64,000 nt of DNA from Sanguinoderma infundibulare. Lineage: Eukaryota > Basidiomycota > Agaricomycetes > Polyporales > Polyporaceae. Positions 1 through 64,000 of this stretch are shown here, in pieces. Where the stretch lies: contig JAVLRN010000005.1 in the NCBI GenBank assembly GCA_032821775.1, forward strand, positions 2,852,001 through 2,916,000, given 5' to 3'. Each line of letters starts with the position of its first letter. The first letter of the stretch is position 1. The position numbers and the translations under genes were made by a program. The notes beneath the pieces are model-generated. The model did not search any database and was not told where the DNA came from. It saw nothing but the letters and a program-made list of their open reading frames with translations.

Positions 1-913
1 ACAGACGTTCTTAGAAGGTATTCCCGCAACCTCGGCGACGACGCACTCATAGGAGTGGCAATAGCTCCGGAAGCCACTGTATTGACGGTAATGTTGTGCT
101 TCCGCAGCTCGATCGCTGTGTTATACCAGTAAATAGTAAGTATGTTAGCCACCGTCGCATGCGTAATGTCATACTTACCTGCACACTGGGTCAGTCCGCG
201 TATCGCAAACTTCGAGGCGACGTACGCAGAGGAATTGACGAACCCTGATATGCAAATCAGCATCAGGTCATCATGGACACGGGTGACGGCTGATTACCTT
301 GCTTGGAAGCGGTGGAGCCTATCGCTATGAATATAAATCCAATGAGCATTCCCCACACGGTGCGAGGGACTCCGGAGGCCCGACCGTACCTATGATGCGG
401 CCACCACGACCTTGTTGTATCATCTGCTGGGCAGCATGCTTGAAGCACAACATAACGCCCCGTGCGTTCACTGCAAGATGTGCGTCCCATTCCTCCACCG
501 TCAAGTCCACGATGGAGGCCAGACGATGGATGGCTGCATTTGCGACCATCTGATCGAGCGAGGCCAACGAGTCGAGTCAACTACTCGGTTATTTCTCCCC
601 GCCGACACGAACGAACTCGGAAACGACTCACTACATCGACCCCGCCAAGTTCCTGCCGCGTCTTCTCGACGAGGGCAACAACGTCCGCTTCAACGCTCAC
701 GTCGCCCGTGACCGCGATCGCCCGCCTCCCCTTCTCTTCGACAGCCTTGACCACGGCGTGGAGTCTCTCCGGGTTGCGCGGGCTTCCGGCGACGGCGACG
801 TCAAAGCCATCGTCGGCGAGCCGCAACGCGATGGCCTCCCCGATGCCTTGAGCTGCTCCGGTGACGATGGCGACGCGGGTGGGCGCTGCGGTACCGGTCC
901 CGGTGACTGGCAT
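1..913 (-). CDS. Short-chain dehydrogenase/reductase, 3' end outside window
   Basis: This is an NAD(P)-dependent oxidoreductase of the classical SDR family, most like the diacetyl/acetoin reductase group (substrate inferred). Phase-checked exons on the minus strand are 913-632, 549-390, 318-298, 244-179 and 115-<1. The ATG is at 913-911. Exon 1 carries the Rossmann motif VTGAAQGIGEAIALRL, exon 2 the VANAA segment and GRIIG strand, and exon 4 the catalytic SSAYVASK (YxxxK) with the preceding serines. Exon 5 holds the NTVASGAIATPM loop that follows the nucleotide site. The protein is cut by the window edge after about 210 residues, so roughly the last fifth is missing. It looks intact as far as it goes. 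The SDR family is certain. The exact substrate is not readable from sequence. Confidence 0.9.
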
Positions 914-1560
914 AATGGAAGCGTGTTTAAGGTGCACGGGCCTCCCACCTCCTTATACCCTGGCGCAAACGGGAAGTAAGTTTCCCTGTGGAAAGCCGGG
1001 ACGCCAAACCATGTTGGATTCATGGGGGTGCGAATACGGAAAGAAGTACGCCAACTTAACGCCATTCTTCGCTGTGCATGACCCGCCAACACGGCCGACC
1101 TTAGCCACAGCTAAGGCCACAGTTTATATGTATGCATGCCGTGGGGGGAGGGGGCGTGCTCCGGATTGACCTTCGCAAATTCCTTCCCGTCATGGGAAGA
1201 CTCACTTCCGGACACCTTCTGTACATGCTGCTGTTCTCTTGGGGTCGAAGGTTGTGACCTAGTGCGGTTGCGTTAAATTGCGACATATGCCATTCACGGT
1301 CAGGTTCAACTTGGATGAAAAAAGAATACAAGACGACGTACGCTAACCAACCTGAGCGAGCACGCGGACACTCCTTTAGGTAAGTGCACTTACGTTTGTA
1401 CCACATGGTGCGAACACATCAGGGAAAGTCCCAACGCCGGACTCAAACACACAGCGGAGTCAAGAATAGAGCGATACGATCATGACAACTATAAACGATT
1501 CACACACTTTTTGAAACCACAGTCCAACCAAAGAAAGCAAACATGCATCGAACATCGTGA
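914..1560. other. Intergenic stretch without a recognisable gene
   Basis: This is the upstream region of the SDR gene and the downstream region of the SPF45 gene. Short open frames occur on both strands but none has family-like sequence or splice logic. I see no RNA gene or repeat here. Confidence 0.6.
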
Positions 1561-4013
1561 TCATAACGGCAAATCCAGCTCAGCAGCCCCGAAGCGCGCC
1601 TCGGGGAAGTACCGCGCGCGCACGGTGCGTCCGCCAAAGTACCGTCCGTCCATCTCCCGCACCGTCTTCCACGCCCCCACAGGCCCCGCGAAGAGCACGA
1701 AGATGCGCACCGCGTCCTCGTCGTTCTCCGGCGGTGGATACACCGGGTGGACGATCACACGCTCGACAGTCCCGTTCTTTGAGCACTCATCACCTGCCAC
1801 CACACGTAACTTATCAGCGGAAGCAACAACAAAGGACGCTCGGCTGGAGACGCACCGATCTCCCCGCGGAGATCCTCATCTTCGACATCTTCCAGCCCGA
1901 CCATGTTCGTAAGTACCACCACCCGACTCGGCTCCCCAAAGCGCTCCCTGTCCTCCCGCGCTTTCGCGTCCTCGTTCATGTTCACGATCTTGCCCATCTT
2001 GGACGAGGGGCCACCGATGGCAGGCGAGTCTTTGACACCCTTCCCCTTCCCCTTGCTTTTGCCGTGTTTCCCTTGCGCGACCTGCTCGACCGTGAGAGCG
2101 TGTACGATGCCGCTCCCGGAGACGCCTAGGCCCTGGCCGTCCTTGTGTCCCCACTTCGCCATCAGGCGCGCAGCAAATCCATGAGGATCGGGTCTAGGAA
2201 GAGCACAGTAAGTTTGAATTATCATAGTGAAAGCAGCATCCGCAACATACTCCTTTTGCGCTTCTAAACTTTCTTCCTGATGAGGTGCACTAGCAATCGC
2301 GCCCCCTGCGGGAGTCGGAGTACTTGTGGACCCCTCCGCACCCTTGGGAGCAAGTGCGCTTAGGCGTGCTGCAATCGCCGCCGCCGCCTGCTTGCTGCTC
2401 TGTATTTTATCTGCAGTTACCGGAGGCGCCGCGGAAGCAGGCACCGCTGGAGGAGGCACGAACGGCGTCTGAGGAGGCGAGTAGTCGTCGAAGGGCAGGG
2501 GGCTCGGAGGACGGGGTGGCCGCTCTACTTGTTGAGACATCGCGAGCCGGCGTAGGTAGGCTTCTTCACCGCTCTCCGCTATGGGAGGTGCAGGAGGAGG
2601 CGGGGGCGGAGGGGAAGGAGACAGCTGTCCTCCGAGTCCTGGAATCACCTCGTCGCCATAACCAGCTTGACTAAACGATGAAGGCGGGGGGGCTGTAAAC
2701 GGCGTGAAGCCCGAGATGGGCGAGAATGCGGGTTCCGAGGCAAAAGTTGGTGCGGGGGCCTCCGGGGCTTGGAAGCCTTGAGACATAGCAAGGCGACGCT
2801 GGTAAGCCTCGTCTCCTGTCATGCTCACGTTCGCTAGCGCGGCCGGTGGTGGGTTGGATGGTGCCCCGATACCGCCGCGAGGGCGGTCATAGTCTTCGTC
2901 CATATCGTCGCGTTCCTCATACCGCCCTACATACGTAACATAAGGCCTCCCTGCAAGGCTGACTGAACAGGAAGGCGAGCTCACCAGCCTTCCGTGGACG
3001 CTCGTCCTCGGAGCCGCTATGGTAGCTGTCAGAATAGCTACTGCCGTGCCTGTACCGCTTGCGGTCGTCGCCACGCCGACGTTGTTCAAGAAGACGATCT
3101 CGCCGCTCCTCACGTTCGTGGCGCTGCCAGAGCTTGAACTCGTTATAGTCGTTCGGACGCATGGGGTCATAGGCCTCGTCCGGGTTCCAGACCGCAACGG
3201 CTTGTGCGTTCTTGTTCTGCAGGACACACCGTTGACACAGACCCGCAGGAAAAGAGGACGTCCACGCACCTTCTTCCCCTTCTTCTTGCCTCCTCCTCCA
3301 CCGCCGTCTCGTTTGTTGCCTTTGCCGCCTTTCCCCGACTTGAAACCATTTACGTCCTCGTCGAGCACCATGGACGGAGGCTTGACCTTGCGGCCCCATC
3401 CCTGGCCTTGCGCTTGCGATTGCGTAGTCGGCTTATCTTCAGCCTTTGCAGGCTTCGCCTCCACAAGTGAAGGCGGGGCGAAGATGACGGCGGTGTTGGA
3501 TATCGCCGCAGTCACAGTCGAAGTCGAGGCCGTATCCGACTGCGAAAACGCGACCGCCGCCCCTGCCGGCAGCCTCGAGGCGGCAGCCTTAGCCTTGGGG
3601 GCCTGGCGGCGCGTCGGCGCGAACGCAAGGGCCGCGGACCACCCTGCGCACGCATGGATGGGTGACGAGGCGCGACCGACCGGCCGGAAAATTAGACGCG
3701 GGGAGGGACATGAACGGATGATTTCGTGAATAAACGAGCTCTAAGACGCCAATGCTGTAGCAAAGGGAGGAATACCGGCTGTGGCCTTGGCTGCGGGGCC
3801 CGATTCACCTCCTGCATTGCCAGTCGCGACGGCGGAGGATGTGGGAGCGTATTGCGGCGCGATCGAGGAGGGGTCGGCTGCTGGTGCTGGGGCCGAGGGT
3901 GGGTTTTCTGAAGATTGCGTGGGGTGGGACGAAGAGGGGTCCAAGGAAGACAGGAAGGGTTTGGAGGACGAGAATTGGATGCCTCCGTAGAGGCCGCCTG
4001 CCCTGCTCGACAT
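1561..4013 (-). CDS. RBM17: Splicing factor SPF45 (RBM17) homologue with G-patch and C-terminal UHM/RRM
   Basis: SPF45 acts in the nucleus in alternative and second-step splicing, binding ULM peptides of core factors through its UHM domain (family knowledge). Phase-checked exons are 4013-3776, 3643-3270, 3216-2985, 2926-2251, 2193-1856 and 1793-1561, giving 696 codons. The N-terminus begins [14 protein letters not shown], followed by [13 protein letters not shown]. The conserved [15 protein letters not shown] block lies in exon 3. Exon 4 is a long proline-rich insert with two copies of an EAYxRRLAMSQ motif, which makes this longer than the ~400-residue human protein. Exon 5 has the G-patch ([12 protein letters not shown]) and the VVVLTNMVG start of the UHM. 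The last exon ends the UHM with the RYFGG motif ([18 protein letters not shown]). It is probably a single-copy essential gene. Confidence 0.93.
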
Positions 4014-4252
4014 GTTGGCTCGGGTGCAAGGTACAATGGCCATAGACGCCAACCGCCGGAAGCATATTGCCCCAGGCGCCCGAACATGGTCCCTGACATG
4101 GACATGGGCATTTTTGCATTTTTTGTCCGAAACATGATACCATTCAAGAGCAACTACAAAGTGCACCAGTACTGTACATGTACTAGCAGCACGCCAATGC
4201 GTAAAATTTTAGTGCTGCCCAGTGACAGAACTCGATCATCCATTGACCGAGT

Positions 4253-5959
4253 TCAGAACCACATGGAAACGGAGAAGCTTCTCTCCTCGCTTCTCATGGC
4301 ATGCCACCACCCCGGCGGAAGGAACAGCAAATCCCCGGGTTCCAGTGCCACGCACATCGCAGCGGGTACAGCGTTCTTCCAAAAGTCCGGGAACTCCGAC
4401 TTGCTCTTCGACGCGTGCTGAGAAGAGGACACAAGGACATCGACACGAGAGGTGTTGGTCAACGACGGGTTCTCGCTGTTAGCTGCAGGATTGCGCGGCT
4501 GTTCCGAGCTGTCAAGATCTCCTGGATAAGTGTTTGTGTTGGATGGATAGGGGTACATATGTGGCGAAGCTTCAGGAGGCGCTAACCATATCGTCTTGCG
4601 ACCGACAACTTGCCCTGAGGAGGTGATCAGTGCCCGTCGCCCGCAAGGCGCTTCATGCGGAACGTACCGTAGAGATTGAAGAATGGGTCCTGAAACCTAG
4701 TCAATAACATGCCAACCAGCAATGAGATAGAATTGGAGTCGCTCACCGTATGCGCAGGGGACACGGTGCCAGCAGGACCGAGCCACGCATTCAGCACAAT
4801 GCGCTCGTCGTTAGCTGGAGGCACATACTGCCGGTAGTTGTCCGGCGGATCGAGGTCAGAGTACACGTAGTCAGGCACAATGACGTCCTCCCTGAGCGCG
4901 GGGAACTGATTGAACAGACTGTGCTGTGCTAGGTACAAGACAGGTGCGGGTGACGTCCCAGCGGACTGCGTTCGCTCTGTCTCTTCGAGGTTGGAAAGGA
5001 ACTCATCCCACGGCATCATCTTCTGCGTCCAGTCGTCGCTCCTGTAGTCGCTCCCCACCTCTACAGGTACAACTCGTCCTGGGCCTGCCACAGCGCGCAG
5101 GTAGTCCAGAGATCTCCAGGGATGCTCGTTGAGTGCTGGCCAGTCGAGCAGAAACCCGGGAAGCACGAATGGTTGATGGGACGAGGATGCAATAAACGAA
5201 CCCAAGGACGGTGGGGCATCGAGGCGCAGCACCGGCTTCTGAGCGCTCAGTACAGGCGGGGTGACAATGTTCGAGGCCTGAGGCACTGTGGGGATGAACG
5301 AGACGTCCCTCCGATGATTTGGGGAGGAGTGGCCAAGGCAATCTGCCTGGATCCCGTCGATCAGATTCAGGACGGCGTCCAACCTGCCCTTCCCTGGCGC
5401 GCCAGCTATGACGATAGAACGGTCGAGGTGCGAGATGGCAGAGAACGCGAGTGCACTATTTCGGGAAGCAGAGAAGTCGAGGATGTCGGCATAAGCCCGA
5501 AGCAGGGAGGCGTCGGTGTAGATCCTTCTCCACCCGCGTGCACGCAAGCCTGCGGTAGACGCCATCTCCGTGTGAGCATGCTTGAGGAGGTCGTCGAGGA
5601 ACGCCTGGGGGTCTTCCGTTCCTTGGGAGGGACGCCCATCGAGGAGGATCGCAGCTGTTCGCACAAGCCCTTCGGCGCTGTATCGATCGCAGGTCAGCAA
5701 ATCTATAATAGACACACGTTAGCATACTGGGCTCCTCCGTCTCGGAACGAGTCAGCGAGAAGAACGGCAGCCGCAGCTGTCTTGTGCAACCGACCGAGGT
5801 TCAGCCTACCCAAAGAGACCTCGCCAAGTTCTCGGTGTGTCTTCCCACAGAGACAACACAAGACCGCAATGCGAATGTCATACCTTGGGTGTTCGGTTGC
5901 GCCACATCGCACAGGCCTTGAGCCAGCGTCCGAAAGGCCTCATGAAGACGAGCAGGCAT
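4253..5959 (-). CDS. JmjC-domain oxygenase, KDM8/JMJD5-like
   Basis: This is a cupin-fold 2-oxoglutarate/Fe(II) oxygenase of the JMJD5 group, whose members hydroxylate arginine residues or act on histones. Phase-checked exons are 5959-5884, 5830-5728, 5677-4747, 4689-4668 and 4614-4253, giving 497 aa; exon 4 is only 22 nt. The first 200 residues form a helical region ([27 protein letters not shown]). The JmjC part starts at [11 protein letters not shown]. The HxD metal ligands are in [13 protein letters not shown], and the KYVRL-equivalent is [13 protein letters not shown]. The NTSRVDV motif is conserved, and the distal histidine lies in [20 protein letters not shown], so the catalytic set is complete. 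The gene diverges from MOT1. A coding exon further upstream cannot be excluded, because the chosen ATG directly follows a possible acceptor. Confidence 0.88.
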
Positions 5960-6104
5960 CTAGAAGAGGACGAGAGGGTGATCAATATGGCTCTTTGCAG
6001 ATAGCGGGTCCGCAGCTGGGTGGGGAGCCCCTCGAGATAAGCTTCACGAATCACACATACCTGGGCTACTCACGCACTCGGATCAGCTTAGGTTGAGGCA
6101 AAGT

Positions 6105-6515
6105 TCAAGCGGGAGAAGCTGGTTCATTAACGCCACTTCCCGTGACCCTCGAGCCAGCGTTCGGAGTGCCGCCGGCGGGCGTGCTGGCGTTAGGAGAGCT
6201 GCGGCAATTGCACAACAGGTCTGCGCGTCCTTTGAATGTGCCACAGCTTGCAAGTGGATAGTTGACGGAAGAATTAGCAAGGTTGGAGAGGAGCTGTAGA
6301 CACTGGCAGTCGCCTGTAGATGATCTGGACGGAATGCTGATGCGCGGCGGGGTCCCAATTGGGCGATCATCCAAATCAGCGATCTCCCCTGTGACTCTGT
6401 GACCTCCCTCCCCGCGAAGCGTGGGTCTTTCTCCATAAAGAACGGCCCTCTTGCCCTGTGGTCCCATGTGCAGAGCCCGGAAAATGCGCAAGCGCGACAG
6501 GACACGGGTGTGCAT
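6105..6515 (-). CDS. Small hypothetical ORF, weak support
   Basis: A single-exon frame opens with ATG at 6515 (MHTRVLSRLRIFRALHMG) and gives 136 residues, basic at the N-terminus and Ser/Pro/Gly-rich later. It sits between the divergent KDM8-like and MOT1 genes. An overlapping frame on the same strand is also open for about 170 codons, so openness alone is poor evidence. The alternative is the 5' leader of the KDM8-like gene. I do not recognise a family. Confidence 0.22.
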   Translation of the reverse strand: MHTRVLSRLRIFRALHMGPQGKRAVLYGERPTLRGEGGHRVTGEIADLDDRPIGTPPRISIPSRSSTGDCQCLQLLSNLANSSVNYPLASCGTFKGRADLLCNCRSSPNASTPAGGTPNAGSRVTGSGVNEPASPA

Positions 6516-6730
6516 GCCAGACGATGCTGGGAGAAAAGGGAATTTTTGTTGGGGATATCTAGGGAAGCGCCGACAGGACACAGATGACACGTCACACGTT
6601 ACGTCGTCAAATTTCCGTCACAAGGGCAGGATGATAAAAGGAACAGTCGTCGTGGCGGGCGACCGTGAGAACTTCCCCGTTATCCTGTCTGTGATCTTCG
6701 AGCGCGGAGCGGCGGTCCGGTCGTTACGTA

Positions 6731-9700
6731 ATGACGTCGAGGTGTGTTCCGTCCCGATTTGGCAGTCGCTGTGTTTGTTGTGTTCACGGCTTGAAACACA
6801 GATTGGACCGGCTCCTGTTACTACTTGACACCGGGTCCTCACCGTCCGTCAGGACAACAGCAGCCAAACAACTAGCCCAGCTCGCAGCTAAGAGCGTCAT
6901 CAGCGATGTCGCACTCGTCAAAGACGATGTCAAGGCCGCACGACATCATGTGTCCATCGGCGACTCTTCTGGCTGGCCAGAGCTCATGGCCGTAGTCGCA
7001 AGAGTAAGTCATTCTACCTAGCCTTCCCACCAACATCTACTTATTCAGTCTAGATACTGCCATATCTACATTCAAGGTCACACGAGACGCGATCAGCAGC
7101 GTCCACTGCCCTCTCCCACATCTTCACACTCGTGCCTCTCTGGCAGCCCTGCCCCGATGCAGACACCAAGCCATACAGCGCATCAACGTCCCTTTCCCCA
7201 CCAGAATTCCCCTCCTTTTCCGTCCGCGAGCTCATGGAGAAGGGCACCCTCCTCCTTGCGTCCTCCGGCAAGGAGTTCCAGAAGCCGACCGGCATCCTCG
7301 CCAACTCGAACGAGGTCAAGAAGGCGCGGAAAGAAGCCATGGGACGCCTCGGCCTCGACTTCCTCGAAAGCGTTGGCGGCGCAGACGACATGGACATCGA
7401 CAAGGAGCTCGCCGCCGACGAGACCGACGGCGACGTCGACATGGCCCCTCCAGTTAAGACCGACGAAGAAGGCCCCCCAAGCTCCCCCACCGACGAGTTC
7501 GTCGACATCAAGATTAAGAAGGAAGCCGGACGGTCCAAGTCGTCGACACCTCAGGCTGCCCCTTCTCCTGCCACCGCACCGTCCGGCGCCGAGGATACAG
7601 CGGCGCTCTCTGCGCGGGAGCGTAATCGGCTCAAGCGGAAGCGGAAACCGGGGAACGCTGCCGTCGTCGGTGCGCCCCCGCCCATACAAAGCTCCGCTGC
7701 CAAGTTTCAGGCCGCCGCCGCCGCCGGAAGCAAGGCGCGCCTTGTCGCTTCTGATGATCAATCGGCGTCCAAGCATGGCCGAGTGGACAGCCCGACGTCT
7801 CCTACCGAGGGCCCTGCACAAGATCGTGTTATCGTTGACCCCACCAAGGGTGGTGCCGTCGCCCCGAAGACGCAGAGCAAGTCCAAGGCGCTCGAGGTCC
7901 ACCCCGGGACGTGGGTCTGGGATGGCCTCGTCAAACTTCTCGAGGTAGACCTCTTCAGCGTTGCTTGGGAGGTACGACATGGCGCTGCCATGGCACTGCG
8001 AGAAGTACTGAAACTTCAGGGGAAGTACGGTGGGATGAAAGGTGAGCTCGCGAACATCCGAATTCCTTCGTCCTCCTGTGATGCTCATCAAAGTTGCAGC
8101 TGATTTCTCCTGGGACGAGAACATAATCGCTCACGAGAGGTGGTGTAACGATCTCGCCGTCAAGTTCCTATGCATATTTGTCCTCGACCGATTCGGAGAC
8201 TTTGTCTCGGATCAAGTCGTCGCTCCTGTCCGCGAAACCGTCTCCCAGACGCTCGCATCCCTTCTGCTGCACATGCCGCGAAGGTCCGTCCTCCATGTGC
8301 ACAACGTCCTTCTGCAGATGATCCGCCAAGATTTCCCCATCCCCGTCAAGCCGACGAACGGCAAGTCCTCCAGCAAGCACAATGACAAGAGCCATGTGTG
8401 GGAGGTACGACATGCAGGTCTCCTGGGAATCAAGTACGAAGTCGCTGTGCGGAGCGACTTGGTGAGCTTGGATGTCCCCGAGGACGACGGTATGGAAGTC
8501 GACGACGGGAAGGAGGTACTGAGAGGCGTCGTCGACGCTGCAGTGCTAGGGTACGTAGACATATATGCAGCCTCCAAAGACTCTCACTGATATTTCCTTG
8601 CAGCCTTGGCGATCGCGACGACGACGTGCGATCAGTCGCAGCGTCATGTCTACTTCCAGTGGCTGCCTACCTCGTCGAGCGCCTACCCGAGGAGCTCAGT
8701 CGAGTGCTTGCCGTTCTGTGGAGTTGTCTTAGCGATATGAAGGACGATCTTAGCTCCAGTGTTGGTGCAGTCATGGACTTGCTGGGTCAGCTAGTGACAA
8801 AAAACCGAGTCATCGAAATCATCGCCGATGAGTCCCGATCGTATGTACTTTGCCCTTATGATCTACAACAAATATTGAACATTGTGTATGGTTTTCAGAC
8901 ATCCTATCACGGTCCTCGCTCCCACGCTATTTCCCTTCTTCCGACATACGATCGCGAACGTACGTTTAGCGGTCGTCAAGACACTTCACACGTTCATGAC
9001 GGTCGAGTCGCTGCCGCGAGGGTGGATATCTGTGACGTTCCTGCGGCTGCTCTTCCAGAATCTCATCGTAGAGGAGCGCTCTGATATCCGCGACGCCACC
9101 TTGGCGACGTGGTGCGAGGTCCTCTCAATCATGAGCAAGACAGACGGCTGGCTTGCATCATCTGTCGAGCAGCCGCTCCTGTTGGAATGGTATGCGGTTC
9201 TCATGACGCCGCTGGGTCTTGCCCTGGACGCAGCAAGCTTCTACGATCCCACTGTCAGCTCGGACAATAGCGCGCCGGCGGAGAGGCATAACGTCGACAA
9301 GAACATGCTCGCGCAGGACCTGTCGCTTGTTCCTATTGAGGTGGTCATCCAGGCAAGATTGGCGGCCTCAGAGGCGCTAGCGCATATGATTGCATTCTGG
9401 CCAACCACGGTATGTCCATTGGCTATTTCCTCATACCGCACTTTTCCTAATGACTGTGTTTCGCAGGGAGCACCCGGTCTTACCTCCGTCGACGACACCT
9501 TCCGACCCATCCTGGTGCATTACATCGACTCCACGAGCATGCTTCAAAAGTTCCTCGCTGCGATCATCTCCGAATGCTGGGCGCGCGAGTACGACGCCCG
9601 CGGGCAGCCTGGCAGCCCGCTCCTCACCGAGACTTCGCCTCTCGCCGCCGACCTCAGCCAGAAGACGCTCGCATTCCTCCAGGCGGACCCCCCGGCAGCG

Positions 9701-12700
9701 TACCACGAGATGGCGTTCACGCTCGCGCGCATCCACGGCGAATGCTACAACCTCTTGCAGTCGTTCACTTTCGACTGCAAGCTCCCCGCGGCCGCGATCC
9801 CGTCGCTCGGCACGGATATCGACGTGACGGGTACCAAGCCCGGGAGCTTCACCATCGATACCGCGCAGGCGGCTGTCGGGCACATGTTCGACAAGCTGAA
9901 GGATAGCCTGGGGCGGACGAAGAAGCGCGAGCTGGCGATCATCAAGGACAAGCGGTTGAAGGTCGTGTCGAGCATCGAGCGGTACACCGAGGTCAAGGCG
10001 CAGTACGATGTGCGGGTCGCCGCGGCGTTCTCTGCCGCGTTCGTCGCGTTCAGGAGCACGCCGGACAAGGTCAGCCCGATCGTGAAGGGCATCATGAACA
10101 GCATCAAGGTACGGTTCCTGAGCTGCTTCAAATATGCACATTTTCTAACGGTCATGTTCATGCATAGAATGAGGAGAACCTGGACCTGCAGACGCACTCC
10201 GCGGCGGCCGTCGCGGCCTTTGTCGAGTTCTGTGTCAATCGTGACCTGACCCAGCCGCCCGAGAAGATCGTGAAGAACCTGTGTACGTTCCTCTGCCAGG
10301 ACGTGGAACAGACACCCACCTTCCTCCACAATCGGAAGACGTTCAACGGTGTCTTGTCGTTCAACAAGCACGCCTCGACGGCGCACAACGGGAAGGACAA
10401 CCCGAACGGGCCAGAAGACCCTGCCAAGGCGAGACTGTCTCGTCGCGGCGCGCGACTCGCGTTTGAGAAGCTGTCTGCGAAGTTCGGGCCTAAACTCCTG
10501 GACGCCATCCCGAAGATGTGGCCGGCGATGGCGGGTGGTCTGCTCAGCGCGTGTTCTACAGGTGGGTTCTTACTACATTGTACAGGCTGACGTACTCACG
10601 ATTTTCACAGACTCCATCAGCAAGATGGACGAGCGGATTGAGAAGCGAGAAGGCCAGGACGTCATTGACTCGCTGAGCGTTCTCGAGGCCGTCGTGCCGA
10701 CGTTCCACGAGGACCTCTCACACCACTTCGTCGAGCTCTTTCCGCACGTCATCCTTGCCCTCCGCAGCCGTTTCGCCATCGTGCGGCAGTCCGCGTCCCG
10801 GTGCTTCTCTACCCTCTGCGACGTGCTGACGGTGGACGGGATGCGCTATGTCATCGAGAAGGTCGTGCCATTCCTCGGCGATGCCTCGGGTCTGGCGAAC
10901 CGTCAGGGCGCCATCGAACTGATCTACCGTGAGTCGTTTGTGGTCGTCTGTGCTCGCTTCGTGTCTCACGCTGCTTTTCAGATATCGTCCAGAAGCTGGA
11001 TATCAAGGCTCTCCCCTACGTCATTTTCATGGTCGTGCCTGTGCTCGGGCGGATGAGTGATCCGGACGACGACGTGCGCGCAACGGCCACCAACACGTTC
11101 GCCTCGCTGGTCAAGATGGTGCCCCTCGAAGCAGGACTTCCGGACCCACCGAACTTCCCGGAGGACCTACTCAAGCGCCGAGACGAGGAGCGTCAGTTCC
11201 TCATGCAGCTCCTTGACGGCAGCAAGGTCGAACAATACAAGATCCCCGTAACGATCAAGGCCGAACTCCGGAAGTACCAGCAGGAGGGTGTCAACTGGCT
11301 CGCGTTCCTCGCCAAGTACCAGCTTCATGGCATTCTTTGCGACGGTAAGCTGCGTCTCCCTTCCTGTGGGTAGCATGTTTCCTGACTTGTCTCGACAGAT
11401 ATGGGTCTCGGCAAGACGCTCCAGTCGATCTGCATACTTGCGAGCAAGCACCACGAGCGTGCCCAGAAATACAAGCAGACCAAGTCGCCCGACTCCAAGC
11501 ACCTGCCTTCGCTCATTATTTGTCCGCCAACTCTCACCGGGCACTGGTACTACGAGATTCTCAAGTACACCGAGAACCTCAAGCCCGTGCTCTACACCGG
11601 CAACTCGCGAGAGCGCTACAAGCTCCTGTCGAAGCTCAAGACGTACGACGTCGTCGTCACGTCGTACGAGGTGGTCCGGAACGACATCAGCAGCCTACAA
11701 GACGTCAACTGGCACTATTGCATCCTTGATGAAGGCCACATCATCAAGAACGCGAAGACGAAGTTGACGAAGGCCGTGAAGCAGGTCAAGGCCGTCCACC
11801 GACTGATCCTCTCGGGTACTCCCATACAGAACAATGTTCTTGAGTTGTGGAGTCTCTTCGACTTCTTGATGCCTGGATTCCTTGGCACCGAGTCGTCCTT
11901 CAACGAGCGATTCTCCAAGCCCATCTTGTCCAACCGCGATGGCAAGGCGAAGACTAGCGAGGCTGGTAAGTTTTTGTACCTTTGTCAGGTTAGGTAATGT
12001 CAACGCTGAACCCCCCCCCCCTTTTTTTTTTAGCTGCCTTGGCCCTTGAGGCACTGCACAAACAGGTCCTGCCGTTCCTGCTCCGGAGACTCAAGGAGGA
12101 CGTGCTCCACGATCTGCCGCCCAAGATCATCCAAGACTATTACTGCGAACTGTCTGAGCTACAGAAGTTCCTGTACGACAACTTCTCCAAGTCACGCGCC
12201 AAGATGGAGGCGGAGGACGTCGTCCGGTCGAACAAGGAGAAGGACGGCGAGCAGACCCACGTCTTTCAATCATTACAGTACCTCCGCAAGCTGTGCAACC
12301 ACCCAGCGCTTGTGCTCAAGAAGGACAAGGAGGCGATCAAGGACGCTCTCACAAAGTCCGGTGTCAATGCACCGTCCGGCGACCTCAGCGATATCCAGCA
12401 TGCTCCCAAGCTGCAGGCGCTTCGGTTAGTGTTTTCCCTGGACTGCATACTGTTGTCCACGCTGACGGCTCCCTTTCCCACAGCCAACTCCTTCTCGACT
12501 GCGGGATCGGCCTCGCACCCGGCGCCACTGGTGACGCGACCAAGTCCGAGCTGGTCGACGCCGAGGAAACGGGCACGGGCGCGTTCTCGCAGCATCGCGT
12601 GCTCATCTTCTGCCAGATGAAGCAGATGCTCGACATCATCGAGACCGACCTTTTCAAGCAGCACATGCCCGCGGTCACGTACATGCGCCTCGACGGCTCC

Positions 12701-13292
12701 ACGGACGCGAACAAGCGCCATGCTGTCGTCCAGACGTTCAACTCGGACCCGAGCATCGACTGCCTCCTGCTCACGACGCACGTCGGCGGGCTGGGCTTGA
12801 CGCTTACGGGCGCGGACACGGTCATCTTCGTCGAGCACGACTGGAACCCGATGAAGGATCTGCAGGCGATGGACCGCGCGCACCGGATCGGGCAGAAGAA
12901 AGTGGTGAATGTGTACCGGCTGATCACGAAGGGCACTCTGGAGGAGAAAATCATGGGGTACGTCTCCGTCGCTTTGCTCCGTCGTCTCCCGGAGAAACGT
13001 TTCCTGACACACCGCACACAGTTTGCAGCGCTTCAAGCTGAACATCGCCAACTCGGTCGTCACGCAGCAGAACGCGGGGCTGTCATCGATGGACACCGAT
13101 CTCGTCCTCGACCTCTTCAAGCGGACGACGGAGGAGGAGGACGCCGCCGCCGCGGCGAAGAAGGACAAGGACGTGAGCGGCGCGCCGCCCGGGCAGAGAA
13201 ACGTCCTGCGCGGGCTCGAGGACCTCCCGCCCGAAGACGAGTATCAAGACTTGGACCTCAAGAGCTTCATGGGCTCGATCGGCAGGCAATAG
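6731..13292 (+). CDS. MOT1: TATA-binding-protein-removing Snf2 ATPase Mot1/BTAF1
   Basis: Mot1 uses ATP to strip TBP from DNA and redistribute it between promoters. The first exon is only MTSR (6731-6741). After the intron at 6742-6801 the diagnostic start LDRLLLLLDTGSSPSVRTTAAKQL follows (exon 6802-7003, next exon from 7054). A long HEAT-repeat region with an acidic/Lys-rich insert (7320-7760) runs to about 11300. The Snf2 core then follows: GLGKTLQSI at ~11404, ILDEGHIIKN (DEGH box) at ~11726, SGTPIQNN at ~11815, and the helicase-C segment GGLGLTLTGADTVIF...MDRAHRIGQKK at ~12785-12900. The C-terminus is MGSIGRQ with stop at 13290. The gene has at least ten short introns and all Snf2 motifs are intact, so it looks functional. 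The length, near 1900 residues, fits the family. Confidence 0.95.
11968..12033 (+). other. MOT1 intron with a C11T10 homopolymer acceptor tract
   Basis: This intron separates the DEGH-containing exon from the helicase-C exons. Its last 24 bases are eleven C followed by ten T and the AG acceptor, an extreme polypyrimidine tract. The reading frame is consistent on both sides. Homopolymer length here is prone to sequencing error, without affecting the coding sequence. Confidence 0.7.
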
Positions 13293-13950
13293 TAGCACCG
13301 TCCGTGAGCCCAGTGTTTGGTGTTTGGTATTCGTTCGTTTGGGAGGTCCTAGTGCCTCTGTCGTCCCGCGTGGACGGGTGGGAGGCCTCCCTCGTCCTAG
13401 GCCGCTTGGCGCAGCCGGGCCGCTTTGTGTGTTGCCATATCTTATTCGTCTTGTTTGCAGTCCCGATTCTCGGACACGTCGTTGTCTTCCTCACCATTGT
13501 CGTTCTCCATCAGCCAGCGCCGCTGATCCTCATCCTTGTTCTCATTCGCACATCTACACGCTAGGATTCATAGACCAACCGGTAGAAACACTGTATTTCT
13601 GTAGCTGTACACCCGAATAGTTGTATGATACAGTATAATCAAATGGACGCCATCGTTCACTATGTATAGAACAACCCTGAGCAACGTCCGCACGGATGTA
13701 ATAAGTACCTAGGGTGGCTTCTAGACTCGTAATCAGTCCCTACTAAGCGCTATAATGAAAACTACGATGAGGACGGTGACAGCGACGACAATGTTAACCA
13801 CGAGTAGTAGGATCCTGATGGGACGGATAATTGAGCGCGTATATTTCTGTAGTGCTAGCAGTGTTACACCCGATGACCTCTCTCGGCGTAGTTAGAGGTG
13901 GCCCAGTACATGGTCGCCGCGTTCACCAAGACCTGTGCACCAACGGATCA
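13293..13950. other. MOT1 3' flank, no gene seen
   Basis: This covers the 3' untranslated and intergenic region after MOT1. It contains T-rich and CA-rich stretches but no coding exon that can be tied to a family. The convergent membrane-protein gene begins its last exon just to the right. Confidence 0.5.
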
Positions 13951-15239
13951 GATGGAGAACCAGGACCGGGGGGAGGGGTATTCACAGCATGTCCGGCGGG
14001 GCTGGCGGGAGATTTGGGGGATCCGATCGACGGGAACACTCACGTCGGCACCGCAGGAAGCAAGGCAGACCCACGCCAACTCTCTGCCTTGCATTACGGA
14101 GAGGATAATGATGTTGACGGACGAGCCGCATAACGCAAAGACAGACCCTGTGGAAGTGTCAAAGGGGGGTCGGTTCACTAGCAGATTGAACATCGAAAAT
14201 GAGGGGGGCCACCAGATACTCCGCACCGCTATTGCTCTCAATTCCTGTGTCAACTTGCTGCCAAACAATGGCCTCACGAAAAGCATGGTGAGAAAGGCGT
14301 TGACAAAACTACATCGCGCATTTTGCACGAGTCAGCGACAAGTATTAAAGTAGCTTGGGGAGGCACGTACGTATCATAACCGAGATGGATGAGGGTAGAG
14401 ACGTTCGTCTCGCCTATGATGCACACGCCGTCCCGCCGAATGAAGGCGATCCGTTCTGAGTCGTGTGCAGGAACAAGGGCATGGATTAACATATTGCTAG
14501 GCTCGGCTCTGGCATGTCTATGCACGTACCGAGGACAAAAAGGACGGCTACCCCGGAGTAAGAAAAATGAAACACATGGACACGACATACGGCCAGCATT
14601 GTAACCGGCGCTTCCTGAAGCCGATGGACCAGACGACGTATACCTTCTCGGCTGATATGCTCAACATGAGTTTGGGCCACGGCAACGTCGCGAGGACTGG
14701 ACGCACCGAGAAAGAGATAGATGGTGAGCTTCGTTGTTCCATAGAAGGCAACGCAGACGAAGATGGACGCGAGGCATATGCGGTGGCTGATCTCCAAGCC
14801 TACGCCGTCAGCAAGGATGTAAACTGTGAGTGGAGTAGATTAAGCCGGATGTTGGTAGTTACGCGGAATGAAACGCATAATTGAGGCTATGGGGATACGC
14901 ACTCGCAAAGAAGAAACCCCACCTGCATGCACGATCTCAATGTAAGGGGGATGAGACGGGGAGAAGCGACTCACGCGGCTAAGTGGTTGATGAGGACGAG
15001 GATGCGGGGCCAGGTAGGGCACTGAATAATCCATAGGAACTTCCTGGATAGCATTCCAGAGGCGAGGACGATACCTTTGCAAATTTTCTGTCAATATCTC
15101 CAACACGGTCAGGAACTCAAAGAGACTTGCCGATAAGATGGAAGACCACGGTGAAGACCTCCCAGCCTCGGCTAGGGAAATGCCCTGCGGAATGGAAATA
15201 ACGGACGACAAGTGCAGGCGTAGACATAGATGGGATCAT
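13951..15239 (-). CDS. Multi-pass membrane protein of an agaricomycete orphan family
   Basis: Several exons on the minus strand form the usual order of a 6-7-TM orphan family found in many copies in Agaricomycetes (family resemblance from memory, function unknown). A start is likely at 15239 (MIPSMSTPALVVRYF). Later exons give FLWIIQCPTWPRILVLINHLAA, then ISHRICLASIFVCVAFYGTT with TKLTIYLFLVERVHVVW. These are followed by DGVCIIG, a RPLFGSKLTQELRAIAVRS exon, and VNIIILSVMQGRELAWVCLASCGADV near the C-terminus. Exon borders are approximate and the 3' end is uncertain. I cannot exclude a small defect, because some joins between 14330 and 14600 were not resolved. Confidence 0.6.
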
Positions 15240-16645
15240 GGTGGCCAGGAAGGACCAAGGCCGAAGGCGAGTAACGAGAGCTCAGACTGAGCTAAAAAGT
15301 GTGGGGACAAGTATCGACCGGAATTCAAGTAGCTTGCTGCTCGTTTGATCAGCCCCACTATTGTGGCATTCTAGTCGTGCATATGTCGATCTGCAGTGGA
15401 GTCGGAGGTTAATGAACGTAAACACAGGCAACGGACAGCGCGCTGGACTGAAGGGGCGGGTCACCCGGTGCTCAGGACATAACCGGTTTGTACCCGGCAG
15501 TGCCCACCATGTCAAAGCCGATCGGCGTCGCGGACGATCGAAGTGGGCACTAACTCGATCGTAATCGTGTCGCCCGCTTCTTGACTACGAGCACCGAACA
15601 AAACCCACGGGGCGCGCTTGGGCCGCTTCCACCAACCCCCGGGTTGGCTATCTTGAGGCATGCACGCCATGCAAGACGACATATCGGGGAGGCGAATAGA
15701 GAACTCACAGTCACGGCCCGCGGCCTCTCCTCTCGTTCTCCGCCCACACTGGTTGACGCTCCTTGTGCAGGAACAGCCGCGAGGGGTCCCTTCCAAAATG
15801 AACTCATAGTGTCTATCTGGACGATAGTTTTCTATAGAGAAGCGTCGCGGCAGTCACCAGTCGACAGCAAGGATAGGGGGCCCAGGCCAAGGGGAAGGCT
15901 GTCGATCAGAGTTGAAAAGCGTTGCGAGGGCGTTTGAGCGTGAACGAAATTCGATGGCCGACGAGAACCACCTACGTAGTTCAACAGAGGAACGGTAAGT
16001 AAGCCTCTACATGGATGAATGTTCAGAGTAGATACCGTCGGAAATGGTCCACCCAAAATTATACTACATTAACGGAACGTGTATGAGATCTAACAATACA
16101 ATATTCATAGGTGTTCGGAAAACATACTCACCCATGTTCTCTGAGTACAAGCGACGCCCCACCCGAGGCGCAGGTTATGAGGAACCTTCGGGCAGTCCTG
16201 AGGCTGTATAGCTGAGGCCTTGGGGCCTCGAGATGGCGTTGCGAGCTACCATCTCGACTGTTGGTGTTCAGTCCGGACCATAGCGATCGGGCTTCTCGAA
16301 GGTCGGAACGCAGAGCACTGACGAGGGAATATATACCGTGCACAACAGCACTAGTCTCAGACTGAGATCGTGACAAGAAACAAGAACTTGGGACGTGCAG
16401 CCACAGCAACCGGGATCTTATCTTATCTTATCTGCCCCTCTGTCAGCCAGGCTCGCGCACTGCCTCGGCAACTTGGGCACGGTGTCGACAAAAGCTTCAA
16501 AAAAACAGACCAGCCAACCGAAGTCGGCAATTTATTGCAGGAACACCAATACAGTACTTGCACACGTTGTACCAGGTTGGCATAGGTCGGTACGTACCCC
16601 AATAACCCACCTCAATGGTTCCAATGCTTCCCCTATTCCCTGGCC
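15240..16645. other. Intergenic DNA, no gene recognised
   Basis: Short open frames lie on both strands but none shows conserved motifs or a consistent exon chain. A small pentamer-like run (tctta repeated three times) is at about 16425-16440. Part of this may be promoter of the membrane-protein gene. Confidence 0.5.
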
Positions 16646-16695
16646 GTGCGACACGGTTCAGTGCGGCATGCGGAATGCCGCACTGAACGTCGCAC
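16646..16695. repeat. Near-perfect inverted repeat (hairpin), ~21-bp arms
   Basis: The left arm contains gttcagtgcggcat and the right arm atgccgcactgaac, with a 5-base loop gcgga. The pairing extends outward through gtgcgac/gtcgcac apart from a three-base insertion (acg) in the left arm. No gene flanks it closely. It could be a protein-binding palindrome or a remnant of mobile-element ends. Confidence 0.85.
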
Positions 16696-16850
16696 AACCA
16701 GTGAATAATTAAGGTTGAGACTAGGGCGTGACCGTCGGATTTGAGGCCCAGTGAGAACAGACCAGATTAAAAGCGGTTTAGATCGTATCCGGCCGGTTTC
16801 AAACGGGGTTCCCATCTGAATACGAAATGTGGCCGAAAACCCCTATATCT

Positions 16851-17140
16851 CGCGTACTCGGTCGTATACGGCTGTTGGGCGGGTACGGCACAATACGTCA
16901 GCATTCTGTTATGGTCGGTTTCATTCGGTCTAATATGGCTTCAGTCGGGTCCGGCAGGCTCTCTTTTCGCGTACTCGGTCGTATACGGCTGTAAGGCGGG
17001 TACGGCACAATACATCTGCGTTCCGTTATGGTCAGTTTCATTCGGTTTAATATGGCTTCAGTCGGGTCCGGGAAGCTCTCTCTGGTACTCGTATACGCGT
17101 ATTCAGTTGTATACGATTGCGGGGCTGTACAGTACAATAC
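16851..17140. repeat. Tandem repeat of a 117-bp unit (two full copies plus a diverged third)
   Basis: Unit 1 starts at 16851 and unit 2 at 16968, both opening with cgcgtactcggtcgtatacg and both containing atggcttcagtcgggtccgg. A third, more diverged partial copy begins near 17085. The repeated sequence is rich in gtatac-type palindromes (cgtatacg). A long open frame on the minus strand through it is repetitive and is not accepted as a gene. Confidence 0.85.
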
Positions 17141-17349
17141 AATTACGGTCGTAACCTGGCGGCTTGGTACGGTACAAAGCGTAGGATGTCGGGGTCCTTC
17201 GAATCTGCCTAGAAACCTATATATGGGTATGAAAGTGAATATAAGCATTCGTAATTGGATTGAATACTTACTTATGTGCGGTCGAAACATGAACTCAGCA
17301 TGCTTGATCACCCTTTCTTCGCAGTACCCTGCCCGGCTAGAGATGGGCG

Positions 17350-18011
17350 TGAATGCTGTATACCACATGACAGAATTGCGTGAGTGCTTACCTTGGCTTG
17401 AGCAGCACCTTGTGCATCTTGACTTGGGCCCTGCAATAGCCATAGTCCATATCAGCAACAGTACACTGCGGACAGCGAAGAGGACATACCTTGGCCTTTG
17501 CTTCCGCCATTGCGATCCGTGATTCCCTCTGTGGATGTGATTGATCAGCCAAGCAGCGATATGAATCTGCCAGAAAAACATACCCTTCTGCCTGTTGCGT
17601 CAAGGCCCTCCCAGTGTGCTACAAAGGCGTCTTGCGTTCCGTGAGTGTTCGCATACCACTTCTGCGCATAGTCCATTCTGCAAAAATAGGAAGGTGAGGA
17701 TACGTGAGTATAATGACAGATGGACATACTTGGGTCCCGGCTCTGTAGGTGGCCAGTTGAGTATAGGACGGGGCTTCTTGTTCGCCGTGACTTGTTGCAT
17801 GGACGTGGATGCAGTCGTGCTTGAGGATGCTGGTGCTGGAACAGGTGCGGATGCGAGTGCGAGTGAGGCTGGAGGCACGTCAGGAACAGGGGTCTCAGAC
17901 GTAAGAGTGTTGATGGATGTGGGTGCCTCTGTGGGCAGCATGGGAGCAGTAATGGGTGCATCAACAGATGTGGGCAGGTCGACGGAAGCCTCGGACATGA
18001 CAGCATGCATC
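17350..18011 (-). pseudogene. 3' part of a lineage-specific gene, apparently split by the adjacent cassette
   Basis: Minus-strand exons with normal splice sites encode a Ser/Pro/Val-rich stretch (APITAPMLPTEAPTSINTLT) followed by PRPILNWPPTEPGPK. After an intron comes MDYAQKWYANTHGTQDAFVA and HWEGLD, then short basic exons ending near KMHKVLLKP. The frame opens exactly at the edge of the inverted-repeat cassette at 18012. A Pro-rich minus-strand coding stretch of the same character ends at the cassette's other edge (21367). I read the two as halves of one gene interrupted by the cassette, but whether they rejoin in frame was not established. No known family is recognised. Confidence 0.4.
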
Positions 18012-18360
18012 AGGAAAACCCTCCCCACCTAATCTGGTGGGAATACAACTAAAAAGTAGGAATTAGTTCTAAATTAGTAGGATTAGTGACATTAGCTATA
18101 ATGTACACAGATTACCCCATCTGTTAGCAGCATTAGGGATAAAGTAGCACTATAGTAGTGCTACAGTATTGCTACTTTATCCCTAATCCTCCTAATAGTT
18201 GCTAATGCAGGACTACAGGCTCAGTATCTCAGAGATTTATTGGGCTGTCCAGAACTTGCAGACATCACACAAAGAAGATAAATATGAAAAGTGTATATTG
18301 AGTATAACTAATACATTGCGGTAGCTACAGACAAGCCAGGTGAAGCATTGACTCTTCAAG
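18012..18360. repeat. Left terminal inverted repeat of the cassette
   Basis: This is the inverted partner of 21020-21366, with several blocks of 20 or more identical bases separated by small indels. It contains an internal perfect 18-bp palindromic pair at 18131-18187 (attagggataaagtagca and its complement), so this arm itself can fold. Confidence 0.85.
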
Positions 18361-18479
18361 ATGTTGTAATCTGAGAGGGTGCGACCATCCTACGCCTGAT
18401 GGGAGACATTCTCACCCTCATCCTTTGTGGCGAGCCAGAACCAATAGCAAGCCCGCCGGGGACGTGAGACAGGTGCTGC

Positions 18480-19440
18480 ACAGGGACCAAGGTATGATTG
18501 ATGGGGGTGCCAACTGGCATGAAGGAGGGGCGCTGGCTGTGGGGGGCATTGAGACAGGCCCAGATGAGGTTCTTGCCCTCTGGTTGGGTGACGAGGGGCT
18601 GGCGCTTTGTGGTGGTGAAGGTGTAGACGAGACCGGTCTCGGACACGACGACGAGGACTTCAGTGCCAGTGAGGGTGGGGAAATCATACACCTGGAGGAG
18701 GCGGGGGTCGATGGCAACATTGCAGATATCTGTGTGAGGATGGGCATGGAGTTGATGTATGTGAGCATGCGACGCTGAAACACCACCACCCTAAGGGTGG
18801 CGAGGAAGGGAACCACTAACCATCGCCAACATGCTTGGGGGCGCGGTCAACACCTCCCGCTGCTTCGTAATACGCAGGGCCGAGTTCAGCTGTGGGTGGG
18901 GGACGAGGGGAGGGAGACGGCGAGTCTATTGAGAGGTCGTGGTGGTGGGAGTGCGAGAGGGACCACGAGGACGGGGCGGAAGATAGAATGGAGCCGACAA
19001 GAAGGAGGAGGATGCTAGGGCGGGCGCTGTAGACATAGGGATACAGCCAATGCATCAACGAGGGAGACTCACATCGAGTAATTCCCCTATGCTAGTTTCA
19101 GCACAAGTACACTCCAGCATCGCAAGAAATCGCGAAGCCCGCCAGGTTCCCGAGGGTGAAAGAGCAAGGGATGAGGACGGGATGGGCGACGATGAAAGAG
19201 GAGAGAGGGACAAACCGTCGTCATGATGCCCGCCTTTCGTTTTGAGAAGGTGATATGACGTCTGGACTTGTCCTGGATGAACTCGATCTTGATCTTCCTG
19301 CGGCCGGCCTTCTTGTCCGTCTTTGGCTTGTCCTAGTCATCATTGTCATCCTGGCCGCTCTCACTGGCATCGGGGTTGTGGATGAAGCTGTCATCATTGG
19401 GGACGACCTGGTCGAGTTTGTGGCGAGGGTACTTGTTGGA
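18480..19440 (-). pseudogene. Degenerate MADS-box (MCM1/SRF-type) transcription factor copy
   Basis: At 19240-19330 the minus strand reads KKAGRRKIKIEFIQDKSRRH then ITFSKRKAGIM, the DNA-binding half of an SRF/MCM1-type MADS box. After a non-coding gap the second half appears at about 18545-18695: LTGTEVLVVVSETGLVYTFT, TTKRQPLVTQPEGKNLIWAC, LNAP. The acidic leader upstream (NPDASESGQDDNDD) is followed by an in-frame TAG just before the MADS box. The expected KKAYELS segment is replaced by VYDFP, and the tail degrades toward the left inverted repeat. MCM1-type proteins bind CArG-like sites in fungi. This copy lies inside the mobile cassette and is judged non-functional. Confidence 0.8.
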
Positions 19441-19495
19441 CGAGGTGGAGGACGCCTGGGGGGTGAGCTAGGTGGTGACGAGGGATCCGCTCGAT

Positions 19496-19633
19496 GAGAG
19501 AGGCGACGTGGCGAGTGGGAGGAAAGTGGAAAGTCTTAGACGCTCGATTCTGTGGCACGTCACCTGTGGCGCCACTGAATCGAGCGTCTAAGACTTGCCA
19601 CTCTCCTCCCACTCGCCACGTCGCACCTCTCTC
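19496..19633. repeat. Large central hairpin, ~61-bp arms, between two divergent genes
   Basis: The left arm (19496-19556) and right arm (19571-19633) are near-perfect inverted copies, sharing gcgacgtggcgagtgggagg and aagtcttagacgctcgatt. They are separated by a ~14-base loop. The hairpin sits between the MADS-box relic (leftward) and the F-box-like gene (rightward, ATG at 19770), so it occupies the shared upstream region. It may be a joint of two formerly separate element ends or a palindromic bidirectional promoter. Confidence 0.9.
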
Positions 19634-19769
19634 CTCGTGCTCCTCACCCATTTCCTCCCCCGCCTTCACCATCCCTGCTGCGCTGAATGCACAGAACCCT
19701 GAGCTTAATGCTACGCAAATTCACGTGGTCGCGATCTGTCACCTCCCATATTGCTGTGACGCCTGCGCA

Positions 19770-20935
19770 ATGGCGTCCACGACCCTCACCATCCTCGACG
19801 TCAGCCTCAACAACCCCAGCGTCATCGGAATCGACGCTCTCGCACCCATGCACGCTTTCAAGGGCAAGGCCACCCGCTCGTGGCAGGATCTCCCCGCAGA
19901 GATCGTCAGGCATGTCTCTCATCTCGCTTATTGGTCTGCGCCGCTGTCGGGCCTAATGTCTCGTCCACGTCCAGGCTGATCATCACCTATTATCTCCTCG
20001 ACCTCTCCACAAACGGCTGCATTCCAAAAACATGGGAGCCCCGAGAACTCTGGCCGCAGCGCTTTGCATTCACCACCTACCACGATGCCGTCCAGATGGC
20101 CTATCTCAAGATACTCGTCCCATGGTGGACGCACCATCGTGAGTGTCCATTTATGCACCTCGGACCTTGCGATCTGCGCCATTCTCGTTCCCTCTTTTCC
20201 CTCTCCCTGCCATGCCTCTTCATTTCGACACGTCGACGCGTTCCGCGTATGAGTGTCTGTCTTCTCGCCTGCTCAATTGCGGCAGTCGCACTCCCGAATA
20301 TCACCCGAGCAAGCTGCACATCCCCACATGCAGAGAGCAATGGTGTGCGGCATGACGTGAACCCTTCTTGTCGCTCTTGCTACCTTTGCAGGAGAGCTGC
20401 TGGAGTTGTTCGATGAGATAGATCTTGGCGTCGAGGTGAACACCAGAGGTGAGTCTCTCAAGAGCATCCGCAAGGGCCTCGCTTCCATTGTCAAGCGGGT
20501 CGTTGATCCCCTCATGGCTGGCAGTATCACAGAGAATTTGCGAGCAAGTCCATGAATGGGGTGCCAGGAGTAATAGCGTTGCTATCCTTGCGCATGCCCC
20601 GAGGGCAAGGTATGTTCACGCAACATGCTTCATGACTTACAATGCAACTGACCATTGGTTTCCCCCAGCTTCCCTTGGAGACTGAAGAGGACATGGTGGT
20701 GGAAATCTTTAACTGCACGAAGCACGTCGTCAACATGATTCGTCCACGCAAGCTCCTCTTTATGGCCATTGGTATGTCTGCTCATGATCTAGCATAATCA
20801 CTCCCACACTGATGATCCTCGCTACTTACCCTGATCAGCATCGTTTGCGCCACTGGGGCCACTCAACCTTGCATGGGCGGTCCTCCTGCTCCCGCGCCTC
20901 CGCCAGCAGCCTCGAAGACATGCTCTTTGAGGCGA
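19770..20935 (+). pseudogene. F-box-like hypothetical gene carried by the cassette, probably decayed
   Basis: The start MASTTLTILDVSLNN (ATG 19770) leads to RSWQDLPAEIVRLIITYYLLD, an F-box-like motif typical of polypore paralogue families (from memory). The first intron uses a GC donor (AG|gcatgt at about 19908) and ccag acceptor, keeping the frame R-L-I-I. Exon 2 reads GCIPKTWEPRELWPQRFAFT and exon 3 ELLELFDEIDLGVEVNTRG. The same frame then hits TGA at 20553 and two more stops before resuming with [20 protein letters not shown] and, after another intron, ASFAPLGPLNLAWAVLLLPR. Either a very short intron of about 33 bp was missed or the copy is a pseudogene. The function is unknown, and substrate-receptor activity for SCF ligases is only a guess from the motif. 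Confidence 0.55.
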
Positions 20936-21019
20936 TGACCACCGGCGACGATAATGCTACCCACCCCCACGGCCATTGTGCCATCCACTCTGTACAGCAT
21001 CTGGCACACTACCATTTGA

Positions 21020-21366
21020 CTTCTCCCGGGCGTGACTATCACCTTGGAGTGTCAACGCTTCACCTGGCTTCTCTGTAGCTACAGCAATGTATTAGTGATG
21101 TTCAATATACACTTTTCATGTCTATCTTCTACATGTGTGCAAGTTCTGGACAGCCAGCAAATCTCTGAGATACTGAACCTTTAGTCTTGCATTAGCAACC
21201 ATTAGGAGGAATTAGATATAAAGTAGCACTACTATAGTGCTATAATACCTGCTATGAGATGGGGTAACCTGTCTAAACTAGAGCTAATGTCACTAATCCT
21301 CTAATTTAGAACTAATTCCTACTTTTTAGATGTATTTCTACCAAATTAGCCTGGGGAGGTTTTTCC
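21020..21366. repeat. Right terminal inverted repeat of the cassette
   Basis: This is the complementary partner of 18012-18360. The outermost bases are ctggggaggtttttcc. It contains the 3' flank of the F-box-like gene but no coding sequence. Confidence 0.85.
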
Positions 21367-22975
21367 AGAGTGAACAGCCTTGGGCTGGTTGAGAGATGCA
21401 GGTGTGGGCATGGAAGGTGTCGACACAGGTACAATGAGTGTAGGCGGAGGTGGAGGTGCCAGTTGCAGGGATGAGGAGCCTCGTGCGACCTATGTGATAG
21501 GCATGAAGTAGATCCGTAGTCCGGGCACCGAAGAGACGAGCCTACCAGCGAGAGTAAGTCCAACCTGGATGGGGCCAGGCCTGCGTGTTCCTTACCCTTG
21601 GATGTCGACATTACTGTGATCAATCAGGGTGAACACAACCCCCCAAGTATGACACAATGTTGCTAAACAGTGACAGATAGTGGTGCACATACCAAGTGCA
21701 CGCTTGGCCGGTAGGCTGTCAGAAGGGCTATCTTCGGCATCTCGCTTGGATGGTATAAGCGGTGTCAATGGTTCTTCATCACCCCTGTTGTCGATGGTAT
21801 ATGGAGCGTTCTCGAGGGTTGCAGCATTTGCAGCCGATTTCTTTGATTTTGAGGCGTGGCGACCGACTTTTTCGAAGTACATGTTGCACATGAGTGCGTA
21901 GCCTTTCGAGTTGTTGTGACAGAGCTGGAATAGAGGATACATGTGGCGCAATGTGGTGTAAAAGATATCCTGTAGCCAGAGATCAGCGTCACCCCATCGC
22001 TCGGGCAGCAGGTAATCTGCTCTGCGTGCTAGGCTGATAAACTTCCGGGCCCACGCACGCGCATCATTCAGATAGTCGCCATGAGCAGTTGAACCATCAG
22101 GCTGTTCGAGGAATTGCCCGGTGTGATTCTCGCCTTTTGAAGACTTCTTCTTGCCCTGGATGACCTCATCAGCGATGTGTGTAGCTTGTTTGTTCTTCCT
22201 CTTCCACTCGTTCCATTCGCGTTCCGTCCAGAATTTGAGCTGCAGGGCCAGATAAAACATTAGAAAGTGACGATGATCATGGAGAAACAATGAGGCTACT
22301 TACATTTGGAAAGTCCGCCCGAGATCTATTACAGTCGTGGCCAACTGGCTCCTGTGGCAACAGCGAGTGCACGGGTTTTACACACTCCAGAACTGCCTGC
22401 TTGAGCTCAGCTATACAAGTTTGTAAGTGATTTACTCTTAATGTATGCATACATGGAGGAGGATGTATCCCGTGCCCGCTCCACATCCGATTGGGTACCG
22501 GTGGTACCGGTGGCCCTTTGAGTACATTAACGAGTTATCCTGACAGCAGAAAATATGTTTTGACGATGTACCTGAGGTTCAGAACCTCTGCATTGATCTC
22601 TGCGAGGGTTTGGCTGTATGGATAGGGAAGAGTGTGGACGGCACGACATTGATGTACATATACTCACTGAAATTGCATATTCTCCTTCTCCAGGACCTCC
22701 ACACGCACTTGGAGCTCCATCAATGATACTTCATGGCATGATGTACTTGAGCAAGAGGATGTGTGTTGTCGAGAGGCAAAGTGGGACTGCGAGCGAGAGG
22801 AAAGATGGTACGATGGTACTTGGATACTGGAATGGGCAGGTGGAAGGATATGTGACTGGGACCAAGACTGCAAACAAGAATGAGAACGGGAGAGTGAGAC
22901 TCACCAGTAAGAATGGCGTTCGACAGTTTGATAGTGTGGAGGCTGGGGAGAGAGAGACCGGGAGGTAGAGCCATC
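21367..22975 (-). pseudogene. 5' part of a lineage-specific gene, coiled-coil N-terminus, interrupted by the cassette
   Basis: Minus-strand exons start near 22970 with MALPPGLSLPSLHTIKLSNA. They continue through a Ser/His-rich exon ending in the coiled-coil segment MELQVRVEVLEKENMQFQ. Next comes an exon with HLQTCIAELKQAVLECVKPV, then a long exon (about 22290-21690) with LKFWTEREWNEWKRKNKQ, DARAWARKFISLARRADYLL and a Lys-rich, likely nuclear, tail (RHASKSKKS). The last exon is Pro-rich (LAPPPPPTLIVPVSTPSMPT) and runs into the right inverted repeat, where a stop follows directly. I do not recognise a family. A matching downstream half may lie at 17350-18011. Confidence 0.45.
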
Positions 22976-23396
22976 TTCGGAACTGGAGTGCATGCTGATC
23001 TAGTATGAGCAATGTATGCAGCGGGTATCGCAGGTGCTGATAAGAATCACAGATGCAGGTGGGTATCGCAAGTGTTGGCAAGGATGTGGGATGAAAGTAA
23101 GTTGGTTTGGCAGCGATGGGTTGGTTGACCGGATGCATTGACGCCCATGCTGATTTAGGCATGCACTCTTTCGACATGTTTGTGCTCATTTGTCTACATC
23201 ATATCCCAGACTCATCGACTATTTCTCCCCATGACACACTCTTCTTCTCTCGCAGGAGTCTACCACAAGTCCTAGACAGACACGCCGCCTCTAGCTGGAG
23301 TGCACACCATCTTTGGGACCATCAAAACCAGTGAGGGCATACTTTCCTTACCAGCAGTCAGACATCCTTCCTCTCCACTCATCGTCCCTTCCACAC

Positions 23397-24226
23397 ATGG
23401 CTTCTACTAGTGCATACCCAGGCAACACAAACCCACAATTCTTCTTAGATGCCTTCAAACTATTCTTGCTTATGTCACCTTCTGCAACTGCTTTAGCGAA
23501 GACTCGTATTGTCTATGGCCTCCTTCACCTTGCACTTGTTTCAGCTAGAGAGGCATGCTTCCTTGACAGGGCAGGTGACATCTTCTGGGATCAGTGGGCG
23601 AGTGCTGTGCATGATGAGGTTGATGCAGCCTTGCGGAAGATTGACTGGAGGTTGCGAAAGGCCATGGTGCTCAACAGCAGCAAAAGGTGTGTGGATTGTG
23701 TCCCTGAGTCTTGTGCTATATCAATGCTTGTGTTCCTAGGACCTCGCTTCTCGCTCCACCTCCCTCTCCATCTGTTGCATCTATGCCACTGCCACCTCAG
23801 CCTGCGTCTCAGTCAGACTCTAATCGCGTCTCCTTGATGACATCATCCTTGGACTCAACTGGGGCAATCACCATCACCGAAGATGATACCGTCCTTCTCA
23901 ATGGCGACAGCTCCCAGGCATGCTGCAAGCAGACCTGTGCTCTCATCGAGGACAGTGCAACCTTGGAGTATGGCCACACCAAGCACCAGGAACGTCTTGC
24001 GAACACCCGCCCATTGTGGCACAAGAAGGTGAAATCATATCTATCGCGCAGCCCTCTTTCGACCTTTTGCTCCCCTGGATGGGGTGAGGCAGCGTCTCCA
24101 GCCTTGAGTCAGGTTGCAGCCAATCATGCCTGTTCTCCTGCACAGCATCCTCTCGCTGTACCTCCTGCTTTACCTTGGTGGAATGACTATGCCGGCTCAT
24201 CATCTGGCTTCTCCGCTTCTTGTTGA
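23397..24226 (+). CDS. Hypothetical protein, divergent from the interrupted gene
   Basis: ATG at 23397 gives MASTSAYPGNTNPQFFLDAF, then a helical-looking segment TRIVYGLLHLALVSAREACF and WDQWASAVHDEVDAALRKID to SSKR. An intron (about 23688-23740) joins to a Ser/Pro-rich exon (SLLAPPPSPSVASMPLPPQP) ending in WWNDYAGSSSGFSASC, stop near 24226. No known domain is recognised. It lies in accessory DNA and could be an open frame of another mobile element. Confidence 0.4.
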
Positions 24227-24665
24227 CAAGTGCATGAAGTCACTCTGACTTTTGTGTGTATGCGTGCTGATGCTCCTCACTGGTTATGCAAAGACTCGGT
24301 CAGATCATTGGAGTTTGTGCGGTGGACTTGAATAAGTGCACGACAAGCACGTGGGAGGGTCTGGTATACCACCCAGGGCATTACTTGCAAAAAGTCGCAA
24401 TTGGTACTGCACGTGAATAGTACGTAATGTGACTAATATTCGAGAGTTTCGTGCAACTCAGGCAAGATCTGACTTCATGAGAGTAAGCTCGACTCTGTGG
24501 CGGTTGGGTGCACGAGCAGGTCACCAGCATGCAAACGCCGGTTAGGCACTTACGTTTATCACAGTACGAAAACCCCCTTTCCCACCAACGGTCCCTTCCC
24601 CTCTCATTTACTGGCCCCAGGTCCCTCTCCCTTCATATCGTCATATTGTCTGCCATGAAGACAAG
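24227..24665. other. Intergenic stretch, no gene seen
   Basis: No exon chain, repeat or RNA gene is recognisable between the two hypothetical genes. Confidence 0.5.
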
Positions 24666-24921
24666 ATGGAGGGTGAGGAGCACAAGGTACCGAGTTACAT
24701 TATGCTGACAAAGCAGGAGCTGCTGAAGCAGGCGCAATCTGCATCCGACAAGAAGAGTTATGAGGCCCTTTACAAACAGATCCTCAGTCCTCGGTGAGCT
24801 GACATACATGCTTGCAACGGATACGCAAACTCACACAGGGTACCAGCATCACCGATCAGCGAGGAGGCCATGGCCTCCTCATCCGCCACGTCCCAGGAGA
24901 AGCTGCACGAGGAACTGCATG
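24666..24921 (+). CDS. Exons of an unrecognised protein, 3' part unresolved
   Basis: ATG at 24666 starts MEGEEHKVPSYIMLTKQELL and KQAQSASDKKSYEALYKQIL, ending SPR at a gtgagc donor. After a ~50-bp intron the frame resumes VPASPISEEAMASSSATSQE to EELH at a second gtgaga donor. Further exons between 24922 and 25600 are ambiguous: at 25139-25330 both strands are open with coding-like composition (minus: VDPQIWCTLNMQLCDALRFT). I could not decide between one plus-strand gene and two overlapping ones. Confidence 0.35.
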
Positions 24922-25681
24922 GTGAGAAGGAAGGACGCGAAACCGATGGACTGCTGTCGTCCGTGCTCTCCCTCATCCTCTTCTCCTTGTCCGCCTGGCG
25001 CACATGTCTGTCTGCTGGCCGGATAGCTGCTCCCTCATCCTCCCGATCAAGTAAGGCATCAATTTCCTTGTCGGGGGTTTCGACATGTTTGGAAGGTTTG
25101 TGAGCAGCCTGGACTTCCCATTTCCCCTCCTGCTGACCTCAGTACTGCAGGAAGAAGCAACCCTGGGTGAGCGAGGTCACTGCATTCTCGGGCCCTTTCA
25201 GCACCACAATGTTGCGGTTACGGCGCGCGCACCCGACTCCGACTGCCGTGAAGCGTAAAGCGTCGCAGAGCTGCATGTTCAAGGTGCACCAAATCTGTGG
25301 GTCAACTATGTGCGACACAGTCAGTGTCTGTGCAAACCAAACAATTGAAAAATGAAGAGATGAGACACTTGCTGCTGGTATGAACAAGCGACCGCACCTG
25401 CAAGATCTCACTTGTCCTGTTCTGATGGTGAAGGTGAGCTCCTCCCCGTGCACCTGATTCCGGAGTGGGTCGATGGGCAGGTCGGTGCTCTCGACGAGCT
25501 AGAGGGATATGTGGACCAGGCAGCGAAAGATGAAAGCAAAGAGCATGATGTAGAGACATAACACGGCCTCTGCACCCATCCACAGAGCCGTATAAGGCAC
25601 TATGTGGCTGTGTTCATTGTGGCATCGAACTGGCACTGGAATTGGTGCCGGCGTCCCAGGTCTTGCAGCTACTTGTCCACT

Positions 25682-26346
25682 ATGGCAGCCCCCCCAGTGC
25701 ATATCCCCATCCTGAGCAAGCATTTCAAGGTGAGAAGGTCCCTGACGCATAGTATAGGCTACTAACGCATTCTGGTAGATCCTGGAGCCGATCCTGGCCC
25801 TCAGGATGAACCAGTCTTCAGACGTCAACTGGATCGCATTCAAGTGCATAAGTGTCGGCCTTCTGACTTGCTTTCCAGCTTTATTCACTCACCATTTGTA
25901 GGTTTTTGTTGAAGAGCTGAGGTTCACGGTGATGACCCAGTCTGGGGGGTCGTACCACACCTTTATGCCACCACCCGGATACGAGTTTAGGAATCAGCCG
26001 TTCACAGCTATCAAAGTAGGTCCCCTCTATTCCTTTCCGTCCCTCTATCTGACTCTTTCAGCCTCATGGGAGCGTCATGGAGTTCAAGAACCACAGGAGG
26101 TACGATCCATGCCATGTTCTTCCCATTGACGACCACTTACGTTTGCCTAGCATGTGGGACAACCTGCGTGCGGCCTATGGCTGGACCACGAACACATTTG
26201 TCCCTAAAATGCCGGACCAGCAGCGCACGCAACGTGACAATGAAGAATGGATCCGAGCTGAACGTGAGCAGGAACAGCAAGAACAAGAACACCTTGCCCA
26301 CCAGCGCAAGAGGGGCTGCCGCTGGGGGAAGAAGCAAACGCATTGA
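25682..26346 (+). CDS. Hypothetical protein with Glu/Gln-rich C-terminal coiled coil
   Basis: ATG at 25682 gives MAAPPVHIPILSKHFK. It is spliced to ILEPILALRMNQSSDVNWIA, then VFVEELRFTVMTQSGGSYHT, FMPPPGYEFRNQPFTAIK, and finally PHGSVMEFKNHRRYDPCHVL through MWDNLRAAYGWTTNTFVPKM. The tail EWIRAEREQEQQEQEHLAHQ is a charged helix, followed by basic residues and a TGA at 26344. All introns have GT/AG ends. No family is recognised. It ends 130 bp before the retrotransposon and may belong to an older mobile element. Confidence 0.5.
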
Positions 26347-26476
26347 GCAACGTCGAGGTAAGCCTTGATGCCCATTCATTCGTATTCATCGCCATTGACA
26401 CACGCACAGGCTGTATTTCACGTTGTTCTTCTATTCTCATGGTACATAGTTTTACGTTTTGTTGCAATCACCTCGT

Positions 26477-27426
26477 TGATACACTATCCCAGGGCCTGTG
26501 GACAGTCGGGACGACCGAGGGCTGAGGGAGGCGAGGTTGGAGCGATGTCGCTGGTGTGGAGGGCGAGTACGGTCCCGAGTTCCCTTTGGTCGCGATCGCA
26601 ACAAGTGCCAGGGAGAGGGGAGAAACGTCGAACGAAGCTAGAGGACGAAAGTCGTGGTATAAGTCGCGCGACGAGTCGCTGTCGCAGGGTCGCAGTCGGG
26701 GGTCGCTGTCGCTGTCGCAAGTCGCAATCGCAGTCACTAGCTATACCCAGAGGAGGACGATGTCGAGCCACGGTCGCTCACCGGAGAAATGAGAGGTGAA
26801 AGGTGGGGGGGGATCCAAGATTGTGTGCCCAAACAGCCGTCGACTGGGTTAAGTACATCGAGCCCATAACTACGCGCGACAACTATAGTCTAGCCTGCCT
26901 CGCAGCGATGAGCGCCCATGACAACCCATGTCGGAAACCCATCGGAACATCAGCGACCGTCACAAGGCCGCAACTGGTCGTGCGACTTGGGGTCGGCTCG
27001 CCTTGTCATCGCATGGTCGCGCGATGTCGCTGGTCATTGGCGATCGCAGTCGGGGGTCGTGACCGATACCTGTCACCAAGACCAACTAGTGAGAGACGAC
27101 TCGCAGACCGTCACGCGACGCGACTGTAAAGATGCTGAACGACTTAACTTGTGGCCCGCCGCTATGCTGCCACGTGCGAGGCGCAGACGGGCGGGCCAGG
27201 TCGCTGTAGTCGCCAGTTCGGGCCGATCGGGAGCTTCACACTGGCGACGGAGATCGCCGACGTTCTAGGCCTTTGCCTCGTGCCAAAGGGTCGGTGCGTC
27301 GCGCGACCGCCGATGCCGTTGGCGACTCGGGAACTTCTGCGATGTCACATGGCGCGAAGTCGCGGTCGCTGTCTGAAAGGGGTAGTCGCGCCGACTTCTG
27401 TGAACGGAAGCGTCGGGTGCGCATCA
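26477..27426 (-). repeat. 3' LTR (left copy)
   Basis: This is a 950-bp direct copy of the right LTR. I counted about 35 differences by eye. All but one are transitions at CpG sites (CG in one copy, TG or CA in the other). The plus-strand start of the antisense gene lies 347 bp beyond its inner edge. Confidence 0.95.
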
Positions 27427-27439
27427 CCTCCCTCTCACT
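27427..27439 (-). other. Polypurine tract next to the 3' LTR
   Basis: Read on the minus strand the bases are agtgagagggagg, immediately before the LTR's TGAT. This is the expected position and composition for plus-strand priming in Gypsy elements, and it agrees with the pol orientation. Confidence 0.75.
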
Positions 27440-27686
27440 GTGATCTCGACCGTCCTCAGTCGCCGGGTGAAACGCCTTGAGGCAGCGGTGCCGTTGCCGC
27501 GCCGCCTTCTCTTCTTGACAGCTCGATAGGCGGCGACCTAAGTCGGACGTCTTCTCGTGCTTCTTCATAGATATGGGAGTTCTTCGGCCTGTCACGCGAC
27601 AAAGGGCAGCCTTAAACAGGTGACCCCGTGCTTCCAGCTCCATGACAAGGGCCCGGTGCGAGAAGTCGCCCAAGTCGCCGCGCCGC

Positions 27687-27693
27687 ATAAAAG
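27687..27693 (+). promoter_or_regulatory. TATA-like box of the antisense gene
   Basis: The sequence ataaaag sits 81 bp upstream of the ATG at 27774, followed by a pyrimidine-rich leader (ctcctccttccctcaccctc). Spacing and leader resemble a fungal RNA polymerase II promoter outside the LTR. Confidence 0.5.
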
Positions 27694-27773
27694 CCCAGTC
27701 GCCGAGGGGGCCACCGTCGCTCCTCCTTCCCTCACCCTCGCTTGCTCGCTTCCTTCATCGCCCGCTCCTCACC

Positions 27774-29722
27774 ATGTCCGCCAACTCCGCCTCCAAGGGG
27801 AAGACTCGCGCGACCACCGACGACCTCCGCCAGGCCGCCCTCGACAAGGCACGCGACGACGTCGAGGCCATCCTCGCCGACCCCTTCAACAGCCCTGGCC
27901 AGTCGGAGGAGGTGCAACAAGACTGGCGAGAGACGATCGCCGACCTAATTGTAAGTCGCGCGCTGTCGACTCGGGTCGCCACTGACTTCCTTTGTTCACA
28001 GGGGGTCTGGGCGGACGCCGGCGCTGCTGCCGAGGACGTGCGTCGGGTCGCCGACCGCGTTATCCTCGAGTACCCCGCGTACTGGAGCGCGGTGGCCGCC
28101 ACGTGGCCCGCGTGGGCCGGTCTGCACCTTCTCGGTGCTTACAACCGCCTGGCGCAGGCCCAGGCCGCGGAGGCCTCGCGCGCCGCCTGGGTTGCGCGAC
28201 TCCTTGCCAGGTCGTGCGCCAAGCCCTCGGCCACGCCTGCCGCCGTCGCGCCTGCTCCTCCCGCGCCGACTTCCGTACCCGACGTCGCCGCCGCCATCGC
28301 AGGCCTCGCCATCTCCCCGCCGCCTCCCACCGTCGATCCCACAACGTCGCGCCCGACGTCGTGGAACGTTTCTGGTGCGTCCATCGCTGGCGCGGTCACC
28401 ACCACCGCGGCTGTCACCACCGTCGTCGCCGTCGCCCCCGCCGTGGTCGCTGCTCCCGCCGTTCGATCGTCGCCACCGTCTATGCCACCGCCCGCCGCCC
28501 CTGGCCAGCGCAAGAAGCGTCGTCGGACCCCCCACTCCTCGTCGGGGTCGGTGGAGGTCGTTGGCGAGGGTGCCCGCGACAAGCCCACGCCAGCCAAGAA
28601 GGTGCGACCGGCCGCCACCGTTCCTTCGCCGACGCGCCACGAGCGGGTCCAGGCCAAGTTGGCGACCGTCGCGCAACCCCCGCTGGCGGTCGTGGGGGAC
28701 GAGGAGGGGGAGGAGGCTGAGGAGTCGGTGGACGAGCCCACCATCGACCTCAGTCTGTACTCGGTAAGTCGCATCGCTCTTCCTGTCTCGCGTCGCGACT
28801 AACCCTTTCGCGCAGTGCGACTACTGTGGCAAGCTGCATGAGACCGCTTGCGTCCTGCTGCCTGGTCGCGCCAAGTGCGTGAAGTGCACGGGGGCGCGGA
28901 AGGGCTGCTTGGTCGGCTCGGAGCAATACGCGACCTGGTTCGATCGGCACGGCTTTGAGCGCAGTAAGTCGCGCCTCCCCCTTTCCCTCGTCGCTGTCGC
29001 TGACCCTTTTTGTCGCAGGTGGGATCGCGACCCGGCCTCCCCACCACGTCGTCGAGGACGGCCAAGCCCCGCGCTGGAAGGTGAATGAGCGGGGCTCGGT
29101 CGTGCAGGCGACGCCGCCCCGCACCCGAGCTCGTCGGACGTGTCGCGCGACGCCCCCGCCCACGGAGTCCTGCCCGGCACGCGCTGTCCCTGGCCGCAGC
29201 GGCCCGCGCGGTGTCGCGCCTCCGGTCGCTGGCCCCTCCTCTGCTCCCGACCCACTCGCCGACCTCACCTTCACCCGCACCACCACCCTCCGGCTCCCAT
29301 CGCCGGTCGGTGACTTCCGCTGCGCTCTTCGTGCGGAAGGCCTCCCCACCATTGCCATCGCCCTCAACACCCGCATCGCCGGTCAAGGGAACGCCACCAC
29401 TGGCGATGGCGGCGACGACCTCGACCTCCTCGACTTGTCGCCAGAGCGGCACGCTTACGTCCGCGGTCTCCGCACGACCCGCTCGGCCCTCGTCGCCCAG
29501 GCCGAGGTCCTCCTCGAGCTCATCGAGGACACTCAAGTGCGCGAGTTGGTCGCGCTCGGTCAGGAGCCGTCGCCTTGGACCCCCGAGCCCACCGATGACA
29601 ACGACACAGAGTACCGGGAGTCGTCGGCCGACTCTGGCTCGGAGGACGCGGAGGGTGAGGACGACCGCGAGGATGACCGCGAGGGGGGCCCCGCGACTTT
29701 GCCTGCAGCTATGGAGGAGTAA
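27774..29722 (+). CDS. Antisense accessory protein of the retrotransposon, Zn2Cys6-like Cys cluster
   Basis: Phase-checked exons 27774-27950, 28002-28763, 28816-28963 and 29019-29722 give 596 codons without a stop. The N-terminus (MSANSASKGKTRATTDDLRQ) and exon 2 are helical, then Ala/Pro-rich. A basic segment GQRKKRRRTPHSSSG looks like a nuclear signal. Exon 3 encodes CDYCGKLHETAC, eight residues, then CVKCTGARKGC, spaced C-x2-C-x7-C-x8-C-x2-C-x6-C. This is close to fungal Zn2Cys6 DNA-binding clusters (C-x2-C-x6-C-x5-12-C-x2-C-x6-8-C). The C-terminus contains a helix around LTTRSALVAQAEVLLELIED-like sequence and a very acidic tail (DNDTEYRESSADSGSEDAEG). The gene lies opposite to pol inside the LTRs and has its own introns, so it is transcribed from the other strand. 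A DNA-binding regulator of the element is the best guess, without direct proof. A capsid-like role is the alternative. Confidence 0.75.
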
Positions 29723-29829
29723 GTCGCATCTTGTCGCGTCGCGGTCGCGACTTCTTCTTGCCCTTTTCTTCTTATGGTTTTCTTGTCGTCTCATCCTGTT
29801 CTGGTCTTGTCCCGGATTGTAGTGTAGAT

Positions 29830-29985
29830 AGTGTCGCCTCGGGGCTTGTATGATTCCAGTCGCAGTCGCCGTCGTGTTGTCTTCTTGTCGCAGTCGCAGT
29901 CGCGGTCTATTTCTTGTCGCAGTCGCAGTCTTGGTCGCAGTCGCAGTGTCGCAGTGTCGCAGTGTCGCAGTGTCGCCTCGGTCGT
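29830..29985. repeat. Dense array of GTCGC pentamers
   Basis: About fourteen GTCGC copies occur in ~150 bp just after the antisense gene, mostly as (A/T)GTCGCAG with spacings of 6-10 bp (for example four successive tgtcgcag units near 29946-29972). The same pentamer and its complement occur throughout the element, including the LTRs. Confidence 0.85.
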
Positions 29986-30281
29986 AGTAGTCCTATATTA
30001 TACACCAGTCAATAATACTATCTGATCTCGGTTTGAACGCCTGTGTGTTCTAAGATAGGTTTCCCGAGGGAAAGGCTCAGCGTGAAGTCCTTCATCGCCA
30101 AAAACCCTCGCCATCACGACAAAGTCGCGATGGAAAAATCGGTCGCAAAGGTGCGTCCGAGGTCGCAAAGAATATAAACGAGAGACTATGAAGTGGCGAT
30201 TGGGAGTATGCAAAAGATAGAAAGAGCGTAATATGGGAGATATGGAAGCGGGTCACAAATGAAAACAGATACTCAGCTCGA

Positions 30282-33200
30282 CTAGTCCGTGTCGCCCACC
30301 CCGTCGCTGTTGCTCGGCGATATCGCATCGCCAGTCGGACGATCGTCCTCGACACCCACGTCGTCGGTGTTCTTCATGTCCTCGAACCGCTTTTGCGAGA
30401 TGTCGAGGAGCTCGTCGGCGATGTCGATCGATTGTCGCGCGAGGTAGGGGAGGAGTCGGAAGGCCGCGACCGGTCGGTGAAAGACCGTCCCGTCGAGTTC
30501 ACAGACAACGTACGCTCCTCCGCAGTTGCGGGCGAGGACAACAAGCGGCCCGAGGTATCGCGGTCGCATCTTGCGGTTGAGGGCCTTCTCGATCTGCGTG
30601 TGTCGGAGGAGAACAAGGTCGCCGTGTTTGAAGTCGAAGTCGCGGATGGTCATCGCGTGGTTGCACTCGAACTTGTACGCTGCTCGAAGTCGCGCTCAGT
30701 AGACGTCGGACTGGAGGTCGGCGATCTGGTCTTGCCGCTTCTGGAGCGCTGTCGCGTGCTGCGTGATGAGATTGGTCATCGACAGGATTGAGTCGGGCGG
30801 TGGGAGCAGATAGGTCGCTTCACCAATGTCGAATGGCAGGATCGGATGACAACCTGTAGCCGCGAAGTATGGTGAGCAGCCCATGCGACGTCGCGTAGTT
30901 ACCCTTTCTGCCCAGAAGGCGAAATGAGCGACTTGCGACCACTTGGTCTCATCGCCGTCGGCGGCCTTGAACAGAACCTGTCGCACGTCGAAGTGGGGTC
31001 GCTCGACGATGCCGTTCGCCCGCGAGTTGTAGCCGCTGATTCGGATATGTCAGAGGTGATACTTGCGTGCGAGGTAGCCAGCCGCTTTGATGAAAGCCGC
31101 GCCGTTGTCGGTGACGATCTCCGCGAGGCCGCCCCAGCGACAGATGACGTCTTGGAACAGCCAGTCGCCGAGGGTCTTCTCGGTTTCGACGCGGAGCATG
31201 CACCACTCTGGGTAGTGCGAGATCGCGCAGCGCGCCTGGACGATGTACTTGAAGCCGCCGGAGGCGGGCATGTGCATGGTGTCGATGTGGACTCGCGCGA
31301 ACAACGGTGCGGGTGTCGCGACCGTCGGCGGGATAAGGACCTGTCGCGTCTGTCTCGTCTGACAGAGATGGCAAGTGCGAACGTACCAAGTGACGTCCTC
31401 ACGAAGGGACGGCCACCAGAATCGCTCCGCGATGAACTGCAACGTCGCATAATTGCCGCGATGCCCTATGTCGTCATGCGCTTGTCGGAGGATCGCGAGC
31501 CGCTGGCCAAGGCCAACTACGAGCTTGTGTGCGCCATGGGAGTCCTTCCGCCATAGCTGGTCGCCGTCGATGAAGTGCTGCTGGCAGTACTTGATGAACT
31601 GCGGATACGCCTTGTCGGAGATGTCGCCCGGCTGTCGGAGGTCGCGGAGCCACCTCTTGACCTTGTCGAGTCGCTCGTTCGCTCGCCTAGTGAAGTCAGA
31701 GGTCGGGATGTCGCTCGTCGTGGTCGCAGTGTTGCTTATCGGCTCCTGGTCGGTCGGTCCCTCCCCCTCACTGAAATCCCGACCGTCCCCGGTCGGAGAC
31801 GCGATCGTGAAAAGTTGCAGGGGAGAGGCGCGTTGCCGCGGTCGCGTCGGCAGCATCTGGTGCAGGAAGCCATGGACTTTGTCGATCCAGTCCTCGAAGC
31901 CGTCGTTGTCGTCGCGTGGCTCGTCGCCTGGTTGTGGTGGTTGCCGCGACAACCTGTCGGGTCCGTGCGACGTTCCTGGGACGTGCACTAGAGTGAAGTG
32001 AAACGTCAGTATCGCGACGATCCAACGGTTAATGCTAGCGCTCGGAGAAATGTCAGGGTTCTGGAGCATGCCCTGAATGTATCGCGCGTCGACTTCGATG
32101 ACGAGGTTTCGAACACCGATCAAGTAGACCTTGAGGTTCCGCAGGGCACGATAGAGGCCGTAGATCTCGAGCTTCGGTTGCAAGAATCGCGCCTCCCTGT
32201 TGTTGAGCGTTATTGATCCGAAGCGACTGTAGTACCGCTTGCGCGGATCGTCGATGTCGCACTGGCAGAGGTGGAAGCCGACCGCGATGTAGGAAGTGTC
32301 GACGGCGAGGATGACGGCCGCGCCCGACTCGTAGTCGATCGCGCGGAGCGCCGGCGACTCGATGACCACCTTTTTGAGGTCCTCCTGCGCATGGAGTTGC
32401 TCGTCGCCGAACTCGAAGGGGACGTCCTTCCGCGTGAGCTTCACGAGTGGCCAGGTGCGCTTCGCGAAGTTTCGAATGAAAAGTCGCAGGACGCCGACCG
32501 TGCCTATGAACACGCAGATCTCCGATATGTTCCCGCACGGTCCCCAGTTGACAATGAGGGCGACGCGCGACTGTTCAGGTTGTCGCCCGATCAGGGTGCA
32601 TCGCTGGCCGATGACGATGTTCTCGATGTCGATGGGCATCAACTTCGGCCCGGAGTAGGTGCCGCCGGCGTGGCTCATGCGTGTGACGATGCGATTCTGG
32701 TTGTCGAAGTGCTCCTTGACGAAGCGACGAATACCAGGGTTGCGCGGGATGGTCTCGTACTTGCCGTCGCGGTCGCGATAGTCGGACTTCGGGCCCTTGC
32801 CGGGGACGTCGTCGATATACGGTACCGTCCACTCCGGGATCTCGGGCTGCAAGATGTAAGTGACGTCGTCGTGAAAGATAGGTACCGAGTTGCACCACCC
32901 CATCGGGAGGGTACAGTGTCGCAATGCACCAAACGGAGTCTGGAAGGTCGTGAGGTCGCGCGACGATTTTGCGATCAGTCGCTCGTCGTAGCCGATGTAG
33001 AGGTCGTACATCGAGCCGCACGGTCGCCCGCCGAACTGCTCGGCGAGGTAGTCGGGGGTCGGGGTCACCCCCGAGTGCGCGATCGTGACCTTGTTGAGCG
33101 GCTCGAGACTGTGGACGATGCGCGGCTTCCCGTCCTTTTTCGCGACGCAGAACCAGCGACCGCGATACGACGAATTCGACGGCTCGTACACGCCGGCGGC

Positions 33201-34085
33201 GATTTTGCACTTGATGATGTCGCAGACCTCCTTGTAGAGACCTGGCGGGATCGGGATGTTCTTCTGGACCCAAGGCATGTGCGGCACGACCGGAAAATCG
33301 ACCGGCGGAAAGAACTCGGGCTTGAAGCAGCCGCGCTCCTCGTCGGTCCACGCGAACGCCGTGTTGTGGACGCACATGAAGTAGTGGAGGAGCTTGCGCT
33401 CTTCGGGCCAGAGGAAATCGGGTCGCAGCTTCTTGTCGAGGGCCTCCATGCGTTCGTGGGTGTAGCGACCGGTCGGGACGAAGTCAGGTGGATGGTCGGG
33501 GAGGATCGGCATGTTCGCGAGCGGGTCGCCGGTGATGTTGCGCACAACGCGAAACTGTTCGGGGCACGAGCCTAGGACCGGTCGCACCTTGCGCGCGACT
33601 GGCTTGTACTTCTTCTTGGTGACGAGGCCTTTCGTAATGGGATCGCGTGTGGTGAGGAAAACATTTGCGGGGGTATCTTGCGATCGCGGCGCGAAGTAGC
33701 CACGACCGTTTTTGGTCGGAAAGGAGAATACAAAAGAAGGTGAAGAAGAACAGGGGCGCATAAAGGAGAGAGAGAGAGCGATGTCGAGAGAGGGAGACGC
33801 AGGAGAAACTGGAGACGCGAGGAGAGAGAAAGAGTCCGAGGTCACAGTGGTCGGCGATGTCACCGAGGTCGTTGCGCTTGTCGCACGACATTTTTCGCTA
33901 GTAGTTGTGAGATTAGTTGAGAAATAGACGGTCGCGCGATCGTGTAGTTGGTCGCAGGCCGATAAATAGAGAGCTGGAATAGGAATAGAGTCGTCAGCGA
34001 TGCGGGTATAGGCAGAGATAATGGGGCCCCCTGGAGTGTCGTCGATGACGAGGGCGTAGTCGCCGTCGGGCGACCCGTCCTCAAA
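30282..34085 (-). pseudogene. pol: Gypsy pol: reverse transcriptase, RNase H, integrase, with two in-frame TGA stops
   Basis: From the right the frame runs NPFEDGSPDGDYALVIDDTP into the RT domain: PVVPHMPWVQKNIPIPPGLY, SYRGRWFCVAKKDGKPRIVH, FGALRHCTLPMGWCNS, and the catalytic box VPYIDDVPGKGP. RNase H follows (AAVILAVDTSYIAVGFHLCQ, LVIEVDARYIQGML). The integrase has an HHCC zinc motif (HDDIGHRGNYATLQFIAERF, TCHLCQTR), the VHIDTMHMPASGGFKYIVQA strand and DNGAAF. TGA stops at 31050-31052 (between KYHL and HIRISGYNSRANGIVER) and 30696-30698 break the integrase. The remainder to TAG at 30282 has a GPLVVLARNCGGAYVVCELD tail. CGA-to-TGA deamination fits the first stop. The frame is shifted +1 relative to the protease frame. 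Confidence 0.92.
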
Positions 34086-35517
34086 CGGGTTCGGCGCGCT
34101 TGTTGTCGATGCGAAACCGAAAGGTCAGCTGGCCTCGCGGTCGCGTCGGGATGGTCACGACTTGTCGCGTGTTCGGACACTCGAGCGTGATCGTCTGGTC
34201 TTCGTTGTTGAAGTTCTTGATGATGCTCCGCGTCAGGACGTCGAAGGGGCGACCGAGGAGCAAGTCATAAGGCGCGTTGCGAATGACGTGAACCTGTAGG
34301 TAGAGCGTAATACCACCGACAAGGAAGGGCACATTGCGAACGATACCTAGCGATGGGTCGACCGCCCCGTTCACTGACTGCATGTACAGCTGCACCGTCG
34401 GGTTGTAGGAGAGCGCCGCGTGGTGGCAGAGACCCTCAGAGATCGAGACGATTTGCGCACCACCGTCCAAGGTTCCCTCGACGTCGATCTTACCATCGAG
34501 ACAGCCGACGATCGAGCGCAGCGCATACGACTCCTTTGCGACCACGAGCGGCTGCGGCTCTTGGCCGGGGCCGAGTCGCGAGAGGTAGACGTCGTACGGG
34601 TCGGGGACTACTAGCACGCCCAGCTCCAGGGGTTCACCACGACAGGACCACGCGGTCGCAAGTTCGTCGTCGCTGGCCGCATCGGCGAAGGTGACTGTGC
34701 GCGGCTCGGTCGGTACGCGCTTTGGGGTGATCGCCTCGCGGAACTTAGCGCGCATGTCGGGCGCGATGCAGAGGAGCTCCTTGACCGAGAGCGTGATCGC
34801 CGGTGTCTTCATTGCACGTGAGTAGACCTCGTCGATCAACTTGGGCTGGTAGACCGGGACCGTGTTGCGGTAGGCTGGATCGCACTCTTTACCGCTCGCC
34901 GGTCGCGGTGTTGCGCCGACATTGGTCGTCCGTGGCGGGGCGTAAGTCGTGTCACGGGCTCCCGCGAACGGGTGCTCGGGCGCTGCTCCTTGTCGCGTGG
35001 CCGGGGTCGGTGGTCGCAGGATGGTGACAGGCCGCGCTGGCGCGGCTGCCACGGTTGCCTTGGTCGCGGCTGGGGCCGATGCCTTCGTTCCGGAACCGCT
35101 GGCGGTCGCTATCGTGGGGCCCCCATCTGGAACTTCCTCAACTCTTGCTGCAGGTCGCGGTCGCCGGGGAACGGTCATGATCTCGACTGCATCGAACTTC
35201 TCCCTTGCTTGTCGGAGGGCGAAGATCTCGTGCTCGAGCTGGGCGATGCGATCGCTGGTTGCGTCAGTGGCTGGGGCCGTTGGTGCAACCTGGAAGAGGA
35301 GCTGGCCTACCGGCGCAGTTGCATTGCGCTGATGCCACTCGTAGGCACGGTCGCGCATGGTCAGGCCGGGTAGATTGCGTGGTACGAATTGCCCATTGGG
35401 CAAAACGACCTTCCCGTCGTTGTTCCGCGCGATACGACCCGCATTGATGTCCTCGTCGACGAACCGACAGGTGCGAACCTGACAGCCCGCGTCGCCGCAG
35501 TAGTGGCAGAAACCCAT
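34081..35517 (-). CDS. Gag zinc knuckle and retroviral-type aspartic protease
   Basis: ATG at 35517, 9 bp after the gag stop, begins MGFCHYCGDAGCQVRTC. This is a CCHC-like knuckle in which the usual His is Cys (C-x2-C-x4-C-x4-C). A Pro/Ala linker follows, then the protease: DVEGTLDGGAQIVSISEGL is the active-site region with DGG where DSG/DTG is usual. The flap-side strands read QVHVIRNAPYDLLLGRPFDV. The frame ends RAEPV at 34081 and the RT frame continues +1. A frameshift or splice would be needed to make a PR-RT polyprotein. The DGG triplet also occurs in related elements as far as I recall, so it need not mean inactivity. Confidence 0.85.
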   Translation of the reverse strand: MGFCHYCGDAGCQVRTCRFVDEDINAGRIARNNDGKVVLPNGQFVPRNLPGLTMRDRAYEWHQRNATAPVGQLLFQVAPTAPATDATSDRIAQLEHEIFALRQAREKFDAVEIMTVPRRPRPAARVEEVPDGGPTIATASGSGTKASAPAATKATVAAAPARPVTILRPPTPATRQGAAPEHPFAGARDTTYAPPRTTNVGATPRPASGKECDPAYRNTVPVYQPKLIDEVYSRAMKTPAITLSVKELLCIAPDMRAKFREAITPKRVPTEPRTVTFADAASDDELATAWSCRGEPLELGVLVVPDPYDVYLSRLGPGQEPQPLVVAKESYALRSIVGCLDGKIDVEGTLDGGAQIVSISEGLCHHAALSYNPTVQLYMQSVNGAVDPSLGIVRNVPFLVGGITLYLQVHVIRNAPYDLLLGRPFDVLTRSIIKNFNNEDQTITLECPNTRQVVTIPTRPRGQLTFRFRIDNKRAEPV

Positions 35518-35526
35518 CGGTGGCGG

Positions 35527-36770
35527 TCACCCGTAGTCGGCGCGCTGTGGTGGCCCCGCGGCACCCGCCCCGGCGCCGTTGTCGCGTATCGCCTGCGCCA
35601 TCATTCGGAAGAAGGGCTCGATATCTTCCAGCTTGATGCCAGTCGCCGTCGCCGCCGCCGTCGCCGTCGCCGCCGCCGGCGCGGTCAGCGTCGCGACCGC
35701 TGTTGTCAGCGTTCCATGAAGCACGAACTGTGCAGCCTCGAGAACGTCTCGGAGGGCGTAGGGGTCGTCAGGATGGTGGTCTACAAACTTGATCTGGAGT
35801 CGCTGGGCTACCTGGTCCCATAAGGGCGGTCGGATGCCGCGCGCGAAAAGTCGCAACTGTTCCAGTACCGACAGTCGCTGGTGCTGGATCAAATAGGTAG
35901 TCATCACGAGGAAGTCCCGATGAAAACTGGAGAGTTCACCGAGCGTCGTGATCAGCGTTGCTGCGCGACCCGCGACCAGGTTATCCACGTCCGCGACCGA
36001 GTACTTGCGGGCCTCATCCGCACCCGGGTATAGCTCTGCCACGCTCGTCTTCCACTGTTCGAACGTGTACGTGTCCTCATACGAGGGAAGCGACTCCCAC
36101 AAGTCGGCGACCTCGACCTCGAGGTAGCGAATCACCCATCGTTTGTGCGGTCGGCCGGCGGCGACCTGGCACCGGTCGAAGAGTGCGTCGAGGTCTTGCC
36201 AAAAGCCGCGCAAGGTTCTTGGTCCCTCGGGGTCGAATACCGGCGCAGTCGTGTGATTGCGCGCCGGCATCGCGGGCGGCGGGTGCGCTGCTGGCTGCAG
36301 CGCTTGAAGATCAGGGGGATCCATCGCGAGCGATGAGAGCTCGCTGAGTGGAGTGAACGGGGAAACTTGTAGTGACGCTGTCGAGGGTGTCGCAGCGATA
36401 TCCGGCGACGGCGGGAGGGGAACGTCTGTCCAGTAATCGGGCGAAGGAGGAAGTGGAACGTCTTCCCAGGGTTCTGGCGACGGTGGGAGGGGAAATTCGC
36501 CAGGAATCACGCTCGGTGTCGCATGTCTCGCTCTAGACCTAACCGTCGTGGAAGATGTCGCGGCCGACGAGTCGGAAGAAGAGGGGCGGTTGTCGAGTGC
36601 GTCAATGCCGCGATTGAGGGCACGAGAGAGGAAATTGAGGATGCGACTGTATCGGGCCTCGTCACCGAGCTGAAGTCCAAGGTCGGTGATCCTATGCGCA
36701 CGAGCGACAAGTAGCTCGTGTGCGAGCGACGAACGCGAAGGAGTGGGAGGTGTCAGCGTGGCACTGTATG
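35527..36770 (-). CDS. gag: Gag (capsid) of the retrotransposon
   Basis: The frame is open from about 36770 to TGA at 35527. It includes LQLGDEARYSRILNFLSRAL near the N-terminus, a triple repeat of DVPLPPSP-type motifs, then the retrotransposon-gag core (GFWQDLDALFDRCQVAAGRP, HKRWVIRYLEVEVADLWESL, FARGIRPPLWDQVAQRL). It ends MMAQAIRDNGAG...RADYG. The first in-frame ATG is at 36324 (MDPPDLQALQ), well inside the conserved-looking N-terminal part. The true initiation may therefore be at a lost ATG or a non-AUG codon (an ACG in good context occurs near 36750). Confidence 0.85.
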
Positions 36771-36820
36771 AAAGTTACGGGGTCGCACCAAAGGCGGAGG
36801 CGAGATCTATACTCCCCCTC

Positions 36821-36833
36821 GCGGTGGGCTCCA
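36821..36833 (-). other. Primer-binding site
   Basis: On the minus strand the sequence tggagcccaccgc begins 3 bases after the end of the 5' LTR. TGG at this position pairs with the CCA end of a tRNA. The implied tRNA 3' end is gcggtgggctcca, whose identity I cannot assign. Confidence 0.75.
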
Positions 36834-36836
36834 AAA

Positions 36837-37786
36837 TGATACACTATCCCAGGGCCTGTGGACAGTCGGGACGACCGAGGGCTGAGGGAGGCGAGGTCGG
36901 AGCGACGTCGCCGGTGTGGAGGGCGAGTACGGTCCCGAGTTCCCTTTGGTCGCGATTGCAACAAGTGCCGGGGAGAGGGGAGAAACGTCGAATGAAGCTA
37001 GAGGACGAAAGTCGCGGTATAAGTCGCGCGACGAGTCGCTGTCACAGGGTCGCAGTCGGGGGTTGCTGTCGCTGTCGCAAGTCGCAATCGCAGTCACTAG
37101 CTATACCCAGAGGAGGACGATGTCGAGCCGCGGTCGCTCACCGGAGAAATGAGAGGTGAAAGGTGGGGGGGGATCCAAGATTGTGTGCCCAAACAGCCGT
37201 CAACTGGGTTAAGTACATCGAGCCCGTAACTACGCGCGACAACTATAGTCTAGCCTGCCTCGCAGCGATGAGCGCCCATGACAACCCATGTCGGAAACCC
37301 ATCGGAACATCAGCGACCGTCACAAGGCCGCAACCGGTCGTGCGATTTGGGGTCAGCTCACCTTGTCGTCGCATGGTCGTACGATGTCGCTGGTCGTCGG
37401 CGATCGCAGTCGGGGGTCGTGACCGATACCTGTCACCAAGACCAACTAGTGAGAGACGACTCGCAGACCGTCGCGCGACGCGACTGTAAAGATGCTGAAC
37501 GACTTAACTTGTGGCCCGCCGCTACGCTGCCACGTGCGAGGTGCAGACGGGCGGGCCGGGTCGCTGTAGTCGCCAGTTCGGGCCGATCGGGAGCTTCGCA
37601 CTGGCGACGGAGATTGCCGACGTTCTAGGCCTTTGCCTCGTGCCAAAGGGTCGGTGCGTCGCGCGACCGCCGATGCCATCGGTGACTCGGGAACTTCCGC
37701 GATGTCGCGTGGCGCGAAGTCGCGGTCGCTGTCTGAAAGGGGTAGTTGCACCGACTTCTGCGAACGGAAGCGTCGGGTGCGCATCA
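36837..37786 (-). repeat. 5' LTR (right copy)
   Basis: 950 bp, TGAT...ATCA ends. It retains more CpG dinucleotides at several sites where the left LTR has TpG or CpA, and the reverse at others, showing both copies have been decaying independently. It is followed by TCGT, the target duplication. Confidence 0.95.
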
Positions 37787-38371
37787 TCGTAGCCGTAGTT
37801 AGTATCGTGTATCTTTTGTTGTACGAATGGAAATGCATCTGGGTGTGATTCTTCAAACCAGGCGCACCCATTGGCTGCACATCTGGAAGCATGCCACCCA
37901 CGCGCGAGCCGAGGAAACAGGTGAGTGGAAGAATATCAGTCAAGGTATCTCGCTCGGTGAGTGGAGGAATATCAGTCAAGTTATCTCGCTCGCACTGATC
38001 AGGCAGAGGGTTCCAGCATCCACCGAAGCAAGTGGTTCACATGTGGGTGGATGCGCCAGGAGCTCATCACCCCTCTCGAAGTCGTGTTTTTCTCCAAGGA
38101 CTGGATGCGCATCAGATCGAAGCATGCCCTTCACGACCTCGTTGAGGACATCACCGGGTTCAGCTACAAAGCCCTACTGCACCTAGAATCGCTTGACCAG
38201 TTTAGCATCACACAGCAGCTCTCGTGGGCCTCAGCACGTCTGCACTTGCTTAACTAACCTGGAACCATCTTCATCACACTGTCGATGGGGATGTGCAAAC
38301 GAAGGGACAAGCACGAGCTTTGTATGACTGCTGTGGTAAGTCATGTAAAATGGAGGCATCCAACGTACAAT
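37787..38371. other. Flank of the retrotransposon, with a 36-bp tandem duplication
   Basis: A plus-strand frame from about 38050 (MRQELITPLEVVFFSKDWMR to QLSWASARLHLLN, stop 38255) may be an exon of a gene, but no start or family is evident. The duplicated 36-mer at 37921-37992 lies upstream of it. Confidence 0.4.
37921..37992. repeat. Two tandem copies of a 36-bp unit
   Basis: Copies at 37921-37956 and 37957-37992 both begin gtgagtgga and end tatctcgctcg, differing at two positions. There are only two units, without spacers. Confidence 0.9.
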
Positions 38372-41300
38372 CTACTCCTCACTGTCTGAATCCTCCTCCG
38401 GCATGACGGCTTCCTGTCGCCCAATCCAGGTCATATTGAAGCCCAGCTTCTCTATGACGAAAAACCTGTCAGAGTACAATGCAGCGAAGTGCGGGTCTTC
38501 CCTCTCCTCATGTCTTGGAGGCAGTGGCACCATTCCAATGATGGAGACAATGTCCTTGGCATCGATGACCTCTCGCGAATGGTCTCCTTGATATTGACAG
38601 GCCATCAGCACGCCATAAGTGTCTTGGACAATCGCGGGGTCAGGCAGCGTGAACACTGAGATCATTGTGAGCACAAAGTCCATCCTGTCAGTCCCTCTGT
38701 TGTCGACCATTTTCTTCAGCGCAAAAAAGTACAGTACTTCAGCGAAGTGATCATCCTTGAGCTGGGCAGAGCTATTAGAGTGTGTGCAAACCAGGAATGT
38801 GTTGTAGAGCTCTGCACCTTGACCATACGTGACCGATGCATGGGGCGGCCTCGCTTTTCTCCAGCGCACTCTTTCCAAGCTGTCCGTGCGATCTGACCAT
38901 TAGGGAGGCGTAACCAGCCCCACTTGACAATACGAGGTCTCCAGTCGCGCGGTGCCTGAACTGAATGGTCGGCAAGATACGCATGGAGCACAATGCTTTC
39001 AGATGCAGAGATGGTGCATGGATACCGCATTGTAGGGTGGAGAAGCACGTAACTGTTCCCAAGATCGACCGCACCTGGTGGAAGTGTCTCTGAAGTCTCC
39101 AACTCGTCAGGAAACATGGCGGTCAGTGCGCTGACCTGAGCACACCACAGCGCACAGTTCGCCAGATTCTCATAGGGCTTTGAATGTGAGCCGATCTCCG
39201 CTGTGAGGTTGCCAATAGCGTTCTCAAGGGGCCATTGTGAATGCAACCAACCTGGTCCAATGCGAATGTTCTCGGGGATGAGATGAGTAAGTGCATGCAA
39301 GGACTGCCGACAGAAGTGGAGACAGTCGAGGCAGCATGTGTAGTAGTACTCCTCGAACTCCTCGACATACTCGACGAGTAGTCTGTTAGCCCGGTCGCGC
39401 AGTTTGATGGGAGTCTTGACCAGCAACGAAAACCAAGCACCAGCCATGAGCTTGCAGAAGTGGAAGTAGTACTTCGGCTTTTGAACTGACCAGAGGAAGC
39501 TGGGGAGCATGCTATAGACATAGTACATGAACTCCCAAGCCTTGTAGCCACTCAAGATCTTCTCTGCAGGGTTCCGAGGCGGTCGATCAAAGGAGCCTGG
39601 CAGATAGAGAGACGCGGCAGCAACAAGTTTGCCGTGCTCCTCCCATACCTCCTGGTCAACATAGCATGCCCAGTCCCAGTTTGAAAGAGGGTCCATCGTT
39701 TTCGAGTGGCAGAAGGTACTGCGCAGCAGGTTGATGACAAGATCAGTCACGTTGAGTGCAAGCAGATGCATGATGTCCGCCGGAAAGCTCGCCGGGAAGC
39801 CGCAGTTGATGGGGAGTCCCATGAAGATGGATGGCTTCGTGATCCCGGTCCTAAGGCGGTTTGCATAGTAGCTGGCCTCGGTCTGGGATGCAAGGACTTC
39901 CTTCAGTTCCCGCCAGTATTGCCTGGCACTCAATTCTGCATCTGATGGCTGTCAAACTGAGATATCAGGGTGATTGCTCCCCCTCACTCTCTTGTAGCCA
40001 GGGTCGGCGGGCAGGAGCATTGCCGGGTAGTAGTGTCCTCCACTGCCTGGTCTCCGTCACCCTTTGAGAGGACAGAAGAGATGGCAGCCATGCGCACCAG
40101 AATGCCCAACGAGACCGTTCATGTAGGCCATGGCAGGCGTGTCACCTGTTGCAAAGAGAATGATCGGGCGTGAGTGGATGATCATCTGCCGAGATGCATC
40201 CCAGATCTTCAGTGGCGTGTTCTGAAGCGCTGCAACGTGATAGAGCCCAGGGAAGAGGAAGGAGTCGACGTTTTTTGGCTTGTTGGGACCAGGAATGATT
40301 GCCCCAGGGAAAACGTAGCGCTTCTTGTACCGCATGTCAGGGGAGACATTGAAGAGGATCCAGATGTAAATCCAGCAGTCAGACTGCTTGGATTTGTAGA
40401 GTTGGGTGCCATCAAGCGAGAGCATGAGGACTAAGTCGTCCTCCCAGATCACCCCATCCCAGACAAGCTTCAGGTACTCCTCTGCATAGAAGATGTCCTC
40501 TGCAACCTCGACTGTCTTGCCAGCATTCATCAGCTCCAGTAGATACTCCATGACCGACTCACAGTGGCACATCTGTTCTGCGCAACACTACGACCAGTAG
40601 AGAGCCTGAACCTGTGGACCAAGTGGATGTGTCTGAAAGGTGCAACGCGCAACCTGTTTCTTCCCGCATGTCTCGTAGCGCTCTGCCAGACAGAAAGGAC
40701 AGCGGTCGAGGTGGGCAAAGGGCCCGGTGAATGTGCAACAGGTAAGGTTTGGGCACATGTCTGTGAGGATCGGCACGATGCTGCTCAGTTCTTGAACGAG
40801 CTTCTGCGTCGACTCATACATTGGGAGATCGAGGTCGGGCGATGCCTTCATGATGTTCATTCAGATGTCTCGATATGCCTGCTCTGAGTGAGGAAGGGCA
40901 ATGTAATTCTTGAGGGCTAGGCAGAGTGCGCAGTTCTCCAGTGCTGAGAGGTCCGGGAGCTCGCCGTCCTGCTCAGGGTGTTGCATGCACTGGATGACAT
41001 CGGGATGAAGCCTGGAACCCTCCAAAGAAGCCGCCTTGAGCGCGTCGATAAATGCAATGGTGTGCTTCAATTCTTCCATGGAGGGTTTAGGCAGGACACC
41101 TGTCTCATCGTGCCGACCGAACTTGGGATCCTCCTCCTGCTCCTGAACATCCAAAGGATCCTGGAGATCGCACAGAGGGTCCTCGAAGTCATCGTCTGGG
41201 AAGGGAAACGGTTCTTGGCCTTGCTCCATATCTTGTGGTAAATCCGCATCTGGATCAGGCAGCGGTGTACTGCATGCAGCCTCCCCAGACATTGAAGGGT

Positions 41301-41783
41301 CCACAGGCTGTGTGCTCGGCATTAGAAAATGTTCGTGTATGCGCATATACGAACCTCGAACCTGTTCAGTGTGAGAGCCAGCTGCATTGCTTGCGGCAGA
41401 TGGGTGTGTGGAGCTGCCTGGATCCAAACCTTGCTGCGTGCCATCTGGGGTCAGGGGCATATGGTGCATGGCCTCCTTGGATGTCAGAGTGCCAGCCTGT
41501 GCAATAAAGTGTTAATGAAGCTCAATATATGCTATGGAATCTGACAAATGTCTGTTTGAATGCGCCTCCGCTTGGCACTGTGGGTGGGCTGCAAGTCTTC
41601 CGGCCTATGCGAGGAGCCTGAAAGTGCCGGGTTCGCTTGTCGAAGGGCGTCGAGCAATGGCTGATCGCAGTACTGGGTGTGGCAGTAATAGGTGTGCTCT
41701 GCAACCTGGTGCTGCTGTCCCCTGCAGTACTTGAGGCAGTCGCAAAAGTATTCTGTCCGCTGAGAGCTTGTCGTGGGTTCCAT
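38372..41783 (-). pseudogene. Tnp2-type (CACTA/En-Spm-like) transposase, decayed
   Basis: The frame reads from TEYFCDCLKYCRGQQHQVAE at the N-terminus, a CxCxxC-type motif typical of agaricomycete Tnp2 transposases. It continues through CTFTGPFAHLDRCPFCLAER (zinc motif) and the DDE-type core LVLMLSLDGTQLYKSKQSDC and ILFATGDTPAM. The conserved block follows: SIFMGLPINCGFPASFPADI, MHLLALNVTDL, DWACYVDQEVWEEHGK, SFDRPPRNPAEKILSGYKAW, WPLENAIGNLTAEIGSHSKP. It is broken by stops at 40861-40863 (TGA), 40588-40590 (TAG), 40057-40059 (TGA) and 39952-39954 (TGA), and by a frameshift near 38790-38880, after which the tail AELYNTFLVCTHSNSSAQLK continues to 38372. Terminal repeats were not found. It is non-functional. 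Confidence 0.88.
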
Positions 41784-42742
41784 GTCAAGGAGGAAAGTGT
41801 ATGCTGCTCCTCTCTCGACTGATGAAGAGTAGAGTCTATACTCTTACTCTCTGTAAAGTGGTGGCAAGGTTGCGCAGGCTGAGTCGAGTCTCGGCAGATT
41901 GTAAGTCAAGTACGACGGCGCGAACAGATACGATGGTGGTGGTGGGCGGCGGCACTGAGGCTGGTAGGCAGAGGGACAGAAGTCAGATCATTATTGAATG
42001 TGTAGGGCAGACAGGAGTGAGATAACTGGCTGGGACGATTTCCTGGGTGTAAGAAAGTCCGAGTGAACTGTATGGTAAGGGCTACAGGTATATCGGACGC
42101 GGTTACAGACCAAATCGTACAGGACCCGAAACAGGTAAGGTAGGCGCCGACCGCCAAATGGGACTGGGCGCTAACGCCTGCTTTCCAACAGTCTTCCGAC
42201 ATTAAACGAGCGACTCCTCCTATATATGGCCCGACCCGACACAACCCCGCCCAAACCGTTTCGAATCGCGCACGTTCTCACTGGGTTTGAGGCTCGGGCA
42301 AGACTTGCAAACCGCGGCTTGGGCACGGTCGACGTCTGACTCCCGTCCATCTTCGTCCACGCAACATCGCGCCGTCCATCCTCCGCTAACGCCTGCGGAG
42401 CAGCGCGTTCAAAGCACGAAGAGCTAGACGGTATTCAGGCCCGCAACCGATGTTCGAGGGGCACCCTGTCAAGAATGATTTCTTCCGCCTTGAGCCGTAG
42501 CCAAGCGGACTGCATGGCGTCCGTTACGGTGGCACGGCCGGGCACAGATTCATCGGATCGGTATACTGTAGAGTGTATTAACCATATGCACGCTTGACGT
42601 CATATCGTCCAATTCCGAAAGCCAGAAGGAAGCTGGTGGTATCATGGTAGCATTCATCATCCATCACGCGACCACGAGCAGAAAGCAAAGGACAGAGCAA
42701 AAGAGAAGCAAAGTCCGCGAACTGTCTCTCCACCACTCGCGT
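41784..42742. other. Gene-poor spacer
   Basis: This is the upstream flank of the dead transposase and the downstream flank of the cell-surface gene. No coding exon, RNA gene or strong repeat is seen. Confidence 0.5.
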
Positions 42743-43507
42743 CTAGAAGAGGTGGTACGGCCCTCCCGGGTGCCTGTTCACGCGCCGCCGCATGAGCGCG
42801 TCCTTCCAGTAGTGCGGGAACGTCGCCGCCAGGATGAGCAGCAGCACGCCCACGACCACGCCGGCTACGACGCCTCCGAGGACGCCGGCGCTGAGTTTCT
42901 TCGGCTGTGCGCCCGCCCCTCCGGATGCGGTCGCTGAACCCGACGTAGGTGCTGGTGAATTGGGAATGGAAGTGGTTGATGTTGAGGAAGAAGTGGCAGC
43001 AAGACAGCTCGAGTTCTGTCCAGACTGGACGAAGAAGGGCGAGGACTGCGCGAAGATGCCTGCGGTTTGGGAGGTGTCGAACGCGACCGCTACGTAGGAA
43101 CCCGGCGGAACGTCGACGGGATCCCACATGAACTGGTCTGCGGACGCGGAGACGTTGGTAGTTAGCGTCTGGGAAACCAGGTCGGTATTTGCGCTGGACG
43201 AGGACGGAGCACCCGTTCCGCGTTGGTTGGTGATTGCGAGGGTGATCGGGACGATGACGTTGGAGGATTGCCACTTGAGCAGGATGTTCTGACAGATGGT
43301 GGCATTCGAGGGAGGAAGGAACTGGATGGGAGATGAAGTGGACGATGGAGAGACGGAAGAGGACGTCTGGGTTGGTGTTGTAGACGACGCCCCTCCGAGG
43401 CTGTCGTCATCGGAATCCCCGCTTTCACTTTCTCCATGCTTCGCAAGCGCGTGAGGCACCGTGGTGAAGAGGACTACAAGGGCGAAAGCCGATGCTGTTA
43501 TCCGCAT
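42743..43507 (-). CDS. Secreted or membrane-anchored Ser/Thr-rich surface protein
   Basis: This is a single-exon gene of 254 aa. ATG at 43507 starts a signal peptide (MRITASAFALVVLFTTVPHA, cleavage near ALA-KHG). A Ser/Thr/Pro linker follows, then a beta-sandwich-like domain (PIQFLPPSNATICQNILLKW, VDVPPGSYVAVAFDTS, IFAQSSPFFVQSG) with two or three sequons, of the type common in fungal GPI- or TM-anchored wall proteins. After a second Ser-rich linker comes a transmembrane helix (GVLGGVVAGVVVGVLLLIL) and a short basic tail RRRVNRHPGGPYHLF. Topology is type I: extracellular domain outside, basic tail inside. The function is unknown; a wall sensor or adhesin-like role is a guess. Confidence 0.85.
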   Translation of the reverse strand: MRITASAFALVVLFTTVPHALAKHGESESGDSDDDSLGGASSTTPTQTSSSVSPSSTSSPIQFLPPSNATICQNILLKWQSSNVIVPITLAITNQRGTGAPSSSSANTDLVSQTLTTNVSASADQFMWDPVDVPPGSYVAVAFDTSQTAGIFAQSSPFFVQSGQNSSCLAATSSSTSTTSIPNSPAPTSGSATASGGAGAQPKKLSAGVLGGVVAGVVVGVLLLILAATFPHYWKDALMRRRVNRHPGGPYHLF

Positions 43508-44521
43508 ATTCACTTGGACTAGCTACAGTTCCGAGATCTCAGTGATGGGGGCTGCAGTGAATTGGAGAAGGAGCACTTACGACAAGGCCGAGCGTGCGGT
43601 AGTCGGTGAGGTGTGGAAGGGAATCATACCGCAGGGCGAGGAGCCAATATCGTGATATATCGTTCGGGACGCACGTCGTCCACACCGACAACCAGGACTC
43701 GGAGCCTCTGGTGGGATTCCGGCTCCTTTACTAACATCAAGGCCGTGCAGGGAACGGGGCGCTGGGGCGGTCTCCCAGGAGGTTCGGGTTCCAAATCTCA
43801 CAGACGTACTCGAATATCCCTGAACCCAATTGCGAAGCCCCCACCGCAAAACTCAGTCAGAATGCGGTCAGATGCGTCAGAGCCGAGGAGAAGCGGACGC
43901 CGGACATCACGCCCTTGGGAAGGCACTTACCGCAGTACCGGAGCGAGAGGTCGGCTGAGGCTATTTGTTGACTCTTCTGCGACGAGAGAGAGAGACGATC
44001 CCAATTGTTGGGAGAGGGCGTTCTCAAGAGGAGCAGAACGTGGAAGAGGCGTCTCCGGGGCGATTGATCCCGTACTGAATACCGTGCGACTGGCCATGGG
44101 ATGCTGGCACTGCGCCCGACCCGGAACAGGCGCCGAAGCAAAGCCATGTGCGCGACACTGTGAGACAGGATGAGAGCATTCAGTGAATCAGTCCGGTCAA
44201 CCAACGTGTATCATGGCGGTCAGCGAGCAAAGCAAACTAGCTTGATGACCTCATACGGTCAACCTCGGAAAAGCTCGACACGCTCCCAGCGGGCCTGGCA
44301 GCGGCGTCGGACAGCCACCTTGCAACCGAGTCCGTCCCCATGCCAGAACGCGTTACGCACGTTTGAGTCGATGACAGAACATTCCTGATTGAAGCTACAT
44401 AGTACTGTACTCGTTTCGCGCGATCCCGGCCCCTGACACGTTCATACGACTCGATTCAAAACCTCGCGATGAACTACATTTAATACAAGGCTTATGCCTA
44501 GTACAACATCCATACGGTGTC
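43508..44521. other. Intergenic stretch, no gene seen
   Basis: This holds the promoter of the surface-protein gene and the 3' flank of the first barrel gene. Plus-strand open frames here lack motif support. Confidence 0.5.
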
Positions 44522-45383
44522 TTAGGAGTGCGCGAGGGATACGTGCTTCATCTCGACCGTCGCGATAGCCCCAATTTGGTCGATAAGACTCATTATTGCC
44601 AGGTTGGATTTCACCAACGCCGGATGTGCCTGCAGCGCCGAAAGTAGTAAGTCTCTGCTCTGTAATGCGTGAGCGGGAAAACGGGAGCACTTACCTCCAT
44701 GCTAGCCCACCCAATGACAACAACGATGGCATTCTCATTCTCCTGCATCGGGCCCCACGTCGCGTGGATGACCCCGGAGGCCTTGCCGGCAGCGTTGAAC
44801 GCCCGTACCATGGTGTCCACGAGTTTCGCAAGGGTTTCCTTAGACTGCCCCTCTTTCAGCGTCGAGATTGCCACCTCGGTGACCGGGGCTTCGAAGGCCG
44901 GGTAAGGCTCGCCCGAGAACGCGAACATGGCATGAAATATGGTCGGCTTTGAGACGTCGAAGATGGACTGGTTCGCTTTCATGAGCTTCGAGTACGTTTC
45001 GGTGTCCTTCCTAAGATTATCGTGGTCCGCCAATGTCCGCCAAGCTGCGTGCATGAGCCTCTTGAGCATGGCCCCTAAAGCCGCCTGCCACATGAAACAA
45101 GAAAGGACCCACCGACGACGACAAGTGCCGATGCCTGGTCTTCTTTCTGAAGCCCATAGTAGACTCTACATAACGCGGACGGAGTGCGCCGCCGGAGGGT
45201 TGATGGTAGATGACAAAATCAGCATGAAACATTTGGAAGTATTGGCTGGGAGACTGACTTTTTCATGCCGTCGACAGACTTCATGATCTCGACTGTGGGT
45301 TTCACAAGCGCGAGATCGCTTGGGTTAGCGCGGAAAGCGTCGGTGGCCGGCGCGATGACGAATTCAACAGTGGGAAGGGCCAT
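44522..45383 (-). CDS. Dimeric alpha/beta-barrel protein, copy 1
   Basis: The start MALPTVEFVIAPATDAFRAN (ATG 45383) ends exon 1 at a gtcagt donor. Exon 2 reads VYYGLQKEDQASALVVV. A long exon carries the second ferredoxin-like repeat, including KPTIFHAMFAFSGEPYPAFE, APVTEVAISTLKEG, ASGVIHATWGPMQENENAIV and VVIGWASME. The last exon is AHPALVKSNLAIMSLIDQIG through VEMKHVSLAHS with TAA at 44522. The layout, two beta-alpha-beta units with HATWG and GW motifs, matches EthD/ABM-like dimeric alpha-beta barrels, which bind small organic ligands. The substrate is unknown. It is a paralogue of the gene at 46515-47335, same strand, about 1.1 kb apart. Confidence 0.75.
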
Positions 45384-46514
45384 TTTGCTAGATGGAGAGG
45401 TACGGTGGACAAAGTGGTTGAATTAAAACGCTGGTTAGGGGACATCTTGGAAGAAGAGCCTGAGAGGCGACGTCATAGCAGGTCATAGCAGCCTGCCACG
45501 AGCGCAGGGGTTCAAATCGACTCGAGTTTTCCAAATATAGATAATCCTACTAGCCATCATTGGATTCCGTCCGAGTCGCAGTACCTCTCTGCGCTGTAAC
45601 TAACGCCGGCCACACCATTGGCACAGTGCCATGTGCGTCAATGGCGCCAGATCGCCCCTTTAGGCGGGGCATTGAAGCGTTCCCAATCACTCGCTATAGC
45701 GAGACCAAAGAGCCTCTGTCGGAGCTCGTCGCGCAGGATTTCCAGGACAAACTTCTGGATGCCGAACGGAGGCGGATCCCAGTGCACTGGGTAGCCAGCA
45801 GCTCAACGCCTACAGATCCAATGTTTAGCACAAAACACTCAGGTTTGCATACTGTCACGTACACACGTTCACCCCAATCGTGCGATGATGCGTGGCGAGG
45901 AGTGCTCCCATTTGGCTACAGAGGCCACAACACCTCTGACTGCTGTTGATCCTTAATTTCCAGTCGGTGTCCGGCTTTTCCAGATTACGCCTGAATTAGT
46001 CACCTCCACCTCTGATATCACTGGCGAGAGCGACGAGTTCAAAATCGGCTATAGTCTATAAAATGATGAGCTTCAGGGCTTGAACGATGGAGTGTACTCT
46101 TACCATTATGGTATCTGGCTATTAAGCAGCCTGGGTCGTTGGGGGGTAGCAAAGCAGAACGTCAGTCTTGAAGGACAAGAGAATGGATTTATATGGACCG
46201 AGTACCCAACGCGCTCGGAAGGGGCTGACTTATGACTCCGAAAGTCGTTCAGCACGGGCTCTGACTCTCATCCGTTCAACCAAACGAGCATGTCCGTTCC
46301 ACGGATGTCTAACCCACCCACTACTTTGCGGACTCACCACTAGTCAGTCGCACGCATACGCAAGCGGTAAGATAGAGTTTATTCCACTCTGGAGGGCCGG
46401 TCTTCAGTCGCAATGCGGAACATAGCTCGAGAATAATAACAGAGGACGCACACGCTATTGAGAAAAGTTTCCACATTAACCCTCTCCCATCCTTCGCACC
46501 GTCCCAAGAACATC
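45384..46514. other. Spacer between the duplicated barrel genes
   Basis: No gene is seen. Direct inspection shows no clear second copy of promoter sequence, so the duplication is old or limited to the coding part. Confidence 0.5.
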
Positions 46515-47335
46515 TCAGTGGGTCCCGAGCGATACGTGCTTCACGTCAATCGTTGCGACAGCCCTAATCTGGTCGATGAGTTTGCTTATCCCCTGGTCGG
46601 ACTTAACCAACGACCAATGCGCCTGCAGGGTCACAAGAAATGAGTTCTTTCATCGTTACGATGAGGCAGGGGAGTAGATGCACTCACGTCAACGCTAGTC
46701 CAGCCGATGATGAGCGCGACAACATTGTCCTTCTCTACAGTTGGACCCCACGTTGCATGGATCGCCCCAGCGGACTTGGGTGCAGCGTTGACGGACTTGG
46801 CCAGCTGGTCCACGAGCCGCTCAAGCGTCTCCTTGGACTGGTCGTCGTGCAACGTGAAAGTAACGATCTCGGTGACCGGGGCGTCCAGAGCGGAGTGCGG
46901 CTCACTGATGAATGTAGCGTGGAACATGGATATCTTGGAGGTGTCGAAAACGGACTCGATGGCTTTCAAGAGCTTTGGATACCTCTCGGTGTTGTTCATT
47001 GACTTGTGATGGTGCGCCAGCGTCTGCCATACTAAGGAAGAGCGTCGTTAGCTTCGAAAGCCTTCGATCGCATGAAGGAAGCAATTTGAATTTGAAGGAC
47101 TCACCGACGACGACATAAGCGGTGGCCTTATCTTCGTCCTGAAGGCCATAAAGGGTCCTGGAGGGGAGAAGGTTGAAGTGATATAACAAGGTCAGTTGGA
47201 AACGAACTTGATCATGCCCTCGGAAGACTTGAGGATATCAACCGGGGGCTTCACCACGGCGAGATCGTGTGGGTTGGCGCGGAAGCCGTCAGCGGCGGGC
47301 GCGATGGCGAATTCGACGGTACTAGGAAGAGCCAT
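46515..47335 (-). CDS. Dimeric alpha/beta-barrel protein, copy 2
   Basis: Exons run from MALPSTVEFAIAPAADGFRA (ATG 47335, exon end 47208 at a gttcgt donor), through TLYGLQDEDKATAYVVV, to WQTLAHHHKSMNNTERYPKL and KISMFHATFISEPHSALDAP. Next are AGAIHATWGPTVEKDNVVAL and IIGWTSVD. The last exon is AHWSLVKSDQGISKLIDQIR to KHVSLGTH, TGA at 46515. Every exon aligns with copy 1 at the same intron positions, so this is a tandem duplication of one ancestral gene. The function is inferred only at fold level. Confidence 0.78.
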
Positions 47336-47839
47336 TCTGTTTATCCTTGGAGTCGCAAAGGCAGACGATATCGGTGAGAGAGGCGAGGAGCCACTCACCA
47401 TGAAGTTTATATATATCGTCGCAACTACTCGGATTCTGTCCTCCTGTGGTATTTCCGTCTGTGCGTCAGCTGTGCGCGGAACCTGTCCCATGTCGGCCTT
47501 CCGCTGGTGTGCAGGAAGCGAGCGGCCCGGTGGTTTCCTGCTACCAGCGTGGACGAAGGTGGTTGTTTTGCCTAGTACTAGTTACGACTAGTAGAACGGC
47601 AGGAGAGGCGGCCGCCCTCCTGCCCCCTCAGCAAGGTCATTTAAGGTCTGCCTGGAAGACAAAGGAGAGGCAGCAAAAAGAGACAATCGGCACAATTGAC
47701 GCCCAGATACATATGCATTTGACAAACAACTTATGTAGGCCCAGTGCCGCTTCGGACTTGTCCTCGACGTCGACGACGAGCAACCTGCGGACGGCCCTTT
47801 CTCGCGCTTCGGTACTGCTAGTGGCGCATGCTTGGTTGA
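47336..47839. other. Bidirectional promoter region between barrel copy 2 and PAN2
   Basis: The two genes diverge from here. I see no further gene. Confidence 0.5.
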
Positions 47840-50800
47840 ATGTCTACGACCTACCACCAGATACCCTCGCTTGTCTACCAGAGGGACATCTTGCCACAAC
47901 CCATCACTGCCCTTTCCTTTGATCCTGTTTCGGACATCCTCTGGTCTGGCACAAACTCTGGACATGTCTGCGCAAACTACACACCTCGTGGATTGCGGGG
48001 GATCCACTTTCCAGTAGGCGGGCACCTTGCGGTCAAGAAGATCCTTGCCACGGACTCGAACATCGTCGCGTCTGGAGTCACCAGCGAGGGCATCGGAGCG
48101 TGGGGCAAGGGAGGGGTTAACAGCTGGTACTTCAAGTGAGGCGTCCGTTTTGTTACGTGCCTGTTGCGAGGCTAGAGCTAGCATGTCAGGGCGGGTGGTC
48201 ATATTACGACCTTCTCGAATAAATCGTCGAATGGGTCCACCATCGCTGTCTCCACAGCTACCTCGGAGTTGATCCTACTCAGCTCCCAGACCGGATCCGT
48301 GATACGCAGGTCTTCGGTCCATTCCATCCTCACCCACTTGCACTTCGACGCCTCCCAAACGTACTTGGTCACTGGCGCCGCAGATGGTTGGATCCGACTG
48401 TATGACCCGCGAGATGCGACTAATCGCTCTAACGGCTGGCAAGCCGTCAAAGCACATCTCAGTGGCATACAGGGGATCGAAGCGACTTCGACGCTCTTGT
48501 ATACCATCGGTCTTGGCGTTCGGTGAGACTGTATTCCTACCCTTTCCCCGTCCCACCTCATCCTTCCGTCCGACAGCCAAGGGCGACCATTCCCTGACCC
48601 GTTCGTCAAGGTTTATGACTTGCGAAACCTCAAGGCCCTGCCACCTATCCCTTTCTCCACCAGCCCATCATTCATCAACCGGTTTTCAAATCGTCCATCA
48701 ACACTTGCGATCACCTCTAGCCAAGGCCTCGTTCAGATCGTGGATACGACCAACCCGAACGCGAACGAATTCTACCAGCTGGATACGCCGTCTTACATCA
48801 GCTCCGTTGCCGTTTCCCCGACGGCCGCATACATGGCGTTTGGAGACTCCGATGGTGCCATTCATTTGCTGTCTGCAGCGGAAGAGGGTGCGATGCTGCC
48901 ATTCAACGGGTTCGAAGGGAAGCCTATCGATTGGCCTGATAGTGCCGAGCCCCTCCCGGAGATTAGTTGGACGGACGAAACGTACGTGTGGTTTGCGCCG
49001 ACGATATAGTTTGGCTGAGAAGTTCCATTTAGGCCATTGAACACGATTGGGTTGCCATACTACATGAACCCGCTCCTTTCATCTTGGACCAGCGATTTCA
49101 TACCATCAAACACGTACTTCCCGCCTCCGGCAAAGGTGCCAACGCAGGTATTGGGCTCCATCAAGGTCAACGATTCAATAGCCTACGCATCCCTGCCGAA
49201 GGAACTGAGAGGCAGGCGGAACGTTGTCGCCACTGCGCCCCGAAAACCTGGTGGAAGGTTCAGGAGCGGCAAGTCGCGCTACGACGACGTGAGTCGGTTC
49301 AAAGTTGGCTGTAGACAAAGCACTTAATCGCGCACTTGTAGCCCGAGCCAGTCACACCGACGTACGAGAACACCCCGGACATCATCCCGAAGGTGTATCG
49401 CAAGGTCGAGATCGAATATTCGAAGTTCGGTGTCGAGGACTTCGACTTCGGTTTCTACAATAGGACACCGTTCAGCGGATTGGAGACGCACATCCTCAAC
49501 TCGTACACGAATCCATTGGTCCAGGTGATGCATTACACGCTGCCCATCCGACGGCTGGCCAAGTCGCACATCACGACCGATTGTCCTCGCGAGCACTGCC
49601 TTCTCTGTGAGCTTGGGTTCGTGACGCGCATGCTCGAAGATGCGCGGGGCACGAATTGCCAGTCTAGCAACTTCTGCAAGACCGTCGGCGTGCTGGCGCA
49701 AAGTGAGTTCGTGCTGCTACCGACAACTCAGCACTTGATTGACTTTGTCGCAGTGAACAACGCCCTCGAGCTCATGGACTACGGCAAAGAGAGCGCGGAG
49801 CTGAACTACGCCCACATGATCCAGCTCTTCCACCGCTTCCTCATCGACCACCTCAGCTCGGAAGGCAACTCCTTCCCGCACAACCCCAGCCTACTCCCTA
49901 ACGCAGTCCCCGCCGACCTCCTCTCGCCCGCCCCTGCGCCGATAACACAGCTGCTCGGCATCGACGCCAAGAACATCATCGTCTGCGCGTCCTGCCACGC
50001 CGTGCGCGAGAAGGAGAACATGACGCACCTCGTCGACCTCACCTACCCCGTCCGGAAAGCGCCGAGCAACGACCCTGCGCACGAGACGGACTTTGCGTCG
50101 ATCGTGCGCAACTCGCTCCTCCGGCAGACGACGCACAAGGCCACGTGTCAAACGTGCAAGCAGTTTGCGACGTTCGAGTCGCGGCGCTCGATCCGCTCGC
50201 GCGACCTGCCGCCGCTCCTGGCGGTGAACGCGGCGGTGCACGGCGAGGAGACGCACAAGTTTTGGAGGGACCAGCGGAGGCAGCAGACGTTCCTGAGGTC
50301 GCGGATCGAGCTGAGGGGCCAGATCGAGGGCATGGACGACCCGGAGGCGGCCGTTTATGAGCTGAGGGCGATGGTCGTTCAGGTCGTCGCAAAGGATGCC
50401 AAGTCTCATTTGGTGGCCATCGTTAAAGGTAAGCTCGACAGATCCCGTTGGCATACAGATCGTGATCCTGAAGGCGGTCGCAGTGCCTGAGGCTGAGGCG
50501 TCAGACCCGGAGCCGTGGTTCATTTTCAATGACTTTGCGGTGCAGAACATCACCGAGGAAGAGGCGTTGAGCATCCCGTCAAACTGGAAGGCAGGTCACG
50601 ACGATTCCGGACATAGTGAGAGGCTAACATTGGGCATGGTCTAGGTCCCTGCCATTATCTACCTAGAGCGTGTCGACGTATGTCAACGCCTCGACTTCAG
50701 CGGACTGCCGGACAAGATGGACCCCTCGATCCTGTGCCGAGACACCAATATCGCGATGTGAGTGCTTCCTCCGACCATTCATGTCATTGTTCTCATTCTG

Positions 50801-51914
50801 ATAATTTCTGGCAGGAATCGCGACCCTCGCGTGATCAAGCACGAGCCCTTGCGATTCGAGGAGCTCCCCAAGCCGGGCACGCTCATCGCCATCGATGCAG
50901 AGTTCGTGTCCATGCAACAAGAGGAGACCGAGTACCGTTCCGATGGCACCAAGAAGGTTATCCGTCCCGCGAGACTCTCGCTCGCGCGTGTCTCCGTCCT
51001 CCGGGGCGAGGAGGGGGTGCCGTTCATCGACGATCACATCCACACGAGCGAAATCATCGTGGACTACTTGACAGAGTTCTCTGGCATCAAATGTGAGTTT
51101 CCACGTCGGCGTTCGACTTGGGTGGCGTGCGCTAACGGCGCGACTACAGTCGGGGATTTGGACCCCAGCCTATCTAGGTACACGCTGACGCCGCTAAAGG
51201 TGGTGTACAAGAAACTGCGCCTGCTGGTCGACAGTGGATGCATCTTCATCGGACACGGGTTGTCGAAGGACTTCCGGATCATCAGTGCGTGTCGTGGACA
51301 CGAACAGGTTTCGGACACTGGGGCTTACATTCTGCACGTTCCATTCTAGACATCTTCGTGCCACCGGAGCAGGTCATCGACACCGTCGACTTGTACTACC
51401 TTGAGAACCGCTCACGGCGCCTGTCGCTGCGCTTCCTGACCTGGTTCGTCCTCAATGAGAACATCCAGACAGACACGCACGACTCGATCGAGGACGCGCT
51501 TTCGGCGCTCAAGCTGTACAAGGTCCACCTGCAGCTTGAAGAGGAGGGCACATTTGACAAGAAGCTCGAGGAGCTGTACCGCGAAGGTCGCCAATATGTG
51601 AGTTTCTTGCTCAGCTTTTCTTGTGGAACATCTAGCTCGTATATGCCATCTAACTTCCATCTGCTTTGCAGAACTTCAAGCCGCCCGCACTCCCAGGCAC
51701 CCAGCAGACGTCCTCGCCCCCGCCACCCTCGGGGACCGGAACCCCGGTCCCTCACATCGGAGTGGGTCGTGGTGTGTTCCTGCCTCAGCAACAATTCGGC
51801 GGGATGGGTGGCGGGAGCCACTACCCGCTCAACGCCGTCGCTACGCCCCCGTTCTTCTCGACGCATAGCTCGAATCACAACTTCAACATCAATCAGAACT
51901 GGCGGAACAGGTAG
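47840..51914 (+). CDS. PAN2: PAN2, catalytic subunit of the PAN2-PAN3 poly(A) nuclease
   Basis: PAN2 trims mRNA poly(A) tails in the cytoplasm with PAN3 and PABP. ATG at 47840 gives MSTTYHQIPSLVYQRDILPQ. The WD40 propeller follows (ALSFDPVSDILWSGTNSGHV, YLVTGAADGWIRLYDPRD, ISSVAVSPTAAYMAFGDSDG). The linker has GLPYYMNPLLSSW. The pseudo-ubiquitin-hydrolase domain includes GLETHILNSYTNPLVQVMHY and two CxxC pairs (CREHCLLC-type and IIVCASCHAVRE, CQTCKQF). The C-terminal DEDDh exonuclease has all acidic residues: LIAIDAEFVSM, GHGLSKDFRII, and HDSIEDALSALKLY. A Pro/Gly-rich tail ends NFNINQNWRNR with TAG at 51912. It has several short introns, the first joining FK to AGGHITTFSNKSS. It looks complete and functional. 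Confidence 0.95.
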
Positions 51915-52125
51915 AGGCCACTTACTGGATGGAGGAGTCGTGAAGATACGAACAGGATTGTAGCAATGAATTTCTCAGCACATTTTTGTATTTAGTAGCA
52001 TTGGTTGTATAGTCGCTACTCGTATTGTTTTCGGAATGCAAGCTCACGAATCCGTTGTTCGGACTAGGAATTGGGCAAAAATGTGAGGTGCGCTACGAGT
52101 GTGATGGAGAGTTTGCATTAGTCAA

Positions 52126-53419
52126 TCATTTACGACTAGTTTTCGATAACGCTCTCTTCTTCGCCGCCTTGACCTCTTTATCGAACCGTGTACGCTTCCT
52201 CTGCCTCGGTCCATCGTCGCCCAGATTATCGAACGAGTCGTCGCGCGACCTCCCCCTCGACCGCGCGAGCACGCTCTCCTTCTTGCCCCGCTGCCGCAGC
52301 TCCTCGTAACCATCCCCAACTACACCCTGCCTGCTCCTCCCGACCGACTTGAGGATGTCTCCAAACTCATCGTCCAGCCCGACACCCGGCACACGCCTGC
52401 GATGGCCCGACGCCATGCCCGTGCCTCCTAAAGCGATGTCCGCCTCATCCAACGTCCGCCGCCGCGCATCCTTCTTCTTCATCACCAGCCGCGTGAAGTT
52501 CTCCTCCTCGAACTCCGTCATGCGCTTCAACTCCCTCGCGCGCCCGGAGCTCAGTGCGGGCGTCGAGCCGAGGCCGGACGTCGACTCCATGTACGGCTTG
52601 GACGGGTCGAGGTGGGCGAGGTTCGCGAGCGCCGAGGGGACGGGTGCGCGTCGCGCTGCCTTGTCTTTGGACTTGCGCGGCTCGGTGTAGGGCATCGGCG
52701 CGAGCTTGGGCGGGCGGTAGATTCCGTCGCGCGCGTCGGCAGGTGCGTCTTCGTCCCCGCCCTCGGAGCCAGAGCCTTCGGCATCCATGAAGGCTTGGGG
52801 GTTCGGGCGGAACGCGAGAGGGTCTGGATGGACGTTGGTATGAGGGCTAGAAGGAGGAGAGGGGAAAACGACGGAAGAGAACGCACCGTTGGCGATGTCC
52901 TTGCCCTCTGACGCCCCCTCCTCCGCGGTGCGGACGAGCTTGTCGATCTGGTACTTCATCCGTCCCTCGAGCACCTTCACCTTCTCGAGCACGACGCGCG
53001 CTTCGATGGTGGCGTCGACACGGTCTCCAGCGCCGTCGCCGCGGGCTGGGCGGTCCTTCGCGCTGAAGGGGGCTTGAGGGGCTGAGCGTTCTGCGAGCGA
53101 GTGGCCGATGGCGCGGCGGGCAGTGATGAGACTGAGTGACTGGAGGTAAGAGAGCATCATGTGGTGCTTGACAGAGAGCAGGGAGATGCCCTCCCGCGTG
53201 TCAAGTTCGGAAGTGGTGCTTTGCCTGTAGGGGCACGGGCTATGCAGTCAGGGCACCATAGAAAAGCGATAGACTATGAACGCACTTTTCTTGCAGAGAC
53301 TTTACAATGTCCCGAGCAGACGACATGCTGATCCTCATCTGGTCGAGCAAGTCGCAGAACGCCTGGACGTCTTCGTCGCGTGGCATCGAAGTCGTATCTT
53401 GGACCTCTGGAGTCGTCAT
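52126..53419 (-). CDS. LCP5/neuroguidin, Sas10-C1D family U3 snoRNP protein
   Basis: Phase-checked exons 53419-53286 and 53218-52126 encode 408 aa. Exon 1 starts MTTPEVQDTTSMPRDEDVQA. The Sas10/Utp3/C1D helical domain covers AFCDLLDQMRISMSSARDIV, TTSELDTREGISLLSVKHHM and MLSYLQSLSLI. The conserved EGRMKYQIDKLVRTAEE motif follows, then a PRKLAPMPY-equivalent (IYRPPKLAPMPY), EFEEENFTRLVMKKKDARRR and a basic C-terminus RKRTRFDKEVKAAKKRA. Family members act in the nucleolus in 18S rRNA processing with the U3 particle. The gene is convergent with PAN2, with only ~210 bp between stops. It is apparently intact. Confidence 0.9.
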
Positions 53420-54602
53420 TACGGTCGACGGAGTGTATGGAAGTGAAGAGGGATCTGGTGCAACAGCAGGGAGGAAGATTTGTTAGCAATTTTTGCCGAC
53501 GGGGCATCGGAAAAAGGGATTTGGATCAGTTAACGGGTTTCTAAGCCGCCGCTCGTAATGTTATCGAGCGTAATGCATGACACTCATAGTTATCAGAGCC
53601 CAGTGCGTTTCATCCTTCGACTGCCATCGTACAGGACGGCCGACTCACCGGTTCAGCGATCCCTCCAGGACTGTAGGTGGTCGAAGGATGGGGGCATCTT
53701 CAAGGCACTCGGCGACGTTCCAGACGTGGCTTTTACAGTCACCTGCTATGTTTCGCACGAGCACGAGACGAGTCTCGACTTGGAAGTTGGCAAGACCTTG
53801 CAGTCACGATCGCGCAGGCAGGACTCGGACATACGCAACCAGGCCAACACTCGCGCGGCGCAGAGGACTGACAGGCTCTGCTGAATGTAACAGACATTCG
53901 AGAGTTGCTGGTGAGTACTGATACTTGCACGATGACATTCGTCATAGCGTTCTTCGCTTTTCTTACTTATACCTATTGCAACTCTCCTTAGAGATAAGTA
54001 GACACGGTTAGAGCTTACACTCATGAACGTGAGGTGAGTATCATGACATACATCAAACCGTATACAAGTCCCCATCCGCGCGGTTCTTGATCAGGCCGAA
54101 ACAGCGGGGTGCTTCAGATAAGATATCCAGGAGTGCCGACCGAAGAGTTCCGCCGAATGCAACAGCATATTTGCAACGGTGTCAGTCAACAATTGGCGGG
54201 GCAGAAACCATTGTTCCAGCCAGGATTTGTATAGCCAGAATTACATGGACAGCCATCCCGTCTTGGTTCGAATCATGCTGCCGTACCCGAGGTTCGGGGC
54301 CAAACTACAACGCCTTGTCCGCTTACCGTTCAGACCAGGCCTGCAGCCGGAAGTTACTCTCCGGGGTACCCGCACTCGGATCTCCAAACTGGTAAGTCTT
54401 CATACCGATTAACTTACGAGATACACTATTAACCGTGCCGGCCTCCAACTGGCAGTACTATTTTAATATGGGCCGGGGGGCGCTGAGCTCTTTTGCAATG
54501 CGGATCGTACATCCCGCTCGTCTTTCTTCCTCGGTTTCTGCCCCCACTGTGCTCTGCCCATCCAAGGTTAGGGAACTCGAATTTTTTCTAAGTCCAGCAC
54601 CG
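53420..54602. other. Intergenic stretch between LCP5 and the cerato-platanin gene
   Basis: No gene is recognised. Plus-strand frames at 53558-53921 are open by chance in more than one frame and lack motifs. Confidence 0.5.
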
Positions 54603-54610
54603 TATAAAAG
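54603..54610 (+). promoter_or_regulatory. TATA box of the cerato-platanin gene
   Basis: tataaaag lies 108 bp upstream of the ATG, followed by a C/A-rich leader with many cac triplets (cacgcatacacaccagcaca). This is a strong RNA polymerase II core promoter, as expected for an abundant secreted protein. Confidence 0.7.
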
Positions 54611-54710
54611 GCCCTCGATTTTGGCCGCAAGAGCTCAGCAACCAACCAGTCCTCTCTCTCACGCATACACACCAGCACATCTACCACTCGTCAGACGCAC
54701 ACCCGCCAAT

Positions 54711-55685
54711 ATGCAGTTATTGACGCTCTTCGCTGCTTCCATCGCTGTTTCCGCCGCCGTTGTCGGTGCTGCGCCCGCCGAGCGGGGTCAGGACCAGGTT
54801 GACCACTCTAGCTGGCAGCCGAAGAGGTCCCCCTGCGGCTGCTCTGATCACGGCCACCACGACCCTGGCCACGACGGGGGCGAGCACAATGGCAACAGTA
54901 GTGACCCTGCGGACACGACCACGCCCACGGCGGACCCGGCCACGCCCACGACGGACGCCACCACGCCTACGGCGGAGGTAACAACGCCCACCGCGGACGC
55001 CACCACCCCCACCGCAGACCCGACTACGGTCATGACGGGGGCGACCACCACCATGACGAACGCGACCACACCCATGACGAACGCGACCACATCCATGACA
55101 GACCCGACCACGTCCATGATGGCAACGACCACGGCCTCGACGGCCAAGGCCCCCGCCACGACGGGAATGGGGGGTGAGAAGGTCCGGGTGGGCTACAGTC
55201 TCGACCTCAACCCAAACACCCGCCTGAGCTCGCTGTCGTGCTCGAGCGTCTTTGCTCAGAAATACCCTCGTGAGTCTTCCGGTTGACCTAAGCACGCACC
55301 AACCTTACGCGAAGCTCATGTTTTTGCCCCACACAGAGTTTGCGGATAAGACCCTCGGCGAGCTTCCCACTGCGCCCTTCTACGGCGAGATCCCCGGTGC
55401 CAGTACGTGACTATTTCTTCTCTCCAGAGTTGTGCAGCGAATAGGACTAACCTATGTATTAATGTAGCCTCCGGCTCGCCAAAGTGCGGATCGTGCTGGA
55501 AGCTCCAGTACGACAACAAGGACCCAATCTACATGATCGCGGTTGACAATGCGGCGATCTTCCAGCTCGGGAAGCAAGGATTTGAGCAGTTTGCCGGGCA
55601 AGAGGGCTTCAACAAGGGTAGCGTCGACGCCCAAGCGACGGAGGTCTCGCCCGAGCATTGTCACCTTTCCCAGGCGAAGCGGTGA
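54711..55685 (+). CDS. Cerato-platanin family secreted protein with an N-terminal Thr-rich stalk
   Basis: ATG at 54711 gives a signal peptide (MQLLTLFAASIAVSAAVVGA, cleaved near APA). A His/Asp/Gly-rich segment (SDHGHHDPGHDGGEHNG) and about 25 degenerate repeats of a TTPTAD-like hexamer follow (about residues 65-150). The cerato-platanin domain starts VRVGYSLDLNPNTRLSSLSC, continues across two introns with FADKTLGELPTAPFYGEIPG, then SGSPKCGSCWKLQYDNKDPI, YMIAVDNAAIFQLGKQGFEQ and ends VDAQATEVSPEHC. The four family cysteines are present. Family members are secreted fungal proteins that bind chitin oligomers and can trigger plant defence. The stalk is unusual: typical members are only about 120-150 residues. 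It probably makes the protein wall-associated and O-glycosylated (inference). Confidence 0.9.
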
Positions 55686-56054
55686 GCTGCGCGTGGCCTG
55701 AGTTAGGGTACAGGACGTTCTCGCAAGAGTCTCGGACTATAGTCAGGCCTGGAGCTTTTATAAGTTCTCAAATCGAGTTGTCGCTGTATGACCAGCGGTC
55801 GTACTATATACCTCTTTCTTGTATAAATGACCAAACGACCAATTGAATTAATTCTTTTGTCAACGTATCTTCGCCGTGCGTTCGACGCTAGGCTCAATGA
55901 TGAACGTTGATATCCAAAGGTAATGCTACGACTTCAACGAGTTGATCTCTTCCGAACGGGACTTGACCGATTGGGAACGGTCCAGTTGAACCGGGACAGC
56001 CTACCCAGAAAGACGCTCAAGGACCATATGTCTAAAGCACATACGAAGACGCAC
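55686..56054. other. Intergenic stretch, no gene seen
   Basis: This contains the 3' flank of the cerato-platanin gene and T/A-rich DNA before the decayed gene on the other strand. Confidence 0.5.
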
Positions 56055-56763
56055 CTACTTCAACTCCTCGACGAGTGCGCATGTTTGAGAAGCGACCCCA
56101 TCAATGCGCTCGTAAACATCGAGTAGAACCAAGACGAGGTGAGGATGATAGTAAGGTAAGACAAAAGTCATCCAGGACGCACTGTCTCGATGGGCTGTTA
56201 TTGGTTCATCTCCGACGTCCTCCAATGCAGCGGCTTCTTCGGCATCGAGGTTGTTCTGGCTGGCCAAGAGTTCGCGGATTTGTTTCTGGATCTCTTCGGG
56301 CTTTGTGCCACGCTCGTTGGCTAAATGCAAGCCCCATCGGAGGCTCTGGTCGGACAATGACCAGATATGTCGGTCAAAGCCCTCGTCAAATTATTCGGCA
56401 TCTACCAAATCTGCGTTCGAAATGGCCGAGGTTAAGTCGACGAAGTAGAGCGCACCGAGTTCGTCCTCGTTCAAGTCCTCCAAGCTCTGGCCGTTCACCC
56501 GCACGTTCGACCGTGCCATGTCGAAGGTTCTGGCGATGAACTGCGGATGCGAGGTCTAGTTGAACAGGCTTTCAGACCAGAGCAAAGATGTAGTGACATA
56601 CGCGCTAGAGATGGGCAAGAAGAATGCGGCGGTGATCGGTAGAATCGTTACCTGCGGCGAGAGCTGCTTTGGTGTAGTTTCTCTCTATGCGCCGCTAGTC
56701 GTCTAGGGTGACGACGGATATGCGGGGGACTCGGATATCTTCGCGCTGGGAGTCGAGTGCCAT
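56055..56763 (-). pseudogene. Decayed hypothetical gene with in-frame stops
   Basis: From ATG at 56763 the frame reads MALDSQREDIRVPRISVVTL then DD and a TAG. It resumes RRIERNYTKAALAAGNDSTD, another stop after LLAHL, a probable intron, then FIARTFDMARSNVRVNGQSL and EDLNEDELGALYFVDLTSAI. A TAA follows at LVDAE, and it continues FDEGFDRHIWSLSDQSLRWG. After another intron come SASWMTFVLPYYHPHLVLVL and LDVYERIDGVASQTCALVEE. The continuous, protein-like sense between stops shows a once-functional gene. The YYHPH/LVLLDVYERID block is strongly conserved-looking but I do not recognise the family. Confidence 0.7.
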
Positions 56764-57310
56764 GATGACCGTGGTCGATGAAGCAAAGCGCGAGTTCGGT
56801 GGTCCCGGTCAGTACTAGTTTCACTTAGTAGTTTTCTACCAGTGATGCATGATGCATGATGTCCGAGTCCAACTCGCGCCCCGCGTCACCGTCCCCACTA
56901 GTACTGCCAGCTGGCGGCGCGTCCTGTCACGCGTCCGTTCAGAGAGTCACAACACTCGGAGCGGGCCGGGCCCGTCGTCTCTCCGACACGGTGTTCGCTC
57001 AGGCCATGGCAATTGCCAACCTAGTAGGCCACGAAAGGTCAAAGATGTTCACACATTCGACGCTTTTTTCGCCAATTCTCATTACAATGACCAGTGCCCG
57101 CCTTATGGGCTTGCCACATGTCTGATACTTGCTACCCCGACGTGTCCCTGGCCCGTTGGCGACGCGGGACACTGCTACACTCCTCACATCATACATTCCC
57201 TGTCTAGGCGCACGAGTACAACGTCGCCATTCAGCCCGCTCGTCCCCTCTATGTCGGCTTAGCCATCTAATTCATTGTTCTCTCACGCCTGCGGTGCCCC
57301 ACACCTAACC
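56764..57310. other. Intergenic stretch, no gene seen
   Basis: Short open frames only. A gatgcatgatgcatgatg run at 56843-56860 is a small tandem repeat. Confidence 0.45.
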
Positions 57311-57780
57311 ATGTCTTCCTCTACCAACTCCATCCCGAACCAGACAGACCGCATGCGGAAGGAAACATCACGACCCTCATCGGCCTCGGGCGAGGGGTCC
57401 TCGATAGCCGGGGAGCAGCCCGAATCTTGTCTGCTCTTGCTCGAGCACGATACAACTGTCGAGGAGCGCTCGGTCAAACGCCAAGGCCGCCCTTGTCTTT
57501 CCGATACCCCATCCTCCGGGTTGATGATCCACGAACGCAACGGTTTCATGGCAGAGCAAGATGGTAGGCGTAGATGCACGACTGAGGGCCAATTCGGCAG
57601 ATGGACGCTTGCTGCCGAATCGTTCTGTATTCGCTCTTCCTCCATACCCACCGCTTCAGAGATAATGCACTCGAAATACGATCTCGGCAAGATCTTGCTT
57701 CATCAAGAAACCATCGGCGGAGATCGGGCTTTGCGCCTTCAAAAAACGAAAATGAGGATCAGAAGAAGATGGGTGCAGGG
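57311..57780 (+). CDS. Uncertain ORF, Ser-rich, opposite the UPF0538 gene's 3' side
   Basis: ATG at 57311 opens MSSSTNSIPNQTDRMRKETS and the frame stays open past 58000. The right half overlaps the well-supported minus-strand UPF0538 gene, so only the left part could be real. The composition is Ser/Glu/Arg-rich with no known domain. It may be chance openness in GC-rich DNA. Confidence 0.25.
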
Positions 57781-57799
57781 ATTACACAACGGTACAATA

Positions 57800-58560
57800 C
57801 TACTCCAACGGATGCAACCCAACGGAACCTATATATCGACTTTCCCACTTCGTCTGGCCGTCGAGAGAGCAGTCGGTGAGTTGGAAGGATGGCTAGATAT
57901 AATTTGGGGACATACATCAGGGTTCTTCTTGAAGTCCTCGTACGTCTGTCGATTGAAGAAGCTGACCTCCGATTCGTTCTCTGTACACTCGCTTTCAGCC
58001 CCAGGGATGCCGCGAGAATGTAGGAGGATCGTATCGAGACTTAGGTTAGCAAGGACTTTCGAATCGTCCTCGAATATCCACTCATCGTGATCCAAGTTAA
58101 TGATTAAGTGCGTTGTCTACTCCGAGTCGATGCCAGGCTCTAGGAAGGTAGACTGCGATAGACTGCGAAGCAGGCCCGCCTTGGCCCCATGCGCCTTGGT
58201 GTAGAGTTCGAGGGTGTCTTCCAAGGAGGTCAGACGGTCTACACGGCACGTTGTGGCGGATTCGAACCGACCAAGGACCGTAGTGCGATATGGCTTCCAT
58301 CCTGGCTGGGTCTGGATCGCTAGGGGAGGGATTCCACGGTTCGGGAAGCGGCACGGACTGGCAAGATGATGCTAGGGATTACCTTGCCGTACATTCTCCT
58401 TCAACTGACCCACTGTATTTTCCTCAAGGTTGATGCGGTGGAAAACGAGACTGCGCTCGGTGCGGTACTCAGAGGACTTGATCACTTGAATCGTCAGCGT
58501 TGCGTCGGTCTTAGGAAGGGCGATATTGGTGGGAGTGTCGGTGATGCCTGCCGAGTACAT
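57800..58560 (-). CDS. UPF0538 family protein (C2orf76 homologue)
   Basis: This is a small conserved protein of unknown function. Exon 1 is MYSAGITDTPTNIALPKTDA, LTIQVIKSSEYRTERSLVFH, RINLEENTVGQLKENVRQ. Exon 2 is AIQTQPGWKPYRTTVL. The next exon is DTLELYTKAHGAK. An intron with a GC donor (AAG|gcgggc) and tag acceptor then joins to TTHLIINLDHDEWIFEDDSK, VLANL. Further exons give NESEVSFFNRQTYEDFKKNP and TKWESRYIGS to TAG at 57800. The order IRS/IKS-E-R..., AHGAKT, LIINLDHDEW, E-T/S-E-V-SFF, NPxTKW is diagnostic. Five short introns. It appears intact apart from dependence on the GC-AG splice. Confidence 0.8.
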
Positions 58561-58810
58561 AGTTCGCCGCGGCGCTCGCAGAGGGTTAATTTGAGAGCTA
58601 TTGCTTGGCTATTGCGAGAGTTTACTTATTGAAGAGAGCCGAGGATCGATCGGCCCCTCTTAACTTTATCTGCCAGATAACGAGGGTGGTTGCCAGTAAA
58701 CGCCGCTCTTGACAATCACACTGCCAGAGAGGATACAAACGCTTCGAGCATGTCCGCGGACGCGAAGCGCATGTTGTCTTCTATGGCCGACGGACCTACC
58801 CTTCCCCTTT

Positions 58811-59379
58811 GACCCAGTTACGAGTCGAGGTGGTCTTCGACTGGGAACTCGCCCGGCCGAGTCTAGCTGCATACCAATCATCCCCGCCGCAATCCAGTGA
58901 GTGAAGAAATTACGTCTTTCTTGTTCGGTTTGTGTTCAAGGTCCTTGGAGATCGAATGCACGCAACTTATTTCGTCATGAACACATGCACACATGACGCT
59001 TATCTCGTTCACCGAGAGAAAGTTCAAGTACCGCCATCCTCGATACACAGTGGAAGAACGCCACGCAAGCTCGACGGCGACTTGCATACCGAACGTGCAC
59101 TGGCATCGCCGCTTGCTTGCCGCGGGCTATCCTGTCCCCCTGACCCAGTCACGAGTCGACGTGGCCTTCGACTGGGAACTCGCCCCGCCGAATTTAGCTG
59201 CATACGAATCATCCCCGCCGCAATCCAGTGAGTGAAGAAATTACGTCTTTCTTGTTCGGTTTGTGTTCAAGGTCCTTGGAGATCGAATGCACGCAACTTG
59301 TTTCGTCATGAACACATGCACACATGACGCTTATCTCGTTCACCGAGAGAACGTTCAAGTACCGCCATGCTCGATACAT
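58811..59379. repeat. Direct repeat, ~238 bp, period 331 bp
   Basis: Copies at 58811-59048 and 59142-59379 share the ~150-base block starting aatccagtgagtgaagaaat almost identically, and the flanking parts at lower similarity. Both begin gacccagt(t/c)acgagtcga and include a coding-like peptide (VFDWELARPSLAAYQSSPPQ and AFDWELAPPNLAAYESSPPQ) followed by a gtgagt donor. This suggests that one exon-intron unit of a lost gene was duplicated in tandem. No complete gene remains. Confidence 0.85.
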
Positions 59380-59781
59380 GAAACACCGCGCGCCTTTCGC
59401 CGTTAGGCTTCAGGTTCACTATCAAACAGTCACTCAACAAGGCACACTTCTTAACTTTGTGCTCACAAGGTGCTCTTGTCGCTCGGTCAGCATTCACTGG
59501 ACTACCATGATGAGTGTAGTTAACGGGATGGATGCCTGGAAGCTATCTCTCTTGCCGTATATGACCTGCACCTCTTTGATCACGGGGGAAGCCTGATCAT
59601 GCTTCGGTACTACGATCATGGGCGCGTATGTCTGGTATGAGGTTAACGCGTGCCGGACTCCTAGTCTTCCGACTGTCCTACCGGCCGAAAACGTCTGATC
59701 GTACGATGAGATGGTCTACGAGTTGGGCAACATCGCTCGTGTCCATGACGTCCCAACTCAAGCCTTCGGTCCGTCGAGACG
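59380..59781. other. Spacer upstream of the PSD-like gene, no gene seen
   Basis: This is the flank of the direct repeat leading into the promoter of the decarboxylase-like gene. Confidence 0.5.
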
Positions 59782-59789
59782 TATAAAAG
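59782..59789 (+). promoter_or_regulatory. TATA box of the PSD-like gene
   Basis: tataaaag, 204 bp before the preferred ATG at 59986. The leader may contain an intron (a gtaaga donor-like site at about 59927). Confidence 0.55.
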
Positions 59790-59985
59790 CCCTGGCATCC
59801 GACTCGCTATCCTCAGCGCCCTCTGCGTCCCTTCAAAGTCAGTACGATCCTCGTTCTTCTCCTCAATCTCAGTTGCTTACCCTTCAACGTATCAGGCGTA
59901 TTCCATAAACATCACAACAAAGCACAGTAAGAGGCTTTCTTACCGTATCCCCTTGGCTCTCCTTCTCATGCTCCGCATCTCAGCC

Positions 59986-61233
59986 ATGCCGTACACTCCC
60001 ATCGTCCAGAAGCTAGTCGACTACTTCTCGGAGAACCCCGAGTTTAAGATGGCTTTCGAGCAGTCTTTCTTGATAGCTCATGAGACTGGTCTTCCCGAGT
60101 TCGAAACCTTCAACATCCACTCCGTCGATGACTACCTTAGGTACATGGACGAGTACGTTCACTGGGTTCCGACCGAGGACGTCACCGCCACCAACGTCTA
60201 CTACCACCTCTGCACCTTCTACTTCGTTCTCGATCTCCCTCCTGTCCGCGAGCACCAGAGCCCTATCGATCCCTCGGCTCGCAGTCCCTGGAGGTGGTTG
60301 TCCGAGTGGCTCATCGAGTACGCTCAGGAGATGGGTAAGTGGATGGATCACCCTGACTCCATCAACGAGGAGGCCATCAAGACGTTTGTGGACTCCCCGG
60401 CTTACCGCGACACTCCGGAGACCGACTTCTACGACCAATACCCGCGGCCGGAGTACGGATGGAAGACGTTCAACGAGTTCTTCGCGCGTCACATCAATCC
60501 CACCTTCCGTCCCATTGCTGCCCCCGAGGACCCGACCGTCATCGTCAGTCCCGCCGACTGCTCCTTCGACGGGACCTGGCAGGTCAACGACACGGCGGAT
60601 GTGACCACGTTCGACGTCAAGGGCGTGCCCTGGAGCATCAGCCAGCTCTTGGACGACGCCGCGTCCGGGACGACCTGGGGTGGCCTCTTCGCCGGGGGTC
60701 TCTTCACGCACTCGTTCCTGAACCCGACCGACTACCACCGCCAGCACGCGCCCGTTTCGGGAACTGTCGTCGAAGCGAAGGTCATCCCCGGCCTGTGCTA
60801 CCTCGAGGTCGTCCTGAAGCAGGTGCCAGACCCCAAATCGCCCCAGGGGACGCAGCGGCGCCTTGGGATGCACCGTCACATCCTGTCGAAGAAGGATGAT
60901 CCGACGATCATCCCGACGCCTGGGGTCGCGCCCGACGCGCCTGACTCGCCTGGCTACCAGTTCATCCAGGCGCGTGGGTTGATCCTCATCGACAGCGCGA
61001 TCGGGCTGGTCGCGGTGCTCCCGATCGGGATGGCACAGGTGTCGTCGGTGGTGCTGAGCGTGACGCAGGGGGACGTGGTCGAGAAGGGCCAGGAGATCTC
61101 GTGCTTCCAGTTCGGAGGGTCGGACATCGTGATGGTGTTCCAGAAGAACGCGAAAGTCAAGCTGGACCAGGAGAAGGGCGTTCACTACAAGTTTGGGAAT
61201 AAGATTGGCTCCGGCCAGCGTGTCACGAACTAA
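59986..61233 (+). CDS. Phosphatidylserine-decarboxylase-like enzyme with a GGSD cleavage motif
   Basis: This is an intronless frame of 415 codons (ATG 59986, MPYTPIVQKLVDYF; an in-frame ATG at 59968 is possible). The N-terminal half (KMAFEQSFLIAHETGLPEFE, WKTFNEFFARHINPTFRPIA) resembles the extension of fungal PSD-like proteins. The core has VIVSPADCSFDG, the histidine motif FLNPTDYHRQHAPVSGTV, HRHILSKKDD and VALPIG-like VAVLPIGMAQVSSVVL. The self-cleavage site, normally LGST or GSS, is FGGSDIVMVF (Ser at about residue 379). No transmembrane or targeting segment is visible, so it is probably soluble. Such non-canonical relatives include fungal amino-acid decarboxylases (the PsiD-type group). 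Lipid versus amino-acid substrate cannot be read from sequence. Confidence 0.88.
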   Translation: MPYTPIVQKLVDYFSENPEFKMAFEQSFLIAHETGLPEFETFNIHSVDDYLRYMDEYVHWVPTEDVTATNVYYHLCTFYFVLDLPPVREHQSPIDPSARSPWRWLSEWLIEYAQEMGKWMDHPDSINEEAIKTFVDSPAYRDTPETDFYDQYPRPEYGWKTFNEFFARHINPTFRPIAAPEDPTVIVSPADCSFDGTWQVNDTADVTTFDVKGVPWSISQLLDDAASGTTWGGLFAGGLFTHSFLNPTDYHRQHAPVSGTVVEAKVIPGLCYLEVVLKQVPDPKSPQGTQRRLGMHRHILSKKDDPTIIPTPGVAPDAPDSPGYQFIQARGLILIDSAIGLVAVLPIGMAQVSSVVLSVTQGDVVEKGQEISCFQFGGSDIVMVFQKNAKVKLDQEKGVHYKFGNKIGSGQRVTN

Positions 61234-61908
61234 ACGAATTAGTACGTCTCGGGTTCATAGCTCTCCGGACGAGCGGTGGCTGACTTTATGTTTTTGCAGA
61301 CCGTCGCTGTCGGCAAAGGTACGAACGAGCTGAGAGAATGTGGGCGTTTGAAATGACTTGACGGTAACGAGCGATAGGATCCTTCTTGTACAAGAGCTAT
61401 AAGTGTTGTGTAGAAGTCTGCAATGACGAGTTGTCTCCCGAAATGTGCTACTCCATTGCGGGCAGCGCCTGATCGATCGACCAGTGCAACCTTGGCCCCC
61501 TCGATCGACTCTAAAAGGAAGGCCGCCGGGTAACCGGCCAAAGCACGGCGTACCTCGGGACTGGAACGGCGCTGCTTCCGACTCACCATGCGATCTGCAG
61601 GTTGTTGGAGGTAGCTCTGTAAGTTTGCAAGGTAGGTACATACCTTGAAACGAGCGCGCAGCGGCCCAACAGTAAAATGTACGTACGGCAACGTCCGGAC
61701 TGGCGCTGGCACTGCTTAGGTCTTCCTGCCACTCAACGTTTCCCCTCCCAGACCGCCGTCACCATCTCCGAGTCCGCGCAGCTATGCTTCCCTAGGATAT
61801 TCCTCTCGCCTGGCAGCTGCATTTCAACTTTCATGCGTCCACGGCACTGAGACGTTGCAACCAATGTGCTCGAGAACGCAAATCGGAATCTGACCCGCCG
61901 CTACGAAG
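61234..61908. other. 3' flank of the PSD-like gene, no gene seen
   Basis: A minus-strand open frame at 61255-61712 exists in two overlapping frames and has no motif, so it is not accepted. Confidence 0.5.
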
Positions 61909-62844
61909 ATGCTCTCGACGCGCGGTGGCGATATGCTGCAGCGTCGCCGGAACACAGGTGAGTTCCTTGTCCTCGCTGACACCTCCTTTCGACAACTCGT
62001 GCCCAGGAGAGAATGCGACTCGCACGTAAGGGGGGTCAACCAACAAGAGTCTGCGGCGGCGTTCAAGGAGAAGTTCGGGTCCCTCGGTCTTTCCTCACAT
62101 CACCATCAGACCCAACTCTTAAGCGACTTCTTGCGCGCACATTTCTGGGCCATCCATCCCTTCGCGACAGCTGTCATCTACTCGAGTCTCCCACCTGGAC
62201 AGACGTACTGGGAAGAACAGTCGGGGAAGGTGCTCCTCCTCGTCCTCAACCTCAATCCCGCTCTCGCAGGGCATACTCCGGATCGCAACCCCTCGCGCGC
62301 GTTCTCGCTCAAGGGCTGGGTGGCCGTGGATCGTTCAAAGTTGCTCTCGCGATTCGGCGCCGACGGGAATCAGCTCGCCAACAGCTTGTTGGCGATGGAG
62401 GCGTCGGTCCATGCTGCTAGACAGGAGAATATCTTCAAGGATCTTCATCTGCCGCACCTTAACGTTTTCCCCCTCTGCCTCATGGTGGAAGAGATGGACT
62501 ACATGGAGTGGAGCTTCCGTCCTATGTGCCCCCCTCCCACCCGCCCTACCCCCCGACCAGATGGGCTACCCCATGTCGTGGTATTGAAGTTCGTGTTCGG
62601 CCCATCTGTGGCGACCATCGGTTCCGGCATCTCTCTGCGCCCTGTCGACGTCATGAAGCCTATGCTGGTAGATGCTGGCCGGTTCACGCATTCTTGGACG
62701 TCCTGAATCTGGAAACCTCTGCTCTCTGACTGGGCGGACTATCGGCCTGTGAAACACCTCGAGTTCGACAAGGCCATGGAGGGAGCGATGGACGGCAGCC
62801 GTTTCACTCCGGAGCAACTCATTCTCTTGTATCAGGATTTATAG
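61909..62844 (+). CDS. Hypothetical protein interrupted by one in-frame TGA
   Basis: ATG at 61909 gives MLSTRGGDMLQRRRNTGEFL. It continues AAFKEKFGSLGLSSHHHQTQ, FATAVIYSSLPPGQTYWEEQ, GWVAVDRSKLLSRFGADGNQ, PHVVVLKFVFGPSVATIGSG and RPVDVMKPMLVDAGRFTHSW. A TGA at 62704-62706 follows TS. The same frame then runs on without a stop for 45 more sensible codons (IWKPLLSDWADYRPVKHLEF, AMEGAMDGSRFTPEQLILLY) to TAG at 62842. Either the TGA is a recent CGA-to-TGA mutation or the C-terminal part is lost. No family is recognised. An upstream exon may exist. Confidence 0.5.
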
Positions 62845-62865
62845 GTTTCAACGCGTTCGGATTGG

Positions 62866-63387
62866 ATGGACACCAGTACACACCGGCAGAGTACTGTACA
62901 TACCATGATTCCACTCGCACGTATCCGCATATTTGCTGAAGTCTCTTTTGCCGTGCTTAAAAGCATGCCGGACTTGCTCGACGCGATCGACCTGCCGCGA
63001 GACATCACGCCGTCCGCCGCCCGGGAGCGCATCCTATCAGGGAGCCCGTCCAATGAATTTGGGTGCGTCGTCCCCTGCCCGAACCCTGGACCGAACCACT
63101 CACCGAGTCGACCGACGCAGCTGGTACATGTGTCGAATCCAACGGGATTTTCGTAAGTCCCTATCCGTCTTCCCACTGGCAAAGTCGAAGACTGACCGCA
63201 TGCGTGGTTTAGGGCCGACTACCAACCAGTGTATGGCGTCCATCACTTCACGATTCAACCAGCCCTGGAACCCTGGACCGCCGCAAGGGCAATGAACGCG
63301 GTTTTTGATTCTATGCCGGGCCAAGGGTTGCCAGTGCCAGTTAACACGCGCCCCTGCGGACCGCTGTCGCAGGGTTTGGATGTATAA
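62866..63387 (+). CDS. Hypothetical protein, two exons
   Basis: ATG at 62866 opens MDTSTHRQSTVHTMIPLARI and RIFAEVSFAVLKSMPDLLDA, PRDITPSAARERILSG. A gtaagt donor at about 63154 and ag acceptor at about 63211 join TGF-S to ADYQPVYGVHHFTIQPALEP, WTAARAMNAVFDSMPGQGLP and PLSQGLDV, TAA at 63385. The splice conserves phase, supporting a real gene. It starts 22 bp after the preceding gene's stop, so both could be pieces of one larger gene. The function is unknown. Confidence 0.45.
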
Positions 63388-64000
63388 CCACCAGGCTTCT
63401 CTCGAGGGTGCCGCCGGCGGGTACGCAATCTTTCATGACTCCACCCCAGGCTCAAGCTGGCCCCTCGTTTTCTCAAGCTGACCTGTCGGGCTCTCAAGCT
63501 GGCCCATCGGGCTCACGTTCCTAGGCACATTGAAGCATTAGCTGTATCTTCTCTTTGTATGGATTGCGGTTTATTCGCCAAAGCAGCGGTAGTTTGATTT
63601 TGCTTGCATTGTCTATGATATACAACTGTTTACTCAGCACGGCCCGCCCCGTCCCACCCGTTTACTAGGGCATGTGCGGATCCAAACGGTAAATACACTG
63701 CCTTTTCTGCCTTAACCATCGCAGCGTTAGGAGTAGTCGGTCGGTGTTCGCCGCGGAGTTCGCCAAGCATTCCGAGGAGCTGTAGCCAAACGTAGATGTA
63801 GGTGGGTGCTCGATGTTATCATCGGCGATGCAGTGCTAACGATCGTAAACACTCCCTATTTAGCTGGAAGCAGAAGCTGCGTTCTGGGTGGGCGACTCAA
63901 CGCAAAATGCTGCGTACCGCATAGCGCATCCCGATACTTGTCGTCCATCAACCTTTGCTCCAGAAATCCCTTGTGAGAACGTTTATCGGTTTATCAAAAG
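63388..64000. other. Window end, no gene recognised
   Basis: A short Gln/Ser/Gly-rich frame at 63437-63523 (TPPQAQAGPSFSQADLSGSQ) contains a threefold repeat of ctcaagctg(g/a)cc but is not supported as a gene. Confidence 0.45.

What the first reader, a model, noticed from the sequence alone, without database searches (positions are those of the whole stretch)
27774..29722. Spliced antisense zinc-cluster gene inside a Ty3/Gypsy element
Between pol and the 3' LTR, on the opposite strand to gag-pol, lies a 596-codon four-exon gene with its own TATA-like box. It encodes a nuclear-type basic motif and a Cys cluster (C-x2-C-x7-C-x8-C-x2-C-x6-C) close to Zn2Cys6 DNA-binding domains. It stays fully open and correctly spliced while pol has acquired stops, suggesting selection or recent function. 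Extra and antisense ORFs at this position are known in plant Tat-lineage Gypsy elements. An intron-containing, zinc-cluster version in a basidiomycete is, to my knowledge, not a standard annotated class. A self-encoded regulator of the element is plausible.
Basis: partly seen in the sequence, partly recalled or inferred. Interest (0 to 1): 0.88.

Follow-up and report, generated by a model that had tools for sequence, protein, structure and literature searches.

The report
Retrotransposon's self-targeting antisense zinc-cluster gene
A retrotransposon in this genome carries, on the strand opposite its usual genes, a conserved gene that is predicted to be spliced and to make a nuclear zinc-cluster protein, which likely acts on a short DNA word (GTCGC) packed through the element's own copies.

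Summary
At 27774-29722 (+) lies a four-exon, 596-codon gene between pol and the 3' LTR of a minus-strand Ty3/Gypsy element. It is a fixed part of the lineage: 29 of 29 related pol copies found in the genome have it, always antisense. Exon phases are conserved while intron lengths vary, and two family-level pairs show purifying selection (dN/dS 0.24 and 0.29; CpG-biased neutral simulation about 0.7). Three further findings. (1) Elements with pol ends 94-95% identical carry antisense genes only about 55% identical, so the 3' part (U3 plus gene) behaves as a cassette that recombines between elements. (2) GTCGC is the most over-represented 5-mer in the element: 20 per kb, host 3 per kb; it is also enriched at synonymous sites, and mostly at different positions in different families. 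(3) A distant lineage has its own antisense zinc-cluster gene and a different, weaker enriched word (ACCRCGC). Best reading: an element-encoded DNA-binding factor acting on its own copies, probably anti-silencing or activating, analogous to plant VANC proteins. Binding and expression are untested. Antisense extra genes are known in plant and Botrytis Gypsy elements, so this is a new variant of a known kind.

The parts
26477..27426 (-). 3' LTR (TG...CA, 950 bp; U3 is the end near 27426)
27427..27436 (-). polypurine tract (GAGAGGGAGG on the minus strand) abutting the 3' LTR
   Evidence: read from the sequence
27686..27693 (+). TATA-like CATAAAAG; a CATA-type box at a similar distance before the ATG in six of six lineage-A genes and one of one lineage-B gene compared
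27774..27950 (+). antisense gene exon 1
   Evidence: homologues
28002..28763 (+). antisense gene exon 2 (conserved N-terminal domain, Ala/Pro linker)
   Evidence: alignment
28509..28526 (+). basic run RKKRRR (residues 229-234), nuclear-localisation-like by eye
   Evidence: read from sequence
28816..28963 (+). antisense gene exon 3
28816..28908 (+). zinc-cluster-like motif C-x2-C-x7-C-x8-C-x2-C-x6-C, same spacing in the five lineage-A sequences aligned over its full length
29019..29722 (+). antisense gene exon 4 with stop
29580..29692 (+). acidic C-terminal tail
   Evidence: read from sequence
29723..30281 (+). GTCGC-rich stretch between gene and pol (21 forward, 1 reverse)
30011..30015 (+). 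AATAA, poly(A)-signal-like, seen in 4 of 5 genes compared
30282..34124 (-). pol (RNase H, integrase), two in-frame stops in this copy
34081..36774 (-). gag and protease frame, one in-frame stop in this copy
36818..36833 (-). putative primer-binding site TGGAGCCCACCGCGAG (tRNA not identified)
   Evidence: read from sequence
36837..37786 (-). 5' LTR

Best explanation
This is a conserved four-exon gene, antisense to gag-pol in a Ty3/Gypsy element, predicted to encode a nuclear zinc-cluster protein that likely binds the GTCGC words packed through the element's own DNA and would keep those copies transcribed against the host's silencing. Shown: the gene, its fixed antisense place, purifying selection between family members, incongruent histories of the 3' cassette (U3 plus gene) and pol, and motif saturation at both non-coding and synonymous coding sites. 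Inferred: that the gene is transcribed from its own TATA-like box and spliced, that the protein enters the nucleus, that it is the binder of GTCGC, and that binding counters silencing (CpG decay in copies suggests methylation) rather than represses. The antisense orientation also explains how introns survive: the genomic RNA is copied from the other strand, where these introns cannot be spliced.
For: Fixed: 29 of 29 lineage-A pol copies found carry it on the opposite strand, its start 2.4-4.0 kb from the integrase probe (one mis-pairing corrected by hand; the search counts are lower bounds). Spliced type: the same exon phases with introns of 51/52/55, 59/55/49, 58/53/51 and 52/50/51 nt in four families. 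Selection: dN/dS 0.24 (95% 0.19-0.31; neutral 0.54-0.77) for L024-L029 and 0.29 (0.23-0.35; neutral 0.62-0.89) for L015-L018, the latter two both broken copies. Motif: GTCGC 227 observed, 72 expected, top of all 5-mers; 12 host 1-kb bins with GC of 0.58 or more hold 2-7, ten element bins 11-32; synonymous shuffles reach the observed count in 0 of 1000 for gag, pol and the antisense gene and 6 of 1000 for pro. Independent positions: of 39 and 52 sites in the family-1 and family-3 genes (introns included) 6 coincide; of 15 and 14 in U3, 3. Own-element specificity: on contig C1, 28 of 62 listed, partly overlapping GTCGC triplets lie in one 11-kb lineage-A copy (counted by hand). Second lineage: antisense zinc cluster in 3 of 5 lineage-B loci and a different word, ACCRCGC: 42 in one element, 13 in 52.7 kb of host, 8 in lineage A; 0 of 1000 shuffles reach it in gag-pro or pol. 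Lineage C (2 loci): no zinc-cluster frame on the antisense strand, 0.9 GTCGC per kb. Silencing pressure: transitions at CpG 0.13-0.14 against 0.026-0.030 at other C/G.
Against: No binding, expression or methylation data. All four lineage-A families are rich in GTCGC although their zinc clusters are only 39% identical between families 1 and 3. Unlike VANC motifs, GTCGC is also dense in coding DNA; tandem arrangement was not tested. In the stretch after the gene 9 of 19 and 11 sites do coincide between families. ACCRCGC is weaker, sparse in the lineage-B LTR (2), not significant in its antisense frame (88 of 1000), and its R form was chosen after seeing the whole element. U3 and gene do not always travel together (L012: gene 92%, U3 80%; L016: gene 83%, U3 93%). 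No Pfam, PDB or homologue hit; exon-3 model pLDDT 54. WIN-L024 dN/dS 0.65 equals neutral (saturated).
Confidence: 0.45

Rival explanations
1. The antisense protein is a self-repressor or copy-number brake: it binds the element's own DNA or RNA and limits transposition.
For: Conserved nuclear-type architecture and dense self-motif fit a repressor as well as an activator; antisense transcription could also feed RNA silencing (inference).
Against: Basic run, zinc cluster and acidic tail resemble activators more (inference). A brake is hard to keep by selection on individual copies, yet the gene is in 29 of 29 copies found.
Confidence: 0.2
2. It is an activator of its own U3 promoter only (Tat/Tax-like), and the GTCGC saturation has another cause, such as a host factor or a copying bias.
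For: U3 and gene diverge together at family level (both about 55% between families 1 and 3 while the pol end is 94-95%). GTCGC is shared by families with very different zinc clusters.
Against: A U3-only factor does not explain enrichment at synonymous sites of gag, pol and the antisense gene, nor a different word in lineage B. L012 and L016 break the U3 linkage.
Confidence: 0.15
3. The protein is a nucleic-acid chaperone or particle component (accessory Gag-like), not a regulator.
For: Cys clusters also occur in nucleocapsids (recalled); no Zn_clus match above cutoff.
Against: The element already has a Cys-rich motif (CHYCGDAGCQVRTC, by eye) in its gag-pro frame; a separate antisense spliced gene would be an odd place for a structural protein.
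Confidence: 0.12
4. Chance open frame, or a host gene captured once by this copy.
For: High GC makes long open frames common.
Against: 29 of 29 copies found, conserved intron phases, dN/dS 0.24 and 0.29, a zinc-cluster frame at the same place in a second lineage.
Confidence: 0.02

Closest known systems
Antisense additional ORFs between pol and 3' LTR of plant Gypsy elements (maize Grande gene23, rice RIRE2, Silene Retand)
   Same: Same position and orientation; TRP28 antisense ORFs in 97% of Retand clusters; Grande's is transcribed from its own upstream promoter and its protein is nuclear (passages of PMC7264820 and PMC11963269).
   Different: Retand's carry the TRP28 domain; no Pfam family matches here. 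The terms intron and zinc have no occurrence in either paper's main text. Motif saturation and cassette exchange do not appear in the passages I saw.
brtn, antisense gene of Boty-like Gypsy elements in Botrytis cinerea (Zhao et al. 2011; only its citation and a passage of PMC8365987 seen)
   Same: Antisense extra gene in a fungal Gypsy element.
   Different: Sequence not compared; structure and domain not seen.
VANC proteins of Arabidopsis VANDAL elements (PMC5735166 passages; PMC10398659 abstract)
   Same: Element-encoded protein; short motif dense in its own family and rare elsewhere; motif differs between lineages.
   Different: VANDALs are DNA transposons (recalled); VANC motifs sit in non-coding tandem repeats, while GTCGC is also in coding DNA. 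Binding and loss of methylation are shown there, not here.
HTLV-1 HBZ
   Same: Antisense-encoded nuclear regulator of a retrovirus (PMC11963269 passage).
   Different: HBZ is a bZIP protein (recalled); no bZIP or other Pfam match here.
Fungal Zn2Cys6 factors (Gal4 type)
   Same: Six cysteines in two CxxC...C halves; one lineage-B locus (L037) has the canonical spacing.
   Different: First loop x7 in lineage A and x5 in L031 and L036 instead of x6 (spacing rule recalled); Pfam Zn_clus below cutoff or absent in all seven fragments tested.

Membership tests
Ty3/Gypsy LTR retrotransposon | LTRs; RNase H followed by integrase in pol | tested here: met
   LTRs; RT_RNaseH then Integrase_H2C2 above cutoff; gag-asp_proteas below cutoff and no RT-fingers/palm family listed at E up to 1
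[quoted passage not shown]
   29 of 29 copies found
Antisense aORF class of plant Gypsy elements | TRP28 domain (Retand) | tested here: not met
   no Pfam family at E up to 1
Botrytis brtn | sequence homology to brtn | not tested
Fungal Zn2Cys6 (PF00172) | canonical spacing C-x2-C-x6-C-x5..12-C-x2-C-x6..8-C (recalled) | tested here: inconclusive
   lineage A x7, L031 and L036 x5: off by one; L037 x6: fits
Fungal Zn2Cys6 (PF00172) | Pfam curated score | tested here: not met
   1 of 7 fragments matches at all, 8.6 bits, cutoff 21
VANC-type anti-silencing system | short motif dense in own family, rare elsewhere | tested here: met
VANC-type anti-silencing system | motif differs between lineages with different proteins | tested here: inconclusive
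   two lineages only, GTCGC and ACCRCGC; four lineage-A families share one motif
VANC-type anti-silencing system | protein binds motif and removes methylation | not testable with these tools
   needs binding and methylation assays
HBZ-like retroviral antisense regulators | bZIP domain | tested here: not met
   no Pfam match

The most novel reading that the evidence does not exclude
An LTR retrotransposon lineage has evolved a private regulatory code: an antisense, intron-bearing gene makes a zinc-cluster protein that recognises a five-base word, and selection has filled the whole element, including silent codon positions, with that word so that only its own copies are opened; related lineages swap the gene and promoter as a cassette, and a distant lineage uses a different protein and word. 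That would be a retrotransposon counterpart of the VANC self-recognition systems of DNA transposons.
Probability: 0.35. Interest if true: 0.9.

Novelty: new variant of a known kind. Interest (0 to 1): 0.76.

Why it matters
What antisense accessory genes of Gypsy elements do is an open question in plants and fungi. Here one genome holds about thirty copies of several families, some very young, a candidate target word and a second lineage with a different word, so the question becomes directly testable by one binding assay. If true, it shows how a retrotransposon can recognise itself and evade silencing, and why regulator and promoter recombine as a cassette.

Tried and rejected
Chance ORF and one-off host-gene capture: rejected. 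Fast adaptive evolution of the antisense gene as the cause of its divergence between families: rejected, because synonymous divergence is itself 4.6-10 times that of pol (WIN-L024 1.00 against 0.158; WIN-L018 0.77 against 0.166; L024-L029 0.69 against 0.069); within families it is not higher than in pol (WIN-L009 0.072 against 0.116; WIN-L013 0.22 against 0.33). GTCGC kept because its CpG decays more slowly: not supported; decay in GTCGC is 0.102 against 0.133 overall, similar to other TCG contexts. GC content as the cause: not supported. Protein homologues: three searches found none; in the first two only the roughly 8,000 candidates sharing most words were scored, and whether that collection holds fungal proteomes was not tested. 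PDB profile search: best E 0.67. Exon-3 structure model too poor to search. pol does not reject family 1 as one clade (p 0.325), so the topological evidence for exchange rests on family 2 (p 0.023; two trees of 12 copies, L013 and L015 flagged for odd base make-up) and on branch lengths.

Full report
What is there. The window lies in a 48.9-Mb genome held as G000. LTRs at 26477-27426 and 36837-37786 (950 bp, 96.2% identical) enclose a minus-strand Ty3/Gypsy element: gag-pro 36774-34081, pol 34124-30282, with RNase H and integrase Pfam matches, a primer-binding-site-like stretch and a polypurine tract at the inner LTR edges (read). In this copy pol has two in-frame stops and gag-pro one; in other copies (for example L024) the compared pol codons have no stop.

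It belongs to the element. Searches with the window's gene and a distant relative found 32 loci with the gene or pieces of it (the search warns that counts are lower bounds). All 29 pol copies found whose integrase end is at least 75% identical (28 whole and one split) have the gene on the opposite strand beyond pol; the script's nearest-neighbour rule mis-paired one (C4:2014821), whose true partner at 3190 bp I assigned by hand. Three gene fragments lack such a pol nearby (C12:409850, C4:3199844, C13:568540). I fetched 20 loci of 10 kb besides the window and one of 5.5 kb; the remaining 10 of 32 were seen only as search rows. Four sequence families of the gene occur: the window's family 1, families 2 and 3, and 3b (L029). 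Of 22 genes lifted over, the window's included, 11 are fully open (WIN, L009, L012, L013, L022, L024-L029). Two fragments (L017, L019: 33 and 19 stops) were then dropped; the other nine have stops, frameshifts or an insertion. Exon phases are the same in all families while intron lengths differ, so the frame holds only if the introns are removed; of the 20 models kept, one (L014) has lost a donor.

Selection. NG86 dN/dS is 0.24 for L024-L029 and 0.29 for L015-L018. Because substitutions here are mostly CpG transitions (0.13-0.14 per CpG base against 0.026-0.030), I simulated neutral change with that bias: mean neutral dN/dS is 0.65-0.75, so these two pairs lie clearly below it, family-1 pairs (0.43-0.51) modestly so with overlapping intervals, WIN-L018 (0.49) slightly, and the saturated WIN-L024 pair (0.65) not at all. 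In 14 copies where both could be compared, the gene has 5 in-frame stops in 8,982 codons and pol 30 in 14,326; codon make-up was not controlled, frameshifted copies and copies with pol only partly held were left out, and the window's pol count is zero by construction because the probe ends at its first stop.

Cassette exchange. Against the window, elements of families 2 and 3 are mostly 86-97% identical in 250-bp bins through pro and pol; identity falls within about 500 bp beyond pol to 47-72% over the antisense gene and to 53-60% in U3, rising again to about 80% in the outer LTR part (L023's outer LTR, 42%, is an exception). Synonymous divergence shows this is not fast evolution: pol 0.158 but gene 1.00 for WIN-L024. 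In trees of 12 copies, pol groups L018 (family 2) with family 3 (96/96) and rejects a family-2 clade (p 0.023); in the gene tree family 2 is one clade (100/100) and a pol-like grouping is rejected (p 4e-9). Family 1 as a clade is not rejected by pol (p 0.325). U3 and gene usually but not always move together (L012 and L016 are exceptions). Much of gag also differs in L021 (43-47% in two bins), so exchange is not confined to the 3' end.

The word GTCGC. In the window's element GTCGC/GCGAC occurs 227 times in 11.3 kb, 72 expected from dinucleotides, the most over-represented of all 5-mers; it is also the top 5-mer in the one locus tested each from families 2, 3 and 3b. In the window the rise is sharp at both LTR edges, and host bins of similar GC hold 2-7 per kb against 11-32. 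Among fetched loci, the six young family-3 copies hold 20-22 per kb, diverged ones such as L013 and L014 7-8, the fragment L019 6.3 and the degenerate L017 0.6. Synonymous shuffling shows enrichment beyond codon use in gag, pol, pro and the antisense gene; it is seen on both strands except in pro, where only GCGAC is raised. In the gene and U3, where families 1 and 3 are hardly alignable, few sites coincide (6 of 39 and 52; 3 of 15 and 14), so the density was gained or maintained largely independently; in the stretch after the gene 9 of 19 and 11 coincide. Genome-wide, triplets of the word occur 1117 times against 260 for the reversed control; only the first places (contig C1 and part of C2) were listed.

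Other lineages. Of five lineage-B loci examined (pol integrase end 47-61% identical), three (L031, L036, L037) have an antisense zinc-cluster frame past pol, L030 keeps only the last part of that gene, and the decayed L035 shows none. These frames were not modelled as full genes; the first frame of L031 ends early. One lineage-B element (L034 plus L031; LTRs 830 bp, 99.88% identical) has GTCGC only slightly above host (5 per kb; 25 to 144 of 1000 shuffles reach it) but is enriched for ACCRCGC; this is weaker evidence, since the word was picked from many 7-mers, though ACCACGC tops its non-coding DNA alone and the coding test is separate. Two lineage-C loci have neither an antisense zinc-cluster frame nor a strong word.

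Mechanism. A protein with a basic run, a zinc cluster and an acidic tail, carried with its U3 as a recombining cassette by elements saturated with one short word, is best read as a self-directed DNA-binding regulator. CpG decay points to methylation, so I favour anti-silencing or activation over repression. That the protein binds the word is inference.

What is known. Antisense extra ORFs at this place are a recognised class in plant Gypsy elements, with unknown function (PMC7264820, PMC11963269: passages); Botrytis Boty carries brtn (citation and one passage). VANC proteins give the closest working model (PMC5735166 passages; PMC10398659 abstract and outline). Passages of PMC12859917 and PMC11728184 added nothing on fungal elements. 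Eight full-text searches, some with capped lists, listed no paper whose title or abstract start describes an intron-bearing zinc-cluster antisense gene in a fungal Gypsy element; none searched specifically for motif saturation of LTR retrotransposons, and most subscription-journal papers are not held.

Noticed in passing
38372-41511 (-): Second mobile element: an ORF at 40057-40587 matches Transposase_21 (tnp2), E 3e-11; two neighbouring large ORFs tested match nothing in Pfam.
   Followed up: partly
18013-18363 and 21040-21366: Inverted repeats of about 350 bp, 82% identical, 3.35 kb end to end: possibly a terminal-inverted-repeat transposon.
   Followed up: no
58786-59047 / 59119-59378 and 16850-16964 / 16967-17081: Short tandem duplications, 93.5% and 91% identical.
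   Followed up: no
26440-26476 and 37787-37810: No obvious target-site duplication flanks the element by eye, so this copy may be a recombinant or its ends may have changed.
   Followed up: no
34081-34124 (-): The pro and pol frames overlap in different reading frames in the window; the overlap stretch is recognisable in 13 of 13 other copies compared, suggesting programmed frameshifting.
   Followed up: partly
L021 and L020, gag end: The gag part held of these family-3 copies matches the window's only over its C-terminal end, unlike most other family-3 copies: gag may also be exchanged.
   Followed up: no
L036 about 1500-1830 (after reverse complement): A stretch resembling a lineage-A LTR by translation seems to interrupt a lineage-B antisense gene.
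   Followed up: no
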